Assembly: GCF_002386345.1 (NCBI RefSeq)
Contig: NZ_CP023507.1
Span: 1,887,501 to 1,951,500, forward strand
DNA: 64,000 nucleotides
Direction: 5' to 3'
Origin: Streptococcus oralis
Lineage (GTDB): Bacteria; Bacillota; Bacilli; Lactobacillales; Streptococcaceae
Shown one piece after another: positions 1-64,000 of the stretch. Numbering within the stretch: the first letter of the stretch is position 1; each line of letters begins with the position of its first letter. The translations under genes were made by a program, and so were the position numbers. A model generated the notes under the pieces. It did no database searches, was not told the DNA's origin, and saw only the letters and a program-made list of their open reading frames with translations.

Positions 1-140
1 TCCGTAATTTGGAAGACCTTCCTGAGAATGCACGCAACTATGTTCGTCGTGTAAGCGAGTTGGTTGGTGTTCGTATCTCAACTTTCTCAGTAGGACCTGG
101 TCGTGAACAAACTAATATTTTAGAAAGTGTTTGGTCATAG
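1..140 (+). CDS. purA: Adenylosuccinate synthetase, C-terminal end (partial)
   Basis: Open from the window edge (first complete codon at base 3) to TAG at 138-140. The last 45 residues include [20 protein letters not shown] and end in LESVWS, the usual end of PurA. The enzyme joins IMP and aspartate, using GTP, in the first step from IMP to AMP. Only the tail is present, so catalytic residues cannot be checked. Its place before tadA matches the pneumococcal order as I recall it. Confidence 0.85.
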
Positions 141-259
141 GAGATTTTTAAGATTAGTTTAAGACAGGTTGGGTATACTATAGACAGTTACAAGAAGACC
201 TCCTAACTTGTTGTAACAAATATCCTAAACTTTTCTTTTTCATAATAATCTCCCTATTA

Positions 260-285
260 AGTCACCGCATTCGGTGGCTTTTTTT
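260..285 (+). terminator. Rho-independent terminator after purA
   Basis: AGTCACCG and CGGTGGCT form a short stem around CATT, followed by a run of seven T. It sits 120 bases after the purA stop and just before tadA. Confidence 0.8.
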
Positions 286-340
286 GTGTTGAGAATCATG
301 ATATAATAATAAAATCGACAAGTAGGAAAAGGGAAAAGAG

Positions 341-808
341 ATGGATTATACGCTTGAAGAAAAAGAAGTCTTTATGAGGGAGGCTTTGAGAGAAGCTGAG
401 ATTGCCTTAGAACACGATGAAATTCCAATTGGTTGTGTGATTGTCAAGGATGGAGAAATCATTGGTAGGGGGCATAATGCGCGCGAGGAGTTGCAACGGG
501 CGGTCATGCATGCGGAAATCATGGCCATAGAGAATGCGAACCTGAGTGAGGAGAGCTGGCGCTTGCTGGATTGCACGCTTTTTGTGACCATTGAGCCTTG
601 TGTCATGTGTAGTGGGGCGATTGGACTCGCCCGTATTCCAAACGTGGTCTATGGGGCTAAAAACCAGAAATTTGGCGCCGCTGGGAGTTTGTATGATATC
701 TTGACAGATGAGCGTCTCAACCATCGTGTAGAGGTTGAAACGGGAATTTTGGAAGATGAATGCGCAACTATTATGCAAGACTTTTTTAGAAATAGACGGA
801 AAAAATAA
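341..808 (+). CDS. tadA: tRNA-specific adenosine deaminase TadA
   Basis: 155 residues, normal for TadA, which converts adenosine 34 to inosine in the tRNA-Arg(ACG) anticodon. The zinc and catalytic motif HAE is at residues 57-59 and the second zinc motif PCVMC at 86-90, so the cytidine/deoxycytidylate deaminase fold is intact. The ATG at 341 follows a purine-rich GGAAAAGGGAAAAGAG stretch. A possible -10 TATAAT lies at 302-307, after the purA terminator, so the gene probably has its own promoter. It is followed by the SRP RNA gene. Confidence 0.93.
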   Translation: MDYTLEEKEVFMREALREAEIALEHDEIPIGCVIVKDGEIIGRGHNAREELQRAVMHAEIMAIENANLSEESWRLLDCTLFVTIEPCVMCSGAIGLARIPNVVYGAKNQKFGAAGSLYDILTDERLNHRVEVETGILEDECATIMQDFFRNRRKK

Positions 809-849
809 TTTTTCTTTTAAAATGAATAGGAATGTGATATAATAAATAG

Positions 850-923
850 TGGAGCAACAGTTCTGCGTGAAGCGGGTCAGGGGAGGAATCCAGCAGCCCT
901 AAGCGATTTGAATTGTGTGCTCT
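850..923 (+). ncRNA. ffs: Small signal recognition particle RNA (4.5S/scRNA)
   Basis: The conserved SRP core is present: AGCGGGTCAGGGGAGGAA followed by CAGCAGCCCTAAGC, the apical hairpin that binds Ffh. The ends pair as GAGCA (852-856) with TGCTC (917-921), and a T-run follows. An extended -10 (TGaTATAAT, 835-843) lies a few bases upstream. The exact ends are inferred. The RNA works with Ffh in targeting proteins to the membrane. Confidence 0.88.
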
Positions 924-937
924 TTTTTCGTGCTTTT

Positions 938-945
938 TTCGAATA
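938..945 (+). promoter_or_regulatory. SigX (ComX) cin-box before dut-radA
   Basis: TTCGAATA after a run of T matches the streptococcal cin-box TACGAATA at 7 of 8 positions. It lies 48 bases before the dut start. In S. pneumoniae the dut-radA operon is a late competence operon, so the site fits known biology. The assignment is by motif and context only. Confidence 0.65.
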
Positions 946-993
946 AATAAGATAAAATAGCCTAGAATAAATGATAATAGAAAAGAGAAAAAT

Positions 994-1437
994 ATGAAAA
1001 TTCGTGGTTTTGAATTGGTTTCGAGTTTTACAGATGAAAATTTATTGCCCAAGCGTGAGACAGCTCATGCAGCTGGCTATGACTTAAAGGTTGCCGTGCG
1101 TACGGTGATCGCGCCAGGAGAGATTGTCTTAGTTCCGACAGGGGTTAAGGCTTATATGCAACCAACTGAGGTCCTCTACCTTTATGATCGCTCTTCAAAC
1201 CCTCGTAAAAAGGGCTTGGTTTTAATTAACTCAGTTGGGGTTATTGATGGGGATTATTATGGCAATCCCGGGAATGAGGGACATATCTTTGCGCAGATGA
1301 AAAATATTACGGACCAGGAAGTAGTTCTTGAAGTTGGGGAACGTGTGGTTCAGGCTGTCTTTGCTCCATTTTTGATCGCAGACGGAGATGAGGCAGACGG
1401 CGTGCGGATGGGTGGATTTGGGTCAACAGGGAAATAG
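994..1437 (+). CDS. dut: dUTP diphosphatase
   Basis: 147 residues, typical of trimeric dUTPases, which hydrolyse dUTP to dUMP and pyrophosphate. The five motifs are visible in order: AAGYDL, DRSS, a uracil-binding segment NSVGVIDGDYYGNPGNEG, GERVVQAVF, and the C-terminal P-loop-like GGFGSTGK that closes over the substrate. It is followed after 9 bases by the hydrolase gene and then radA, and a cin-box lies upstream. Competence co-expression is therefore likely, as known in the pneumococcus. Confidence 0.93.
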   Translation: MKIRGFELVSSFTDENLLPKRETAHAAGYDLKVAVRTVIAPGEIVLVPTGVKAYMQPTEVLYLYDRSSNPRKKGLVLINSVGVIDGDYYGNPGNEGHIFAQMKNITDQEVVLEVGERVVQAVFAPFLIADGDEADGVRMGGFGSTGK

Positions 1438-1446
1438 AGGAATAAA

Positions 1447-1914
1447 ATGGCAGACTATTTATTAGTTGTAGACATGCAGTCAGATTATGTTGCTGTAGGA
1501 AAAGCATATCATGAAGAACTGACTGCAGCTGTAAATGACAAAATTGCTGCTTATCCCAGTGACCGAGTTATCTATATTCTCAATCGTTTTTTCTGGGAGA
1601 GAAAAGATAGAAAGAAGAAATTTGCGACCGGCTTGCTCCTTGTATCTTCTCGTATCTTTGAGAAGCGTCGGGCTTCTTGCTTTACTAATCCAGATTTAAA
1701 AGATTTTTTAGAGGGAAACGGTGCTAAAAGCATAGAGTTTATAGGGGTAGATGGCAATGGCTGTGTTAAGGCTTCCGTTTTGGCAGCTGTCAAGGAGAAT
1801 TATCAGGTTTCTGTCGATTTGTCTGCTGTCGGAGTTGTCAACCAGAAGAAATTTCAAAATACATTGTATAAGTGGCGCTCTATAGGAGTTGCAGTAGAAG
1901 GAGAATCATCATAG
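1447..1914 (+). CDS. Isochorismatase-like cysteine hydrolase family protein
   Basis: 155 residues with the isochorismatase-family fold: an N-terminal VDMQ (catalytic Asp) and [11 protein letters not shown] with the candidate nucleophile Cys. It is shorter than many family members and lacks an obvious cap region. The substrate is unknown. It lies between dut and radA, and its stop codon overlaps the likely radA start, so the genes are probably translationally coupled. Corresponds in position to SP_0022 of the pneumococcus (from memory). Confidence 0.75.
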
Positions 1915-3272
1915 CTAAAAAAAAATCAACTTTTATTTGTCAAAATTGTGAATATAATTCACCTAAGTATCTAGGGCGTTGTCCTAACTGTGGGTCTTGG
2001 TCTTCTTTTGTAGAAGAGGTTGAGGTTGCCGAGGTCAAGAATGCACGAGTGTCCTTGACAGGTGAAAAAACCAAGCCTATGAAACTGGCTGAGGTGACTT
2101 CCATCAATGTCAATCGAACCAAGACGGATATGGAGGAATTCAACCGTGTGCTTGGAGGCGGAGTGGTACCGGGGAGTCTCGTTCTTATCGGTGGGGATCC
2201 AGGAATCGGGAAATCAACCCTTCTCCTACAAGTTTCAACGCAGCTGTCACAAGTGGGTACGGTTCTCTATGTCAGTGGGGAGGAGTCTGCCCAGCAGATT
2301 AAGTTACGGGCAGAGCGCTTGGGTGATATTGATAGTGAGTTTTATCTCTATGCAGAGACCAATATGCAGAGTGTTCGATCTGAGGTGGAGCGCATCCAAC
2401 CAGATTTTCTCATCATCGACTCTATCCAGACGATTATGTCTCCTGAGATTTCAGGGGTGCAGGGGTCTGTGTCTCAGGTGCGTGAGGTGACCGCTGAGCT
2501 TATGCAGCTGGCTAAGACCAATAACATTGCCATCTTTATCGTAGGGCATGTGACCAAGGAAGGGACCTTGGCGGGTCCGCGTATGTTGGAGCATATGGTA
2601 GATACAGTGCTTTACTTTGAAGGGGAACGTCACCATACCTTTCGTATCTTGAGAGCAGTCAAAAACCGTTTTGGTTCCACTAATGAGATTGGCATCTTTG
2701 AGATGCAGTCGGGTGGATTGGTTGAGGTGCTCAATCCGAGTCAAGTTTTCCTAGAGGAGCGTTTGGATGGGGCTACTGGCTCGTCAATCGTTGTGACCAT
2801 GGAAGGGACCCGTCCGATTTTGGCGGAGGTTCAGGCTTTGGTAACACCAACCATGTTTGGAAATGCTAAACGTACGACGACTGGACTTGATTTCAATCGT
2901 GCAAGTCTGATTATGGCTGTTTTGGAAAAACGAGCAGGGTTTCTCTTGCAAAACCAGGATGCCTATCTCAAATCTGCTGGTGGTGTAAAATTGGATGAGC
3001 CTGCCATTGACTTGGCTGTTGCAGTGGCTATTGCCTCTAGTTACAAGGACAAGCCTACCAATCCTCAGGAATGTTTTGTGGGTGAACTGGGCTTGACCGG
3101 AGAAATTCGGCGCGTGAATCGCATCGAACAACGCATCAATGAAGCGGAAAAATTGGGCTTTACCAAGATTTATGTACCCAAGAATTCCTTGACAGGAATC
3201 ACTCCACCCAAGGAAATTGAAGTCATTGGTGTGACGACTATTCAGGAAGTTTTGAAAAAGGTCTTTGCATAA
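1908..3272 (+). CDS. radA: DNA repair and recombination protein RadA (non-AUG start likely)
   Basis: About 454 residues, matching RadA, a hexameric DnaB-like helicase that promotes branch migration in recombination and natural transformation. An N-terminal four-Cys zinc finger (CQNC...CPNC), Walker [11 protein letters not shown], the RadA-specific KNRFG motif and a C-terminal Lon-protease-like domain are present. No ATG fits. A GTG at 1872 has no ribosome site, whereas AAGGAG at about 1899-1903 points to ATC 1905/1908 or ATA 1911. The protein would then begin (M)IIAKKK, as I remember for pneumococcal RadA. Overlaps the preceding gene. Confidence 0.9.
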
Positions 3273-3344
3273 TCCGTGACAAATCCTCTTAAAAATGATA
3301 AGATAGGAGAAATATTTGATTATCAAATTTTTGAGGAGGGAATC

Positions 3345-3839
3345 GTGTCGTATTTTGAACAGTTTATGCAAGCCAATCAGGCTTATGTTGCCCTACATGG
3401 GCAGTTAAATCTGCCACTTAAACCCAAAACCAGAGTAGCTATCGTGACCTGTATGGACTCACGTCTACACGTTGCGCAAGCTCTAGGTTTGGCCCTTGGG
3501 GATGCTCATATCTTGCGGAATGCGGGTGGTCGAGTAACTGAGGACATGATTCGTTCACTGGTGATTTCCCAGCAACAAATGGGGACAAGAGAAATCGTGG
3601 TGCTTCACCATACAGACTGTGGAGCTCAAACCTTTCAAAATGAAAGTTTTCATGAATATTTGAAACACGAGCTCGGAGTTGATGTATCTAATCAAGATTT
3701 TTTACCATTCCAGGATGTTGAAGAGAGTGTGAGAGAGGATATGCAATTGCTTAGAGAGTCTCCACTGATTCCTGATGATGTGGTTATTTCAGGTGCTGTC
3801 TATGATGTGGATACAGGAAGTATGAGAGAAGTATACTAA
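3345..3839 (+). CDS. Beta-class carbonic anhydrase
   Basis: 164 residues from the GTG at 3345, which follows GAGGAGGG at 3333-3340. The longer open frame from 3276 lacks a ribosome site. Zinc ligands of the beta class are seen as CMDSR (Cys36, Asp38, Arg40) and HHTDC (His89, Cys92). The enzyme interconverts CO2 and bicarbonate, supplying bicarbonate for biosynthesis including purine carboxylation. It follows radA after 72 bases and may be co-transcribed. Confidence 0.87.
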   Translation: MSYFEQFMQANQAYVALHGQLNLPLKPKTRVAIVTCMDSRLHVAQALGLALGDAHILRNAGGRVTEDMIRSLVISQQQMGTREIVVLHHTDCGAQTFQNESFHEYLKHELGVDVSNQDFLPFQDVEESVREDMQLLRESPLIPDDVVISGAVYDVDTGSMREVY

Positions 3840-3928
3840 CTTTGTCTCGAAAAAATCTCACCCTAGCATAAAATCGATTGTTAAAATGTAGAATTTTTAG
3901 TTTTAATATAGCTAATATAAAATAGCAT

Positions 3929-3966
3929 AAAACAAGGGTATAAATGTTTACTCTTGTTTTATTTTT
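3929..3966 (+). terminator. Terminator before prs
   Basis: AAAACAAGGGTA pairs with TTACTCTTGTTTT across a short loop (one G-U pair), followed by ATTTTT. It separates the radA/carbonic anhydrase group from prs. Confidence 0.7.
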
Positions 3967-3968
3967 GA

Positions 3969-3997
3969 TTGAAAAATAAAGGAAAAAGCGCTACAAT
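3969..3997 (+). promoter_or_regulatory. Sigma-A promoter of prs
   Basis: TTGAAA (3969-3974), a 17-base spacer and TACAAT (3992-3997), 56 bases before the prs start. Confidence 0.6.
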
Positions 3998-4052
3998 GGT
4001 AGATGGAAAATGTTGTGTAAAAACAAGTGATACATAAATACCGGAGGAAATC

Positions 4053-5021
4053 ATGTCTTTTTCTGATTTAAAGCTGTTTGCCCTTTCTTCTAATAGAGAA
4101 TTGGCAGAGCGTGTGGCGCAAGAAATTGGGATAGAGTTGGGGAAATCGACTGTTCGCCAATTTTCAGATGGGGAGATTCAGGTCAACATTGAAGAATCAA
4201 TCCGTGGAAAACACGTCTTTATCCTACAATCAACTAGTTCACCTGTAAATGATAATTTACTTGAAATTTTGATTATGGTGGACGCATTGAAGCGCGCCAG
4301 TGCAGAATCTGTCAATGTTGTTATGCCTTACTATGGCTATGCACGTCAGGATAGAAAAGCGCGCGCGCGTGAGCCAATCACAGCAAAACTCGTTGCAAAC
4401 ATGCTAGAAGTTGCTGGAGTGGATCGTTTGTTGACGATTGATTTGCACGCTGCACAGATTCAGGGATTCTTTGATATTCCTGTAGATCACTTGATGGGTG
4501 CTCCATTGATTGCGGACTACTTTGAACGTCGTGGCATGGTTGGCTCTGACTACGTGGTTGTCAGCCCAGACCATGGTGGGGTGACTCGTGCTCGTAAATT
4601 GGCAGAGTTTTTGAAAACTCCGATTGCGATTATTGACAAACGCCGTAGTGTAGACAAGATGAATACCAGTGAAGTTATGAACATCATTGGTAAGGTAGAA
4701 GGTAAGACTTGTATCTTGATTGACGATATGATCGATACAGCTGGAACTATTTGTCATGCGGCGGATGCTCTTGCTGAAGCAGGTGCTGTTGAAGTTTATG
4801 CAAGCTGTACGCACCCAGTTCTTTCAGGGCCAGCTATGGACAATATCCAAAAATCAGCTATTAAGAAATTGGTTGTTTTGGATACCATCTACCTACCAGA
4901 AGAGCGTTTGATTGATAAGATTGAACAAATTTCGATTGCTCATCTTCTAGGCGATGCTATTATCCGTATCCACGAAAAACGTCCTCTTTCTCCTCTATTT
5001 TATATTGAGAAAAAGATTTAA
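4053..5021 (+). CDS. prs: Ribose-phosphate pyrophosphokinase
   Basis: 322 residues, the family length. It makes PRPP from ribose 5-phosphate and ATP for purine, pyrimidine, NAD, histidine and tryptophan synthesis. Visible elements are the flexible loop [21 protein letters not shown], the pyrophosphate loop SPDHGG and the PRPP-binding loop [10 protein letters not shown]. The start follows ACCGGAGG. It has its own promoter and terminator, so it is monocistronic here. Mitis-group genomes have a second prs copy elsewhere as far as I recall. Confidence 0.94.
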
Positions 5022-5043
5022 TCTTTCACTTGAAGTAGACAGA

Positions 5044-5080
5044 ACTCCTAGCAGGTTTCTTTTCTTGCTAGGAGATTTTT
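5044..5080 (+). terminator. Terminator of prs
   Basis: CTCCTAGCA (5045-5053) pairs perfectly with TGCTAGGAG (5066-5074), followed by ATTTTT. Confidence 0.85.
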
Positions 5081-5140
5081 ATAGTCAAAATCTGCAAGCC
5101 TTTTCAAAATATGCTATACTGAGAAAAAAGGAGGATTTCT

Positions 5141-5578
5141 ATGAGTCAAGAATTTATCAATCCAAGTGATGGTGTGGTACGTCAGTATCTTGCAACCAGT
5201 AAAACGTTAGCGGTAGTAGGCTTGTCCGATCGTGAAGAAACAACTAGCAATCGAGTGACTAAGGAAATGCAGGCTCGGGGCTATAAAATCATTCCAGTCA
5301 ATCCCAAGGCTGCAGGTGGGGAAATTTTGGGAGAGAAGGCTTATGCGAGTCTAGCTGAGATTCCTTTTCCTGTGGACATTGTCAATGTATACCGACGGAG
5401 CGAGTTTTTACCAGATGTGGCGCGTGATTTTCTCAAGGCAGATGCCAAGATTTTCTGGGCGCAATTAGGACTTGAAAATCTAGAAGCGGAAGAAATCTTA
5501 CGTGCTGGAGGATGCGATGACATCGTGATGAATCGCTGTATTAAGAGAGAACATACTCGCTTAATTCTTGAGCAATAA
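5141..5578 (+). CDS. CoA-binding protein (YccU/YneT type)
   Basis: 145 residues with a Rossmann CoA-binding domain: VVGLSDREETTSNRVTKEM at the N-terminus, then IPVNPKA and VDIVNVYRRSEF. It resembles the CoA-binding half of succinyl-CoA synthetases but has no ligase domain, and its role is unknown. The ATG follows AAAAGGAGG, with an extended -10 (TGcTATACT) at about 5112-5120. In the pneumococcus I recall polA just upstream. Here prs is the neighbour. Confidence 0.8.
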   Translation: MSQEFINPSDGVVRQYLATSKTLAVVGLSDREETTSNRVTKEMQARGYKIIPVNPKAAGGEILGEKAYASLAEIPFPVDIVNVYRRSEFLPDVARDFLKADAKIFWAQLGLENLEAEEILRAGGCDDIVMNRCIKREHTRLILEQ

Positions 5579-5605
5579 AAAGGTAGCCTACTGGCTACCT
5601 TTTTG
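5576..5605 (+). terminator. Bidirectional terminator between convergent genes
   Basis: AAAAAGGTAGCC and GGCTACCTTTTT form a near-perfect stem around TACT. A-run and T-run on both sides allow it to serve the CoA-binding gene and the convergent membrane-protein gene. Confidence 0.85.
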
Positions 5606-5607
5606 TA

Positions 5608-6618
5608 TTATAAAGTACCAATCAATGCTTGCATGCCAAGACTGGTAAGGATGATGGCAATCCAGCAAAGGGCTCCAAGAAGAATGGATTTACCGCTGGA
5701 TTTGACCATGGCTACTAGATTGGTTTTGAGACCGATGGCACTCATGGCCATGATGATAAGGAATTTGGAGAGTTGTTTGAGAGGGGTGAAGAAGCTACTA
5801 GACACGCCGAGAGAGGTGAGAAGAGTCGTTAAGAGAGAGGCTAGGATGAAATAAAGGATAAAAAGTGGGAAGACTTTTTTTAGTTGGAAACCCTGGCTAT
5901 TTTTTTGTTGGCGACTTTGCCAGTAGGAGAGAAAGAGCGTGATGGGGATAATAGCCAGAGTTCGTGTGAGTTTAACAATGGTTGCAGACTCAAGGGTATT
6001 GGTTTGGTAAAGACTGTCCCAGGCACTGGCGGTAGCCGTTACAGAAGAAGTATCGTTGACTGCAGTTCCTGCAAAGAGGGCAAAACCTTCATTGGATAGG
6101 TGAAGCCAGGTTCCTAGCGTTGGAAAGATAAGTGCTGCTAAGACATTGAAGAAAAAGATAACGGAGATGGCTTGGGCGACTTCTTTTTCCTTGGCATGGA
6201 TAACGGGTGCTGTTGCAGCAATGGCAGAACCACCACAGATAGAAGAACCCACTCCAATCAAGGTAGCCAGTTTCGTGTCTAGCGCAAAGAAACGCTGGAA
6301 GAGGTAGGCAACGATTAAGGAAATCGAAATGGTGGAAAGGATGACGGGGAGTGAAGTTTGTCCAACTGCAAAGACTTGCGAGATATTGAGACCAAAACCG
6401 AGTAAGATAACGGCATACTGGAGCAATTTCTTGGAACTAAAGGCCAAACCTGCGTCTAGTTGTTTGTAGGGTGAGAGCCAGGGGTGGAGGAGCATTCCAG
6501 CAAAAATTGCAAAGACAGGTGCACCCACGACGGGGAAAAATCCTCCCAGGCACCAAGATACGATAGAAATGAGAAGGCAGGCCAAGATTCCTGCTCCATT
6601 TTTTGATAAAAATGACAT
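5608..6618 (-). CDS. YeiH family (UPF0324) integral membrane protein
   Basis: 336 residues, mostly hydrophobic, with about ten predicted membrane segments. Glycine-rich family segments are seen, including [18 protein letters not shown] and [18 protein letters not shown]. The family is annotated as putative sulfate exporters, but transport has not been established for most members. It is the only minus-strand gene in the first 34 kb and stands alone, with a terminator shared with its convergent neighbour. Confidence 0.82.
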
Positions 6619-6708
6619 ATAAACCTCCGAAAATAAGCACTTATTATTATAGTCCTGTCGAGAAGAAAAGTAAAACAGAAAGTGAAAAATGTGGGTTTCA
6701 GATGGATT

Positions 6709-6737
6709 TTGCGGTCAGGGAGCTTTTGTAGTATAAT
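6709..6737 (+). promoter_or_regulatory. Promoter of the aminotransferase-recO-plsX-acpP operon
   Basis: TTGCGG (6709-6714), 17-base spacer, TATAAT (6732-6737), 33 bases before the first start codon. No terminator is seen until after acpP. Confidence 0.7.
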
Positions 6738-6769
6738 AGTACTATGTTCTGTAAGCAAGGGGGATATCT

Positions 6770-7939
6770 ATGGACTTAACCAAACGCTTTAATAAACAGT
6801 TAGACAAGATTCAAGTTTCCTTGATTCGCCAGTTTGACCAGGCAATTTCAGAGATTCCTGGGGTCTTGCGTTTGACCTTGGGGGAACCTGATTTTACAAC
6901 GCCAGATCATATCAAGGAGGCAGCCAAGCGAGCCATTGACCAGAACCAATCCTACTATACAGGGATGAGCGGTTTACTGACCTTGCGCCAGGCTGCTAGC
7001 GACTTTGTAAAAGAAAAATACCAGCTAGATTATAATCCTGAAAATGAAATTTTGGTTACAATTGGGGCGACAGAGGCTTTATCTGCTACTTTGACGGCTA
7101 TTTTGGAAGAGGGGGACAAGGTGCTCTTGCCAGCTCCTGCCTACCCAGGATATGAGCCGATTGTCAATCTAGTTGGGGCAGAGATTGTCGAGATTGATAC
7201 AACTGAAAATGGTTTTGTCTTGACTCCTGAGATGTTGGAAAAGGCCATTTTGGAGCAAGGGGACAAGCTCAAAGCAGTTATTCTCAACTATCCAGCCAAT
7301 CCGACAGGTATTACCTATAGTCGGGAGCAGTTGGAAGCCTTGGCAGACGTTTTACGCAAGTATGAGATTTTTGTTGTCTGTGATGAGGTTTACTCAGAAT
7401 TAACCTATACAGGGGAAAATCATGTATCATTGGGAACTATGCTGAGAGACCAGGCTATTATTATTAATGGCTTATCTAAATCGCATGCTATGACAGGTTG
7501 GCGTTTAGGCTTTATCTTTGCTCCTGCAGCTTTCACAGCTCAGTTAATCAAGAGTCACCAATATTTGGTTACTGCCGCAAATACCATGGCGCAACATGCT
7601 GCGGTGGAGGCCTTGACGGCTGGTAAAAACGACGCAGAGCCTATGAAGAAGGAATACATCCAGCGTCGAGATTATATCATCGAAAAGATGACTGCTCTTG
7701 GTTTTGAGATTACCAAACCAGATGGGGCCTTCTATATCTTTGCTAAGATTCCAGCGGGCTACAATCAAGATTCCTTTGCTTTTCTGAAGGATTTTGCTCA
7801 GAAGAAGGCCGTTGCCTTTATCCCTGGTGCCGCCTTTGGGCGTTACGGAGAAGGCTATGTGCGCCTGTCCTATGCAGCCAGCATGGAAACGATCAGAGAG
7901 GCCATGAAACGACTTGAGGAGTACATGAGAGAAGCATGA
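6770..7939 (+). CDS. Class I/II PLP-dependent aminotransferase (aromatic type)
   Basis: 389 residues with the fold-type I aminotransferase pattern: NYPANPTG, the cofactor-binding CDEVYSEL, and [16 protein letters not shown] with the Schiff-base lysine and the phosphate-binding Arg. It is close to streptococcal AraT/PatA-like enzymes that transaminate aromatic amino acids, but the substrate cannot be set from sequence. Its stop overlaps the recO start (ATGA), so it is the first gene of an operon with recO, plsX and acpP. Confidence 0.85.
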
Positions 7940-8706
7940 TTCAGTCTATCACGAGTCAAGGCTTGGTGCTCTACAATCGTAACTTTCGTGAAGATGACAA
8001 GCTAGTCAAGATCTTTACCGAGCAGGCGGGCAAGCGCATGTTTTTCGTCAAACACGCTGGCCAGTCCAAACTAGCTCCGGTTATTCAGCCCTTGGTGTTG
8101 GCACGATTTCTCTTGCGAATCAATGATGATGGGCTTAGCTACATTGAGGACTATCACGAGGTGATGACCTTTCCCAAGATTAATAGTGATCTCTTTGTCA
8201 TGGCCTATGCAACCTATGTGGCTGCCCTTGCAGATGCTAGTTTGCAGGATAATCAGCAGGATGCTCCCTTGTTTGCTTTCTTGAGGAAGACTCTGGAGTT
8301 GATGGAAGCAGGGATAGATTATCAGGTTTTAACCAATATTTTTGAAATTCAAATCTTGACTCGATTTGGAATCAGCCTTAATTTTAATGAGTGTGTCTTT
8401 TGCCATCGGGTCGGTCAGGCCTTTGACTTTTCTTTCAAATATGGAGCCTGCCTCTGCCCAGAGCATTATCATGAGGATGAGAGACGTTGTCATCTAAATC
8501 CCAATATCCCTTATCTGCTCAATCAATTTCAAGCCATTGATTTTGAAACCTTGGAGACCATTTCGCTTAAGGCCGAAATCAAGCAAGAGCTACGCAAGTT
8601 TATGGATCAACTCTACGAAGAGTACGTTGGGATTCACCTAAAATCAAAGAAATTTATCGATTCCCTAGCAGACTGGGGACAATTACTAAAAGAGGAAAAC
8701 AAATGA
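7936..8706 (+). CDS. recO: DNA repair protein RecO
   Basis: 256 residues. The N-terminal OB fold begins with [21 protein letters not shown]. The C-terminal helical domain carries a zinc-binding motif, CVFCHRVG...CLCPEHY. RecO loads RecA onto SSB-coated DNA together with RecR and anneals strands. It overlaps both neighbours by four bases (ATGA), which indicates tight translational coupling. Confidence 0.92.
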
Positions 8707-9695
8707 AAAAAATCGCAGTAGATGCTATGGGGGGCGATTACGCACCTCAAGCCATCGTTGAGGGTGTCAATCAAGCCCTAGCTGACTTTTCAGATATTGA
8801 GATTCAACTCTACGGAGATGAAAGCAAGATCAAGCAATATCTAACAGCGACAGAGCGCGTCAGCATTATCCATACGGATGAGAAAATCAACTCAGACGAT
8901 GAGCCGACAAAAGCTATCCGTAAGAAGAAAAATGCCAGCATGGTATTGGCAGCTAAGGCTGTTAAAGAGGGAGAAGCAGACGCTGTCCTCTCTGCTGGTA
9001 ACACAGGTGCCTTGTTGGCTGCAGGATTCTTCATTGTGGGTCGTATCAAAAATATCGATCGTCCAGGACTCATGTCTACCTTGCCGACCATTGATGGAAA
9101 AGGGTTTGACATGCTAGACCTTGGAGCCAATGCGGAAAATACAGCCCAGCACCTCCATCAATACGCTGTCCTAGGTTCCTTCTATGCGAAAAATGTTCGT
9201 GGAATTTCGAAACCACGTGTTGGTTTGCTCAACAATGGAACAGAAAGCAGCAAGGGAGATCCGCTTCGTAAGGAAACATACGATTTGTTAGTAGCTGATG
9301 AAAGTTTGAACTTTGTCGGAAACGTGGAAGCGCGTGATCTGATGAATGGCGTTGCGGATGTTGTCGTAACAGATGGTTTCACGGGAAACGCTGTTCTCAA
9401 ATCCATTGAAGGGACAGCCATGGGAATTATGGGCTTGCTCAAGACAGCTATTACAGGTGGTGGTCTTCGAGCGAAGCTAGGTGCTCTACTTCTCAAGGAT
9501 AGTCTTAAGGGGTTGAAGACACAGCTCAACTATTCAGATGTTGGAGGAGCAGTCTTGTTTGGCGTCAAGGCGCCAGTTGTAAAAACTCATGGCTCAAGTG
9601 ATGCCAATGCTGTGTACAGTACGATTCGTCAGATTCGTACCATGCTAGAAACAGACGTAGTTGCTCAAACTGCGCGTGAATTTTCAGGAGAATAA
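8703..9695 (+). CDS. plsX: Phosphate acyltransferase PlsX
   Basis: 330 residues. PlsX makes acyl-phosphate from acyl-ACP in the first step of phospholipid synthesis. Family signatures include the N-terminal [38 protein letters not shown] and [14 protein letters not shown]. The ATG overlaps the recO stop and an acyl carrier protein gene follows after 5 bases, a usual pairing since PlsX uses acyl-ACP. Confidence 0.95.
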
Positions 9696-9700
9696 AAAAG

Positions 9701-9937
9701 ATGACAGAAAAAGAAATTTTTGACCGTATTGTAACCATTATCCAAGAGCGACAGGGAGAAGACTTTGCCGTAACAGAGGCCTTGAGTTTGAAAGACGATC
9801 TAGATGCGGACTCAGTGGATTTGATGGAGTTTGTCTTGACACTAGAAGATGAATTTGGTATCGAAATCACTGATGAGGAAATCGATCAACTTCAAAGTGT
9901 AACAGATGTAATCGAAATCATTAAAGGTAAAATATAG
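9701..9937 (+). CDS. acpP: Acyl carrier protein (second, PlsX-linked copy)
   Basis: 78 residues, acidic and helical. The phosphopantetheine attachment serine is Ser38 in DADSVDLMEF. DSVD replaces the common DSLD of the fatty-synthesis ACP, as often seen in the PlsX-linked copy. The gene ends the recO-plsX operon before a terminator. It probably carries acyl groups for PlsX, and the main FASII ACP is expected elsewhere. Confidence 0.9.
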   Translation: MTEKEIFDRIVTIIQERQGEDFAVTEALSLKDDLDADSVDLMEFVLTLEDEFGIEITDEEIDQLQSVTDVIEIIKGKI

Positions 9938-9943
9938 CCGAAA

Positions 9944-9971
9944 GCAACATGCAAGTCATGTTGTTTTTTTA
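9944..9971 (+). terminator. Terminator after acpP
   Basis: GCAACATG pairs with CATGTTG around CAAGT, followed by TTTTTTT. It isolates the micropeptide region from upstream transcription. Confidence 0.85.
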
Positions 9972-10012
9972 TTTGCAGAAAAAAGAAAAACGTTAAAATT
10001 TTTAGTAGAAAT

Positions 10013-10020
10013 TGCGAATA
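10013..10020 (+). promoter_or_regulatory. cin-box-like site, copy 1
   Basis: TGCGAATA matches the SigX box TACGAATA at 7 of 8 positions and ends 31 bases before the first micropeptide start. A T-rich stretch lies upstream. The same motif recurs at the same distance before the next two micropeptides, which raises the chance that it works. Confidence 0.6.
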
Positions 10021-10051
10021 AAGAGACGAGAAAGAAAAAGGAGGAACGTTT

Positions 10052-10102
10052 ATGTATGTTACCGGTTTTTATCCCTGGTTCATTAAGTGGTTTTTAAAAT
10101 AA
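10052..10102 (+). CDS. Micropeptide 1, MYVTGFYPWFIKWFLK
   Basis: A 16-codon frame behind AAAAAGGAGG with good spacing. The product is MYVTGFYPWFIKWFLK: seven aromatic residues, two Lys and no acidic residue. It has no signal sequence or double-glycine leader. I do not recognise it. The arrangement (box, 31 bases, ATG, 16 codons) repeats twice more downstream, which is the main argument that it is a real gene. It could be a leaderless membrane-active peptide or a pheromone. Confidence 0.6.
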   Translation: MYVTGFYPWFIKWFLK

Positions 10103-10134
10103 AAGTAAAATAGCTGTTCATTTTCGAATTGTTT

Positions 10135-10142
10135 TTCGAATA
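10135..10142 (+). promoter_or_regulatory. cin-box-like site, copy 2
   Basis: TTCGAATA preceded by GTTTT, identical to the box before dut. It ends 33 bases before the second micropeptide start. Confidence 0.65.
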
Positions 10143-10175
10143 GATAGGTAAGAAGAAAAGGAAGGAGACTACGCG

Positions 10176-10226
10176 ATGTATTTACCAATCTTATTGCCAT
10201 GGTTTATCAAATGGTATTTAAAATAA
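10176..10226 (+). CDS. Micropeptide 2, MYLPILLPWFIKWYLK
   Basis: 16 codons behind AAGGAAGGAG. The product MYLPILLPWFIKWYLK shares the core PWFIKW and a C-terminal Lys with micropeptide 1. It is hydrophobic and cationic. The conserved P-W-F-I-K-W block with codon differences between copies suggests selection on the peptide. No known family is recognised. Confidence 0.6.
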   Translation: MYLPILLPWFIKWYLK

Positions 10227-10257
10227 ATGAAATTTACCTGTTCATTTTAAATCACTT

Positions 10258-10265
10258 CTCGAATA
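10258..10265 (+). promoter_or_regulatory. cin-box-like site, copy 3
   Basis: CTCGAATA, 6 of 8 to the cin-box and in a unit otherwise like copy 2. It ends 33 bases before the third micropeptide start. Confidence 0.5.
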
Positions 10266-10298
10266 GATAAGTGAGAAGAAAAGGAAGGAGATAAGGAA

Positions 10299-10349
10299 AT
10301 GATTTCAGTAATTTACCCATTCTGGTTTTTAAAATGGTTTAAAGCCTAG
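10299..10349 (+). CDS. Micropeptide 3, MISVIYPFWFLKWFKA
   Basis: 16 codons behind AAGGAAGGAG. The product MISVIYPFWFLKWFKA keeps the proline, the aromatic run, LKW and a Lys near the end. It is the most diverged copy. Only 32 bases without a terminator separate it from the first double-glycine peptide gene, so transcripts from the boxes should run into the bacteriocin-like genes. Confidence 0.58.
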   Translation: MISVIYPFWFLKWFKA

Positions 10350-10381
10350 AAACCGTAAACTAAAAATAAAGGAGAAAACAA

Positions 10382-10525
10382 ATGACAAATTTTGACAACA
10401 TGGAACAGAACTTTGTAACTCTTACAGAAGAAGAGTTGACGGATGTGAATGGGGGCTCGGTTACCGCTGTAGTTGTAGGAGGTGTCTTACTAATTGGTGG
10501 TATTGCTTGGGGCTATTTTATGTAA
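10382..10525 (+). CDS. Double-glycine bacteriocin-like peptide
   Basis: 47 residues behind AAAGGAG. The leader MTNFDNMEQNFVTLTEEEL...NGG ends at Gly24-Gly25, the site cut by C39-peptidase exporters. The mature part is 22 residues, Gly/Val-rich (VVVGGVLLIGG) and ends in WGYFM, as expected of a membrane-active class IIb peptide. ComAB is encoded 1.6 kb downstream and could export it. It is followed after 14 bases by a second such peptide, so the two may be partners. Resembles Cib/Blp-type peptides; exact family not determined. Confidence 0.72.
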   Translation: MTNFDNMEQNFVTLTEEELTDVNGGSVTAVVVGGVLLIGGIAWGYFM

Positions 10526-10539
10526 TAAGGAGAGAAAAA

Positions 10540-10689
10540 ATGAATTTAAATAAATGGACAGAATTGACAGAAGAAGAATTGATGAATACAGAAGGTGGAT
10601 TAATTACCATAGCCACGATTGCTGGAGGAGTAGCAATTTTCCTTGGTGGTCGATTAATTGGTCAAGATTTAAAACGTAAATTTGGATAA
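10540..10689 (+). CDS. Double-glycine bacteriocin-like peptide
   Basis: 49 residues from the ATG at 10540, which follows AAGGAGAG; an upstream in-frame start at 10507 lies inside the previous gene. The leader MNLNKWTELTEEELMNTEGG ends at residue 20 and the mature part of 29 residues contains IAGGVAIFLGG, a GxxxG-like helix motif, with a basic tail (LKRKFG). Probably the partner peptide of the preceding gene in a two-component bacteriocin. Confidence 0.72.
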   Translation: MNLNKWTELTEEELMNTEGGLITIATIAGGVAIFLGGRLIGQDLKRKFG

Positions 10690-10701
10690 AAGTAGACTTG
10701 T

Positions 10702-10878
10702 ATGAAAAATCTAAAAAATGTAATGGGAGCAGTTCTAATTATTTTTGGAGTGCTTTGCATATTGGGAGATTTAAATGTAATCACCTTTAATGTTGAAAAA
10801 TATTTCCAAACAGAATTAGTTGTTCCGATCCTTATTTTGATGATGAGTTACTTGGATTTAGCTAAAGACAAGGTTTAA
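10702..10878 (+). CDS. Small membrane protein, possible immunity protein
   Basis: 58 residues, with a first hydrophobic stretch (VMGAVLIIFGVLCIL) and a second (LVVPILILMMSYL), so probably two membrane segments. It comes 12 bases after a bacteriocin-like gene, the usual position of immunity genes. The immunity role is inferred from position and size only. Confidence 0.6.
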   Translation: MKNLKNVMGAVLIIFGVLCILGDLNVITFNVEKYFQTELVVPILILMMSYLDLAKDKV

Positions 10879-10883
10879 AGAGA

Positions 10884-11012
10884 ACTATTTTTAGTGTATG
10901 GCAACTGCTATTGAATAGTCATCTTTTAGTTATTATCAATGAAATAAGAACTAATTTAGGAATAGTAGGGATTTTGGTTGGAGTAGCTATTGGATTAGCC
11001 AGTATTATTTAA
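10884..11012 (+). pseudogene. Start-less reading frame, remnant of a small membrane or bacteriocin gene
   Basis: An open stretch without a start codon or ribosome site ends at TAA 11010-11012. Its last part reads NLGIVGILVGVAIGLASII, a membrane-like helix with GxxxG spacing. It looks like the 3' end of a decayed bacteriocin or immunity gene. The next gene begins 15 bases later. Confidence 0.4.
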
Positions 11013-11027
11013 AAAGGAGAGAGAAAA

Positions 11028-11183
11028 ATGAAAGAAATGGATAAAAAATTTGATATCATGACAGAAGAAGATTTGGCTCTTACTGAAGGAGGCTTCATTG
11101 TCACTACTTCCACAGCAATAGCTTGGGGTGTATTAGGAGTAGCTGCTTATATGTATGGGCGTTATCTAGGAAGTAGACGTTAA
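11028..11183 (+). CDS. Double-glycine bacteriocin-like peptide
   Basis: 51 residues behind AAAGGAGAG. The leader MKEMDKKFDIMTEEDLALTE ends with GG at 21-22. The 29-residue mature part has a hydrophobic centre (AIAWGVLGVAAYMYG) and basic tail (RYLGSRR). Third peptide of the cluster and a candidate ComAB substrate. A 70-residue membrane protein follows. Confidence 0.7.
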   Translation: MKEMDKKFDIMTEEDLALTEGGFIVTTSTAIAWGVLGVAAYMYGRYLGSRR

Positions 11184-11207
11184 TCTAAATATAGAAGTAA
11201 ATTAACT

Positions 11208-11420
11208 ATGAATCGTAACCTAAATCTCAATACATTGTTACCTAAGCTAGCCACTATACTTCCTTTGTTAGGAATAGGTCTTAATCTTACGCTTCATCTA
11301 ATTCGTACGGGTTCGCTAGTATCTTTTGATTGGCAATGGAGTTTAATAGGTTTGATTGCTGCAGGTTATTTTGGTATTTTTTGTAAGAATTTGAAGAAAA
11401 ATAATCGAAACTATAAATGA
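11208..11420 (+). CDS. Small membrane protein, possible immunity protein
   Basis: 70 residues with two hydrophobic segments (ILPLLGIGLNLTL and WSLIGLIAAGYFGIF) and a basic Asn/Lys-rich tail. It lies directly after a double-glycine peptide gene, in the place of an immunity gene. Function inferred from context. No ribosome site stands out, so translation may be coupled. Confidence 0.55.
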   Translation: MNRNLNLNTLLPKLATILPLLGIGLNLTLHLIRTGSLVSFDWQWSLIGLIAAGYFGIFCKNLKKNNRNYK

Positions 11421-11503
11421 TGAATCTGAATGGAAAGGATTTTGTGCATGTAAATGGCGGAGTTTCCCGCCTTTCTTATCAGTTAAATAGGAGTCTGCTA
11501 TGA
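11420..11503 (+). CDS. Very short double-glycine-like peptide
   Basis: 27 codons starting in the stop of the previous gene and ending just inside the next start region. MNLNGKDFVHVNGG resembles the end of a bacteriocin leader, but the remaining 13 residues are too few for a typical bacteriocin. GGCGG/CCGCC in its middle form a small hairpin. It may be a remnant. Confidence 0.3.
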   Translation: MNLNGKDFVHVNGGVSRLSYQLNRSLL

Positions 11504-11688
11504 AAAAAATCTTATTAGGATTTGCTGAGGGGTATTTTGTCGTATCGATTATTCTTTATATCGCAACGTATTTGATTATGAAAAATCCGATCAATACTCT
11601 GTTTTATCCAGAAACCTATCCAATTCTGCTTGGTCTGTTTTATGTAGGATACAAGTACAAAACAAAAGAAAGTACGATTGGAAATTGA
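11500..11688 (+). CDS. Small membrane protein
   Basis: 62 residues behind AAATAGGAG. Two hydrophobic segments (GYFVVSIILYIATYLIM and YPILLGLFYVGY) and a basic C-terminus. One of a run of small membrane proteins in the bacteriocin region. An immunity role is plausible but unproved. Confidence 0.55.
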   Translation: MKKILLGFAEGYFVVSIILYIATYLIMKNPINTLFYPETYPILLGLFYVGYKYKTKESTIGN

Positions 11689-11712
11689 TGAACCATCAGA
11701 TCGGAGTTTGAG

Positions 11713-11922
11713 ATGAAAGTTGTTCAATTACTACAAAAAGCTTGGTCAGAGTTTATTGTATTGTTTAGCTCTATAGCTTATCTAATGATTAGAATTGTGG
11801 CTGATGTAAACAAAATAAATCTACCTACGTGGTTTGAATGTTTTGATATACCTACGATTTCATTATTTTTGATGACATTTATCTCACTTTATAGAAGTAA
11901 AGAGAATATCATTTCAGAATAG
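11713..11922 (+). CDS. Small membrane protein
   Basis: 69 residues with two hydrophobic segments (IVLFSSIAYLMIRIV and IPTISLFLMTFISLY). Last gene before the terminator at 11964. No family recognised. Likely part of the immunity-like set. Confidence 0.5.
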   Translation: MKVVQLLQKAWSEFIVLFSSIAYLMIRIVADVNKINLPTWFECFDIPTISLFLMTFISLYRSKENIISE

Positions 11923-11963
11923 TTTATTTCTGGACGTTCATTTTTTAACGGTTACTTTAAACA

Positions 11964-11988
11964 GGCAGAACTTTTGTTCTGCTTTTTT
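11964..11988 (+). terminator. Terminator of the bacteriocin-like cluster
   Basis: GCAGAAC (11965-11971) pairs with GTTCTGC (11976-11982) around TTTT, followed by TTTTTT. It separates the cluster from comAB. Confidence 0.88.
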
Positions 11989-12022
11989 ACATTTAAATGA
12001 TAGTTTATGCTTTTTAAAGTGC

Positions 12023-12050
12023 GTTTTAGGCGCGAAAATGGTTTATTTGG
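12023..12050 (+). promoter_or_regulatory. Possible ComE direct repeats before comA
   Basis: GTTTTAGG (12023-12030) and TTATTTGG (12043-12050) are spaced 20 bases apart, like ComE-box half sites before pneumococcal comAB and comCDE. Another TTATTTGG is at 12073-12080 and an AT-rich -10 candidate at about 12082. The match is loose. Confidence 0.35.
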
Positions 12051-12131
12051 GAATATTCTCCTGTTTTTATCCTTATTTGGTTAAAATAATCTTACAAATT
12101 TTTAAAGAGATTGTTAGAAAAAGGAGAAGAT

Positions 12132-14285
12132 ATGAAATTTAGGAAAAGGCACTATCGTCCCCAGGTGGATCAGATGGATTGTGGCGTGGCTTCTTTGGCT
12201 ATGGTCTTTGGTTACTACGGTAGTTATTACTCCTTGGCTCATCTACGAGAGTTAGCCAAGACGACCATGGATGGGACGACCGCTTTGGGACTTGTAAAGG
12301 TGGCAGAGGAGATTGGATTTGAGACGCGGGCTATCAAGGCGGATATGACGCTCTTTGATTTGCCAGATTTGACCTTTCCTTTTGTGGCTCATGTGCTCAA
12401 GGAAGGGAAGTTGCTCCACTACTATGTGGTGATAGGTCAGGATAAAAAGCATATTCATATCGCTGATCCGGATCCTGGTGTCAAGCTGACCAAGATTTCC
12501 CGTGAGCGATTTGCGCAAGAATGGACAGGAGTCAGTCTCTTTATGGCTCCGTCTCCAGACTATAAACCCCATAAGGAGAAAAAACAGGGGCTCCTATCCT
12601 TCTTGCCAATTTTGCTCAAACAGCGGGGCTTGATTACCAATATCGTCCTAGCGACACTCTTGGTGACCTTGATCAATATCGTGGGTTCCTACTATCTTCA
12701 GTCCATCATTGATAGTTACGTACCAGACCAGATGCGCTCGACACTGGGTATTATCTCTATTGGGCTGGTCATCGTCTATATCCTCCAGCAAATTTTGTCT
12801 TATGCCCAGGAATATCTCCTACTGATACTTGGGCAACGCTTATCGATTGACGTGATTTTGTCCTACATCAAGCATGTTTTTCACCTGCCAATGTCCTTTT
12901 TTGCGACACGCAGGACAGGAGAAATCGTGTCTCGTTTTACAGATGCCAATAGTATCATCGATGCGCTGTCGTCGACCATTCTGTCGATTTTCCTAGATGT
13001 GTCGACGATTTTGATTATCTCGCTGGTCTTGTTTTCACAAAATATGACGCTCTTTTTCATTAGTCTACTTGCGCTTCCCATCTATACAGTGATTATCTTT
13101 GCCTTTATGAAGCCTTTTGAAAAGATGAATCGGGATACCATGGAAGCCAATGCGGTTCTGTCTTCCTCTATCATCGAGGACATCAACGGTATTGAGACCA
13201 TTAAGTCTTTGACCAGTGAAAGTTCGCGCTATCAAAAGATTGACAAGGAATTTGTAGCTTATCTGAAAAAATCCTTTACCTATAGTCGGGCAGAAAGCCA
13301 GCAAAAGGCTCTGAAAAAAGTTGCCCAGCTCCTGCTCAATGTTGCCGTTCTCTGGCTAGGAGCCATTCTTGTTATGGACGGGAAAATGAGTTTGGGCCAG
13401 CTGATTACCTATAATACTTTGCTTGTTTACTTTACCAATCCTTTGGAAAATATCATTAACCTACAAACCAAACTTCAGACAGCGCAGGTTGCCAATAATC
13501 GCTTAAATGAGGTTTATCTAGTAGCTTCGGAGTTTGAGGAGCAGAAAACAGTCGAAGATTTGAGCATGATGAAGGGAGAGATGACCTTTAAACAAGTTCA
13601 CTATAAGTATGGCTATGGGCGTGATGTCTTGTCGGATATCAATTTGACCATTCCACAAGGGTCTAAGATGGCTTTTGTGGGGATTTCAGGTTCGGGTAAG
13701 ACCACCTTAGCCAAGATGATGGTTAATTTTTACGACCCAAGTCAGGGAGAGATTAGTCTGGGTGGTGTCAATCTTAATCAGATTGATAAAAAGGCCCTGC
13801 GCCAGTATATCAACTACCTGCCTCAACAGCCCTATGTCTTTAACGGAACGATTTTGGAGAATCTTCTCCTTGGAGCCAAGGAGGGGACGACTCAGGAAGA
13901 TATCTTACGAGCAGTCGAGTTGGCAGAGATTCGGGAGGATATTGAGCGCATGCCTCTGAATTATCAGACAGAATTGACTTCGGATGGGGCTGGAATTTCT
14001 GGTGGGCAACGGCAGAGAATCGCTCTGGCGCGTGCTCTCTTGACGGATGCACCTGTCTTGATCTTGGACGAGGCGACTAGCAGTTTGGATATTTTGACAG
14101 AGAAGCGGATCGTGGATAATCTCATGGCTTTAGATAAGACCTTGATTTTCATCGCCCATCGCTTGACCATCGCTGAGCGGACAGAAAAGGTTGTTGTTTT
14201 GGATCAGGGCAAGATTGTCGAAGAGGGCACCCATGCAGATTTGCTTGCACAGGATGGCTTTTACGCCCATTTGGTGAATAGCTAG
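12132..14285 (+). CDS. comA: Competence factor transporting ATP-binding protein/protease ComA
   Basis: 717 residues from the ATG at 12132 after AAGGAG; the TTG at 12111 has no ribosome site. An N-terminal C39 peptidase domain shows Cys17 (QMDCGVAS), His96 and Asp112, and cuts double-glycine leaders. Six membrane segments and an ABC ATPase follow, with Walker A GISGSGKTT, signature SGGQRQR, Walker B LILDEATSSLD and a switch His in IAHR. With ComB it exports and matures competence-stimulating peptide. It can also serve Blp and related bacteriocins. comCDE is not in this window. Confidence 0.95.
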   Translation: MKFRKRHYRPQVDQMDCGVASLAMVFGYYGSYYSLAHLRELAKTTMDGTTALGLVKVAEEIGFETRAIKADMTLFDLPDLTFPFVAHVLKEGKLLHYYVVIGQDKKHIHIADPDPGVKLTKISRERFAQEWTGVSLFMAPSPDYKPHKEKKQGLLSFLPILLKQRGLITNIVLATLLVTLINIVGSYYLQSIIDSYVPDQMRSTLGIISIGLVIVYILQQILSYAQEYLLLILGQRLSIDVILSYIKHVFHLPMSFFATRRTGEIVSRFTDANSIIDALSSTILSIFLDVSTILIISLVLFSQNMTLFFISLLALPIYTVIIFAFMKPFEKMNRDTMEANAVLSSSIIEDINGIETIKSLTSESSRYQKIDKEFVAYLKKSFTYSRAESQQKALKKVAQLLLNVAVLWLGAILVMDGKMSLGQLITYNTLLVYFTNPLENIINLQTKLQTAQVANNRLNEVYLVASEFEEQKTVEDLSMMKGEMTFKQVHYKYGYGRDVLSDINLTIPQGSKMAFVGISGSGKTTLAKMMVNFYDPSQGEISLGGVNLNQIDKKALRQYINYLPQQPYVFNGTILENLLLGAKEGTTQEDILRAVELAEIREDIERMPLNYQTELTSDGAGISGGQRQRIALARALLTDAPVLILDEATSSLDILTEKRIVDNLMALDKTLIFIAHRLTIAERTEKVVVLDQGKIVEEGTHADLLAQDGFYAHLVNS

Positions 14286-14297
14286 AAAGAGGAGAGG

Positions 14298-15647
14298 ATG
14301 AAACCAGAATTTTTAGAAAGTGCGGAGTTTTATAATCGTCGTTACCATAATTTTTCCAGTCGGGTGATTTTACCTATGTCACTTCTGCTCGTATTTCTGT
14401 TAGGATTTGCAGTTTTTGCAGAGAAGGAGATGAGTTTGTCTACCAGAGCGACAGTCGAACCTAGTCGGATCATTGCCAACATCCAGTCGACTAGCAATCA
14501 ACGCATTGTGGGCAACTATCTGGAAGAAAACAAGTTGGTTAAGCAAGGAGATCTGCTCGTTCAGTACCAGCAAGGGGCGGAGGCTGTCCAGGTTGAGGCA
14601 TATGCCAGTCAATTGGAGATGTTAAAGGATCAAAAAAAGCAGTTGGGGTATTTGCAATCCAGTTTGAAAGAGGGGAGTGATCAATTTCCAGAGGCGGATA
14701 AGTTTGGTTATCAGGAGATGTTTCGAGACTATCTCAGCCAAGTTAGTAGTCTTAGGAGTAATGTTTCTCAGCAAAATGCCAGCATCTCCTCTCAAAATGC
14801 GGCAGCAAGTCAGAGCCAGGCCGAGATTGGCAATCTTATCAGTCAAACAGAGGATAAAATTCGAGACTATAAAACAGCAAAGTCAGCGATTGAAAAGGGA
14901 GATCAACTGGATAGTCAGAATCCAGCCTACTCTTTTTACCAGACCTATAAAAATCAAGGTGAAGAAGATCCGCAAGCTAAATCGCAAGTTATTGCGCAAG
15001 TGGATGCACAAATTGCCCAGCTAGAGTCTAGCCTAGCTACGTATCGTGTGCAATATGCAGGTTCTGGAGCTCAACAGGCCCACGCAACGGGACTGGATAG
15101 TCAACTGGAATCACTCAAGTCTCAGCACTTAGTTAAAGTCGGTCAGGAATTAACTCTTTTGGATCAGAAAATTTTAGAAGCAGAGTCGGGTAAGAAAGTC
15201 CAAGGAGGTCTCCTCGATAAGGGGAAGATTACAGCAAGTGAGGATGGGGTGCTTCACCTTAATCCTGAGACTAGCGATTCTACCATGGCCGCAGAAGGAA
15301 CCCTGCTAGCCCAGCTCTACCCATCCTTGGAAAAAGAAGGAAAAACCAAACTCACAGCCTATCTCAGTTCAAAAGATGTTGCTAGAGTCAAGATTGGGGA
15401 TTCTGTCCGTTATACTACGACTAATGATGCCAAGAATCAAATTTTCCTGGATTCCACGATTACAAGTATTGATGCGACAGCTACAAAAACTGAAAAAGGG
15501 AATTTCTTTAAAATTGAGGCGGAGACCCATCTGACTTCTGAGCAGGCTACAAAACTTCGCTATGGTTTAGAAGGTCGTCTACAGATGATTACAGGGAAGA
15601 AAAGCTATCTCCGTTATTTTTGGGATCAATTTTTGAATAAAGGGTAA
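14298..15647 (+). CDS. comB: Competence factor transport accessory protein ComB
   Basis: 449 residues, the ComB length. One N-terminal membrane helix ([18 protein letters not shown]) is followed by a barrel-sandwich segment, a long Gln/Ser-rich coiled-coil region (about 90-290) and a C-terminal beta domain, as in HlyD-type adaptor proteins. It follows comA after 12 bases behind AGAGGAG and forms the CSP/bacteriocin exporter with it. Confidence 0.93.
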
Positions 15648-15678
15648 TATTCGTGTTTTTCAGAGGATAAATGATTTT

Positions 15679-15713
15679 TAAACTGTAAGAAGAGCTTATC
15701 TTGCAGTTTTTCT
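15679..15713 (+). terminator. Terminator after comAB
   Basis: AAACTGTAAGA pairs with TCTTGCAGTTT (one G-U), followed by TTTCTTT. Confidence 0.7.
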
Positions 15714-15754
15714 TTACGCTTGAAACAGGAAAATGTTATTTATTCGTAAAAACC

Positions 15755-15783
15755 TTGAATTTTCCATGCTTTTGTGGTAGAAT
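15755..15783 (+). promoter_or_regulatory. Promoter of the purine operon (purC)
   Basis: TTGAAT (15755-15760), 17-base spacer, TAGAAT (15778-15783) with an upstream TG. Two CGAA cores just downstream (AAACGAA at 15795-15801 and GGCGAACTTT at 15803-15812) resemble the PurR box AWWCGAACWWT, though with mismatches, so purine control is likely but not proved. Confidence 0.6.
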
Positions 15784-15815
15784 GTGCTCAAGTAAAACGA
15801 AAGGCGAACTTTAAA

Positions 15816-16523
15816 ATGTCAAAACAACTGATCTATTCGGGAAAAGCCAAGGATATCTATACAACTGAGGATGAAAATCTCATTATTTCAACTTACAAGG
15901 ACCAGGCAACTGCCTTCAACGGTGTCAAGAAGGAGCAGATTGCGGGCAAGGGAGTCTTGAATAATCAGATTTCATCTTTTATTTTTGAGAAATTAAATGC
16001 GGCTGGTGTGGCGACTCACTTTGTGGAGAAAATTTCGGACACGGAACAACTCAATAAAAAGGTGGAGATTATTCCTTTGGAAGTTGTGCTCCGCAACTAC
16101 ACGGCTGGTTCCTTTTCAAAACGTTTTGGCGTAGAAGAAGGTATCGCATTTGAGACTCCAATTGTCGAATTTTACTATAAAAATGATGATTTGGATGATC
16201 CCTTTATCAATGATGAGCATGTGAAATTCCTAAAAATTGCGGATGACCAGCAGATTGCTTACTTGAAAGAAGAAACCCGTCGTATCAATGAGCTCTTGAA
16301 AGCTTGGTTTGCTGAGATTGGTCTTAAATTGATTGACTTTAAGCTAGAGTTCGGATTTGACAAAGATGGTAAGATTATCTTGGCAGACGAGTTTTCACCA
16401 GATAACTGCCGTTTGTGGGATGCAGATGGCAACCACATGGACAAGGATGTTTTTCGTCGGGGACTAGGTGAATTGACAGATGTTTACGAGATTGTCTGGG
16501 AAAAGTTGCAGGGTTTGAAATAA
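15816..16523 (+). CDS. purC: SAICAR synthetase
   Basis: 235 residues from the ATG at 15816; the longer frame from 15774 begins within the promoter. PurC condenses CAIR with aspartate using ATP. Signatures are [24 protein letters not shown] and [14 protein letters not shown]. First gene of purC-L-F-M-N-(GNAT)-H, all on one strand with gaps of 0-60 bases. Confidence 0.95.
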
Positions 16524-16578
16524 CAACCTAGAAGTCGTTGGGAACATTGCAAGAGCTGAAATAAAGGAATAAGAATTG

Positions 16579-19500
16579 ATGGATAAACGTATTTTTGTTG
16601 AAAAAAAGGCTGATTTTCAGGTTAAATCAGAGAGTTTGGTAAGGGAGCTCCAGCACAACTTGGGATTGTCAACTTTGAAAAGTATTCGCATTGTGCAGGT
16701 TTATGATGTCTTTGATTTGGCAGAGGACTTGTTTGCACCTGCGGAAAAACACATCTTCTCTGAGCAGGTGACGGATCATGTCTTGGATGAATCAGCTGTG
16801 CAAGCGGATCTTGCTAACTATGCTTTCTTTGCCATTGAAAGCTTGCCAGGACAGTTTGACCAGCGTGCAGCTTCGTCACAGGAAGCCTTGCTTTTGCTGG
16901 GGAGTTCGAGTGATGTGACAGTCAACACAGCCCAACTTTATCTGGTTAATAAAGATATTGATGCGACTGAGTTGGAAGCGGTCAAGAACTACCTGCTCAA
17001 CCCAGTTGATTCTCGTTTCAAGGACATCACGACTGGGATTGCCAAGCAGGAATTTTCTGAGTCGGACAAGACCATTCCTAAATTGACTTTCTTTGAAAGC
17101 TATACGGCAGAAGACTTTGCTCGCTACAAGGCAGAGCAAGGGATGGCCATGGAAGTGGATGATCTGCTCTTTATCCAAGACTACTTCAAGTCAATCGGGC
17201 GCGTGCCGACGGAAACAGAGCTCAAGGTTTTGGACACTTACTGGTCTGACCACTGCCGTCATACGACTTTTGAGACCGAGTTGAAACAGATCGACTTTTC
17301 AGCTTCTAAATTTCAAAAACAATTGCAAGCGACTTATGACAAGTATATTGCCATGCGTGAGGAACTAGGTCGGTCTGAAAAGCCACAAACCTTGATGGAT
17401 ATGGCGACTATTTTTGGTCGTTATGAGCGTGCTAATGGTCGTTTGGACGATATGGAAGTGTCTGACGAAATCAATGCCTGTTCGGTTGAAATCAAAGTGG
17501 ACGTTGATGGTGTCAAGGAACCTTGGCTCCTCATGTTCAAGAACGAAACCCACAATCACCCAACGGAAATTGAGCCATTTGGTGGGGCGGCTACTTGTAT
17601 CGGTGGGGCTATTCGTGACCCATTGTCAGGGCGTTCATACGTTTACCAAGCTATGCGTATCTCAGGCGCTGGTGATATTACAGCTCCGATTTCGGAAACT
17701 CGCGCTGGGAAATTGCCACAACAAGTCATTTCGAAGACAGCGGCTCACGGTTATTCTTCATATGGTAACCAAATTGGTCTTGCAACGACTTACGTTCGTG
17801 AATATTTCCACCCAGGCTTTGTAGCTAAACGCATGGAACTTGGTGCCGTTGTTGGTGCTGCTCCTAAGGGCAATGTAGTCCGTGAAAAACCGGAAGCTGG
17901 TGACGTAATTATCTTGCTCGGTGGTAAGACTGGACGTGACGGTGTCGGTGGTGCGACAGGGTCTTCTAAGGTTCAAACAGTTGAGTCTGTGGAGACTGCT
18001 GGTGCTGAGGTTCAAAAAGGGAATGCCATCGAAGAGCGCAAGATTCAACGTCTTTTCCGTAATGGAGATGTCACTCGTCTCATCAAGAAATCCAATGACT
18101 TTGGAGCAGGTGGTGTCTGTGTGGCTATCGGTGAATTGGCAGATGGTCTTGAAATCGACCTCAACAAGGTTCCTCTTAAATACCAAGGCTTGAATGGTAC
18201 AGAAATTGCCATCTCTGAATCACAAGAACGGATGGCAGTTGTGGTGCGTCCTGAAGACGTAGATGCCTTCGTTGCAGAATGTAATAAAGAAAATATTGAC
18301 GCTGTTGTTGTGGCAACAGTGACTGAAAAACCAAATCTTGTCATGCATTGGAATGGTGAAACCATTGTTGACTTGGAACGTCGTTTCCTTGATACAAACG
18401 GTGTGCGCGTAGTCGTTGATGCCAAAGTAGTGGATAAGGACGTCGAACTTCCAGAAGAACGAACAACAAGCGTTGACACGCTTGAATCAGATACCTTTGC
18501 GGTTCTGTCTGATCTTAACCATGCGAGTCAAAAAGGCTTGCAAACCATCTTTGACTGTTCGGTCGGTCGTTCAACGGTCAATCACCCACTTGGTGGTCGC
18601 TACCAACTCACACCAACTGAGGCATCTGTGCAGAAATTGCCAGTTCAACACGGTGTAACTCACACTGCGTCAGTCATGGCTCAAGGATTCAATCCATATG
18701 TGGCAGAATGGTCTCCATACCACGGTGCTGCCTATGCAGTAATTGAAGCAACTGCTCGTTTGGTTGCCGCTGGTGCCAACTGGTCTAAGGCTCGCTTCTC
18801 TTACCAAGAGTACTTCGAGCGCATGGACAAGCAAGCAGAGCGTTTTGGTCAACCAGTAGCAGCTCTCCTAGGCTCTATCGAAGCACAAATCCAGCTTGGC
18901 TTGCCATCTATCGGTGGTAAGGACTCTATGTCTGGTACTTTTGAAGAATTGACTGTACCGCCAACCTTGGTTGCCTTTGGGGCGACGACGGCAGATAGCC
19001 GTAAGGTCCTCTCTCCTGAGTTCAAGACTGCTGGTGAAAACATCTACTACATCCCAGGTCAAGCTCTAGCACAAGAAATTGACTTTGATCTTATCAAGTC
19101 TAATTTTGCTCAATTTGAAGCTATCCAAGCTGGACACAAAGTAACATCTGCATCAGCTGTTAAATATGGCGGTGTCCTTGAAAGCTTGGTCCTTGCTACT
19201 TTTGGGAACCATATTGGTGCAGAGGTGACCTTGCCTGAATTTGAAAGTTCTTTGACAGCTCAATTAGGCGGATTTGTCTTCACATCTCCTGAAGAGATTA
19301 CTGGAGTAGAGAAAATTGGACAAACAAAAGCAGACTTTACACTGATTGTCAACGGTGTGAAGCTAGATGGACAGAAACTTGACAGTGTTTTTCAAGGAAA
19401 ACTAGAAGAAGTTTACCCTACTGAATTTGCCCAAGCTAAAGAACTGGAAGAAGTTCCAGCTGTCGCTTCTGACGCAGTCATCAAAGCCAAGGAAACCATT

Positions 19501-20304
19501 GAAAAACCTGTGGTTTACATCCCAGTCTTCCCAGGAACCAACTCAGAATATGATTCAGCAAAGGCCTTCGAAAAAGAAGGTGCAGAGGTCAACTTGGTGC
19601 CATTTGTGACCTTGAATGAAGAGACTATTGTCAAGTCGGTTGAAACCATGGTTGACAATATCGGCAAGGCAAACATTCTCTTCTTTGCAGGTGGATTCTC
19701 AGCTGCGGATGAGCCGGATGGATCAGCTAAGTTTATTGTCAATATCCTTCTTAATGAAAAAGTGCGTGCTGCGATTGATAGCTTTATCGCTCGTGGTGGC
19801 TTGATTATCGGTATCTGTAACGGATTCCAAGCTCTTGTCAAATCAGGTCTTCTTCCATACGGAAACTTTGAGGATGCTAACAGTACTAGTCCAACTCTCT
19901 TCTACAATGATGCTAACCAGCACGTGGCCAAGATGGTGGAAACTCGGATTGCCAATACCAACTCGCCATGGTTGGCTGGAGTACAAGTGGGCGATATCCA
20001 TGCCATCCCAGTATCGCACGGTGAAGGGAAATTTGTCGTGACGGCTGAGGAATTTGCAGAGCTCCGTGACAATGGTCAAATCTTTAGCCAATACGTTGAC
20101 TTTGACGGCAAACCAAGTATGGATTCTAAGTACAATCCGAATGGTTCGGTAAATGCCATCGAAGGAATTACCAGCAAGAATGGTCAAATCATTGGTAAGA
20201 TGGGCCACTCAGAACGTTATGAAGACGGTCTCTTCCAAAACATCCCAGGAAATAAAGACCAGCACCTGTTCGCGTCGGCTGTGCGTTATTTCACAGGGAA
20301 ATAA
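16579..20304 (+). CDS. purL: Phosphoribosylformylglycinamidine synthase (single-chain)
   Basis: 1241 residues from the ATG at 16579 (an in-frame TTG lies one codon earlier). This is the large form that fuses the PurS-like, PurL and glutaminase parts. The synthase core shows KNETHNHPTEIEPFGGA, GRDGVGGAT and GGKDSMSG. The C-terminal class I glutaminase has GICNGFQ with the nucleophile Cys and HGEGKF. It converts FGAR to FGAM with ATP and glutamine. The large form is typical of streptococci and Proteobacteria rather than bacilli. Confidence 0.96.
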   Translation: MDKRIFVEKKADFQVKSESLVRELQHNLGLSTLKSIRIVQVYDVFDLAEDLFAPAEKHIFSEQVTDHVLDESAVQADLANYAFFAIESLPGQFDQRAASSQEALLLLGSSSDVTVNTAQLYLVNKDIDATELEAVKNYLLNPVDSRFKDITTGIAKQEFSESDKTIPKLTFFESYTAEDFARYKAEQGMAMEVDDLLFIQDYFKSIGRVPTETELKVLDTYWSDHCRHTTFETELKQIDFSASKFQKQLQATYDKYIAMREELGRSEKPQTLMDMATIFGRYERANGRLDDMEVSDEINACSVEIKVDVDGVKEPWLLMFKNETHNHPTEIEPFGGAATCIGGAIRDPLSGRSYVYQAMRISGAGDITAPISETRAGKLPQQVISKTAAHGYSSYGNQIGLATTYVREYFHPGFVAKRMELGAVVGAAPKGNVVREKPEAGDVIILLGGKTGRDGVGGATGSSKVQTVESVETAGAEVQKGNAIEERKIQRLFRNGDVTRLIKKSNDFGAGGVCVAIGELADGLEIDLNKVPLKYQGLNGTEIAISESQERMAVVVRPEDVDAFVAECNKENIDAVVVATVTEKPNLVMHWNGETIVDLERRFLDTNGVRVVVDAKVVDKDVELPEERTTSVDTLESDTFAVLSDLNHASQKGLQTIFDCSVGRSTVNHPLGGRYQLTPTEASVQKLPVQHGVTHTASVMAQGFNPYVAEWSPYHGAAYAVIEATARLVAAGANWSKARFSYQEYFERMDKQAERFGQPVAALLGSIEAQIQLGLPSIGGKDSMSGTFEELTVPPTLVAFGATTADSRKVLSPEFKTAGENIYYIPGQALAQEIDFDLIKSNFAQFEAIQAGHKVTSASAVKYGGVLESLVLATFGNHIGAEVTLPEFESSLTAQLGGFVFTSPEEITGVEKIGQTKADFTLIVNGVKLDGQKLDSVFQGKLEEVYPTEFAQAKELEEVPAVASDAVIKAKETIEKPVVYIPVFPGTNSEYDSAKAFEKEGAEVNLVPFVTLNEETIVKSVETMVDNIGKANILFFAGGFSAADEPDGSAKFIVNILLNEKVRAAIDSFIARGGLIIGICNGFQALVKSGLLPYGNFEDANSTSPTLFYNDANQHVAKMVETRIANTNSPWLAGVQVGDIHAIPVSHGEGKFVVTAEEFAELRDNGQIFSQYVDFDGKPSMDSKYNPNGSVNAIEGITSKNGQIIGKMGHSERYEDGLFQNIPGNKDQHLFASAVRYFTGK

Positions 20305-20316
20305 AAGGTATATAAA

Positions 20317-21759
20317 ATGACATACGAAGTAAAATCTCTTAATGAAGAATGTGGTGTTTTCGGTATCTGGGGACATCCAGATGCTGCTAAATTGACCTAT
20401 TTTGGTCTCCACAGTCTTCAGCACCGTGGTCAGGAGGGGGCAGGAATCCTCTCCAATGATCAGGGGCAATTGAAGCGCCATCGTGATATGGGGCTTTTAT
20501 CAGAAGTGTTCAGAAATCCTGCTAATTTGGATAAATTGACAGGAACGAGCGCGATTGGGCATGTGCGTTATGCGACTGCTGGCGAAGCTTCTGTGGATAA
20601 CATTCAGCCCTTCCTCTTCCGCTTTCATGATATGCAGTTTGGACTTGCTCATAACGGAAACTTGACCAATGCCGAATCGCTCAAGCAAGAATTGGAACAA
20701 AGAGGAGCTATTTTCAGTTCAACTTCGGACTCGGAAATCTTGGCTCACCTCATTCGTCGGAGTCACAATCCCAACTTGATGGGCAAAATCAAAGAGGCGC
20801 TTAGCCTTGTCAAAGGTGGATTTGCTTATATCCTGCTGTTTGAGGACAAGTTGATTGCTGCGCTTGATCCTAATGGTTTTCGTCCACTTTCTATTGGGAA
20901 AATGGCAAACGGAGCGGTGGTCGTTTCGTCAGAAACCTGTGCTTTTGAAGTCATTGGTGCCGAGTGGATTCGTGATGTGAAACCAGGGGAAATTGTGATT
21001 GTGGATGACAATGGGATTCAGTACGATAGCTATACGAATGATACCCAGTTGGCGATCTGCTCTATGGAGTATATCTACTTTGCCCGTCCTGACTCTAATA
21101 TCCATGGTGTTAATGTCCATACAGCTCGCAAACGTATGGGGGCTCAATTAGCGCGTGAGTTCAAGCACGAAGCAGATATTGTGGTCGGTGTGCCAAATTC
21201 CTCACTCAGCGCAGCTATGGGATTTGCAGAAGAATCTGGTCTGCCAAATGAAATGGGACTGATCAAAAACCAATACACCCAACGTACCTTTATCCAACCG
21301 ACTCAGGAATTGCGGGAGCAAGGGGTGCGGATGAAACTGTCTGCTGTTTCGGGCGTTGTCAAAGGCAAACGTGTGGTCATGATTGATGATTCCATTGTTC
21401 GCGGGACAACCTCCCGCCGTATCGTTCAGCTTTTGAAAGAAGCAGGTGCGTCTGAGGTTCATGTTGCTATTGGGAGCCCTGCGCTAGCTTATCCATGTTT
21501 CTATGGAATTGATATCCAGACGCGTCAGGAGTTGATTGCGGCCAATCATACAGTCGAAGAGACTCGCCAAATCATTGGTGCGGATAGCCTGACCTATCTT
21601 TCGATTGATGGCTTGATTGATTCGATTGGTATTGAAACAGATGCGCCGAATGGTGGTCTCTGTGTCGCTTACTTTGACGGCGACTACCCAACACCTCTCT
21701 ACGACTATGAAGAAGACTATCGTAGAAGTTTGGAAGAAAAGACCAGTTTCTACAAATAG
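20317..21759 (+). CDS. purF: Amidophosphoribosyltransferase
   Basis: 480 residues. It commits PRPP to purine synthesis. An eleven-residue propeptide (MTYEVKSLNEE) precedes CGVFG, whose Cys12 becomes the N-terminal nucleophile after cleavage, as in the B. subtilis type. Four Cys that could hold an Fe-S cluster and the PRPP motif VMIDDSIVRGTTSRR are present. It lies 12 bases after purL. Confidence 0.95.
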   Translation: MTYEVKSLNEECGVFGIWGHPDAAKLTYFGLHSLQHRGQEGAGILSNDQGQLKRHRDMGLLSEVFRNPANLDKLTGTSAIGHVRYATAGEASVDNIQPFLFRFHDMQFGLAHNGNLTNAESLKQELEQRGAIFSSTSDSEILAHLIRRSHNPNLMGKIKEALSLVKGGFAYILLFEDKLIAALDPNGFRPLSIGKMANGAVVVSSETCAFEVIGAEWIRDVKPGEIVIVDDNGIQYDSYTNDTQLAICSMEYIYFARPDSNIHGVNVHTARKRMGAQLAREFKHEADIVVGVPNSSLSAAMGFAEESGLPNEMGLIKNQYTQRTFIQPTQELREQGVRMKLSAVSGVVKGKRVVMIDDSIVRGTTSRRIVQLLKEAGASEVHVAIGSPALAYPCFYGIDIQTRQELIAANHTVEETRQIIGADSLTYLSIDGLIDSIGIETDAPNGGLCVAYFDGDYPTPLYDYEEDYRRSLEEKTSFYK

Positions 21760-21799
21760 ACGGATAAAGACTCTCCATTAAAGAAAAGGAATGAATAAA

Positions 21800-22822
21800 A
21801 TGACGAATAAAAATGCTTATGCGCAGTCTGGTGTGGATGTTGAAGCGGGTTATGAAGTTGTTGAACGGATTAAAAAGCATGTGGCTCGTACGGAGCGTGC
21901 AGGTGTTATGGGAGCTCTTGGTGGTTTTGGTGGCATGTTTGACCTCTCAAAAACAGGTGTCAAAGAGCCCGTCTTGATTTCAGGGACTGACGGTGTCGGA
22001 ACCAAGCTCATGCTGGCTATCAAGTACGACAAGCACGATACCATCGGGCAGGACTGTGTGGCTATGTGTGTCAATGATATCATCGCTGCAGGTGCGGAGC
22101 CTCTTTACTTCCTTGACTACGTCGCGACCGGCAAGAATGAACCAGCTAAACTAGAACAAGTCGTTGCTGGTGTGGCAGAAGGTTGTGTGCAGGCAGGCGC
22201 TGCTCTCATCGGTGGGGAAACGGCTGAAATGCCTGGTATGTATGGCGTAGATGATTACGATCTGGCTGGATTTGTGGTCGGCGTAGCTGAAAAATCTCAA
22301 ATCATAGACGGTTCAAAAGTAGCTGAAGGTGATGTTCTTCTCGGACTTGCTTCAAGTGGGATTCACTCAAATGGTTACTCTCTGGTTCGCCGTGTTTTTG
22401 CCGACTACACGGGTGAGGAAGTCTTACCAGAATTGGAAGGCAAGAAACTCAAGGAAGTCCTTCTTGAGCCAACTCGTATCTATGTCAAGGATGTCTTGCC
22501 ACTCATCAAGGAAGAGTTAGTCAACGGCATTGCCCACATCACAGGTGGCGGATTTATCGAGAATGTCCCTCGTATGTTTGCGGATGACCTGGCTGCTGAG
22601 ATTGAGGAAAGCAAAGTTCCAGTCCTCCCGATTTTCAAAGCCCTTGAAAAATACGGTAAAATCAAGCATGAGGAAATGTTTGAAATCTTCAATATGGGTG
22701 TGGGACTCATGCTGGCAGTTAGCCCTGAAAATGTAGGTCGAGTCAAGGAATTGCTGGATGAACCAGTTTATGAAATTGGTCGCATCGTCAAGAAAGAAAA
22801 CGAAAGTGTCATCATCAAATGA
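21800..22822 (+). CDS. purM: Phosphoribosylformylglycinamidine cyclo-ligase (AIR synthetase)
   Basis: 340 residues from the ATG at 21800. The ATG at 21791 lies only one base from AAAGGA, so the second is preferred. Signatures are [27 protein letters not shown] and [14 protein letters not shown]. It closes the imidazole ring of FGAM to give AIR. The purN start overlaps its stop by four bases. Confidence 0.95.
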
Positions 22823-23370
22823 AAAAAATAGCGGTTTTTGCCTCTGGTAACGGCTCAAATTTTCAGGTGATTGCCGAAGAGTTTCCGGTGGAGTTTGTCT
22901 TTTCAGACCATCGTAACGCCTATGTGCTGGAACGTGCAGACAAGCTCGGCGTCCTGTCCTATGCTTTTGAACTCAAGGAGTTTGAGAACAAGGCGGACTA
23001 CGAAGCAGCTCTTGTCGAACTCTTGGAAGAACATCGGATTGACTTGGTTTGTCTAGCAGGCTACATGAAAATCGTTGGGCCAACCTTACTTGGAGCCTAT
23101 GAGGGGCGTATTATCAATATCCATCCAGCCTACCTGCCCGAATTTCCAGGAGCTCATGGAATTGAGGACGCTTGGAATGCTGGCGTAGACCTGTCTGGCG
23201 TGACCATTCACTGGGTGGACTCGGGTGTGGATACAGGCAAGGTCATCAAACAAGTACGCGTACCACGACTAGCTGATGATACCATGGATAGCTTTGAAGC
23301 TCGCATTCATGAGGCTGAGTACAAGTTGTATCCAGAGGTGTTGGATAACTTGGGAGTGGAGAGAAGGTAA
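22819..23370 (+). CDS. purN: Phosphoribosylglycinamide formyltransferase
   Basis: 183 residues. It formylates GAR from 10-formyl-THF. GSNFQ near the N-terminus binds phosphate and [16 protein letters not shown] carries the catalytic Asn/His region, with [11 protein letters not shown] downstream. ATGA overlap with purM. Confidence 0.94.
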
Positions 23371-23414
23371 GAGGTAAATCAAGTTTTGATTGCGCAATCT
23401 TGCTAGGAGAAAAA

Positions 23415-23879
23415 ATGATTGAACTGAAATTGGTAGATGAGAGCAGTTTTCAGGCAGTGCTGGATTTGAAAATATCAGAAGCTGATGAACGAGCACGTTT
23501 CGTAGCTCCAAATGTGCGCTCTTTAGCTGATGCATGGCTCTACCGGAAAAACGAAGATGTGTTTCCGATGGCAATCTATTGGGATAAGCAAGTGGTTGGC
23601 TTTCTCCTGCTAGAAATAGACAAGGATGAAGCGGAATACTTTATCTGGCGGATAATGATTGGTCAGCAGTACCAAGGAAGAGGTTATGGTCGAAAAGCCT
23701 TGGAAGTTCTAATCAAAGGGGCTCAGATGGATAGAGCTTGCAGTCATATTGCCGCAGATTATGTGGTTGGAAATGAAAAAATGAAGCACCTGTTGACTAG
23801 TCTGGGTTTTCAGGAAACGGAATTTATAGAAGAAAATAACGAAGTCGCTATGCGCTTGGATCTAAAGAAAGAGGAATAG
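23415..23879 (+). CDS. GNAT family N-acetyltransferase
   Basis: 154 residues from the ATG at 23415, which follows TAGGAG. The acetyl-CoA motif [15 protein letters not shown] and the C-terminal [12 protein letters not shown] are typical of GNAT enzymes, near the spermidine/BltD-like group, but the substrate is unknown. It sits inside the purine operon, one base before purH. In pneumococcal strains I recall a vanZ-like gene at this place, so it may be a variable slot. Expression should follow the purine operon. Confidence 0.82.
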
Positions 23880-23880
23880 A

Positions 23881-25428
23881 ATGACGAAAAAGGCCTTAAT
23901 CAGCGTCTCAGACAAAGCGGGCATTGTTGAATTTGCCCAAGAACTTAAAAAACTCGGTTGGGAGATTATCTCGACAGGTGGGACAAAGGTTACCCTTGAT
24001 AATGCTGGGGTGGAGACCATTGCAATTGATGATGTGACGGGCTTCCCAGAAATGATGGACGGTCGTGTCAAGACTCTCCACCCAAATATCCACGGAGGGC
24101 TTCTTGCTCGTCGTGACTTGGATAGCCACTTGGAAGCGGCTAAGGACAATAAGATTGAGCTCATCGATCTTGTAGTTGTCAATCTTTATCCTTTCAAGGA
24201 AACGATTCTCAAACCAGATGTGACGTACGCTGATGCGGTTGAAAACATCGATATCGGTGGGCCATCCATGCTTCGTTCAGCGGCTAAAAACCACGCTAGC
24301 GTGACAGTTGTGGTAGACCCTGCTGACTATGCTGTGGTTTTGGACGAGTTGTCAGCCAATGGTGAAACGACTTACGAAACTCGCCAACGTTTGGCAGCCA
24401 AGGTTTTCCGTCACACAGCAGCTTATGATGCTTTGATTGCAGAGTATTTCACAGCTCAAGTGGGCGAAAGTAAACCTGAAAAACTCACTTTGACCTATGA
24501 CCTCAAGCAAGCCATGCGCTATGGGGAAAATCCTCAACAGGATGCGGACTTCTATCAAAAAGCTTTGCCGACAGATTACTCCATTGCTTCAGCCAAACAG
24601 CTTAACGGTAAGGAATTGTCCTTCAACAATATCCGTGACGCGGATGCTGCCATTCGTATTATCCGTGACTTCAAAGACCGTCCAACCGTTGTGGCTCTCA
24701 AACACATGAACCCGTGCGGTATCGGTCAGGCAGATGACATCGAAACTGCTTGGGATTATGCTTATGAGTCTGATCCAGTGTCTATCTTCGGTGGGATTGT
24801 CGTTCTCAACCGTGAGGTGGATGCTGCGACAGCTGAGAAGATGCACGGCGTTTTCCTCGAGATCATCATCGCACCAAGCTATACGGATGAGGCGCTAGCT
24901 ATTTTGACTAATAAAAAGAAAAACTTGCGTATCCTTGCTTTGCCATTTGATGCCCAAGACGCTAGCGAAGTGGAAGCAGAATATACTGGTGTTGTCGGTG
25001 GACTTCTCGTGCAAAACCAAGACGTGATCAAGGAAAGTCCGGCTGACTGGCAAGTTGTGACCAAGCGCCAACCAACTGAGACAGAAGCAACTGCCCTTGA
25101 GTTCGCTTGGAAGGCTATCAAGTACGTCAAATCAAACGGAATCATCATAACCAACGACCATATGACACTTGGTGTTGGCCCTGGTCAAACCAACCGTGTG
25201 GCCTCTGTTCGTATTGCCATCGACCAAGCCAAGGATCGTCTGGACGGTGCTGTTCTTGCTTCAGATGCCTTCTTCCCATTTGCGGATAACGTGGAAGAAA
25301 TCGCCAAAGCAGGTATCAAGGCTATCATCCAGCCAGGTGGATCGGTCCGTGACCAAGAGTCCATCGAAGCGGCTGATAAATACGGCTTGACTATGGTCTT
25401 TACAGGCGTGAGACATTTTAGACATTAA
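23881..25428 (+). CDS. purH: Bifunctional AICAR transformylase / IMP cyclohydrolase
   Basis: 515 residues. An N-terminal MGS-like IMP cyclohydrolase domain ([30 protein letters not shown]) is followed by the AICAR transformylase domain with KHMNPCGIG and [11 protein letters not shown]. It performs the last two steps to IMP. A strong terminator follows, so purC-purH forms one unit here and purD starts a separate one. Confidence 0.96.
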
Positions 25429-25434
25429 GAAAAT

Positions 25435-25466
25435 AAAAGGGAAGAAAACAGTTTCTTTCCTTTTTT
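25435..25466 (+). terminator. Terminator of purC-purH
   Basis: AAAAGGGAAGAAA pairs with TTTCTTTCCTTTT (one G-U), loop ACAG, then TTTTTT. Confidence 0.8.
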
Positions 25467-25595
25467 GAAATTAAGTAATAGATTAATAAAAAATTATGAG
25501 AAACGAAACTTGTTGATAAGTTAGAAAAACATCATAATTTTAGAATAAAGGTGATAAATAAAGTTATGAGAAATCGTGTTAGAAGTAGATTTTTT

Positions 25596-25604
25596 TGATA
25601 TAAT
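25596..25604 (+). promoter_or_regulatory. Extended -10 promoter of the nuclease/Beta/RES operon
   Basis: TGaTATAAT after a T-run, 36 bases before the TTG start of the first gene. No clear -35. It shows that the cassette has its own promoter beyond the purH terminator. Confidence 0.6.
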
Positions 25605-25640
25605 GAATGTTAGAAGGGCGAAATTAAGGAGGGGATTAAT

Positions 25641-26474
25641 TTGGAAATTAAAAAAAATTATTTAGTAAATAGATTTTTTTCCAGAAATACTATAAAAAAC
25701 CTCGTACAAAATAAAAAAGATCCAATTTTTGAGTGTGTATCGCAACATCATAAATTAGGAAATAATTTGTCTATAATTCAAAATACTTATATGAAACTCT
25801 CTCAATCGTATAGAAATGAATATTTTTATAAAAATACGTTGTTAAATAAATTATTATTAGGGGTACATAGTATAAATACTACTACTGCTTTGACTGAAAT
25901 ACCTGTTGGAAATGCAAAACCAGATTTTATTTTAATAAATGGAAAAGCTGTGGTATATGAAATCAAAACTGAATTTGATAATTTTGACAGGTTAGAAAAT
26001 CAAATCACAGAATACTATAGAGCATTTAATCATGTTGCAATTGTTACTCATGAAAAAAATGTAAATTTAGCTTTGGAGAAAATTAAGTTGTTAAAAAAAC
26101 CTGTAGGTCTTTATGTGCTCCAAAGAAACAGCAAAATTAAAACAATAATTAAACCAGAGAAGTACAATACTGATTTAGATAGGGAAATAATTTTTAAAAT
26201 ACTTCGTAAGGGGGAATATGAAAACATTATTGAGAAACATTTTAATTCGTTACCAGATGTGTCTCAATTTGAGTATTATGACGTTTGTAAATTATTAACC
26301 AAAAAGATTCCATTGGAACAGTTTTATTCGGATTTTCTTTTGGAATTGAAGAAGAGGAATTCAATAGATAAAGATTTATTTGCAGATGTTCCTTATGAGC
26401 TTAAATTTTTGGTGTATTTCATGAATTTTAAACCTAAGGATTTTAAGGCATTAAAGCAGTTTTTAAATGAATAA
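25641..26474 (+). CDS. sce7726 family protein, PD-(D/E)XK nuclease-like
   Basis: 277 residues from a TTG start behind AAGGAGGGG. Residues 93-112 carry a PD-(D/E)XK core: Pro94-Asp95, then Glu107-Ile-Lys109 in VVYEIKTEFD, followed by Gln122 in LENQITEYYR. This is the pattern of restriction-like nucleases. The C-terminal half is helical and unassigned. It resembles sce7726 family proteins as I recall them. The gene is markedly AT-rich compared with purH and purD and begins a three-gene operon. A nuclease role is inferred from the motif. Confidence 0.72.
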   Translation: MEIKKNYLVNRFFSRNTIKNLVQNKKDPIFECVSQHHKLGNNLSIIQNTYMKLSQSYRNEYFYKNTLLNKLLLGVHSINTTTALTEIPVGNAKPDFILINGKAVVYEIKTEFDNFDRLENQITEYYRAFNHVAIVTHEKNVNLALEKIKLLKKPVGLYVLQRNSKIKTIIKPEKYNTDLDREIIFKILRKGEYENIIEKHFNSLPDVSQFEYYDVCKLLTKKIPLEQFYSDFLLELKKRNSIDKDLFADVPYELKFLVYFMNFKPKDFKALKQFLNE

Positions 26475-26486
26475 AGGAGTATTTAT

Positions 26487-27434
26487 ATGTATTTTCCGTA
26501 TTTGAGAGGAAGACAGTATGAGTTGATTGCTCTTAGAGAATTGTTAGAAAATAATAAATTAGGAAGCGCTGTAATTCCAATTATTGAACCGGTAAGATTA
26601 TCTCCTACACTGGTAAGTACTTTGGAGGGTTTTAAAGATAAGAGGCAGAAATGTTCTATTGTAATGAATCCAGGTGTAGGATCTTTTTTGGAGGAATATA
26701 GCGATTTTTCTAAAAGTAATCTTGCTACTCGATTGGATAGTTTGATTGATGAAAGTGAGAATTTTTATTATGTTTCGTTGATGAGTAAGGATTATAGTTT
26801 AGAAGAAAATTTTAAGTCTATTGCAGATATTGGCAAACAAATAACAGTATGTAAGAAGCCCGATGATTTACAAGGATATAATAAAAATTATAGGGAACAA
26901 GAGACGGCGTATAATTTTATTTCAGAAATAGGAAGACTAAAAAGAGAAGTTCAGGGAAATAAAGTCAAGATTAGTGACAATTTTGTTAAATTAGCAAGAA
27001 ATACAGATTATTCATACAAAGATGATGAATTCTTCTCAGATGATCATAAATATTTTATAGAAGATGAATATAAGGGATTTTCTGACTATTCCATTGTAGG
27101 AGAGGAGTATAGTGAATCAGGTTTTGCTCCTTATGCTGTTGCTATCCACATCGTTTATTTTGATTCTGATGAAAATCTAAGAATTCACCATTTTGTATCA
27201 GAAACAAACCAAGATCCAACAAACCCAGCTGGTAAGTTTAAGGAAGCACTTGAAAAATTAATTACATTTGTCAACGAGGGCCTAGTGGAAAGAACACTGG
27301 CGATAAATGAATTTGAAAAATTGTATAAAACGGGTTCTTATCCAGGACTTGGCACAGTAAAGAAATTGTCCATTATGCATCATATTGAATTAGTTAGTAA
27401 GTATCTTGACCGAATCAGTGGAGACAGTGAATGA
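26487..27434 (+). CDS. Beta family protein (sce7725-like)
   Basis: 315 residues. The N-terminus MYFPYLRGRQYELIALREL and IPIIEPVRLSP match the start of Beta/sce7725 family proteins as I recall them (Pfam Beta_protein), thought to adopt a barrel-like fold. Activity is unknown. It follows the sce7726 gene by 12 bases behind AAAGGAG and overlaps the next gene by four bases. sce7725 and sce7726 proteins are typical neighbours, which supports both calls. Confidence 0.72.
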   Translation: MYFPYLRGRQYELIALRELLENNKLGSAVIPIIEPVRLSPTLVSTLEGFKDKRQKCSIVMNPGVGSFLEEYSDFSKSNLATRLDSLIDESENFYYVSLMSKDYSLEENFKSIADIGKQITVCKKPDDLQGYNKNYREQETAYNFISEIGRLKREVQGNKVKISDNFVKLARNTDYSYKDDEFFSDDHKYFIEDEYKGFSDYSIVGEEYSESGFAPYAVAIHIVYFDSDENLRIHHFVSETNQDPTNPAGKFKEALEKLITFVNEGLVERTLAINEFEKLYKTGSYPGLGTVKKLSIMHHIELVSKYLDRISGDSE

Positions 27435-28519
27435 AAATTTGTAAAGATTGTTTTGCAGATGAGATTCTAAAAAACGAAGTTAATATAGCTGAAAGGCAAG
27501 CTAGCTGTGACATTTGTTCAAATAATAATATTTGTGTTTATGATACACAGTGTGACGACTATTTAATTCCATTTTTGAGCTCTCTCGTTTCTATTTTTTC
27601 TCCAGTAGATAAAATAGAAAATTTCCCAGTTGGGCAAGAAACGCTTCTAAAAACAGAAATAGCTACAAATTGGAATATATTTACTACTAAAGAGGAGTTC
27701 AAGATTCACCAAATGCTTTCTGAGATTTGTAAAAATCTATTCGAAGAAAGTCCTGAATTGTTAACGCACCCTGTTGGAGTAAAGCAGATGTATGACTCAA
27801 TTTATTTAAAAGATCATTCATTGTTCAGTAAGAGTTGGGAAGATTTTGTTGACGACATTAAATATAACAATCGTTTTCATTCAAATCAAATTAATAAATG
27901 CATTCTAAGAAAGTATTGTGAAGCTATTCAAAAGACTTATTCAGAAGGAGAACAGTTCTATAGGTGCAGGATTTCAAAAGACGGGAAACCATTTGAATCA
28001 GAAGAGATAGGGGCACCTCCTAAAGGTAAATCAGCCGATGGAAGAGCTAATCCAAAAGGAGTTGTAATGCTTTATTTAGGTGATTCAGAGACGACAACAA
28101 TACATGAAACAAGAACAGGTTTATATGATCATGTATGTATTGGCACTTTTAAATTGAAGTCTGCAATAACAGTCATTGATTTTAAAAAAATAATTGAAAT
28201 TAGCCCTTTTCAAGATGGTATTATTGATGATCTTGCTGAATTAGCGATTAATAAAAAAAATCTAAAAAAGATTGATTCTGAGATGGGGCGAGTAATGAGA
28301 AATTCTGATGATATTCTAGATTATATCCCTACTCAATATATAGCTGATTTTGTGAAATCTCTAACCAAACCAATTTCTGGAGAATTAATTTATCAAGGAA
28401 TTGAATTCCGCAGCGTTATGAATCCCGAAGGATTCAATTTGGCTATATTTACGCCGGATTGTTTTGAGGTAACCGATATAAGGATGAAACGAATAAATCA
28501 TATTTCTTATAGCTGGTAA
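27431..28519 (+). CDS. RES-domain protein with N-terminal zinc ribbon (HEPN/RES type)
   Basis: 362 residues. Cys4-Cys7 and Cys26-Cys29 suggest a zinc ribbon. A helical middle (about 80-165) could be the HEPN-like domain often seen before RES. The RES domain follows: Arg in FYRCRIS, Glu in TTIHETR and Ser in FRSVMNPEGFNLAIF are the three name-giving residues. RES toxins degrade NAD+ in Xre-RES systems; here no Xre antitoxin is present and a nuclease and a Beta protein accompany it instead. ATGA overlap with the previous gene suggests a fixed ratio of products. Confidence 0.75.
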   Translation: MKICKDCFADEILKNEVNIAERQASCDICSNNNICVYDTQCDDYLIPFLSSLVSIFSPVDKIENFPVGQETLLKTEIATNWNIFTTKEEFKIHQMLSEICKNLFEESPELLTHPVGVKQMYDSIYLKDHSLFSKSWEDFVDDIKYNNRFHSNQINKCILRKYCEAIQKTYSEGEQFYRCRISKDGKPFESEEIGAPPKGKSADGRANPKGVVMLYLGDSETTTIHETRTGLYDHVCIGTFKLKSAITVIDFKKIIEISPFQDGIIDDLAELAINKKNLKKIDSEMGRVMRNSDDILDYIPTQYIADFVKSLTKPISGELIYQGIEFRSVMNPEGFNLAIFTPDCFEVTDIRMKRINHISYSW

Positions 28520-28569
28520 GCTTAATACCTAATGAAGCTTTTCTACATACTTTTAGAGATATTCCGCAC

Positions 28570-28605
28570 TCAATACCGCCTTGTTTTATAATGAGGCGGT
28601 ATTGA
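28570..28605 (+). terminator. Perfect 12-bp stem-loop after the RES gene
   Basis: TCAATACCGCCT and AGGCGGTATTGA flank a 12-base loop. The T-run after it is weak (ATGTTT), so it may be a terminator or an insertion-end palindrome. Confidence 0.55.
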
Positions 28606-28685
28606 ATGTTTAAAGGCTAAAAATGAAATCGGTTCAGTAAGTTTACTTGATGTTGTATTTTTTACTCGCAAATATAATTAGATTA

Positions 28686-28707
28686 AAACGAACGTTTATG
28701 GTATAAT
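28686..28707 (+). promoter_or_regulatory. purD promoter with PurR-box-like site
   Basis: AAACGAACGTT (28686-28696) matches the box AWWCGAACWWT at 10 of 11 positions and lies just before TATAAT (28702-28707). The -35 region is weak. Control by PurR is inferred. Confidence 0.55.
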
Positions 28708-28739
28708 ATTAGTAAATAATTCGCAAAAGAGGTTGAAAG

Positions 28740-30005
28740 ATGAAGCTGTTAATTGTCGGATCGGGTGGTCGTGAACATGCGATTGCTAAGAAGTTGATTG
28801 AGTCAAAAGACGTTGAAAATGTTTTTGTAGCTCCTGGGAATGACGGGATGACTCTGGATGGTCTGGAATTAGTGGATATCTCTATTTCCGAACATTCTAA
28901 ATTGATTGAGTTTGCAAAGGCCAACGATATTGCTTGGACCTTCATCGGTCCAGATGATGCCCTTGCGGCTGGGATTGTGGATGATTTCAATGCAGCTGGT
29001 CTCAAGGCTTTTGGTCCGACTAGGGCTGCAGCGGAGCTGGAGTGGTCTAAGGATTTTGCAAAGGAAATCATGGTCAAATACGACGTTCCGACAGCAGCCT
29101 ATGGCACATTTTCAGATTTCGAGGAAGCTAAGGCTTATATCGAGGAGAAAGGCGCTCCTATCGTCGTCAAGGCAGACGGCTTGGCTCTTGGGAAAGGTGT
29201 CGTCGTTGCGGAGACAGTTGAGCAAGCAGTCGAAGCCGCTCACGAGATGCTTTTGGACAATAAATTCGGTGATTCAGGTGCGCGTGTGGTCATCGAGGAA
29301 TTCCTTGATGGGGAAGAGTTTTCTCTTTTTGCCTTTGTCAATGGGGACAAGTTCTACATCATGCCGACGGCTCAGGACCATAAACGTGCCTATGACGGCG
29401 ACAAGGGCCCTAACACGGGCGGTATGGGAGCTTATGCGCCAGTTCCACACTTGCCAGAGAGTGTAGTTGATACAGCTGTGGAGACCATTGTCAAGCCAGT
29501 CCTTGAAGGAATGATCAAAGAAGGTCGCCCGTATCTTGGTGTCCTTTACGCAGGGCTTATCTTGACAGCAGATGGACCTAAGGTTATCGAGTTTAACGCT
29601 CGTTTCGGAGATCCAGAAACACAAATTATCTTGCCTCGTCTGACCTCCGATTTTGCACAAAATATCACGGATATCCTCGATAGCAAGGAGCCAAACATCA
29701 CTTGGACGGATAAGGGTGTGACTCTGGGTGTGGTTGTCGCGTCAAACGGCTACCCGCTAGATTATGAAAAAGGTGTTGAATTGCCAGCAAAAACCGAGGG
29801 CGACATCATCACTTACTATGCCGGTGCCAAATTCGCGGAAAATAGTAGAGCACTGCTATCAAACGGTGGACGTGTTTATATGCTAGTCACCACAGCAGAC
29901 ACCGTCAAAGAAGCCCAAGAAACCATCTACAAGGAACTTGACAAACAAAATACAGAAGGCCTCTTTTACCGAACAGATATCGGAAGCAAGGCCATAAAAG
30001 ATTAA
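28740..30005 (+). CDS. purD: Phosphoribosylamine-glycine ligase (GAR synthetase)
   Basis: 421 residues, an ATP-grasp enzyme joining phosphoribosylamine to glycine. The N-terminal VGSGGREHAIA, GLALGKGVVV, the ATP-grasp Glu segment VVIEEFLDGEEFS and EFNARFGDPETQ are present. It has its own promoter after the accessory cassette. GC content returns to that of the other pur genes at this point. Confidence 0.95.
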   Translation: MKLLIVGSGGREHAIAKKLIESKDVENVFVAPGNDGMTLDGLELVDISISEHSKLIEFAKANDIAWTFIGPDDALAAGIVDDFNAAGLKAFGPTRAAAELEWSKDFAKEIMVKYDVPTAAYGTFSDFEEAKAYIEEKGAPIVVKADGLALGKGVVVAETVEQAVEAAHEMLLDNKFGDSGARVVIEEFLDGEEFSLFAFVNGDKFYIMPTAQDHKRAYDGDKGPNTGGMGAYAPVPHLPESVVDTAVETIVKPVLEGMIKEGRPYLGVLYAGLILTADGPKVIEFNARFGDPETQIILPRLTSDFAQNITDILDSKEPNITWTDKGVTLGVVVASNGYPLDYEKGVELPAKTEGDIITYYAGAKFAENSRALLSNGGRVYMLVTTADTVKEAQETIYKELDKQNTEGLFYRTDIGSKAIKD

Positions 30006-30050
30006 CAGCTACTAAATTTTTCATGGCGAGCGAAAGCGAGCCACTATAGG

Positions 30051-30180
30051 ATAATCGTCGCAGTAGTGGAACTCCTAGTAGCAAAGCTACTAGGAGCGGA
30101 AAACTGGAGACTCAGGCTCCAGTTTTAGTAATGGAACGCCATAGGCGGTCGCTTACGTCCGCACTACATTAGACGATTAT
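30051..30180. repeat. Structured intergenic element between purD and purE
   Basis: Outer arms ATAATCGTCGCAGTAGTG (30051-30068) and CACTACATTAGACGATTAT (30162-30180) are imperfect inverted repeats. Inside are a perfect 11-bp hairpin (CTCCTAGTAGC/GCTACTAGGAG, 30072-30096) and a 9-bp hairpin (AAACTGGAG/CTCCAGTTT, 30101-30125), plus a GCGG...CCGC segment at about 30145-30162. The whole could fold as a multi-branched structure. I do not recognise it as BOX or RUP. Confidence 0.55.
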
Positions 30181-30196
30181 TAAAAAAGGAGAAGAA

Positions 30197-30685
30197 ATGA
30201 AACCAGTAATTTCCATTATTATGGGCTCAAAATCCGACTGGGCAACTATGCAAAAAACAGCAGAAGTTCTAGACCGCTTCGGTGTAGTCTACGAAAAGAA
30301 GGTTGTCTCTGCCCACCGTACGCCAGACCTCATGTTCAGACATGCGGAGGAGGCTCGTAGTCGCGGTATCAAGGTCATTATCGCAGGCGCTGGTGGCGCA
30401 GCCCATTTGCCAGGAATGGTAGCTGCCAAAACAACCCTTCCAGTCATTGGGGTGCCAGTCAAATCACGTGCTCTTAGTGGCGTGGACTCGCTCTACTCTA
30501 TCGTCCAGATGCCGGGCGGTGTGCCTGTTGCGACAATGGCTATCGGTGAAGCAGGTGCGACTAACGCTGCCCTCTTTGCCCTCCGTCTCCTGTCAGTAGA
30601 GGACCAGGCTATTGCGACAGCATTGGCAGATTTCGCAGAAGAGCAAGGAAAAATCGCAGAGGAGTCTACAAATGAGCTCATCTAA
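30197..30685 (+). CDS. purE: N5-carboxyaminoimidazole ribonucleotide mutase
   Basis: 162 residues, class I PurE. The N-terminal [11 protein letters not shown] and VVSAHRTPD are the substrate-binding signatures, with [12 protein letters not shown] after them. It moves the carboxyl of N5-CAIR to give CAIR and works with PurK, whose gene overlaps its 3' end by 14 bases. Confidence 0.95.
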
Positions 30686-31763
30686 AACAATCGGAATTAT
30701 CGGTGGCGGTCAGCTGGGGCAGATGATGGCCATTTCTGCTATCTACATGGGGCACAAGGTCATCGCGCTGGATCCTGCGGAGGATTGTCCTGCCTCTCGT
30801 GTAGCGGAAATCATCGTGGCGCCTTATAACGATGTGGCTGCCCTCCATCAGTTGGCTGAGCGTTGCGATGTCCTCACTTATGAGTTTGAAAATGTAGACG
30901 CTGACGGTTTGGACGCTGTTATCAAAGACGGTCAGCTTCCACAAGGTACAGACCTCCTTCGCATTTCACAAAACCGTATCTTTGAAAAGGACTTCCTCTC
31001 AAACAAGGCACAAGTGACTGTGGCACCTTACAAGGTTGTGACTTCAAGTCAAGATTTGGCAGATATTGATCCTTCCAAAAACTATGTCCTCAAGACTGCG
31101 ACTGGTGGCTACGATGGCCATGGACAAAAGGTCATTCGCTCAGAAGCAGATTTGGAAGAAGCCCGTGCACTAGCCGACTCAGCAGACTGTGTCTTGGAAG
31201 AATTCGTCAACTTTGACCTTGAAATTTCTGTCATCGTGTCAGGCAATGGCAAGGATGTGACAGTCTTCCCTGTTCAGGAAAATATCCATCGCAATAACAT
31301 CCTTTCAAAAACTATTGTGCCAGCCCGCATTTCAGAAAGTCTAGCTGAAAAGGCCAAGTCAATGGCAGTGCGAATCGCAGAACAGCTTAACTTGTCTGGA
31401 ACTCTCTGCGTGGAGATGTTTGCGACTGCTGATGACATCATTGTTAATGAAATCGCCCCACGTCCACACAACTCAGGGCACTACTCGATTGAAGCCTGTG
31501 ACTTCTCCCAGTTTGACACCCATATCTTGGGTGTTCTCGGAGCACCATTGCCAGCTATCAAACTACATGCCTCAGCTGTTATGCTCAACGTTCTCGGCCA
31601 ACACGTCGAGGCCGCTGAAAAGTATGTCACAGAAAATCCAAGCGCCCACCTCCACATGTATGGTAAAATAGAAGCGAAGCACAACCGCAAAATGGGACAT
31701 GTGACTTTGTTTAGTGATGCGCCGGATAGTGTGGATGAGTTTGGGAAAGGAATTGATTGGTAG
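30672..31763 (+). CDS. purK: N5-carboxyaminoimidazole ribonucleotide synthase
   Basis: 363 residues from the ATG at 30672 (GAGGAG at 30659-30664). ATP-grasp protein with [28 protein letters not shown] and [12 protein letters not shown]. It carboxylates AIR with bicarbonate and ATP. The start lies inside purE, which couples translation of the two partner enzymes. Confidence 0.94.
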
Positions 31764-31774
31764 GGTATTGTTAT

Positions 31775-33150
31775 ATGGGAAATAGAGAATATGTAATTAT
31801 TGAATCAGTTTCAGATTTTATTAATTATATCTTTAATGAAATGCAAGTTGAAGATAAAAAAAGATATATTTTAGGGGAGAACAAAGGGAATACGAGAAAA
31901 CGATTCCTGGCTTGTACCGAAATGGGAATGAAAATCTTATTTTTGAAGGATCAAAAGGGTATTATCGGCAACTCCTAAATGAATTAGGTTATTCTTCTTC
32001 CCTCGACAATAATACATTGTTTAATTTTATAGCAGAAATTCAACATTATGGAGCAGTAACGAGAAATATTGATATATCTTCAAATCCCTTAGTTTCTTTG
32101 TTTTTTGCATGTGAAGATGCTGAAAAAGATATTAAGGATGACGGTGTTATTCATGTTTACGTAAGTGAATTAAATAAAGAAAAATATAGTACAGGACATA
32201 CTGTTTCAGTAAAAACAGCTTTAAACTTTGTTGATCAGGAGAAAATAAATCAGTTCCTCTATTTAATGGATTATTTACATAAAAATATAGGCGAAAAAGG
32301 TGATCAAAGAAATGTTCTTAGTAAAACTTTAACGGTAGATGGTATAATTCAAGAATTAAAGAAATCTTTTGAAGTACTTTCTCCAAATATAGATAATTTT
32401 CCTGAAAAAATGGCAAATATAAATCAATTTGGTAATGAAGAACTTGAGATGGAACATCGTGCGAAATCAGGAACTGTTTTTTGTATAAATCGCAGAATAA
32501 AAGGTGAGTTTGTTGACAATAATGGCTCACCTAGAAAACAGGAAGATATACTAAAAACAGCAAGAGACAAATTTGGCGAATTAACTTTAGAAAAAGCATT
32601 AGAGTGTGAAGTTAAAGAAGAGATTTCTCAATTTTTAATCAACTGGAGGTATGGAGATACTCACTACGCAGAAAATATATTAGGCAATTTACCGGGTGAG
32701 TTTGATATGAGATATTACCAAGATTATCTAATGAGTGAAATTAAGAAATTTTTGGAAGATTTTGTAGAAATACTAAATCAAGCGGCTATGACGAGAGAAC
32801 GTCTCTGTTATCCCAATGCAATTTACTTGGATATTATAAATTGTCAAATAGTAAGATCTCCAAAAGCACAACAACGTATCATTAACCAGAATGGTCTCTT
32901 TATTCTCCCGGCATTATTCAATACAACAGACAAAAAAATAGAAGAAGTACAGTTAAAGATTGATAACGCAATCAAAGAATATCAACTAAAAGCTAATTCT
33001 GGAGGTCTTTTAACATTTAGAATTCCAAAAGAAAAGAAAAAATCGATTCTGAATGAGTTGAGAATGCTTGGAATAACTGATGGTTTTATTTATCCTGATG
33101 TGGAACATCAATCAAAAGCAATATTAAGACAATTACGTATAGGAGAGTAA
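31775..33150 (+). pseudogene. FRG domain protein, reading frame broken at an A7 tract
   Basis: The frame from ATG 31775 (MGNREYVIIESVSDFIN...) runs into a stop at 31976. At the run of seven A (31856-31862) the -1 frame continues with IYFRGEQREYEKTIPGLYRN and stays open to 33150. The FRG signature and QHYGAVTRNIDISSNPL with LFFACE lie in the second frame. One extra A, or a -1 slip on the A-run, restores a protein of about 458 residues. The gene is AT-rich and sits between purK and purB. FRG proteins are of unknown activity and, as I recall, often occur near defence genes. It could be a true pseudogene, phase-variable or expressed by slippage. Confidence 0.8.
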
Positions 33151-33459
33151 TCAGAAATTCATAAACATGATATGATATTTTGGTTTTTCTTGCAGTATTC
33201 TAATATACATTATTGTTACAGATCTTTTTCTCGAAAAAATTATTTTAAAAACAGAAAGGAACAAGGGCTCCGTATCCTCTATACTGAATACGGGCTACGG
33301 ACTTCCTAATTGTAAACATAGAAAGGAAAGGGACATCTAGTTTGCAGAACTGAACCCGAGCGGAAAGCTCGGGATTTAGATAATCCGCCTAGGACGTAAA
33401 CGTCCGTTGTTGGTTTCCTAAAATTCAGTCGCTTTCTAGTCGCCCTTGGTATCTTAAAC
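33151..33459. other. 309-base structured region before purB
   Basis: No gene. Hairpins are seen: CCGTAT/ATACGG (33270-33293), CCCGAGC/GCTCGGG (33355-33373, loop GGAAA) and GGACG/CGTCC (33392-33405, loop TAAA). The last two lie within a longer imperfect pairing of 33330-33354 with 33424-33445 (GGG..CTAG..GC..ACTGAA with TTCAGT..GC..CTAG..CCC). purB lacks a good ribosome site directly upstream. The region could be a leader RNA or an intergenic repeat. A -10 was not clear. Confidence 0.5.
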
Positions 33460-34758
33460 ATGATCAACCGTTACTCTCGCCCTGAGATGGCGAACATTTG
33501 GACTGAAGAAAATAAATACCGTGCTTGGCTTGAGGTGGAAATCTTGGCTGACGAGGCATGGGCTGAGTTGGGGGAAATCCCTAAGGAAGATGTGGCTTTG
33601 ATTCGCGAAAAGGCGGACTTTGACATCGACCGTATTTTGGAAATTGAGCAGGAGACGCGTCACGATGTGGTTGCCTTCACACGTGCGGTTTCTGAAACGC
33701 TTGGTGAAGAGCGTAAGTGGGTTCACTATGGGTTGACTTCTACTGACGTGGTGGATACTGCCTATGGTTACCTCTACAAACAAGCCAACGACATCATTCG
33801 CAAGGATTTTGAAAACTTCCTCGACATCATCGCTGACAAAGCAAAAGAACACAAGTTCACTATCATGATGGGTCGTACTCATGGTGTGCACGCTGAGCCG
33901 ACAACTTTTGGTCTCAAATTGGCGACCTGGTACAGCGAAATGAAACGGAACATCGAGCGTTTCGAGCACGCAGCTGCTGGAGTGGAAGCTGGTAAGATTT
34001 CTGGTGCGGTTGGTAACTTTGCCAACATCCCAACATTCGTTGAAAAATACGTCTGCGATAAATTGGGTATCCGTGCCCAAGAAATTTCTACACAGGTCCT
34101 TCCTCGTGACCTTCACGCTGAGTACTTTGCAGTTCTTGCTAGCATTGCAACTTCCATCGAGCGTATGGCGACTGAGATCCGTGGTCTTCAAAAATCAGAA
34201 CAACGTGAAGTGGAAGAGTTCTTTGCCAAGGGGCAAAAAGGCTCTTCAGCAATGCCTCACAAACGCAACCCTATCGGTTCTGAAAACATGACAGGTTTGG
34301 CGCGTGTTATCCGTGGTCACATGGTGACGGCCTATGAAAACGTCGCTCTCTGGCACGAACGTGACATTTCCCACTCATCAGCTGAACGTATCATCACACC
34401 AGATACGACCATTTTGATTGACTACATGCTCAACCGCTTTGGAAATATTGTCAAGAATTTGACGGTTTTCCCAGAAAATATGATCCGCAACATGAACTCT
34501 ACGTTTGGTTTGATTTTTAGTCAACGTGCTATGTTGACCTTGATTGAAAAAGGCATGACGCGTGAACAAGCCTACGACTTGGTGCAACCAAAAACAGCCC
34601 ACTCTTGGGACAACCAAGTAGACTTCAAACCGCTTCTCGAAGCAGATCCAGAAGTGACATCACGCCTCACTCAAGAGGAGATCGATGAAATCTTCAACCC
34701 TGCATACTACACCAAACGAGTAGATGATATCTTTGAACGTATCGGACTTGGTGATTAA
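33460..34758 (+). CDS. purB: Adenylosuccinate lyase
   Basis: 432 residues of the fumarase/aspartase superfamily. The signature [18 protein letters not shown] and the substrate-binding [14 protein letters not shown] and [13 protein letters not shown] are present. It acts twice, on SAICAR and on adenylosuccinate. It is separated from purK by the FRG gene and the structured leader, and is followed by a bidirectional terminator. Confidence 0.95.
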
Positions 34759-34768
34759 TCCTAACAAT

Positions 34769-34795
34769 AAAAAGCGAGATTCAATCTCGCTTTTT
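34769..34795 (+). terminator. Bidirectional terminator between purB and strH
   Basis: AAAAAGCGAGATT pairs perfectly with AATCTCGCTTTTT around a single C. It can serve purB on the plus strand and strH on the minus strand. Confidence 0.9.
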
Positions 34796-34815
34796 CGTAT
34801 TCTCTTAGAAGAATC

Positions 34816-38586
<3,771 letters not shown>

Positions 38587-38599
38587 TTATTATCATATA

Positions 38600-38613
38600 T
38601 GATAGCGTTTACA
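38600..38613 (-). promoter_or_regulatory. CcpA cre site of strH
   Basis: On the minus strand TGTAAACGCTATCA fits the cre consensus TGWAANCGNTNWCA at every position. It lies just downstream of the likely transcription start, so CcpA would block transcription on preferred sugars. Confidence 0.8.
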
Positions 38614-38626
38614 TAAAACCAATTTT

Positions 38627-38655
38627 ATTTTATTATCTAAGGAGTAAAATGTCAA
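38627..38655 (-). promoter_or_regulatory. strH promoter
   Basis: Minus strand: TTGACA (38655-38650), 17-base spacer, TAAAAT (38632-38627), followed by the cre site and a start codon at 38571. The remaining 38656-38843 region shows no further gene or clear signal. Confidence 0.75.
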
Positions 38656-38843
38656 GTGGGTTTATATAAGAACTATAATAAATAGAGGAAATCATAAGAT
38701 TTAGGAGAAATTTGCTAATGAGGGATAAAACAGAGGAAAAACCAAACGAAATTTTACCTTGTTTTTAGTAAAAATGCTACTAATTAAATAAGAGCCCTTC
38801 ATAGCGTTTTCACAACTTCTTTCTCGTGCTATAATGAATATAG

Positions 38844-38873
38844 AAAAAGCCTGAGCTAGGCTCAGGCTTTTTC
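38844..38873 (-). terminator. Terminator of the GntR regulator gene
   Basis: AAAAAGCCTGAG and CTCAGGCTTTTT form a 12-bp stem around CTAGG. It lies directly after the minus-strand stop codon and has T-runs in both directions. Confidence 0.88.
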
Positions 38874-39590
38874 TTAATGACCTCGGTTACATGAGATGAA
38901 TTTGATTTTGTAGTAGTCTGCTCGCTTATAAGTTTCACTATAGGCAAGGACTTGGCCAGTGGCCTCAAGTTTTGTAGTCTTCGTTTGGAAGACAGTTGGG
39001 AATTGTGTATCGATTCCGAGTACAGAAGCAGCATGCTCTGGAGTTGGGAATGCGATTTCGTTGATTTCCTCAAAATGTTCATCACTCATGTGAATGCGGT
39101 AATCCAATTTGAAACGTGTATAGATAGAGCTATAATAGTCAAGATTTGGATAGTTGGCATTGATGTATTGCTCAGGAATATAAGATGTGTGGTAGATGTA
39201 TGTCACATCGTTTGTCTGACGAATACGTTCAATCTTATAGTAGAATTGATCTCCACGTAGTCCAAGTTTATCTAAATATTCAAGTTTGTTTCCGCGCTCG
39301 ATAGAAAGGACAGTAACTTTATCGTCTTTTGTTTCAAAGATTTCGACATCTGAAAACTCAACGAGTTTGTGCTTACGGGCACGTGAAACGAAAGTACCTT
39401 TACCTTGTTGGCGGACAATGTAGCCGTCTTTAGCAAGGTCATTCAAGGCACGAACAACTGTGATTGAACTCACATCGTACATCGCGATCAATTCGGCTTC
39501 TGTATAAAATTTATCTCCACTTGCAAATTGACCAGAGATGATTTTATTTTTTAATTCATCTTTAATATATTGGTATTTAGGAATAGCCAT
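38874..39590 (-). CDS. bgaR: GntR family (HutC/UTRA) regulator, BgaR type
   Basis: 238 residues from the ATG at 39590, chosen because GAGGTG lies seven bases before it (another ATG three codons upstream overlaps that site). The winged helix-turn-helix (about 1-70, YDVSSITVVRALNDLAKDGY and QQGKGTFV) is followed by a UTRA effector domain. Divergent from bgaC and its PTS; in the pneumococcus the gene here represses bgaC. The effector is probably a sugar phosphate made by the PTS. Confidence 0.85.
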   Translation of the reverse strand: MAIPKYQYIKDELKNKIISGQFASGDKFYTEAELIAMYDVSSITVVRALNDLAKDGYIVRQQGKGTFVSRARKHKLVEFSDVEIFETKDDKVTVLSIERGNKLEYLDKLGLRGDQFYYKIERIRQTNDVTYIYHTSYIPEQYINANYPNLDYYSSIYTRFKLDYRIHMSDEHFEEINEIAFPTPEHAASVLGIDTQFPTVFQTKTTKLEATGQVLAYSETYKRADYYKIKFISCNRGH

Positions 39591-39832
39591 AAATTTCACC
39601 TCGATTCTCTTTCTCCAATTTTGATTTTACCACAAATATAGAGAAAAGAGTAGTATTAAGGTCAAAAAATTAAAATAATAGACTAAAAATGTTATTTTAC
39701 ATGTAAAAAAATTCATTTGATGTTCTTGTGAATTATCATACATAAAAAGATCGTTTTCATGCTATTTTTAGATAATTTCGGTAAACGGTAAGTAAAAAAA
39801 TAGAAAAATTTTAAATAATTTTCTAAAACCTA

Positions 39833-39861
39833 TTGACAAATGCAAAAGATTTGATTATAGT
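39833..39861 (+). promoter_or_regulatory. Promoter of the bgaC-PTS operon
   Basis: TTGACA (39833-39838), 17-base spacer, TATAGT (39856-39861), in a very AT-rich divergent region (39591-39911) that should also hold the BgaR operator. Confidence 0.7.
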
Positions 39862-39876
39862 TAATATTATAATAAA

Positions 39877-39890
39877 TGAAAGCGCAAACT
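39877..39890 (+). promoter_or_regulatory. Probable cre site before bgaC
   Basis: TGAAAGCGCAAACT fits 12 of 14 positions of the cre consensus, just after the -10 of the bgaC promoter. Repression by CcpA is plausible. Confidence 0.55.
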
Positions 39891-39911
39891 TAATTCGTCA
39901 GAGGTAATAAC

Positions 39912-41699
39912 ATGACCAGATTTAAAATTGAGGACGATTTCTATTTAGACGAAAAACCGTTCAAGATTTTGTCCGGCGCCATTCATTATTTTAGGATTCC
40001 AGCAGAGGATTGGTATCATTCTCTCTATAACTTAAAGGCGCTTGGCTTTAATACAGTCGAGACCTATGTGGCTTGGAATTTACACGAACCTGTTGAAGGG
40101 GAGTTTGATTTTGAAGGTGCCAGAAATTTGGAGAGATTTCTTCAAATTGCACAAGATCTAGGTCTCTATGCCATTGTACGCCCGTCTCCATTTATCTGTG
40201 CGGAATGGGAATTTGGTGGCTTGCCGGCTTGGCTCTTGACAAAGGACATGCGAATTCGCTCGTCCGACCCGGCCTACATCGAGGCTGTTGCTCGCTATTA
40301 TGACCAATTATTGCCAAGGCTTGTGCCTCGCTTGTTGGATAATGGTGGAAACATTCTTATGATGCAAGTCGAAAATGAATATGGCTCTTATGGAGAAGAT
40401 AAGTCTTATCTACGAGCAATTCGGAAATTGATGGAAGACCGAGGGATTGATTGCCCACTCTTTACTTCAGATGGCCCATGGAGGGCTACTCTGAAAGCCG
40501 GAACCTTGATCGAAGACGATCTCTTTGTGACAGGAAACTTCGGTTCTAAAGCTCCGTACAACTTTTCACAGATGCAGGAATTCTTTGATGAGCATGGCAA
40601 GAAATGGCCCCTCATGTGTATGGAATTCTGGGATGGTTGGTTCAACCGTTGGAAAGAACCCATCATCACTCGTGATCCTAAAGAATTGGCAGAAGCTGTT
40701 CGAGAGGTATTGGAGCAAGGCTCTATCAACCTTTACATGTTCCATGGTGGTACAAACTTTGGTTTCATGAATGGTTGCTCGGCTCGAGGAACTCTGGATT
40801 TGCCGCAAGTCACATCTTACGACTATGATGCCCTTCTCGATGAAGAAGGAAATCCAACTGCTAAATACTTAGCAGTCAAGAAGATGATGGCAACCCACTT
40901 CCCAGAGTATCCACAGTTGGAACCACTCTATAAGGAAAGCATGGAGATAGGGTCCATTCCATTGGTCGAAAAAGTTTCCTTGTTTGAAACCCTGGATAAT
41001 CTCTCTAGTCCTACTGAAAGCCTCTATCCAAAAGCGATGGAAGAACTTGGTCAAAGTTATGGCTACCTTCTCTACCGCACGGAGGCAAGTTGGGATGCAG
41101 AAGAGGAACGTCTCCGTATCATCGATGGACGTGACCGAGCTCAACTCTTTGTAGATGGTCAATGGATTGCTACTCAATACCAGACAGAGATTGGCGAAGA
41201 CATCTACTGTCAAGGCAACCGAGAAGGCTTTTCAGAGATTGACATCTTGATTGAAAATATGGGGCGTGTCAACTACGGACATAAGTTTTTGGCAGATACG
41301 CAGCGTAAAGGAATTCGAACAGGTGTCTGCAAGGATCTACATTTCTTACTGAATTGGAAACAATATCCACTGCCACTGGATAATCCTGAGAAGATTGATT
41401 TTTCAAAAGGATGGACAGAAGGACAACCAGCCTTTTACGCTTTCGACTTTACTGTTGAAGAGCCGAAGGATACCTACTTAGACTTGTCTGAGTTTGGTAA
41501 GGGAGTTGCCTTTGTCAACGGGCGTCACTTAGGACGTTTCTGGAACGTCGGCCCGACCCTCTCACTTTATATCCCTCATAGCTATCTCAAGGAAGGTGCT
41601 AACCGCATCATCATCTTTGAAACTGAGGGCGAATATAAAGAAGAGATTCATTTAACTCGTAAACCTACACTAAAACACATAAAGGGGGAAAACTTATGA
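39912..41699 (+). CDS. bgaC: Beta-galactosidase BgaC (GH35)
   Basis: 595 residues. The GH35 barrel begins LSGAIHYFRIP. The acid/base Glu lies in QVENEYGSYG and the nucleophile Glu in CMEFWDGWFNRW. C-terminal beta domains follow. There is no signal or anchor motif, although the pneumococcal enzyme is reported at the surface and prefers Gal-beta-1,3-GlcNAc. Its stop overlaps the PTS IIB start, so hydrolysis and uptake are co-expressed. Confidence 0.94.
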   Translation: MTRFKIEDDFYLDEKPFKILSGAIHYFRIPAEDWYHSLYNLKALGFNTVETYVAWNLHEPVEGEFDFEGARNLERFLQIAQDLGLYAIVRPSPFICAEWEFGGLPAWLLTKDMRIRSSDPAYIEAVARYYDQLLPRLVPRLLDNGGNILMMQVENEYGSYGEDKSYLRAIRKLMEDRGIDCPLFTSDGPWRATLKAGTLIEDDLFVTGNFGSKAPYNFSQMQEFFDEHGKKWPLMCMEFWDGWFNRWKEPIITRDPKELAEAVREVLEQGSINLYMFHGGTNFGFMNGCSARGTLDLPQVTSYDYDALLDEEGNPTAKYLAVKKMMATHFPEYPQLEPLYKESMEIGSIPLVEKVSLFETLDNLSSPTESLYPKAMEELGQSYGYLLYRTEASWDAEEERLRIIDGRDRAQLFVDGQWIATQYQTEIGEDIYCQGNREGFSEIDILIENMGRVNYGHKFLADTQRKGIRTGVCKDLHFLLNWKQYPLPLDNPEKIDFSKGWTEGQPAFYAFDFTVEEPKDTYLDLSEFGKGVAFVNGRHLGRFWNVGPTLSLYIPHSYLKEGANRIIIFETEGEYKEEIHLTRKPTLKHIKGENL

Positions 41700-42172
41700 C
41701 AATTGTAGGATGCCGTATCGATGGACGTTTGATCCACGGTCAAGTAGCCAATCTTTGGGCTGGAAAACTAAATGTTTCACGCATTATGGTTGTAGACGAC
41801 GAAGTTGTTAACAACGATATTGAAAAGAGTGGTTTGAAACTTGCGACACCACCAGGTGTGAAACTCAGTATCTTGCCAGTTGAGAAAGCAGCAGTAAATA
41901 TCCTTGCTGGTAAATACGATAGCCAACGTCTCTTTATCGTTGCACGTAAACCAGACCGTTTCCTTGGTTTGGTCGAAGCAGGTGTTCCGCTTGAAACACT
42001 CAACGTTGGCAATATGTCTCAAACACCAGAAACTCGCTCTATCACACGTTCTATCAACGTGGTAGACAAGGATGTGGAAGATTTCCACAAACTAGCAGAA
42101 AAAGGTGTGAAACTCACTGCTCAAATGGTTCCAAATGATCCAGTTTCAGACTTTTTGAGCTTATTAAAATAG
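41696..42172 (+). CDS. PTS mannose/sorbose family IIB subunit
   Basis: 158 residues. The phosphorylation site is the His in CRIDGRLIHGQVANLW, the classic IIB(Man) site. It passes phosphate from IIA to the sugar carried by IIC/IID. ATGA overlap with bgaC. The operon suggests a galactosyl or N-acetylgalactosamine-type substrate; the exact sugar is inferred. Confidence 0.92.
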   Translation: MTIVGCRIDGRLIHGQVANLWAGKLNVSRIMVVDDEVVNNDIEKSGLKLATPPGVKLSILPVEKAAVNILAGKYDSQRLFIVARKPDRFLGLVEAGVPLETLNVGNMSQTPETRSITRSINVVDKDVEDFHKLAEKGVKLTAQMVPNDPVSDFLSLLK

Positions 42173-42198
42173 GAAAAAATTTTTAGGAGGTCATTGTT

Positions 42199-43104
42199 AT
42201 GATACAACCGTGGCAAATTTTACTTCTCACTTTGTACTCAGCTTATCAAATCTGTGATGAGTTGACAATCGTTTCATCTGCAGGTTCCCCTGTATTCGCT
42301 GGTTTCATTACTGGTTTGATCATGGGAGATGTGACAACTGGTTTGTTTATCGGTGGTAGCTTGCAGTTGTTCGTTCTCGGGGTTGGTACCTTTGGTGGTG
42401 CTTCTCGTATCGACGCAACTTCTGGTGCGGTTCTTGCAACAGCATTCTCTATCTCTCAAGGTATTGATACAGATCTTGCGATTACAACAATCGCTGTACC
42501 AGTAGCAGCACTTTTGACTTACTTCGACGTACTTGGTCGTATGACTACTACATTCTTCGCACACCGTATTGACGCTGCGATTGAACGCTTTGACTACAAA
42601 GGAATCGAACGCAACTACCTACTTGGTGCGATTCCATGGGCTCTTTCACGTGCCCTTCCAGTATTCTTCGCTCTTGCTTTTGGTGGAGAATTCGTACAAG
42701 GTGTTGTAAACCTTGTTAAAGAATACCAATGGGTTGCAGACGGTTTGACACTTGCAGGTCGTATGCTTCCAGGTCTTGGATTTGCAATCTTGCTTCGTTA
42801 CCTTCCAGTTAAACGTAACCTTCACTACCTTGCTATGGGATTCGGTTTGACAGCTATGTTGACTGTTCTTTACTCAAACGTAACAAGTCTTGGTGGAGCA
42901 GTTGCTGGAATCATTGGCACTCTTCCTGCTGAAGTTGCTGAAAAAATTGGCTTTGTTAACAACTTCAAAGGATTGTCTATGATCGGTATCTCTATCGTAG
43001 GTATCTTCCTTGCGGTTGTTCACTTTAAGAACAGCCAAAAAGTAGCTGTAGCAGCACCTTCTACACCATCAGAAAGTGGGGAAATTGAAGATGACGAATT
43101 CTAA
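42199..43104 (+). CDS. PTS mannose/sorbose family IIC subunit
   Basis: 301 residues, integral membrane. The N-terminal QILLLTLYSAYQICDELT and repeated Gly-rich helices (GLIMGDVTTGLFIGGSLQL) are typical of IIC(Man). It forms the channel with IID. The IID gene starts inside its 3' end. Confidence 0.92.
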   Translation: MIQPWQILLLTLYSAYQICDELTIVSSAGSPVFAGFITGLIMGDVTTGLFIGGSLQLFVLGVGTFGGASRIDATSGAVLATAFSISQGIDTDLAITTIAVPVAALLTYFDVLGRMTTTFFAHRIDAAIERFDYKGIERNYLLGAIPWALSRALPVFFALAFGGEFVQGVVNLVKEYQWVADGLTLAGRMLPGLGFAILLRYLPVKRNLHYLAMGFGLTAMLTVLYSNVTSLGGAVAGIIGTLPAEVAEKIGFVNNFKGLSMIGISIVGIFLAVVHFKNSQKVAVAAPSTPSESGEIEDDEF

Positions 43105-43912
43105 TTACAAATTAACAAAAGAAGATTTTAATCAAATTAACAAACGTAGCTTGTTCACTTTCCAATTGGGATGGAACTACGAACGTATGCAAGCATCAGG
43201 TTACCTTTACATGATCTTGCCACAATTGCGTAAAATGTATGGAGATGGAACTCCTGAGTTGAAAGAAATGATGAAAGTTCATACTCAATTCTTCAACACT
43301 TCACCATTCTTCCACACAATTATCGCTGGTTTTGACCTTGCCATGGAAGAAAAAGATGGTGTGGGTTCAAAAGATGCGGTTAACGGTATCAAGACAGGTT
43401 TGATGGGACCATTCGCTCCTCTTGGAGATACTATCTTTGGTTCACTTGTACCTGCTATCATGGGATCTATCGCTGCAACAATGGCTATTGCTGGTCAACC
43501 TTGGGGTATCTTCCTTTGGATTGCAGTTGCAGTAGCGTATGACATCTTCCGTTGGAAACAGTTGGAATTTGCATACAAAGAAGGGGTTAACCTTATCAAC
43601 AACATGCAAAGTACTTTGACAGCTTTGATTGAAGCTGCATCTGTACTTGGTGTATTCATGATGGGTGCTCTTGTAGCAACAATGATCAACTTTGAAATTT
43701 CATACAAATTACCAATCGGTGAAAAGATGATTGACTTCCAAGACATCTTGAACTCAATCTTCCCACGTTTGCTTCCAGCAATCTTCACTGCATTTATCTT
43801 CTGGTTGCTTGGTAAGAAAGGTATGAACTCTACAAAAGCTATCGGTATCATTATCGTGCTTGCCTTGGCTCTTTCTGCCTTTGGTAAATTTGCACTTGGA
43901 ATGGGCGCATAA
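43091..43912 (+). CDS. PTS mannose/sorbose family IID subunit
   Basis: 273 residues from the ATG at 43091, overlapping the IIC end by 14 bases. KRSLFTFQLGWNYERMQ and GLMGPFAPLGDTIFGSLVPAIMG are family signatures, and hydrophobic helices sit in the C-terminal half. Works with IIC as the membrane transporter. Confidence 0.92.
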   Translation: MTNSNYKLTKEDFNQINKRSLFTFQLGWNYERMQASGYLYMILPQLRKMYGDGTPELKEMMKVHTQFFNTSPFFHTIIAGFDLAMEEKDGVGSKDAVNGIKTGLMGPFAPLGDTIFGSLVPAIMGSIAATMAIAGQPWGIFLWIAVAVAYDIFRWKQLEFAYKEGVNLINNMQSTLTALIEAASVLGVFMMGALVATMINFEISYKLPIGEKMIDFQDILNSIFPRLLPAIFTAFIFWLLGKKGMNSTKAIGIIIVLALALSAFGKFALGMGA

Positions 43913-43915
43913 TTT

Positions 43916-44320
43916 ATGACTAAATCATTGATTTTAGTGAGCCACGGTCGTTTCTGTGAAGAACTTAAAGGTAGCACAGAAATGATTATGGGACCACAAG
44001 ACAACATTCATGCGGTTGCTCTTCTTCCAGAAGATGGACCAGAAGAATTTACTGCTAAATTTGAAGCTGCTGTTGAAGGATTGGATGATTTCCTAGTCTT
44101 TGCGGATCTTCTTGGTGGAACTCCATGTAACGTGGTGAGCCGTTTGATTATGGAAGGTCGCGACATTGAACTCTACGCAGGGATGAATCTTCCAATGGTG
44201 ATTGAATTTATCAATGCCAGCCTTACAGGTGCAGATGCAGACTATAAGAGCCGTGCTGCAGAAAGCATTGTAAAAGTCAACGATTTATTAGCGGGCTTCG
44301 ATGATGACGAAGATGAATAA
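43916..44320 (+). CDS. PTS mannose/sorbose family IIA subunit
   Basis: 134 residues. The phosphorylated His is in ILVSHGRFCEEL near the N-terminus, and the FADLLGGTPCN segment is conserved. It receives phosphate from HPr. The stop codon abuts a BOX element. Confidence 0.92.
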   Translation: MTKSLILVSHGRFCEELKGSTEMIMGPQDNIHAVALLPEDGPEEFTAKFEAAVEGLDDFLVFADLLGGTPCNVVSRLIMEGRDIELYAGMNLPMVIEFINASLTGADADYKSRAAESIVKVNDLLAGFDDDEDE

Positions 44321-44471
44321 TACTCTTCGAAAATCAAATTCAAACCACGTCAGCGTCGCCTTGCCGTATAGATGTTACTGACTTCGTCAGTTCTATCTGC
44401 AACCTCAAAGCAGTGCTTTGAGCAACCTGCGGCTAGCTTCCTAGTTTGCTCTTTGATTTTCATTGAGTATA
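44320..44471 (+). repeat. BOX element (boxA-boxB-boxC)
   Basis: Starts ATACTCTTCGAAAATC and continues with CACGTCAGCGTCGCCTTGCC (boxA), then ACTGACTTCGTCAGT with CAAAGCAGTGCTTTGAG (boxB), and ends in CCTGCGGCTAGCTTCCTAGT to CATTGAGTAT (boxC). One copy of each box. It begins on the last base of the IIA stop codon. BOX elements are mobile, hairpin-forming repeats of pneumococcus and relatives. Confidence 0.93.
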
Positions 44472-44505
44472 AGATGTAACTTAGAGCATCTTATATAGAA
44501 TATAC

Positions 44506-44540
44506 ATGGGAATGGGAGTCACTCCCATTCCCATATTTTC
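44506..44540 (+). terminator. Strong stem-loop after the BOX element
   Basis: ATGGGAATGGGAG (44506-44518) pairs perfectly with CTCCCATTCCCAT (44522-44534) around TCA, followed by ATTTTC. May reduce read-through from the PTS genes into agaS. Confidence 0.65.
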
Positions 44541-44576
44541 AATAAGAATGAAACAACAATAGATTAGAGGAACTCT

Positions 44577-45743
44577 ATGCTAAATTACACAAAAGAAGAA
44601 TTACTTGAACTGGGTGCAGAAATCACGACTCGTGAGATCTACCAACAGCCCGATGTATGGAAAGAAGCTTTTGAAGCCTATCAAGCAAAACGTGAAGAAA
44701 TTGCAGCCTTCCTACAAGGGATTGCGAATAAACATGACTATATCAAGGTCATCTTGACGGGTGCTGGTACTTCTGCTTATGTGGGAGATACCTTGGTACC
44801 ATACTTTAAGGAAGTCTATGACGAACGCAAATGGAATTTCAATGCTATTGCGACAACTGATATTGTTGCCAATCCAGAAACTTATTTGAAAAAAGATGTG
44901 GCGACTGTCCTTGTTTCCTTTGCTCGTAGTGGGAATTCACCTGAAAGTGTGGCGACGGTTGATTTGGCTAAAGCCTTGGTTGACGACCTCTATCAAGTGA
45001 CCATTACATGTGCTGCAGAAGGGAAATTGGCACTTCAAGCCCATGGCGATGACCACAATCTCTTACTCTTGCAACCAGCTGCTTCCAATGACGCTGGATT
45101 TGCCATGACTTCTAGTTTTACGTCTATGATGCTAACAGCTCTCTTGGTCTTTGATCCTACAGAATTTGCTGTGAAAACTGAACGTTTTGAAGTTGTTTCT
45201 AGCCTTGCTCGTAAGATTCTAGACAATGCAGCAGATGTTAAAGAGCTTGTTGACCTCGACTTTAACCGTGTTATCTACCTGGGTGCAGGTCCTTTCTTTG
45301 GCCTTGCTCATGAAGCTCAGCTCAAGATTTTGGAATTAACTGCTGGTCAAGTGGCGACCATGTATGAGAGCCCAGTCGGCTTCCGTCACGGTCCAAAATC
45401 ATTGATCAACGAAGATACCGTTGTTTTGGTATTTGGTACAACGACAGACTACACTCGCAAGTACGACTTGGACTTGGTTCGTGAAGTGGCTGGTGATCAG
45501 ATTGCTCGTCGTGTTGTGCTCTTGAGTGATCAAGCCTTTGGTCTTGAAAATGTCAAAGAAGTAGCACTTGGTTGTGGCGGTGTCTTGAACGATATTTACC
45601 GTGTCTTCCCTTACATCGTTTATGCCCAACTCTTTGCCCTATTGACTTCACTCAAGGTAGAAAATAAACCAGATACACCATCTCCTACTGGCACTGTAAA
45701 CCGTGTGGTACAAGGTGTGATCATTCATGACTATCAAAAATAA
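44577..45743 (+). CDS. agaS: SIS domain sugar isomerase/deaminase (AgaS type)
   Basis: 388 residues with two SIS (sugar isomerase) domains: [15 protein letters not shown] and [11 protein letters not shown] in the first, [15 protein letters not shown] and [13 protein letters not shown] in the second. It resembles AgaS, which deaminates and isomerises galactosamine 6-phosphate to tagatose 6-phosphate. The neighbouring PTS and the aldolase gene fit this role. The ATG follows GAGGAA. Confidence 0.87.
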
Positions 45744-45753
45744 GGAAGTGTCT

Positions 45754-46749
45754 ATGAGTAAATTACAATTAAGTCCCAATAAAGTAGCTTGCTTGCAAAA
45801 ACTCTCTGACGAGAACGGCATTATCTCAGCTCTTGCCTTTGACCAACGTGGTGCGTTGAAACGCCTTATGGCTCAATACCAAACAGAAGAGCCAACAGTG
45901 GCTCAAATGGAAGAACTCAAAGTCTTGGTTGCAGATGAATTGACTAAATACGCATCCTCTATGCTTCTAGACCCAGAGTATGGACTTCCAGCTACAAAAG
46001 CGCTTGATGCCAATGCTGGTCTTCTCCTTGCTTATGAGAAAACGGGTTATGACACAACTAGCACTAAACGCTTGCCTGACTGCTTGGATGTTTGGTCTGC
46101 CAAACGCATCAAAGAACAAGGTGCAGATGCTGTCAAGTTCTTGCTTTACTATGACGTAGATAGCTCTGACGAACTCAACCAACAAAAACAAGCCTACATC
46201 GAGCGCATTGGTTCTGAGTGTGTGGCGGAAGACATTCCATTCTTCCTTGAAATTCTTGCCTATGATGAAAAAATCGCTGACGCAGGTTCTGCTGAATACG
46301 CTAAAGTAAAACCACACAAGGTTATCGGTGCTATGAAGGTCTTCTCAGACCCACGCTTTAACATTGATGTCTTGAAAGTGGAAGTTCCAGTCAACGTCAA
46401 ATACGTTGAAGGCTTTGGTGATGGTGAAATCGTTCATACACGTGAAGAAGCAGCAGCCTTCTTCAAAGCTCAAGACGAAGCAACAAATCTTCCTTACATC
46501 TACTTAAGTGCGGGTGTATCAGCTAAACTCTTCCAAGAAACCCTTGTCTTTGCTCACGAATCAGGCGCAAACTTCAACGGAGTTCTTTGTGGCCGTGCAA
46601 CATGGGCTGGATCAGTTGAAGCTTACATCAAAGATGGTGAAGCAGCAGCTCGCGAATGGCTTCGCACAACTGGATTTGAGAACATTGACGAACTCAACAA
46701 GGTTCTTCAAACAACAGCGACTTCATGGACTGAACGTGTGGAAGCATAA
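45754..46749 (+). CDS. lacD: Tagatose-1,6-bisphosphate aldolase (LacD type)
   Basis: 331 residues from the ATG at 45754 after AAGGAAG; an upstream in-frame ATG at 45727 lies inside agaS. Class I aldolase with [34 protein letters not shown] (Schiff-base Lys region) and [12 protein letters not shown]. It splits tagatose 1,6-bisphosphate to DHAP and glyceraldehyde 3-phosphate, the step after AgaS and a kinase. I do not recall a lacD copy at this position in S. pneumoniae TIGR4, so it may be specific to this lineage. Confidence 0.86.
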
Positions 46750-46814
46750 AACAAGTATAGAAGAACCCCCTTTTGTTAAGGTTTTCTGACAAAGGATTCT
46801 GAAAATAAAAACTA

Positions 46815-46850
46815 CAACCATAGATGGTGAATAGGCTCTCTATGGTTTGT
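46815..46850 (+). terminator. Stem-loop between lacD and galM
   Basis: AACCATAGA (46816-46824) pairs with TCTATGGTT (46839-46847) around a 14-base loop. The T-run is weak (TGTTTAC), so termination may be partial. Confidence 0.45.
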
Positions 46851-46883
46851 TTACTTAAGAGAAATAGATCAAAGGAGAGAAGA

Positions 46884-47921
46884 ATGAAAGCATACACAGA
46901 GCGTGTATTTGGAAATCATGAGGGCAAGGATGTCTTGGCCTATCGCTTTGAGACTGACGGTGGTTACCAGCTTGAAGTTATGACCTATGGTGCGACCATC
47001 TTGCGCTATGTCACACCTGACAAGGCTGGTAATTTTGCCAATGTGATCTTGGGCTTTGATAATTTTGATAGCTATGTAGGCAATAGTCCCAAGCATGGAG
47101 CAAGTGTAGGTCCTGTAGCGGGCCGTATTGCAGGTGCAACATTTGAACTCAATGGCCAGACCTATAATCTTGAAGTCAACAATGCTAGCAACTGTAACCA
47201 CAGTGGTTCAACAGGTTGGGATGCGAGCTTGTTTGAATTGACTGAGGTAAGCGACCATGGCTTGACCCTCTACACAGAGCGTACAGATGGGACAGGAGGA
47301 TTCCCTGGTAATCTCAAAATCTGGATCAGCTACCACTTGGAAGAAACTGGCGCCTACGAAATCAGCTATAAGGTGACGACAGATCAGGATACGCTTGTCA
47401 ATCCAACTAATCACAGCTACTTCAACTTGTCTGGTGATTTCACGCAGACAGTTGACCGCCATGTCTTCCAGCTAAATACGGAGGGCATTTACCCAATCGC
47501 TCCGGACGGTGTTCCGGCTAAGACTCCAGATGCTACTCGTGATGTAGTTAAACACATCTATAATGGTGCTTTGTTGAAGGACATCTTTGCAGAGGAAGAT
47601 GAGCAAATCCAGCTGGTATCTGGTTTGGATCACCCATTTGCCCTTCCTGCCGGTCATGACAATGCTGGTTTCCTTTATGACCAAAACTCAGGTCGTTTCC
47701 TGCTGTTCAAGACAGAGGCCCCTTGCTTTGTGGTCTACACAGCAAACTTTGTGGATGAGAGTGTCATCATAGGAGGCCAGCCAATGGTACAGCACAATGG
47801 AATTGCCCTTGAAGCGCAAGCTTTACCAGATGCCATTCACAGCAACCTCAAAGACCAAGTCATTCTTAAAGCAGGGAAAATCTTTACCAGCAAAACTCGC
47901 TATGAGCTTGTTGTAAAATAA
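46884..47921 (+). CDS. galM: Aldose 1-epimerase (galactose mutarotase)
   Basis: 345 residues from the ATG at 46884 after AAAGGAGAG. Signatures are GPVAGRIAG, the substrate-binding NHSGSTGWDA and TNHSYFNLSG with the catalytic His, and LEAQALPDAIH with the Glu base near the end. It interconverts alpha and beta galactose before phosphorylation. Closes the galactoside region and is followed by a terminator. Confidence 0.92.
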   Translation: MKAYTERVFGNHEGKDVLAYRFETDGGYQLEVMTYGATILRYVTPDKAGNFANVILGFDNFDSYVGNSPKHGASVGPVAGRIAGATFELNGQTYNLEVNNASNCNHSGSTGWDASLFELTEVSDHGLTLYTERTDGTGGFPGNLKIWISYHLEETGAYEISYKVTTDQDTLVNPTNHSYFNLSGDFTQTVDRHVFQLNTEGIYPIAPDGVPAKTPDATRDVVKHIYNGALLKDIFAEEDEQIQLVSGLDHPFALPAGHDNAGFLYDQNSGRFLLFKTEAPCFVVYTANFVDESVIIGGQPMVQHNGIALEAQALPDAIHSNLKDQVILKAGKIFTSKTRYELVVK

Positions 47922-47922
47922 A

Positions 47923-47949
47923 AAGAAGAGCTGGTTTCCAGCTCTTTTA
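47923..47949 (+). terminator. Terminator of galM
   Basis: AAGAGCTGG pairs with CCAGCTCTTTT around TTT, with an A-run before it. Confidence 0.85.
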
Positions 47950-47960
47950 AGTTGTCTTCA

Positions 47961-47988
47961 TTGACATTTTATCTCAATAGTGTATAAT
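47961..47988 (+). promoter_or_regulatory. Promoter of the VOC protein gene
   Basis: TTGACA (47961-47966), 16-base spacer, TATAAT (47983-47988), 44 bases before the start codon. Confidence 0.75.
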
Positions 47989-48031
47989 TGATGTAATTAA
48001 TAAAGTTACAACAAACAAAAGGAGACACCCT

Positions 48032-48886
48032 ATGACTTATGCATACCAAAGCCACATTTACCTAGCAGAGGCTGTTTTAAATGTCAAGGATTTAACGAAT
48101 CAAACGGCTTTTTATCACCAGATTATTGGCTTGGAGATTTTATCCCAAACAGAGACAGAAGCGATTTTGGGACTTGGTCGAAAAGCCTTGGTTCACTTGA
48201 TTCAGGCAGAAAAGTCTGGCGAAGTAAGGGAGCATTATGGGCTCTACCATCTGGCGATTTTGTTGCCGACACGAAAAGCCTTGGCAGATGTCTTGAAACA
48301 TCTAAGTGACTTGCGGATTCCTCTGGTCGGGGGTGCAGATCATGGATACAGTGAGGCTCTTTATCTAGAGGATTTGGAAGGAAATGGCATTGAACTCTAC
48401 CGTGATAAGCCAGTGTCTTCATGGGATATTCGAGAAGACGGCCGCATTATCGGTGTGACCGAAGCCCTTGCGGCACAGGATATCTATGATTTAGGGGAAA
48501 AGGTGGATCCCTTTATCCTAGCTGAAGGGACGAGAATGGGGCATATCCATCTATCGGTGAAGGATAGTCGTGCGGCGAGCCAGTTTTATCAAAAGGTGTT
48601 AGGATTAGAGGATAAATTTAGCATCCCTAGTGCTAGTTGGATAGCGGCTGGTCAGTACCATCACCACCTGGCTGTCAACGAATGGGCTGGAAAAGGGCTA
48701 GCTCCGCGTGAGCAAGGCTTGCCAGGCTTGGCCTACTATGTCCTTGAGGTCGAAAGCAAGGAAGAACTCTTGGACATCGTTAAGCAAGCACAAGAGCTAG
48801 AAGCTCCGATTAAGTGGCTAAATTCGAGTGAGTTGGATCTTGTAGACCCAGATGGGATTGTGACTCGCATTCGCTTGGCACGATGA
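48032..48886 (+). CDS. VOC family protein (CatE-like ring-cleavage dioxygenase family)
   Basis: 284 residues with two vicinal-oxygen-chelate modules, beginning at LAEAVLNVKDL and MGHIHLSVKDSR. HIHLSV, the His in HHHLAVNEW and Glu in EVESKEELL-type positions are candidate metal ligands, as in the CatE family of B. subtilis. The substrate in streptococci is unknown. The gene stands alone with its own promoter and is followed by a long terminator. Confidence 0.8.
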   Translation: MTYAYQSHIYLAEAVLNVKDLTNQTAFYHQIIGLEILSQTETEAILGLGRKALVHLIQAEKSGEVREHYGLYHLAILLPTRKALADVLKHLSDLRIPLVGGADHGYSEALYLEDLEGNGIELYRDKPVSSWDIREDGRIIGVTEALAAQDIYDLGEKVDPFILAEGTRMGHIHLSVKDSRAASQFYQKVLGLEDKFSIPSASWIAAGQYHHHLAVNEWAGKGLAPREQGLPGLAYYVLEVESKEELLDIVKQAQELEAPIKWLNSSELDLVDPDGIVTRIRLAR

Positions 48887-48922
48887 GACGAGGAAAACAC
48901 ATTATTTATTTTAGAGACATAG

Positions 48923-48978
48923 AAAAAGGCGGATAAGCTCGCATTCTGTTTTTAGAATGCGGACTTGTTCGCTTTTTT
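48923..48978 (+). terminator. Long terminator after the VOC gene
   Basis: CGCATTCT (48940-48947) pairs with AGAATGCG (48954-48961), extended outward by GGCG/CGCT pairs to an A-run and TTTTTT. Confidence 0.8.
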
Positions 48979-49198
48979 ATGGAATGACGAAGCCTTTCTT
49001 GGCTCTAGCAAAGGTATCTGCTGGGGATATTTTCCCTTTTCTGGGGGTTCATGCTATAATACTAATAAACTTTTCTTTCTCTAGGAAGGCAAACGCCGAA
49101 AATCGGATAGACTACTGGCAATCGTTGTCACGATGCTTTTAAGAGAAAGTAGAACTCTGTTTGAACATCCGTATTAAGTTTAGGAGACGGGAAATAAG
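48979..49198 (+). promoter_or_regulatory. Leader and promoter region of the membrane-protein group
   Basis: An extended -10 (TGcTATAAT, 49052-49060) lies 139 bases before the next start codon, leaving a long leader with GGAAGGCAAACGCCGAAAATC and no clear gene. A 61-codon open frame across it has no ribosome site and is not reported as a gene. Confidence 0.45.
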
Positions 49199-49771
49199 AT
49201 GGACACAAGTATAAAAAAATTAATCAATATGGGCCCTCTGGAGGACTATTTTATTTATTATGATCTGAGGAATCAAGTATTCTATGAAGTAAAACAAGGC
49301 ATGAATTATTCAGCCATTGCAGCTCCTATTGCAGTCTTTTCCTTGCAACGGCTGTCGAAGTTGCTCAACCAAACCTTTGGAGATGTCTCATCCCCTTTCA
49401 ATCTGCTTTTCTTTATCTTGATGTCTCTGTTTTTAATTTTCGGGACAATTCTCCTTGCCAAATCTACCCGACGTAAAATGAAGACAGATAGATTTAGAAA
49501 AGTTCGGTTAACAAAAGCCAATATTAAAACACTTAGAAGAAAATCTAGATGGACAGTCCTAGTTGAGATTTTTTGTTTCCTCATGATTCTGTTTTCCATC
49601 TATCGTTATTTTACCTACTCTGATTTTCTGTTCTTGATGATGTATATGTTAGGGATTTTTTCACTTGTTTATATTGTCTATGAATTTCAGATGAAAACAC
49701 GCAAACGACTGTTCAAAGAGCTGATGGAGACATTACAGGACGATAGCCGAGGAAAAGAGGGAGAAATGTAA
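49199..49771 (+). CDS. Uncharacterised membrane protein
   Basis: 190 residues. Four hydrophobic segments are visible (about 35-55, 62-82, 122-140, 143-162), in two pairs separated by a basic stretch rich in Arg and Lys (STRRKMKTDRFRK). The C-terminus is charged. The pattern recalls small membrane proteins that pair with peptides or toxins, but no family is recognised. The next gene starts one base after its stop. Confidence 0.6.
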   Translation: MDTSIKKLINMGPLEDYFIYYDLRNQVFYEVKQGMNYSAIAAPIAVFSLQRLSKLLNQTFGDVSSPFNLLFFILMSLFLIFGTILLAKSTRRKMKTDRFRKVRLTKANIKTLRRKSRWTVLVEIFCFLMILFSIYRYFTYSDFLFLMMYMLGIFSLVYIVYEFQMKTRKRLFKELMETLQDDSRGKEGEM

Positions 49772-49772
49772 G

Positions 49773-50438
49773 ATGAGAAAAATCATTTATATAGGCCAAG
49801 GAAGCCTGCAATCCATCTACTATAACACAAGGACGAGAGAGGCTTTAACAACAGAATCTAGCACCGTTTCAGACACTGATGGTGCTATCAGTTCAAAGAA
49901 ATCCAAGTGGCCTTGGCTTCTCTTCTTTGCTTTCTTGCTAGTTGCTGTCATCAGTATTTGGATTCGTTCCTTGATAGCACCCTTTAGATTGAGTGAGTGG
50001 ATGATTCCTATCCATCTAGCCGCAATCCTTTTCGTTTTTATCGGAAGTGTTTATGGATTTGAAAAACTGTTCTACAGTGGGGCCAAGTCGCTTGTTCCAG
50101 CAAGTGAAGAACAGTTTAAAGAAGCGGTAGAAAGAAGTACTTTTTGGAGGAAGTCACCAGATAAGGAACCAACAGTCGATAAAATCATCTTGTATCTATT
50201 TGTTATCCTCGTTCTTCTATTTGTTTTTGTTATTGTTGTATTTTTTGCTATACCTGCGACTTTCATTCCTTACTATGAACAGGAATGGTTTGAGCCGTCC
50301 ATGTTCATGGTACCAATCGGAGCAACGATTGTCCCAATTAGCGTGGTTCTTCTACTATTTCAAAACAATCCAATCCGCTGGCTCTTAGCCGTACGAAAAT
50401 ACAAGCAGGGAAAAGTATTATTTAGGGAAGAGAAATAA
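49773..50438 (+). CDS. Uncharacterised membrane protein
   Basis: 221 residues. Hydrophobic segments include WPWLLFFAFLLVAVISIWI, IPIHLAAILFVFIGSVYGF, IILYLFVILVLLFVFVIVVF and VPIGATIVPISVVLLLF. The N-terminal 45 residues are soluble (MRKIIYIGQGSLQSIYYNTR). The last 35 bases of the gene recur exactly at 51734-51768, evidence of a past duplication. Function unknown. Confidence 0.6.
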   Translation: MRKIIYIGQGSLQSIYYNTRTREALTTESSTVSDTDGAISSKKSKWPWLLFFAFLLVAVISIWIRSLIAPFRLSEWMIPIHLAAILFVFIGSVYGFEKLFYSGAKSLVPASEEQFKEAVERSTFWRKSPDKEPTVDKIILYLFVILVLLFVFVIVVFFAIPATFIPYYEQEWFEPSMFMVPIGATIVPISVVLLLFQNNPIRWLLAVRKYKQGKVLFREEK

Positions 50439-50450
50439 GTGGGGGATAAG

Positions 50451-50528
50451 ATGAAAGAAAAGTATGTTGAATTTTTGAATATGGCAGTTATGGATACTAG
50501 ACCTATAAAGCGTTTTGATATTATCTAA
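50451..50528 (+). pseudogene. 25-codon remnant frame
   Basis: ATG after GTGGGGGATAAG gives MKEKYVEFLNMAVMDTRPIK and a few more residues. It is soluble-looking, acidic to neutral and probably a leftover of a longer gene in a region that shows other truncated pieces. Confidence 0.3.
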
Positions 50529-50548
50529 ATCACTGAGGAGGGAAGATA

Positions 50549-51598
50549 ATGAAAAAAATAATGAAATCAAAATTAGTTCAAGTCATGCTTCTAGCACTTA
50601 CTGTCATAGGACTATATTTTGCTTATCAGGCATATCGTAGGCACGAACTTACTCAGTTTGTCATGTGGAGTCCAAGAGCTAAAATTGCAAGTTATGAATT
50701 CATGGATGATAACAAGGCAGTAGCGATTGAGTGGGATAATGATGCGGAGTTAAAAGATGCGAAAGAGGCTAAGAAATATGATTCGCGTGTCAATGTAGAA
50801 ACAATGACGAGAGTTAATGGAGAACGCTATATCATCCAACAAAGTTATAAGTTAAAATCAGCCACGTATAAGTATTGGATTCTTGAAGAAGATGCGGTGC
50901 CATATTTGAAAAGTAATATTCCAGAGCAGGGAGAGTACTGGTTGTTAGACGTCTATGACACGAAAGATGGGACAATCAAACAAAAGACGTATGATGTATT
51001 TCAGATGGTGAGGGAATATAATAAGGATTATATTCCAAGAAGGGTTCGTGACGTTAATTATTTCTTGTATACGGAACAAGGGAAAACTTACTTACCAATT
51101 AGTATGGCTATTGGCCAACAGCCAGAATCAAAAACTGAAACTGGGCTTATTGATATAGAGGAAGGAAAGATAATAGCAGCTACTCCATCTGGTAAAACTT
51201 CCAAAGATCTTTATAACGATAAGAAAGGATCATACAAACCGAAGTTAGATGATATTCTTATTTCGAATCATAAATTTTCAAACGAAAAGCTTGCCTTTGT
51301 CTTATCTCTTTTTAGTTTTAAAAAACCAGTAGAAAAATCCCAATACCTGTCCTTATCAAGCAAATATCCAAAGGTATTTGATATATTGAGTAAAGGGTTG
51401 TTATCTGAATTATATTTCCTTGGAAAAGAAGATGTTCGTTTTAAAATCTCTTTCTTAAAGCTGGTTCTTCCAGAGGGTACAAATATTTTTGAGGATATCA
51501 CCATTCCAGCAGCTAGTTCGAAAGATGGACAGGAACACTTGGTTCAAAGCGAAGAAGAGTTCTTACAATATTATAAATCCAGTACGGAGGAAGAATAA
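50549..51598 (+). CDS. Uncharacterised membrane-anchored protein
   Basis: 349 residues behind GAGGAGGG. A single N-terminal helix (LVQVMLLALTVIGLYFAYQAY) anchors a largely hydrophilic, Lys/Asp/Tyr-rich domain, likely outside the cell. No family recognised. The gene lies between the two copies of a 35-base direct repeat and has lower GC than the flanking genes, so it may be inserted. Ends in EEE. Confidence 0.6.
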   Translation: MKKIMKSKLVQVMLLALTVIGLYFAYQAYRRHELTQFVMWSPRAKIASYEFMDDNKAVAIEWDNDAELKDAKEAKKYDSRVNVETMTRVNGERYIIQQSYKLKSATYKYWILEEDAVPYLKSNIPEQGEYWLLDVYDTKDGTIKQKTYDVFQMVREYNKDYIPRRVRDVNYFLYTEQGKTYLPISMAIGQQPESKTETGLIDIEEGKIIAATPSGKTSKDLYNDKKGSYKPKLDDILISNHKFSNEKLAFVLSLFSFKKPVEKSQYLSLSSKYPKVFDILSKGLLSELYFLGKEDVRFKISFLKLVLPEGTNIFEDITIPAASSKDGQEHLVQSEEEFLQYYKSSTEEE

Positions 51599-51672
51599 TG
51601 GGACAAAAGCATTTGTCTTATATTCCAATAGATATTGATATTTGACATTGAATTTTAAATAGGAAGGAAAAA

Positions 51673-51756
51673 ATGAAGAAGTTATTTGTCATCATCTTGT
51701 CATTGATTTTTGGAGCTTGCTCTAATGGAAAGGAAGCAGGGAAAAGTATTATTTAG
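51673..51756 (+). pseudogene. Truncated lipoprotein fused to repeated tail
   Basis: 27 codons: MKKLFVIILSLIFGACSNGK followed by the tail EAGKSII. The first part is a lipoprotein signal with Cys16. The tail is coded by the second copy of the 35-base repeat, read in another frame. This looks like the product of recombination that removed the body of a lipoprotein gene. Confidence 0.5.
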
Positions 51757-51768
51757 GGAAGAGAAATA
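51734..51768 (+). repeat. 35-base direct repeat, second copy (first at 50403-50437)
   Basis: The 35 bases starting AAGCAGGGAAAAG and ending GAAGAGAAATA are identical at 50403-50437 and 51734-51768. The first copy is the 3' end of an intact membrane-protein gene. The second lies in a truncated gene, so it marks one edge of a duplication or insertion of about 1.3 kb. Confidence 0.85.
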
Positions 51769-51787
51769 GAAAAGAGGAGATATAATA

Positions 51788-52426
51788 ATGTCACAAGAGA
51801 GATATTTGCAAATCAAAAAAGAGCATCAAGTTCGTAAGTTTGTGGGGCGTTTCCTCTTCATTCTTCTCGCTATACTCGATGTTCTACTGGTATCAAGTCA
51901 TTCCAATTATGTCCCGCTTATAACGGTGGCTATGGTAACGATTGTGCCTTTTAATCATTTTCTACTTGGTCCTCTTAGGAGACAGAAAAAAGCTATAGAA
52001 AAAGAGCATCCAGAATGGAAAATACTCAGTACAAAGGGAGTAAAGGTTCCCTCGGCTGAAGCCAATAAAAGAACCTTGGCTGGTATTGGGACTTTGATTG
52101 CTTTGCTGTTGTCTTTTGGGCTATTCTATAAACCTGTGAAACAGCCGAACGACCAAGTAAACAAGCCACCTAAGGTTGATTCTAAAACGCCTGAAACGTC
52201 CAAGCCTTCTGAGTCTGAGTCGTCCAGTTCCTCAGAGTCGAAATCCTCGTCTTCGACTGAACAAAGTTCTAAAACCGAAAATTCAGGAACAAAACCGTCA
52301 AAAAGCGAGTCCAATAATCCCTATTACCAGATTCCAGGACTTACTGACGAACAGGTGAGAGATATCATATCGAAATCTGTGAAAGATTTAAGAGAAAAAC
52401 AGTCAAAAGAAAAATCCGAAGAGTAG
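51788..52426 (+). CDS. Uncharacterised membrane protein with Ser/Pro-rich linker
   Basis: 212 residues. Two N-terminal hydrophobic segments (about 20-55) and one near residues 97-113 are followed by an extracellular-type Ser/Lys/Pro-rich stretch (about 120-172) and a short conserved-looking end, YYQIPGLTDEQVRDI, then a charged tail. No family recognised. Ser-rich spacers of this kind often hold a domain away from the membrane. Confidence 0.6.
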   Translation: MSQERYLQIKKEHQVRKFVGRFLFILLAILDVLLVSSHSNYVPLITVAMVTIVPFNHFLLGPLRRQKKAIEKEHPEWKILSTKGVKVPSAEANKRTLAGIGTLIALLLSFGLFYKPVKQPNDQVNKPPKVDSKTPETSKPSESESSSSSESKSSSSTEQSSKTENSGTKPSKSESNNPYYQIPGLTDEQVRDIISKSVKDLREKQSKEKSEE

Positions 52427-52502
52427 ACTCCAGGGCTTCGATGTCTTTTCTGGATGAGTTCGTTTTGAGATTTTACTGTATAGAATAACAGGAGGAGTTC
52501 AT

Positions 52503-53045
52503 ATGACTAAAGAAGTGATTGGTTTGATAGTTGGAACAATCGTTATCTTCCTATCTTTTGTATTTGTGTGTGGGACCTTTCTTTTCCTCTATCTTCGGGA
52601 TCAGAAGTTGGTCCGCCTTGCCAAGTCATCCGTTCCTGGAACGGTTATCGGCTATAGCCGTTTTCGTGAGGGGTATCCACCTATCGTCGAATACACGGTG
52701 GATGGGATTGCTTATAAGAAAACCTTGCAGTATTTTATGTTCAAAACGGTCACAATTCCGTGGGGGACTACTAAATTTTTAAAGGACTATACAAGAGAAG
52801 ATATGCTAGCGCCTTCGATCACTCGCTACAGCAACTCCTTTGTTTCCTTCAAACGCTTGATGCAGACCCATTTCCCCCTTCATTCGGAGCTGACGGTTTG
52901 GTACGATCCAGACAAGCCGAACAGGGCCTATGTCGAACGCTATAGCGGGATGGACAAGTTTTACAAGTGGTTTGGTATCGGATTTGGACTGGCCCTAGTT
53001 CTGGTCTATGGGATAGTAATCCTAGCCTTTTTGTCCAAGATATAA
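52503..53045 (+). CDS. DUF3592-like membrane protein
   Basis: 180 residues behind AGGAGG. Two hydrophobic helices at the ends (VIGLIVGTIVIFLSFVFVCG and the C-terminal GFGLALVLVYGIVILAFL) flank a beta-rich domain with VPGTVIGY, PPIVEYTVDG and VWYDPDKPNRAYVE, the pattern of DUF3592 proteins. Function unknown. Last gene of the membrane-protein group before a terminator. Confidence 0.6.
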   Translation: MTKEVIGLIVGTIVIFLSFVFVCGTFLFLYLRDQKLVRLAKSSVPGTVIGYSRFREGYPPIVEYTVDGIAYKKTLQYFMFKTVTIPWGTTKFLKDYTREDMLAPSITRYSNSFVSFKRLMQTHFPLHSELTVWYDPDKPNRAYVERYSGMDKFYKWFGIGFGLALVLVYGIVILAFLSKI

Positions 53046-53084
53046 GGCATAACTAATCGGAAACTTGATGTCCCGATTATGCTT

Positions 53085-53113
53085 CAAGGAGAACAGCTTT
53101 AGTTCTCCTTTTT
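53085..53113 (+). terminator. Terminator after the membrane-protein group
   Basis: AAGGAGAAC pairs with GTTCTCCTT around AGCTTTA, followed by TTTTC. Confidence 0.82.
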
Positions 53114-53185
53114 CATGTTCAGTAATCTTTTCTAGCCAATACAAAGAAAAGGTTGTCTCCTATAAAGACAGATAGGATGAGAATT

Positions 53186-53214
53186 TTGACAAAGAACCTT
53201 ATTCGAGATATAAT
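53186..53214 (+). promoter_or_regulatory. Promoter of the CsoR/CstR-type gene
   Basis: TTGACA (53186-53191), 17-base spacer, TATAAT (53209-53214). No palindromic operator is seen here. Confidence 0.72.
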
Positions 53215-53241
53215 GAAGAAAAAGTGACCAAGGATAAATCA

Positions 53242-53499
53242 ATGACAAACTCAAAGTATATAACACGCCTGAAACGTTCAGAGGGCCAGTTGCGTGGGAT
53301 CCAAAAGATGATCGATGAAGATCGTGACTGCGCAGATATCATTACCCAGTTGACCGCGGTGCGCTCCAGTGTTGAGCGCGTGATTGAGATGATGATTACC
53401 GAAAATCTCACCGCTTGCATCAACCAACCGCTAGAGGACCCTGAGGCTCAAAAGGAACGCTTGGAAAAGGCCATCCGATACCTGATTAAACGGAAATAA
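53242..53499 (+). CDS. CsoR/CstR family transcriptional repressor
   Basis: 85 residues from the ATG at 53242 (AAGGAT upstream; a GTG at 53224 is the alternative). DUF156 fold with Cys30 (RDCADIITQL) and Cys59 (ENLTAC). The His that copper-sensing CsoR proteins carry four residues before the second Cys is Asn55 here, so a persulfide-sensing CstR type is more likely than a copper sensor. The neighbouring rhodaneses and the operator at 54686-54708 fit that reading. Confidence 0.82.
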   Translation: MTNSKYITRLKRSEGQLRGIQKMIDEDRDCADIITQLTAVRSSVERVIEMMITENLTACINQPLEDPEAQKERLEKAIRYLIKRK

Positions 53500-53687
53500 A
53501 CTAATTTGCTATTGATAAACAATGCAGACAAAGGTATTTAAGTTTGTTTCGACAAAAAATCATGTCGGACAAATGGATGAGTTCCCCCAATACCAATGAG
53601 AAAACCTCTTTTTAGATACCATCAATTTGCTTCGTTTTATAGAAGCGACGGGTTACGAGCCCTATATCAGTGGGTTGCAGAAATGAA
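53500..53687 (+). other. Intergenic stretch with a gene fragment
   Basis: A stop-to-stop frame ending at the TGA near 53687 reads ENLFLDTINLLRFIEATGYE and a few more residues, without a start codon. It looks like the decayed end of a gene. No other feature is seen. Confidence 0.3.
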
Positions 53688-53718
53688 AAAACCGATTAAG
53701 GAACTTAATCGGTTTTTT
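53688..53718 (-). terminator. Bidirectional terminator
   Basis: AAAAAACCGATTAAG pairs perfectly with CTTAATCGGTTTTTT around GAA. It ends the minus-strand rhodanese group and can also stop transcription from the repressor gene. Confidence 0.9.
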
Positions 53719-53720
53719 GC

Positions 53721-54017
53721 TTATTTTACTTGACCGGGCCAAGCATTCATACCACCTTCTACATTGATAACTGTGAGGCCTTGGGCGCTTAGAAATTCAC
53801 AAGCAGATGCGGAACGGACTCCACCTTGACAGATGACATGATATTCCTGGTCAGGTTTGAGTTCTTTGTAACCTTGCTCCAAGGTACTTAAAGGCAGATT
53901 TTTGGCACCTGGTGCATGTCCTGCTTGGAATTCGTGCTCTTCACGTACATCGATAAGGTTTAGATTTTCATTTAGGTATTCTTCATAAAAATCAGCCATG
54001 CTGATACTCGTTTCCAT
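53721..54017 (-). CDS. Single-domain rhodanese
   Basis: 98 residues from the ATG at 54017, which follows GAAGGAG on the minus strand. LIDVREEHEFQAGHAPGAKN is the first rhodanese motif and the active Cys lies in VICQGGVRSA. Family enzymes carry a persulfide on this Cys and move sulfane sulfur. Probably in one transcript with the other rhodanese and the remnant between them, controlled by the CstR-type repressor. Confidence 0.85.
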   Translation of the reverse strand: METSISMADFYEEYLNENLNLIDVREEHEFQAGHAPGAKNLPLSTLEQGYKELKPDQEYHVICQGGVRSASACEFLSAQGLTVINVEGGMNAWPGQVK

Positions 54018-54059
54018 ATTTGACTCCTTCTGGATTAGACATTTTATATTGTGAATAAG

Positions 54060-54362
54060 CGCCATCAAGGTTTTGGACGGTAAATCCTGCCGCTGGAGGA
54101 TACGCTCTGTGATCTAGCTGTGCAAAACGCTGTGGTAGCTAAGGATGTAGGTTTGCTTCTTGTCCGATTCATCCAAGCGTTCCCGTAATTCGTTTAGGGG
54201 AATGTGGATGGTGTCGACTTTGAGTCGACCACTCTGAAATTCGCCACTTGTCCGCACATCTAGGGATTATTTGCCCTTAGTCAGATCGTCTTTGAGCTGA
54301 CACCATTGGATATGGTCGCTCAGACCTTCGATAAGGTTCAAGGCTGCGTAGCCAATTATTTT
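54060..54362 (-). pseudogene. Remnant of a CoA-disulfide reductase C-terminal rhodanese domain
   Basis: One minus-strand frame reads AALNLIEGLSDHIQWCQLKD, then (after a stop) SLDVRTSGEFQSG, HIPLNELRERLDE and TYILSYHSVLHS, another stop and ITERIL. This matches the rhodanese tail of CoADR-type NADH oxidoreductases (usual pattern LDVR...SCHSGLRSYIAERIL). The catalytic Cys is replaced by Tyr and two in-frame stops are present. The FAD domain is missing. A large deletion has evidently joined this tail to the upstream rhodanese. Confidence 0.75.
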
Positions 54363-54368
54363 ATGCTT

Positions 54369-54674
54369 CTAGATGACCTTGCCTGTCCAAGCGCTCATAC
54401 CGCCTCGGACATTGATGACATCGTAGCCTTTTTTCTTAAGCTTTTTCGCAGCTAGTTTGCTTCGTACACCAGAGTGACAAATGACATAAAGTGTTTCTTT
54501 TGTCGCAGGTGTGTATGAACCGATTTCCGTTAAAGGAACATTTTTGGCATTTTTGATATGACCTCTACGGAATTCCGTAGGCGTCCGAACATCTAGTAGC
54601 TGAATCGGTTCTTTGAGTTTAGCTTCTAACTCGCTGGTAGAAATACTGTCAATTTTTGTAAATAAGTGAAACAT
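54369..54674 (-). CDS. Single-domain rhodanese
   Basis: 101 residues from the ATG at 54674 after GGAGGTG on the minus strand. LLDVRTPTEFRRGHI and the catalytic loop VICHSGVRSK are intact, and GGMSAWTGKV is the usual end. First gene of the minus-strand unit, with a promoter and a CsoR/CstR-type operator upstream. Role in persulfide handling is inferred. Confidence 0.86.
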   Translation of the reverse strand: MFHLFTKIDSISTSELEAKLKEPIQLLDVRTPTEFRRGHIKNAKNVPLTEIGSYTPATKETLYVICHSGVRSKLAAKKLKKKGYDVINVRGGMSAWTGKVI

Positions 54675-54685
54675 AGGCACCTCCA

Positions 54686-54734
54686 AATATACCCTTATGG
54701 GGTATATTAAACCATGAAGTTAATCTTTTGTCAA
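54686..54734 (-). promoter_or_regulatory. Promoter with CsoR/CstR-type operator for the rhodanese genes
   Basis: Minus strand: TTGACA (54734-54729), 17-base spacer, TTTAAT (54711-54706). The palindrome AATATACCC-TTAT-GGGGTATATT (54686-54708) overlaps the -10 and start region. A/T arms with a CCC/GGG core are the hallmark of operators for this repressor family, and its gene lies 1.2 kb away. Confidence 0.8.
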
Positions 54735-54792
54735 GCAAGTTGTTTTAACTTGGGAGGGGATTGGTTTTGAGAGTTTAGAAAGCAGGCTATTC

Positions 54793-54821
54793 TTGACCTT
54801 TCAAAGGCTTTTTGATATGAT
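54793..54821 (+). promoter_or_regulatory. Promoter of the acetyltransferase gene
   Basis: TTGACC (54793-54798), 17-base spacer, TATGAT (54816-54821). Confidence 0.65.
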
Positions 54822-54849
54822 GGGTCCAAATTAAGTGTGAGGTGATAAG

Positions 54850-55413
54850 ATGGCTAGCGAATACCAGAAAATGATAGCAGGGGAGCCTTACCGTCCGTCG
54901 GACCCAGAGTTGCGTGCCTTGGCACAAGCTTCTCGCCAAAAACAGGCTGCCTTTAACAAGGAAGAAGATCCCTTGAAGGGATCCGAAATCATCAAGACTT
55001 GGTTTGGCTCAACTGGGGAAAATCTCTATGTCAATCCACGCTTGGTGGTCGATTATGGAGTCAATATCCATCTAGGGGAAAATTTTTATTCTAATTGGAA
55101 CTTGACCATGCTGGATGTTTGCCCGATTCGCATCGGGAACAACGCCATGCTTGGCCCCAACTGTCAGTTTTTAACCCCACTCCATCCACTGGATCCGGAT
55201 GAACGCAATTCAGGGGTCGAATACGGCAAGCCCATCACCATTGGAGATAATTTCTGGGCTGGAGGTGGCGTCATTGTCCTTCCTGGAGTGACACTGGGAA
55301 ATAACGTCGTTGCAGGAGCGGGGGCCGTGATTACCAAGTCCTTCGGAGATAATGTCGTCCTAGCTGGGAATCCTGCGCGTGTCATCAAGGAAATCCCAGT
55401 AAAAGAAAACTAA
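54850..55413 (+). CDS. Maltose/galactoside O-acetyltransferase family (LacA/Maa type)
   Basis: 187 residues. The N-terminal MASEYQKMIAGEPYRPSDPE is the maltose acetyltransferase domain. A left-handed beta-helix follows with hexapeptide repeats (IHLGENFYSNWN, IGNNAMLGPNC) and the catalytic His in LTPLHPLDP. It moves acetyl from acetyl-CoA to sugars, possibly for detoxification. Its natural substrate is not known. Stands alone between promoter and terminator. Confidence 0.9.
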   Translation: MASEYQKMIAGEPYRPSDPELRALAQASRQKQAAFNKEEDPLKGSEIIKTWFGSTGENLYVNPRLVVDYGVNIHLGENFYSNWNLTMLDVCPIRIGNNAMLGPNCQFLTPLHPLDPDERNSGVEYGKPITIGDNFWAGGGVIVLPGVTLGNNVVAGAGAVITKSFGDNVVLAGNPARVIKEIPVKEN

Positions 55414-55440
55414 AAAGAACAGCTTGGGCTGTTCTTTTTA
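55412..55440 (+). terminator. Terminator of the acetyltransferase gene
   Basis: AAAAAGAACAGC pairs perfectly with GCTGTTCTTTTT around TTGG. Confidence 0.9.
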
Positions 55441-55690
55441 TAATCTTTATCTTAGTCTTATAAATTTTTCTTCTTTTTGGCTTTTTGGGTTAGAGTGATA
55501 TCGCACTTGGGGATGTTGCTTTTAAAAACTATTAAATGCATTTTAGTACTCTCAAATTGTTTCTAGTAGCCCTTTCAAAAGAATACTGAGCGAAACGGAA
55601 TTTAAGGAAACTTTCAGAAAAGTTTTAGTTTTGTTTCAGGAATCTTCTGTAGACTGTCTAGCTATATCATACGAAGGAGAGGCAAAAGGT

Positions 55691-56926
55691 ATGAAATCAA
55701 AAAAATGGACCCTGCTCGCAACGAGTTTAACGGCAATGGTGCTGATGGCAGCATGTGCCCAGTCAACAACTACATCCAATACCAATGCAACGACAAATAG
55801 TGCCACAACAACTGCAACAAAGACAAACCAATCATCCTATTTTACAGAGAAGGACAATGATACCTCTTATGACGAAAGCACAGCTTCTAAGATTGAGCTA
55901 TCTGGCTCATCTGCAAACGTCTCTGGAGATGGGGTGACAGTCTCTGAATCAACAGTGACCATCACAAAATCTGGAACCTATGTGATTTCAGGTCAGTCTG
56001 ACGGAGTGCAGATCAAGGTCGAGGCAGATAAGTCGGCAGATGTTCACCTAGTCCTAAAAGGTGCGACCATGACCAATACCAATGCAGCGATATCTGCGAC
56101 ATCAGCTGGCCATGTCTACTTAACTCTAGCAGAGGGAACCACCAACAGTCTCTCTGACTCAAGCACGAACAGCGACGAAAAAGCCGACGCAGCCTTATTT
56201 TCTAAGGTGGATTTAACCATCAACGGGAAAGGCACTCTTAATGTAGAAGGCAAGAAGAACAACGGTATCAAGGCCAACGACACCCTCCACATCACGGGTG
56301 GAACTTATAACATCACAGCGGTTGGCGATGCCTTTAATGTCAATGATGAACTCAACATCACTGGTACGACCATGACCATTGATGCCAAAGAGGATGGAGT
56401 CAAGGTGGACAATGATGAGGATACTTCAGTCGGAACCATGTACCTATCCAACAACAACATCACCGTTACAGCAGGAGATGATGGCATCCACGCTTCTGGA
56501 GACCTGGTTATCGATAGTGGTACCTACACCGTCAAGAATTCGACAGAAGGACTTGAAGGTAAGTCCATCACTATCAACGGTGGGGACATTAGCATCTATT
56601 CGACAGATGATGGAGTCAATGCAGCTAATAAAAACGCCCAACAGAGTGAAATCTTCTTTACCATGAACGGTGGGAACCTGACAGTAGAAGTCGGCCAAGG
56701 AGACACAGATCCAATCGACTCGAACGGCAATATCACAGTCACAGGCGGAACCATTAAAATGACTGGTCAAACAGGTTTTGACTTTGATGGAACAGCGACC
56801 TACACAGGCGGAGATATCTATCTCAACGGTGAAAAACAAACTGAAATCGTCAACTCTATGCCTGGAGGTGGTGGACCAAATGGAGGACCTCAAGGCGGCG
56901 GTCCAACCCCTGGCGGACAAGGATAA
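55691..56926 (+). CDS. Carbohydrate-binding domain-containing lipoprotein (DUF4353 type)
   Basis: 411 residues from the ATG at 55691. A lipoprotein signal ends in LMAAC (Cys21), followed by a Thr/Asn-rich linker and a repetitive beta-helix domain (about 60-385) with turns such as GTLNVEGKKNNGIKA, ITGGTYNITAVGDAF and DDGIHASGDLVI. These fit the calcium-binding Cthe_2159/DUF4353 family. The end is Gly/Pro-rich (PGGGGPNGGPQGG). Probably displayed outside the membrane. The ligand is unknown. Confidence 0.8.
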   Translation: MKSKKWTLLATSLTAMVLMAACAQSTTTSNTNATTNSATTTATKTNQSSYFTEKDNDTSYDESTASKIELSGSSANVSGDGVTVSESTVTITKSGTYVISGQSDGVQIKVEADKSADVHLVLKGATMTNTNAAISATSAGHVYLTLAEGTTNSLSDSSTNSDEKADAALFSKVDLTINGKGTLNVEGKKNNGIKANDTLHITGGTYNITAVGDAFNVNDELNITGTTMTIDAKEDGVKVDNDEDTSVGTMYLSNNNITVTAGDDGIHASGDLVIDSGTYTVKNSTEGLEGKSITINGGDISIYSTDDGVNAANKNAQQSEIFFTMNGGNLTVEVGQGDTDPIDSNGNITVTGGTIKMTGQTGFDFDGTATYTGGDIYLNGEKQTEIVNSMPGGGGPNGGPQGGGPTPGGQG

Positions 56927-56933
56927 AAAAGAA

Positions 56934-56966
56934 TCTCCTTTCTCGAAAGAGAAGGGAGAGTTTTTG
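56934..56966 (+). terminator. Terminator of the lipoprotein gene
   Basis: CTCCTTTCTC pairs with GAGAAGGGAG (one G-U) around GAAA, followed by AGTTTTTG. Confidence 0.8.
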
Positions 56967-56987
56967 TGTTTGAGAGGTGGATTGTAG

Positions 56988-57134
56988 CTAAAATAACTCC
57001 CAATTAGGTCTTGAAAATTTCTTAGTCTGTTTCATATAAAAACGGATAAAGTGAATTTCCGTAGCTAAGGTTATCAAGGTTGCTATTGTGATGACGATGG
57101 TTGGATTAGCTGAGAAAAGTAGAGGAAGAATAGG
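56988..57134 (-). pseudogene. 3' fragment of a membrane protein gene
   Basis: A minus-strand frame without a start reads PILPLLFSANPTIVITIATL and ends TKKFSRPNWELF before a TAG. It looks like the last membrane helix and basic tail of a lost integral membrane protein. The rest of the 428-base gap (57135-57275) shows no gene. Confidence 0.45.
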
Positions 57135-57275
57135 CCTTTAAAAAGTGGACAGGAAAGACCATTTCGGAGTATCGGGAAGAGATTTAGAAACAGCTCTAAA
57201 AGCAATAGCTATCCATTATAAGCATCAGATAATAATATCTGGTGCTTTATTTTTTAAAGAATTTCAACTTTTTTC

Positions 57276-57340
57276 TTGACAAGTGAGTAAACACTCACTA
57301 TAATAGCTCTTGTGATTTAAAAAAGTGAGTAAACACTCAC
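57276..57340 (+). promoter_or_regulatory. Promoter with two TetR operators for the ABC exporter
   Basis: TTGACA (57276-57281), 17-base spacer, TATAAT (57299-57304). The spacer holds the palindrome GTGAGTAAACACTCAC (57283-57298), repeated exactly at 57325-57340 just before the ribosome site. Two identical operators, one inside the promoter, point to tight repression by the TetR protein encoded downstream. Confidence 0.88.
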
Positions 57341-57354
57341 CTAGGAGGAAGCAT

Positions 57355-58071
57355 ATGAAAAAATTGCTACATTTACAAGATTTGGATAAGTCTTTTGGTC
57401 GTCAAATGGTTCTGAATCATGTCAGCTTTGAATTGCATCCAGGAGAAATTATAGGATTAATTGGTCCGTCTGGTGCTGGTAAATCAACTATGATTAAAAC
57501 CATGTTAGGGATGGAAAAGGCTGATGGAGGCGTAGCTTTAGTGTTAAATCACACTATGCCCAATCGCCATATTTTAGGAGATATTGGCTATATGGCCCAA
57601 TCAGATGCTTTATACGAGTCCTTGTCAGGCCAAGAAAATCTGGAATTTTTTGGTCAGCTAAAGGGGCTTTCTAAAAAAGACCTAAAGGCGGAAATTGCTC
57701 ATATAGCTCAAGTAGTAGATCTGACAGACTACTTAAACAAGGCGGTATCTGGTTATTCTGGAGGAATGAAACGGCGTTTGTCTCTTGCTATCGCGCTGTT
57801 AGGAAATCCTCAACTCTTGATTTTGGACGAACCGACAGTTGGAATTGATCCTTCTCTTCGAAAGAAAATCTGGAAAGAATTATTCGCGCTTAGAGACAAT
57901 GGGGTTGGGATATTAGTTACTACCCATGTTATGGATGAAGCAGAGTTGACGGATAAGGTCGGCTTATTATTAGGCGGAAAAATCATTGCTTTTGATACAC
58001 CGCAACACTTAAAAGAAAGTTATCAAGTTTCAAGTATTGAAGAAGTATTTTTAAAAGCAGAAGGTGAGTAA
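57355..58071 (+). CDS. ABC exporter, ATP-binding protein
   Basis: 238 residues from the ATG at 57355 after AGGAGGAAG; a GTG at 57325 lies inside the second operator. Walker A GPSGAGKST, signature YSGGMKRR, Walker B LLILDEPTVGID and switch His in TTHVMDEAE are intact. It belongs to the drug/antibiotic export type (ABC-2 partner). The permease gene starts two bases after its stop. Confidence 0.92.
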   Translation: MKKLLHLQDLDKSFGRQMVLNHVSFELHPGEIIGLIGPSGAGKSTMIKTMLGMEKADGGVALVLNHTMPNRHILGDIGYMAQSDALYESLSGQENLEFFGQLKGLSKKDLKAEIAHIAQVVDLTDYLNKAVSGYSGGMKRRLSLAIALLGNPQLLILDEPTVGIDPSLRKKIWKELFALRDNGVGILVTTHVMDEAELTDKVGLLLGGKIIAFDTPQHLKESYQVSSIEEVFLKAEGE

Positions 58072-58072
58072 A

Positions 58073-59155
58073 ATGAGAACAATAGCGATTGCAAAAAAGG
58101 TCATCAAAGAATTACTTCGTGACAAACGAACTCTAGCCCTGATGTTTATAGCACCTGTTTTTATCATGTGGTTGATGAACCTCATGTTTTCAGCTAGTAC
58201 AACCGTGAATGTCAAGTTGGCAACACAAGATCTACCAACTGGTTTGGTAACGAAAATGGATGAGCTCGATCATGTGGACGTCGAGACTTATCAAGACTTA
58301 GATCAAGCCAAAGAAGCGCTAGCAAATGAAAAAGTCGATGCTGTGATTTCTTATAAAAACGGTGAGTACCAGGTCGACTACGCAAACACAGACGCCTCCA
58401 AGACCTCTATGATACGACAAGTGTTACGGACAAGTATCGCCAGTGAAGGCACCGATCAGTTACTATCTCGTGTCAAACAAGCCCTTCCACAATTGGAATC
58501 GGATGCAAAAACACCAGAAATCAAGGAGTCTTACCAGTATGGAGATGAAAATACAAGCTTCTTTACCAGTATGATTCCGGTTTTGATAGGTTTTGTAGTT
58601 TTCTTCTTTGTCTTTTTGATTTCAGGTATGGCGCTTTTGAAAGAGCGCACCAGTGGAACACTAGAACGTTTGTTAGCAACACCAGTGAAACGATCTGAAA
58701 TCGTCTATGGCTATATGTTGTCTTACGGTATTATTGCGATTTTTCAAACGGCAGTTGTCGTTTTAGCAGCAATTTGGCTACTAGATGTAGAAGTTGTAGG
58801 AAGTATTTTAAATGTTATAATAGTTAATGTGGTACTGGCTCTTGTAGCACTAGCTTTTGGAATTCTCTTGTCTACTCTAGCAAAATCGGAATTCCAAATG
58901 ATGCAATTTATTCCTCTCGTGATTATGCCCCAACTTTTTTTCTCAGGGATTATTCCATTGTCATCCATGGGAGAATGGGCTCCAACTGTGGGGAAATTTT
59001 TGCCATTAACCTATTCTGGTGATGCAATAAGCCAGATTATTCTTTACGGACACAATCTTGGTGATATTTTGCCAAATCTTGGTGTTTTAATGATTTTCTT
59101 GATCATTTTAACAATTCTCAATATTGTTGGATTGCGTCGTTATCGTAAAGTTTAG
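58073..59155 (+). CDS. ABC-2 type exporter, permease
   Basis: 360 residues from the ATG at 58073. An N-terminal helix (LALMFIAPVFIMWLMNLMFS) is followed by an external domain of about 150 residues and five C-terminal helices with LLKERTSGTLERLLATP, the ABC-2 signature. With the ATPase it should export a hydrophobic compound or peptide. The substrate is unknown. Regulated by the downstream TetR protein. Confidence 0.9.
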   Translation: MRTIAIAKKVIKELLRDKRTLALMFIAPVFIMWLMNLMFSASTTVNVKLATQDLPTGLVTKMDELDHVDVETYQDLDQAKEALANEKVDAVISYKNGEYQVDYANTDASKTSMIRQVLRTSIASEGTDQLLSRVKQALPQLESDAKTPEIKESYQYGDENTSFFTSMIPVLIGFVVFFFVFLISGMALLKERTSGTLERLLATPVKRSEIVYGYMLSYGIIAIFQTAVVVLAAIWLLDVEVVGSILNVIIVNVVLALVALAFGILLSTLAKSEFQMMQFIPLVIMPQLFFSGIIPLSSMGEWAPTVGKFLPLTYSGDAISQIILYGHNLGDILPNLGVLMIFLIILTILNIVGLRRYRKV

Positions 59156-59194
59156 AAATCAACATAAATAATGCTAAAAAGGTGTGAAGATTAG

Positions 59195-59818
59195 ATGGAT
59201 AAGACTGTTTTTGAATCGTTTGAAGATTACTTAGAAGAAGCGAATTACCCTCAAGGAAAGAAAAAAATCATGCAGGCAGCAGTGGATCTCATATCAACTA
59301 GGAGTTACCATGGGACCTCAACTCTTCACATAGCTGAGCGTGCTGGACTAAGCCAGGCAACTTTGTTTAAGTATTTTAAGACGAAGGATGATCTACTGAC
59401 GGCTATTTTACATCCTGTAGTCCCAAGCATTTTCGGTAGTTTTTTTGAGGAACTCTTAGCTTTTGAAACGACAGAAGAGAGGGTTCGTTATCTCGTCCAC
59501 GATCGTATGAGCTATCTCAAAAAAAATCGTGCTTTGATGAAAATCATTCTGCAGGAGAGTTTTTCAAATAAAAAACTAAAAAATGAACAGATTTTTATCT
59601 GGAATGCTATTCAAGATAAACTTCGAGTACTTCATAAGGAATTGCTAGCAGATCCACGTGTAAATCCAGAGTTAACGATTCCTCAAATGGTTCGTATTTG
59701 TGTTGCTCCATTGTTGGCTTACTTCGCTCAACTTTATATCGTTAGCGACAATGGAGAAATAAAGGAAGAGGACCTAGACTTATTAGAAAAACAGATTTTG
59801 GGTGCTTTGTGGAAATAG
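59195..59818 (+). CDS. TetR family regulator of the ABC exporter
   Basis: 207 residues. The N-terminal helix-turn-helix (ISTRSYHGTSTLHIAERAGL then TLFKYFKTKDDLL) is typical, and the C-terminal ligand domain is unassigned. It is the third gene of the operon, so it should repress its own synthesis through the two GTGAGT/ACTCAC operators. Confidence 0.9.
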   Translation: MDKTVFESFEDYLEEANYPQGKKKIMQAAVDLISTRSYHGTSTLHIAERAGLSQATLFKYFKTKDDLLTAILHPVVPSIFGSFFEELLAFETTEERVRYLVHDRMSYLKKNRALMKIILQESFSNKKLKNEQIFIWNAIQDKLRVLHKELLADPRVNPELTIPQMVRICVAPLLAYFAQLYIVSDNGEIKEEDLDLLEKQILGALWK

Positions 59819-59867
59819 GGGAGTTCTAGAGGAGCTAAGATTTATTTACTTGACTTTCAAACAAGCT

Positions 59868-59909
59868 AAAAAAGACATGTTCTGCTTATTTCAGATTCAT
59901 GTCTTTTTT
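59868..59909 (+). terminator. Terminator of the exporter operon
   Basis: AAAAAAGACATG pairs with CATGTCTTTTTT around an 18-base loop. Confidence 0.85.
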
Positions 59910-59936
59910 GTTGTTGGATTTGGTATGTGTTTATAA

Positions 59937-60068
59937 GTCCTCAATCATTTTGCCAAAACAGAAACCGACTTCTCCAGCGGTGCAACGATTTCTCAAGTGT
60001 ATGGAAGAGGAGATTTCTGGATTGATAAAGACAACTCCTTGACACTTCGTCAGCTTTTGATACAATAG
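59937..60068 (+). pseudogene. Fragment of an unidentified gene
   Basis: A start-less frame of 43 codons reads FAKTETDFSSGATISQVYGR then FWIDKDNSLTLRQLLIQ to a stop. The composition is that of a real protein, but its start is missing. It overlaps the promoter of the next gene. Confidence 0.3.
60039..60066 (+). promoter_or_regulatory. Promoter of the phosphorylase-trkH-trkA group
   Basis: TTGACA (60039-60044), 16-base spacer, TACAAT (60061-60066). Confidence 0.72.
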
Positions 60069-60091
60069 TACAAAATTAGAGGAGGTGGGCT

Positions 60092-60856
60092 ATGATTCAG
60101 AAACATGCGATTCCCATTTTAGAGTTTGACGACAACCCCCAGGCGGTCCTTATGCCAAATCACGAGGGGCTAGATTTAAAGTTGCCAAAGAAGTGCATCT
60201 ATGCATTTTTGGAGGAGGAGATTGACCGCTACGCTCAGGAAGTAGGGGCGGATTGTGTTGGTGAGTTCGTTTCGGCCACCAAGACTTATCCAGTCTATGT
60301 CCTCAACTACAAGGGCGAGGAGATCTGTCTAGCCCAGGCGCCCGTGGGCTCTGCCCCAGCGGCCCAGTTTATGGATTGGTTGATTGGCTATGGTGTGGAG
60401 CAAATCATTTCCACTGGAACCTGTGGAGTCCTAGCCGATATAGAGGAAAATGCCTTTCTCGTCCCTGTTCGCGCTTTGCGAGATGAGGGGACCAGCTACC
60501 ACTATGTAGCGCCTTCTCGTTATATGGAGATGCAGATTGAGGCTATCTCTGCCATTGAGCAAGTCTTGGAACAAAGAGGCATTCCTTACGAGGAGGTCAT
60601 GACCTGGACGACAGATGGTTTTTATCGAGAGACGGCTGAAAAAGTTGCCTATCGCAAGGAAGAAGGCTGTGCTGTTGTGGAGATGGAGTGTTCTGCTCTT
60701 GCGGCAGTTGCCCAACTACGTGGGGTTGTCTGGGGGGAATTGCTCTTTACCGCAGATTCCTTGGCAGATCTGGACAACTACAACAGTCGTGACTGGGGCT
60801 CTGAAGCTTTTGATAAGGCACTCGAACTCTGTCTTGCCATTGTGCACCACATGTGA
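60092..60856 (+). CDS. Nucleoside phosphorylase (PNP/UDP family)
   Basis: 254 residues behind AGAGGAGG. APVGSAPAAQFMDWLIGYG and ISTGTCGVL are phosphate and substrate loops, and VVEMECSALAAVAQLRG is the conserved nucleoside-binding segment of the purine/uridine phosphorylase family. The nucleoside specificity cannot be told. It precedes the potassium uptake genes by 33 bases and may share their transcript. Confidence 0.85.
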   Translation: MIQKHAIPILEFDDNPQAVLMPNHEGLDLKLPKKCIYAFLEEEIDRYAQEVGADCVGEFVSATKTYPVYVLNYKGEEICLAQAPVGSAPAAQFMDWLIGYGVEQIISTGTCGVLADIEENAFLVPVRALRDEGTSYHYVAPSRYMEMQIEAISAIEQVLEQRGIPYEEVMTWTTDGFYRETAEKVAYRKEEGCAVVEMECSALAAVAQLRGVVWGELLFTADSLADLDNYNSRDWGSEAFDKALELCLAIVHHM

Positions 60857-60889
60857 GTGTTCTGACTGTTTTTATGGTAAAATGTAGCT

Positions 60890-62269
60890 ATGTTATTCAA
60901 ATCTTTTTTGGAAAAAATCAAGACGACGCTGTCTCGGTTATCACCAGCCCGTCGCATCTTTTTAAGTTTTGCCTTAGTTATCTTCTTGGGCTCGCTCCTT
61001 TTAAGCCTTCCCTTTGTGCAAGCAACAACGTCACAAGCGACCTACTTTGATCATCTCTTTACAACGGTATCCATGGTCTGTGTTACAGGGCTCTTCACCC
61101 TGCCAGTGGCCTCTACTTATAATATATGGGGCCAGTTGATCTGTATGCTCTTAATCCAGATTGGTGGTTTGGGGCTCATGACCTTTATCGGAATCTTTTA
61201 TATCCAAGGCAAGCAAAAGCTCAGTCTTCGTGGCCGTGAGACCATTCAAGAAAGTTTCAGTTATGGAGAAACTCAGTCCTTAAAGGACTTTATTCGCTCG
61301 ATCTTTTTGACGACTTTTTTGGTGGAAGGGATTGGTGCCTTTCTCCTGAGTTTTCGCTTTATTCCTGAATTTGGCTGGGGACGAGGGGTGTTAACTTCTA
61401 TCTTTTTGGCTGTTTCAGCCTTCTGTAATGCTGGATTTGATAATTTTGGAAGTACGAGTTTGGTAGCTTTTCAAACGGACCCCTTGATCAATCTAGTGAT
61501 TGCAGGATTGATTATCACGGGTGGGCTAGGATTTATGGTCTGGTTTGACCTAGCGACCCAGTTTGGGAAAAAGAAAAAACGCCGCCTGCGTTTCCATACC
61601 AAGCTGGTTCTCTTTTTAACGGCGGGAATTTTACTCTTTGGAACCGTATCGACTTTATTCATCGAGTGGAATAATCCTGGAACGATTGGAAATCTTAGCG
61701 CCCCAGAGAAACTGCTGGTTAGTTTCTTCCAGACCGTTAGTATGAGAACGGCAGGTTTTGCTTCCATTGACTACACCCAGGCTCGACCAGTTACCTTGTT
61801 CATCTATATCCTACAGATGTTTCTAGGAGGGGCGCCTGGAGGGACAGCAGGGGGGCTCAAGATTACGACCTTCTTTGTCTTGTTGGTCTTCGCTCGTAGC
61901 GAACTATTGGGCTTGCCTCATGCCAATGTGGCTCGGAGGACCATTGAACCCCGAACCGTGCAAAAATCTTTCAGTGTCTTTATTATCTTCTTGCTAACAT
62001 TCTTGCTGGGCTTGATCCTACTAGGGATAACAGCAGAGGGAAATCCGCGCTTTATCTACCTCATGTTTGAGACCATTTCAGCCCTTGCGACAGTTGGAGT
62101 GACGGCAAATTTAACACCAGAGCTAGGCAAGATAGCCCTCAGCATCGTTATGTTGCTGATGTTTATCGGCCGTATTGGTCCCTTGACACTACTGGTCAGT
62201 GTAGCAGAATACCAGCCAGACAAGAAAGATACGATTCACTATATGAAAGCAGATATCACTATCGGATAA
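60890..62269 (+). CDS. trkH: Potassium uptake protein, TrkH/KtrB family
   Basis: 459 residues. Four membrane-pore-membrane repeats with filter Gly residues (TVSMVCVTGL, SAFCNAGFDNFG, SMRTAGFASID, SALATVGVTANL) and the intramembrane loop GGAPGGTAGGLKITTF identify a TrkH/KtrB potassium channel-like transporter. The cytosolic partner is encoded 13 bases downstream. Confidence 0.92.
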   Translation: MLFKSFLEKIKTTLSRLSPARRIFLSFALVIFLGSLLLSLPFVQATTSQATYFDHLFTTVSMVCVTGLFTLPVASTYNIWGQLICMLLIQIGGLGLMTFIGIFYIQGKQKLSLRGRETIQESFSYGETQSLKDFIRSIFLTTFLVEGIGAFLLSFRFIPEFGWGRGVLTSIFLAVSAFCNAGFDNFGSTSLVAFQTDPLINLVIAGLIITGGLGFMVWFDLATQFGKKKKRRLRFHTKLVLFLTAGILLFGTVSTLFIEWNNPGTIGNLSAPEKLLVSFFQTVSMRTAGFASIDYTQARPVTLFIYILQMFLGGAPGGTAGGLKITTFFVLLVFARSELLGLPHANVARRTIEPRTVQKSFSVFIIFLLTFLLGLILLGITAEGNPRFIYLMFETISALATVGVTANLTPELGKIALSIVMLLMFIGRIGPLTLLVSVAEYQPDKKDTIHYMKADITIG

Positions 62270-62282
62270 GAAAGGAAGAACG

Positions 62283-62948
62283 ATGTCAGATCGGACAATT
62301 GGAATTTTAGGCTTGGGAATTTTTGGGAGCAGTGTTTTGGCTGCCCTAGCCAAGCATGACATGAATATCATTGCTATTGATGACCACGAGGAACGCATTA
62401 ATCAATTTGAACCTGTGCTGGCGCGTGGAGTTGTTGGAGATATTACCGATGAAGAGCTCTTGCTCTCAGCAGGAATTGATACCTGCGATACAGTTGTGGT
62501 GGCAACTGGGGAAAATTTAGAATCTAGTGTGCTTGCAGTTATGCATTGCAAGAGTCTAGGAGTACCAACTGTTATTGCTAAGGTTAAAAGCCATACAGCA
62601 AAAAAAGTCCTTGAAAAAATTGGCGCAGATTCAGTCATCTCACCAGAGTTTGAGATGGGTCGTTCGTTGGCACAGACTATTTTATTTAATAACAGCGTTG
62701 ATGTTTTTCAGTTGGACAAAAATGTCTCGATAGTCGAAATGAAAATTCCAAGGTCGTGGGCAGGTAAGAGTCTAAGTGAACTTGATCTTCGAGGACAATA
62801 CAATCTCAATATTCTTGGTTTTCGTGACTATGAAAATGCTCCCTTGGATGTTCAATTTGGGCCGGATGATCTATTGAAAGCCGATGGCTATATGATGGCA
62901 GTAATCAATAACCAATATTTGGATAATCTAGCACACCTTAATGATTAA
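62283..62948 (+). CDS. trkA: Potassium uptake regulatory subunit, TrkA/KtrA family (CabP type)
   Basis: 221 residues. An N-terminal RCK domain with the Rossmann loop GILGLGIFGSSVLAAL and Asp in IIAIDDHEE binds nucleotide, and the C-terminal RCK_C domain (about 140-215) probably binds c-di-AMP. In S. pneumoniae the protein at this place (CabP) binds c-di-AMP and controls potassium uptake with TrkH. Same role inferred here. Confidence 0.9.
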   Translation: MSDRTIGILGLGIFGSSVLAALAKHDMNIIAIDDHEERINQFEPVLARGVVGDITDEELLLSAGIDTCDTVVVATGENLESSVLAVMHCKSLGVPTVIAKVKSHTAKKVLEKIGADSVISPEFEMGRSLAQTILFNNSVDVFQLDKNVSIVEMKIPRSWAGKSLSELDLRGQYNLNILGFRDYENAPLDVQFGPDDLLKADGYMMAVINNQYLDNLAHLND

Positions 62949-63007
62949 AAGAGAAATGACCATTCTTTTTTCTAGTGACTATTGAGTCAATATAAGTATT
63001 TTATAAG

Positions 63008-63049
63008 AAGGATTTAAGAAAAATTTTAACTTTTTCTTAATCCTTTTTA
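63008..63049 (+). terminator. Terminator of trkA
   Basis: AAGGATTTAAGAAAAA pairs with TTTTTCTTAATCCTT (one bulge), followed by TTTAATTTT. Confidence 0.75.
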
Positions 63050-63105
63050 ATTTTAGGAGATTATACTAGAGTCATCAAAAAAAAGAAAACTCTAAGGAGA
63101 ATCCT

Positions 63106-64000
63106 ATGAAATTCAATCCAAATCAGAGATATACTCGTTGGTCTATTCGCCGTCTCAGTGTCGGTGTTGCTTCAGTTGTTGTGGCTAGTGGTTTCTTTGT
63201 CCTAGTCGGTCAACCAAGTTCTGCACGTGCTGATGTCGTTAATCCGACTCCTGCCCAAGTCGTGTCAAACGACGCCTCAGTGAGTGAAAAGGGCGACCTA
63301 TCAGCAGAGGTTCTAAATAAAGCAGTCGATGTAGATCTTTCTTCAGAACAGTCTATTCCAACACCTCAAGCAAGTGTGGATACTACAAGCTCTTCAGAAA
63401 AAGCGGACGCAACTGCTAAAGATCCGGAAGTAGCGCCAAAAGAAGAAGTGCAAGCACAACCTGACTCTAAGAAACAAACAGAAGATGCAGTTAAACCTGT
63501 GGAAGGTTCTGAGTCTACAGTTTCTGGACAAGACCGTGAAGCTAGTGAAGCGCAACCAGCGACTACTCCAGCTGAAGTGCAAAAGGGTGTGGCCGACAAC
63601 ACCAAAGACACAGTAGATGTTCCAGCTAGCTACCTTGACAAAGCTAATTTCCCAGGACCATTTACAGCTGGTGTCAACCAAGTTATTCCATATGAATTCT
63701 TCGCTGGTGACGGCATGTTGACTCGCCTTATCTTGAAAGCATCCGATAAGGCCCCATGGTCAGACAACGGAACAGCTAAAAATCCTGCCCTCCCACCAGT
63801 AGAGAAACTGGGCAAAGGCCTTTACTTCTACGAAGTAGACTTGGCTGGCACCCAAGGTAAATCAGATAAAGAGCTTCTTGATTTCTTGAAACAAAACGGC
63901 ACTCAAAGCTATAAAGCTACTATCAAGGTGTACGGTGCAAAAGACAGCAAGCCTGACTTAACTAATCTGGTAGCGACTAAAGATTTGGATGTTAACTTGA
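63106..64000 (+). CDS. pavB: PavB-like surface adhesin, N-terminal part (partial)
   Basis: 298 codons to the window end. The YSIRK-like signal YTRWSIRRLSVGVASVVVAS ends near SSARADV. A long acidic Ser/Thr/Glu linker (about 50-170) follows, then a SSURE-type repeat starts at YLDKANFPGPFTAGVNQVIP with GDGMLTRLILKASDK and LGKGLYFYEVDL. In the pneumococcus SSURE repeats bind fibronectin and plasminogen and the protein is anchored by LPXTG. The repeats and anchor lie outside the window. The ATG follows AAGGAG. Confidence 0.85.
   Translation, partial: MKFNPNQRYTRWSIRRLSVGVASVVVASGFFVLVGQPSSARADVVNPTPAQVVSNDASVSEKGDLSAEVLNKAVDVDLSSEQSIPTPQASVDTTSSSEKADATAKDPEVAPKEEVQAQPDSKKQTEDAVKPVEGSESTVSGQDREASEAQPATTPAEVQKGVADNTKDTVDVPASYLDKANFPGPFTAGVNQVIPYEFFAGDGMLTRLILKASDKAPWSDNGTAKNPALPPVEKLGKGLYFYEVDLAGTQGKSDKELLDFLKQNGTQSYKATIKVYGAKDSKPDLTNLVATKDLDVNL

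Follow-up and report, generated by a model that had tools for sequence, protein, structure and literature searches.

Short open reading frames behind the tandem SigX-type boxes of a competence bacteriocin locus in Streptococcus oralis and its relatives

Why should a bacteriocin locus carry its SigX box several times over? The question is raised by the cab locus of Streptococcus mitis and again by a related locus of Streptococcus oralis, which lies in the window analysed here (the whole 64-kb stretch of DNA). One of the accounts on which we draw, PMC6001120, is presumably that of Salvadori and colleagues. It reports two or three SigX boxes before the cab operon and offers no clear explanation for them, recurrent recombination being the guess (PMC6001120). 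Borralho and colleagues found that cab expression needs SigX, that five boxes give more of it than one and that cab loci carry from 2 to 38 boxes, the 38 in one strain; they suggested that the boxes have accumulated and may be selected for expression (PMC13059744). In the parts covered here, the published cab accounts treat the boxes as repeated promoter sites, and ORFs of 16 codons behind them go unmentioned.

Three box-ORF units between acpP2 and the cab-type cluster

The interval starts at acpP2 (acyl carrier protein, 9701-9937 in the ORF list), the upstream border; plsX-acpP is the left flank of cab (PMC13059744). PlsX of the window shares 98% identity with the protein of a record named S. 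oralis DD15 and 97% with that of one named S. pseudopneumoniae, which marks a mitis-group strain. From acpP2 to comA the order is a terminator-like hairpin (9940-9968), three box-ORF units, a cab-type cluster of three double-glycine peptides and four small hydrophobic ORFs, and a closing terminator-like hairpin (11963-11984), all on the + strand. The units were read directly in the sequence, and each consists of a T tract, a box, 31-33 nt, an ATG, 16 codons and a stop. Box 1 (TGCGAATA, 10013-10020, with a T tract upstream) is followed after 31 nt, with the ribosome site AAGGAGG, by an ORF of subtype A (MYVTGFYPWFIKWFLK, 10052-10102 with its stop). Box 2 (TTCGAATA, 10135-10142) precedes the ORF of subtype B (MYLPILLPWFIKWYLK, 10176-10226 with stop) by 33 nt, and box 3 (CTCGAATA, 10258-10265) lies the same 33 nt ahead of the cab-proximal ORF of subtype C (MISVIYPFWFLKWFKA, 10299-10349 with stop), the ribosome site being AAGGAG in both. 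The products are called micropeptides below. A first, sequence-only reading of the window had described three successive copies of just this arrangement, in which a cin box is followed after 31-33 nt by the ATG of a 16-codon ORF with a strong ribosome site, and it is borne out at 10013, 10135 and 10258; the ORF list equally confirms that the array stands upstream of a bacteriocin cluster and comAB.

The cab-type cluster opens with a 47-aa double-glycine-leader peptide (10382-10525, leader end ...ELTDVNGG) and a second one of 49 aa (10540-10689; the ORF list starts it at an upstream TTG, and its ATG was read in the sequence), followed by a 58-aa hydrophobic protein (10702-10878). A third double-glycine-leader peptide, of 51 aa (11028-11183), is followed by a 70-aa hydrophobic protein (11208-11420) and, between 11500 and 11922, by two small hydrophobic ORFs of 62 aa (11500-11688) and 69 aa (11713-11922). 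The 58-aa and 70-aa proteins are immunity-like by position, and the roles of all four hydrophobic products are putative. Beyond the closing hairpin come comA (peptide ABC transporter, 12132-14285, its ATG lying inside an ORF listed from 12111) and comB (14298-15647), both on the + strand. A hairpin scan of 9900-12200 gave three terminator-like sites against a shuffle mean of 0.7, one of them inside the cab cluster (11456-11471) and none between micropeptide units.

The three-unit array is not a product of chance. With a unit defined as box, 27-36 nt, ATG and 15-17 codons, the window has three; dinucleotide shuffles of 9938-10381 (n = 5,000) gave none in 4,992 cases and one in 8, and shuffles of the whole window, counted on both strands (n = 30), gave none in 22, one in 7 and two in 1. 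The box alone is no rarer than expected: TNCGAATA, a pattern which leaves out the third box, occurs 8 times in the window against 7.1 expected.

How well do the three boxes fit what is known of SigX? The pneumococcal consensus is TMCGAATA (PMC6560143). In its strict extended form, TMCGAATA with a YTHTT core (YTHTTNCGAATADW), it has 17 matches in the genome (11 for a reversed control pattern), among them boxes that precede dut-, comGA-, comFA- and coiA-like genes (named by eye). The three array boxes are absent from these matches, and each departs from TMCGAATA at M, having neither A nor C there. Compared by eye, they do agree with the looser form TTT-[N]-HNCGAATA, which was used as the SigX box in PMC11921387, and TTCGAATA is the box reported for a SigX-dependent cab operon of S. 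mitis (PMC6001120). In the window units, a CGAATA box preceded by a T tract keeps a fixed spacing to the start codon. Elsewhere in the window, at 938-945, TTCGAATA with a T tract precedes dut and radA and serves as a positive control, the dut-radA operon being listed as ComX-regulated in pneumococcus (PMC6560143). The late-competence (SigX) control that the sequence-only reading had predicted is likely, because SigX is required by the published cab operons that have such boxes in front of them (PMC13059744, PMC6001120); that dependence is known for operons, not for 16-codon ORFs.

A family of predicted 16- and 17-residue peptides

A DNA search gave matches in 95 of 284 Streptococcus genomes, some by short stretches only. 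A profile of 19 peptides (consensus MxxxxxYPWFxKWFxK) matched 85 of the 284 at E up to 0.1, and 81 were retained, G002, G034, G223 and G274 (E 0.01-0.09) being excluded as probable chance matches. Within a sample of the Streptococcaceae (196 genomes, 10 genera) 52 genomes matched, all of them Streptococcus, and no relatives were found in the nine other sampled genera. We fetched 90 loci and searched them for a box, 27-36 nt, an ATG and 15-18 residues. The 239 matches comprise 52 distinct peptides, which belong without exception to one family and have 16 or 17 aa, never the 15 or 18 that the search also allowed; the gap from box to ATG is 33-34 nt in 161 of the units, 31-32 nt in 66, 35 nt in 7 and 27-30 nt in 5.

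Two statements of the sequence-only reading hold for the window and not for the family. All three window ORFs have exactly 16 codons and no acidic residue, while subtype C has 16 or 17 residues across the family and D or E occurs in 6 of 56 distinct relatives. A side-chain charge of +2 is found in 49 of the 56. The micropeptides are leaderless by sequence, and the GG of a cab-type (M/L/V)XXXXGG leader occurs in none of the 52 listed peptides. Among 71 distinct A/B ORFs (one of them a 17-residue C-like ORF; the omega run below took the 70 of 16 residues), K16 is present in 71 and W9 in 68. The predicted interface transfer sum, computed with Wimley-White values, averages -6.3 for the family versus +0.9 for 173 other ORFs of 15-18 aa in the window, 13 of which reach the weakest family value; this composition suggests a location at the membrane. 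A literature text search with peptide words returned no description of such peptides among the matches listed, supplements lying outside its scope, in agreement with the earlier impression that no described family is concerned.

The arrays are built in the order A-B(n)-C, with up to six B copies. Subtype A peptides start MYVTGFYP... or MYMPILYP..., those of subtype B MYLPILLP..., MYLPIFYP... or MFISMFYP..., and subtype C peptides read M(I)ISVIYPxW.... Among 90 arrays, 31 are ABC, 15 AC and 6 BC, and C is always last where it is present. Similar arrays also lie deeper within larger cab clusters.

We then compared omega in the reading frame of the micropeptides and in the two shifted frames. On a tree of 70 distinct A/B ORFs, 83 synonymous and 71 non-synonymous changes were counted, giving an omega of 0.203 (p 9e-22 for the synonymous excess, with changes treated as independent), against 1.11 and 1.61 in the shifted frames. 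Since the shifted frames carry equal relatedness and mutation bias, the A/B result needs selection at the level of the peptide. The same holds by subtype: omega is 0.163 for A (31 distinct ORFs; 1.57 and 3.06 shifted), 0.289 for B1 (9 distinct ORFs; 1.95 in one shifted frame and no synonymous change in the other) and 0.159 for B2 (30 distinct ORFs; 0.85 and 0.91 shifted), and pairwise comparison of A/B gave 0.17 in frame and 1.05 and 1.51 shifted. For C (24 distinct ORFs), 21 synonymous and 28 non-synonymous changes give 0.372 on the tree versus 0.61 and 0.72 shifted, and pairwise values are 0.29 versus 0.40 and 1.25; the signal is weaker here because one shifted frame is also low (0.61 on the tree, 0.40 pairwise). 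Judged by these substitution patterns, the peptide is under purifying selection, clearly for A/B and more weakly for C. The length and dN/dS comparison that the sequence-only reading had proposed thus supports its claim of selection for the peptide, all 52 distinct peptides having 16-17 aa and in-frame omega (0.20 for A/B, 0.37 for C) lying below the shifted frames (1.1-1.6 and 0.6-0.7, respectively).

Broken copies were counted with a nucleotide profile, 5 duplicate loci having been dropped from the 90. It found 287 copies: 228 intact, 26 broken, 32 matching part of the model and 1 with N runs, the last two groups being set aside before the counts that follow. An AAGGAG ribosome site is present in 207 of the 228 intact copies. 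Broken frames in otherwise conserved spacer DNA had been named by the sequence-only reading as a result that would refute peptide genes; such cases do occur, mainly in C (13 of 58 distinct copies) and little in A/B (6 of 164), GTG starts being accepted. Thus, the cab-proximal C is the copy most often broken and is dispensable in several lineages, some C copies having retained the box and lost the frame, whereas A and B, further from cab, persist. In the set of 222 distinct full copies, a good box accompanies 194 of 204 intact frames versus 10 of 18 broken ones (Fisher 1e-5; one GTG-start copy was scored broken here and intact in the subtype count), a coupling of box loss with frame loss that is expected of a gene and not of a bare promoter. 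Because the distinct copies share descent and have recombined, p values overstate independence; nor are the C losses independent events, much of the coupled loss having the look of a single inherited C deletion.

The array and the published cab locus

The array goes closely with the bacteriocins behind it. We found 63 complete acpP2-comA intervals, 44 of them distinct: in 37, micropeptide units go with a double-glycine bacteriocin, 6 lack both, and a single one (L049) has a unit only, namely a C unit whose box has decayed and behind which the cab leader is truncated. Five of the six with neither are of 255-287 bp and the sixth is L071, an interval of 4793 bp without SigX box or micropeptide unit; these assignments follow the stricter double-glycine filter, which finds no candidate in L049 or L071, while a looser one finds one candidate in each. 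Across the 666 pairs of the 37 loci, mean identity is 82% for the first micropeptide and 29% for the first mature bacteriocin. By sequence, then, the module changes its weapons and keeps its micropeptides, and the constancy of the latter beside variable bacteriocins favours a general service to the module over a weapon.

The cab locus of S. mitis shares its place, from plsX-acpP to comAB, and its tandem SigX boxes with the locus described here (PMC13059744, PMC11921387, PMC6001120), and in both the array is followed by double-glycine bacteriocins and immunity-like genes. On place and layout, the five boxes of the published strain G22 would belong with the micropeptide family. The 2026 ORF scan took ORFs of 100-300 nt with a double-glycine motif (PMC13059744); ORFs of 51-54 nt could not appear in it because it started at 100 nt. 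Small ORFs were searched for in PMC11921387 too, the covered parts of which mention no such peptide. What is added here to the parts covered are the 16-codon ORFs behind the cab SigX boxes; the cab locus, its multiple boxes and its SigX dependence were known.

Genes are hereby supplied for a pattern that two studies, in the parts covered, gave only as repeated promoter boxes (PMC13059744), and size cut-offs in ORF scans are seen to be able to hide a selected gene family, in this instance one with members in 81 of the 284 Streptococcus genomes. Should the peptides be active, the box-deletion effects in the literature may mix promoter dosage with micropeptide loss. CabA is located at the cell surface, the route of its delivery being one that the authors term distinct (PMC13059744), and active micropeptides would be candidates for how Cab stays there.

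What the micropeptides may do

That the ORFs are expressed and selected peptide genes we regard as very probable, and that their products act in trans at the membrane, of either cell, as probable. We lean, by a little, towards trans-acting membrane micropeptides of the cab module that are not plain secreted toxins, leaving their exact task aside. A helper or protector on the producer side can be put forward as that task only tentatively. The widest reading is doubtful: that in the mitis group at large the SigX-box arrays of cab loci consist of genes of a new micropeptide family, whose members are a common membrane-resident partner of hypervariable competence bacteriocins. As such a partner the micropeptides might, for example, be the missing factor by which Cab is kept on the producer surface for contact-dependent killing, or might shield the producer. 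Box counts would then be a record, in part, of micropeptide gene dosage and not of promoter strength only.

A possible course of events is as follows. For cab, the literature has CSP raise ComE activity and ComE raise SigX. During competence each box would direct SigX-dependent transcription, with a 5' leader of ~25 nt per unit if the start is placed by the pneumococcal consensus. As no terminator-like site lies between the units, transcripts are expected to continue past the array and reach the cab operon, whose expression the array would thereby amplify as well. Each ORF would probably be translated at a high rate from its AAGGAG site, giving a leaderless, formyl-Met, aromatic-rich peptide with a net charge of about +2. 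Such a peptide would be too short to span the bilayer and would have no leader for ComAB, and may stay at the inner face of the producer membrane, at the interface. From there the micropeptides could serve the changeable Cab bacteriocins in trans, either by helping with surface placement or processing or by self-protection during competence.

The main rival has the micropeptides act as leaderless antimicrobials, leaving the cell by lysis or through a general exporter and killing or permeabilising neighbours together with the Cab peptides. Their Trp-, Phe- and Lys-rich cationic composition, the tandem related genes and the location in a predation module are what one would expect, and the absence of a leader, positive charge, Trp content and related peptides side by side are shared with leaderless multi-peptide bacteriocins. 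However, leaderless bacteriocins have 30-64 aa, so that the micropeptides are about half their length or less, and each micropeptide ORF has its own promoter. By eye, neither an exporter besides comAB nor an immunity gene for each unit was seen in the window, the immunity-like ORFs of which adjoin the double-glycine genes and not the micropeptide units, and the contrast in identity between micropeptides and bacteriocins is unlike a weapon under immunity-driven turnover. We consider this rival unlikely. A further likeness is to the alpha-type phenol-soluble modulins of staphylococci, which are tandem, leaderless, formyl-Met, membrane-active peptides of ~20 residues; it is one of description only, and regulation differs.

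Alternatively, the ORFs could act in cis as leader peptides, their translation tuning how strongly the downstream cab mRNA is transcribed or how stable it is, as in attenuation or ribosome arrest. Known leader peptides are of similar length, likewise contain Trp and Pro and stand at the start of their operons, and the close co-occurrence with cab would follow as well. C, the ORF next to cab, is however the copy most often broken, and A and B, which precede another promoter and not a larger gene, are kept and have the lower omega; this pattern favours a trans product. Nor does the RNA resemble that of attenuated operons, where a terminator or conserved fold would be expected: the array has no terminator-like site between units, folding z-scores of 1.72, 0.25 and -0.16 indicate no structure, and the consensus fold of 40 sampled A/B units is empty. 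A cis role is accordingly rated as distinctly unlikely.

Still less probable are pheromone precursors of the SHP or ComS type, trimmed to a C-terminal Trp-rich signal. Like the Rgg/SHP and ComS/XIP precursors, the micropeptides are short and hydrophobic, have no classical leader and contain Trp towards the C-terminus; SHP and ComS precursors are exported by PptAB (PMC13361665). The micropeptides differ in having lysines at the C-terminal end, in forming arrays of several different peptides and in belonging to a late response, so that they would be produced only after the CSP signal has acted. No regulator gene, Rgg-like or other, was seen by eye between acpP2 and comA in the window (9701-12132). 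The constancy of the micropeptides next to diverse bacteriocins speaks against plain signalling, one of the roles that the sequence-only reading had predicted, as it does against a toxin.

Multiplication of promoters only, with boxes copied to raise cab expression and the ORFs as passengers, agrees with the published gain in expression and suggested accumulation of boxes (PMC13059744) and with the 10 of 18 broken copies that retain a box, but is highly improbable given the in-frame omega of A/B, by which neutral promoter repeats are rejected, and the kept peptide length and ribosome site.

Several other candidates were rejected. A small RNA or riboregulator is at odds with the unremarkable z-scores and the empty consensus fold, and the only two Rfam matches are both far below the gathering score. 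A home on a phage or plasmid was dismissed since 9960-10380 has no match in a phage or plasmid collection. The srf-03 RNA lies upstream of pneumococcal comA and is linked to ComE and BOX (PMC6560143), and no such peptide is among the table rows shown for pneumococcal rio sORFs (PMC9426450). The KW motif brought a Lys-Trp cross-linked RiPP into consideration; no radical-SAM gene was seen by eye in the acpP2-comA interval.

Some loci stand apart. A record labelled S. pneumoniae (SMRU824; L039:11993-12662) has a long B-type array; cab is absent from S. pneumoniae according to PMC13059744, and the label may be wrong. N runs or contig ends lie in or at the arrays of L023 and L033, at the ends of L151 and L163 and at the starts of L146 and L147, in line with a published remark on assemblies breaking here. 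The C-type ORF is intact despite a degenerate box, TTGAATA, in L049 and L052 (acpP2-comA 1048 bp), and the cab leader behind the C unit of L049 is truncated after 15 residues. Lastly, at L042:8602, L046:5832, L047:10330 and others, a 42-residue double-glycine peptide (MKEHYYGF...) replaces the micro-ORF behind the box, its ATG following after 33-35 nt (ORF calls in this survey sometimes start at a TTG upstream of the real ATG); promoter and leader therefore behave like a swappable cassette.
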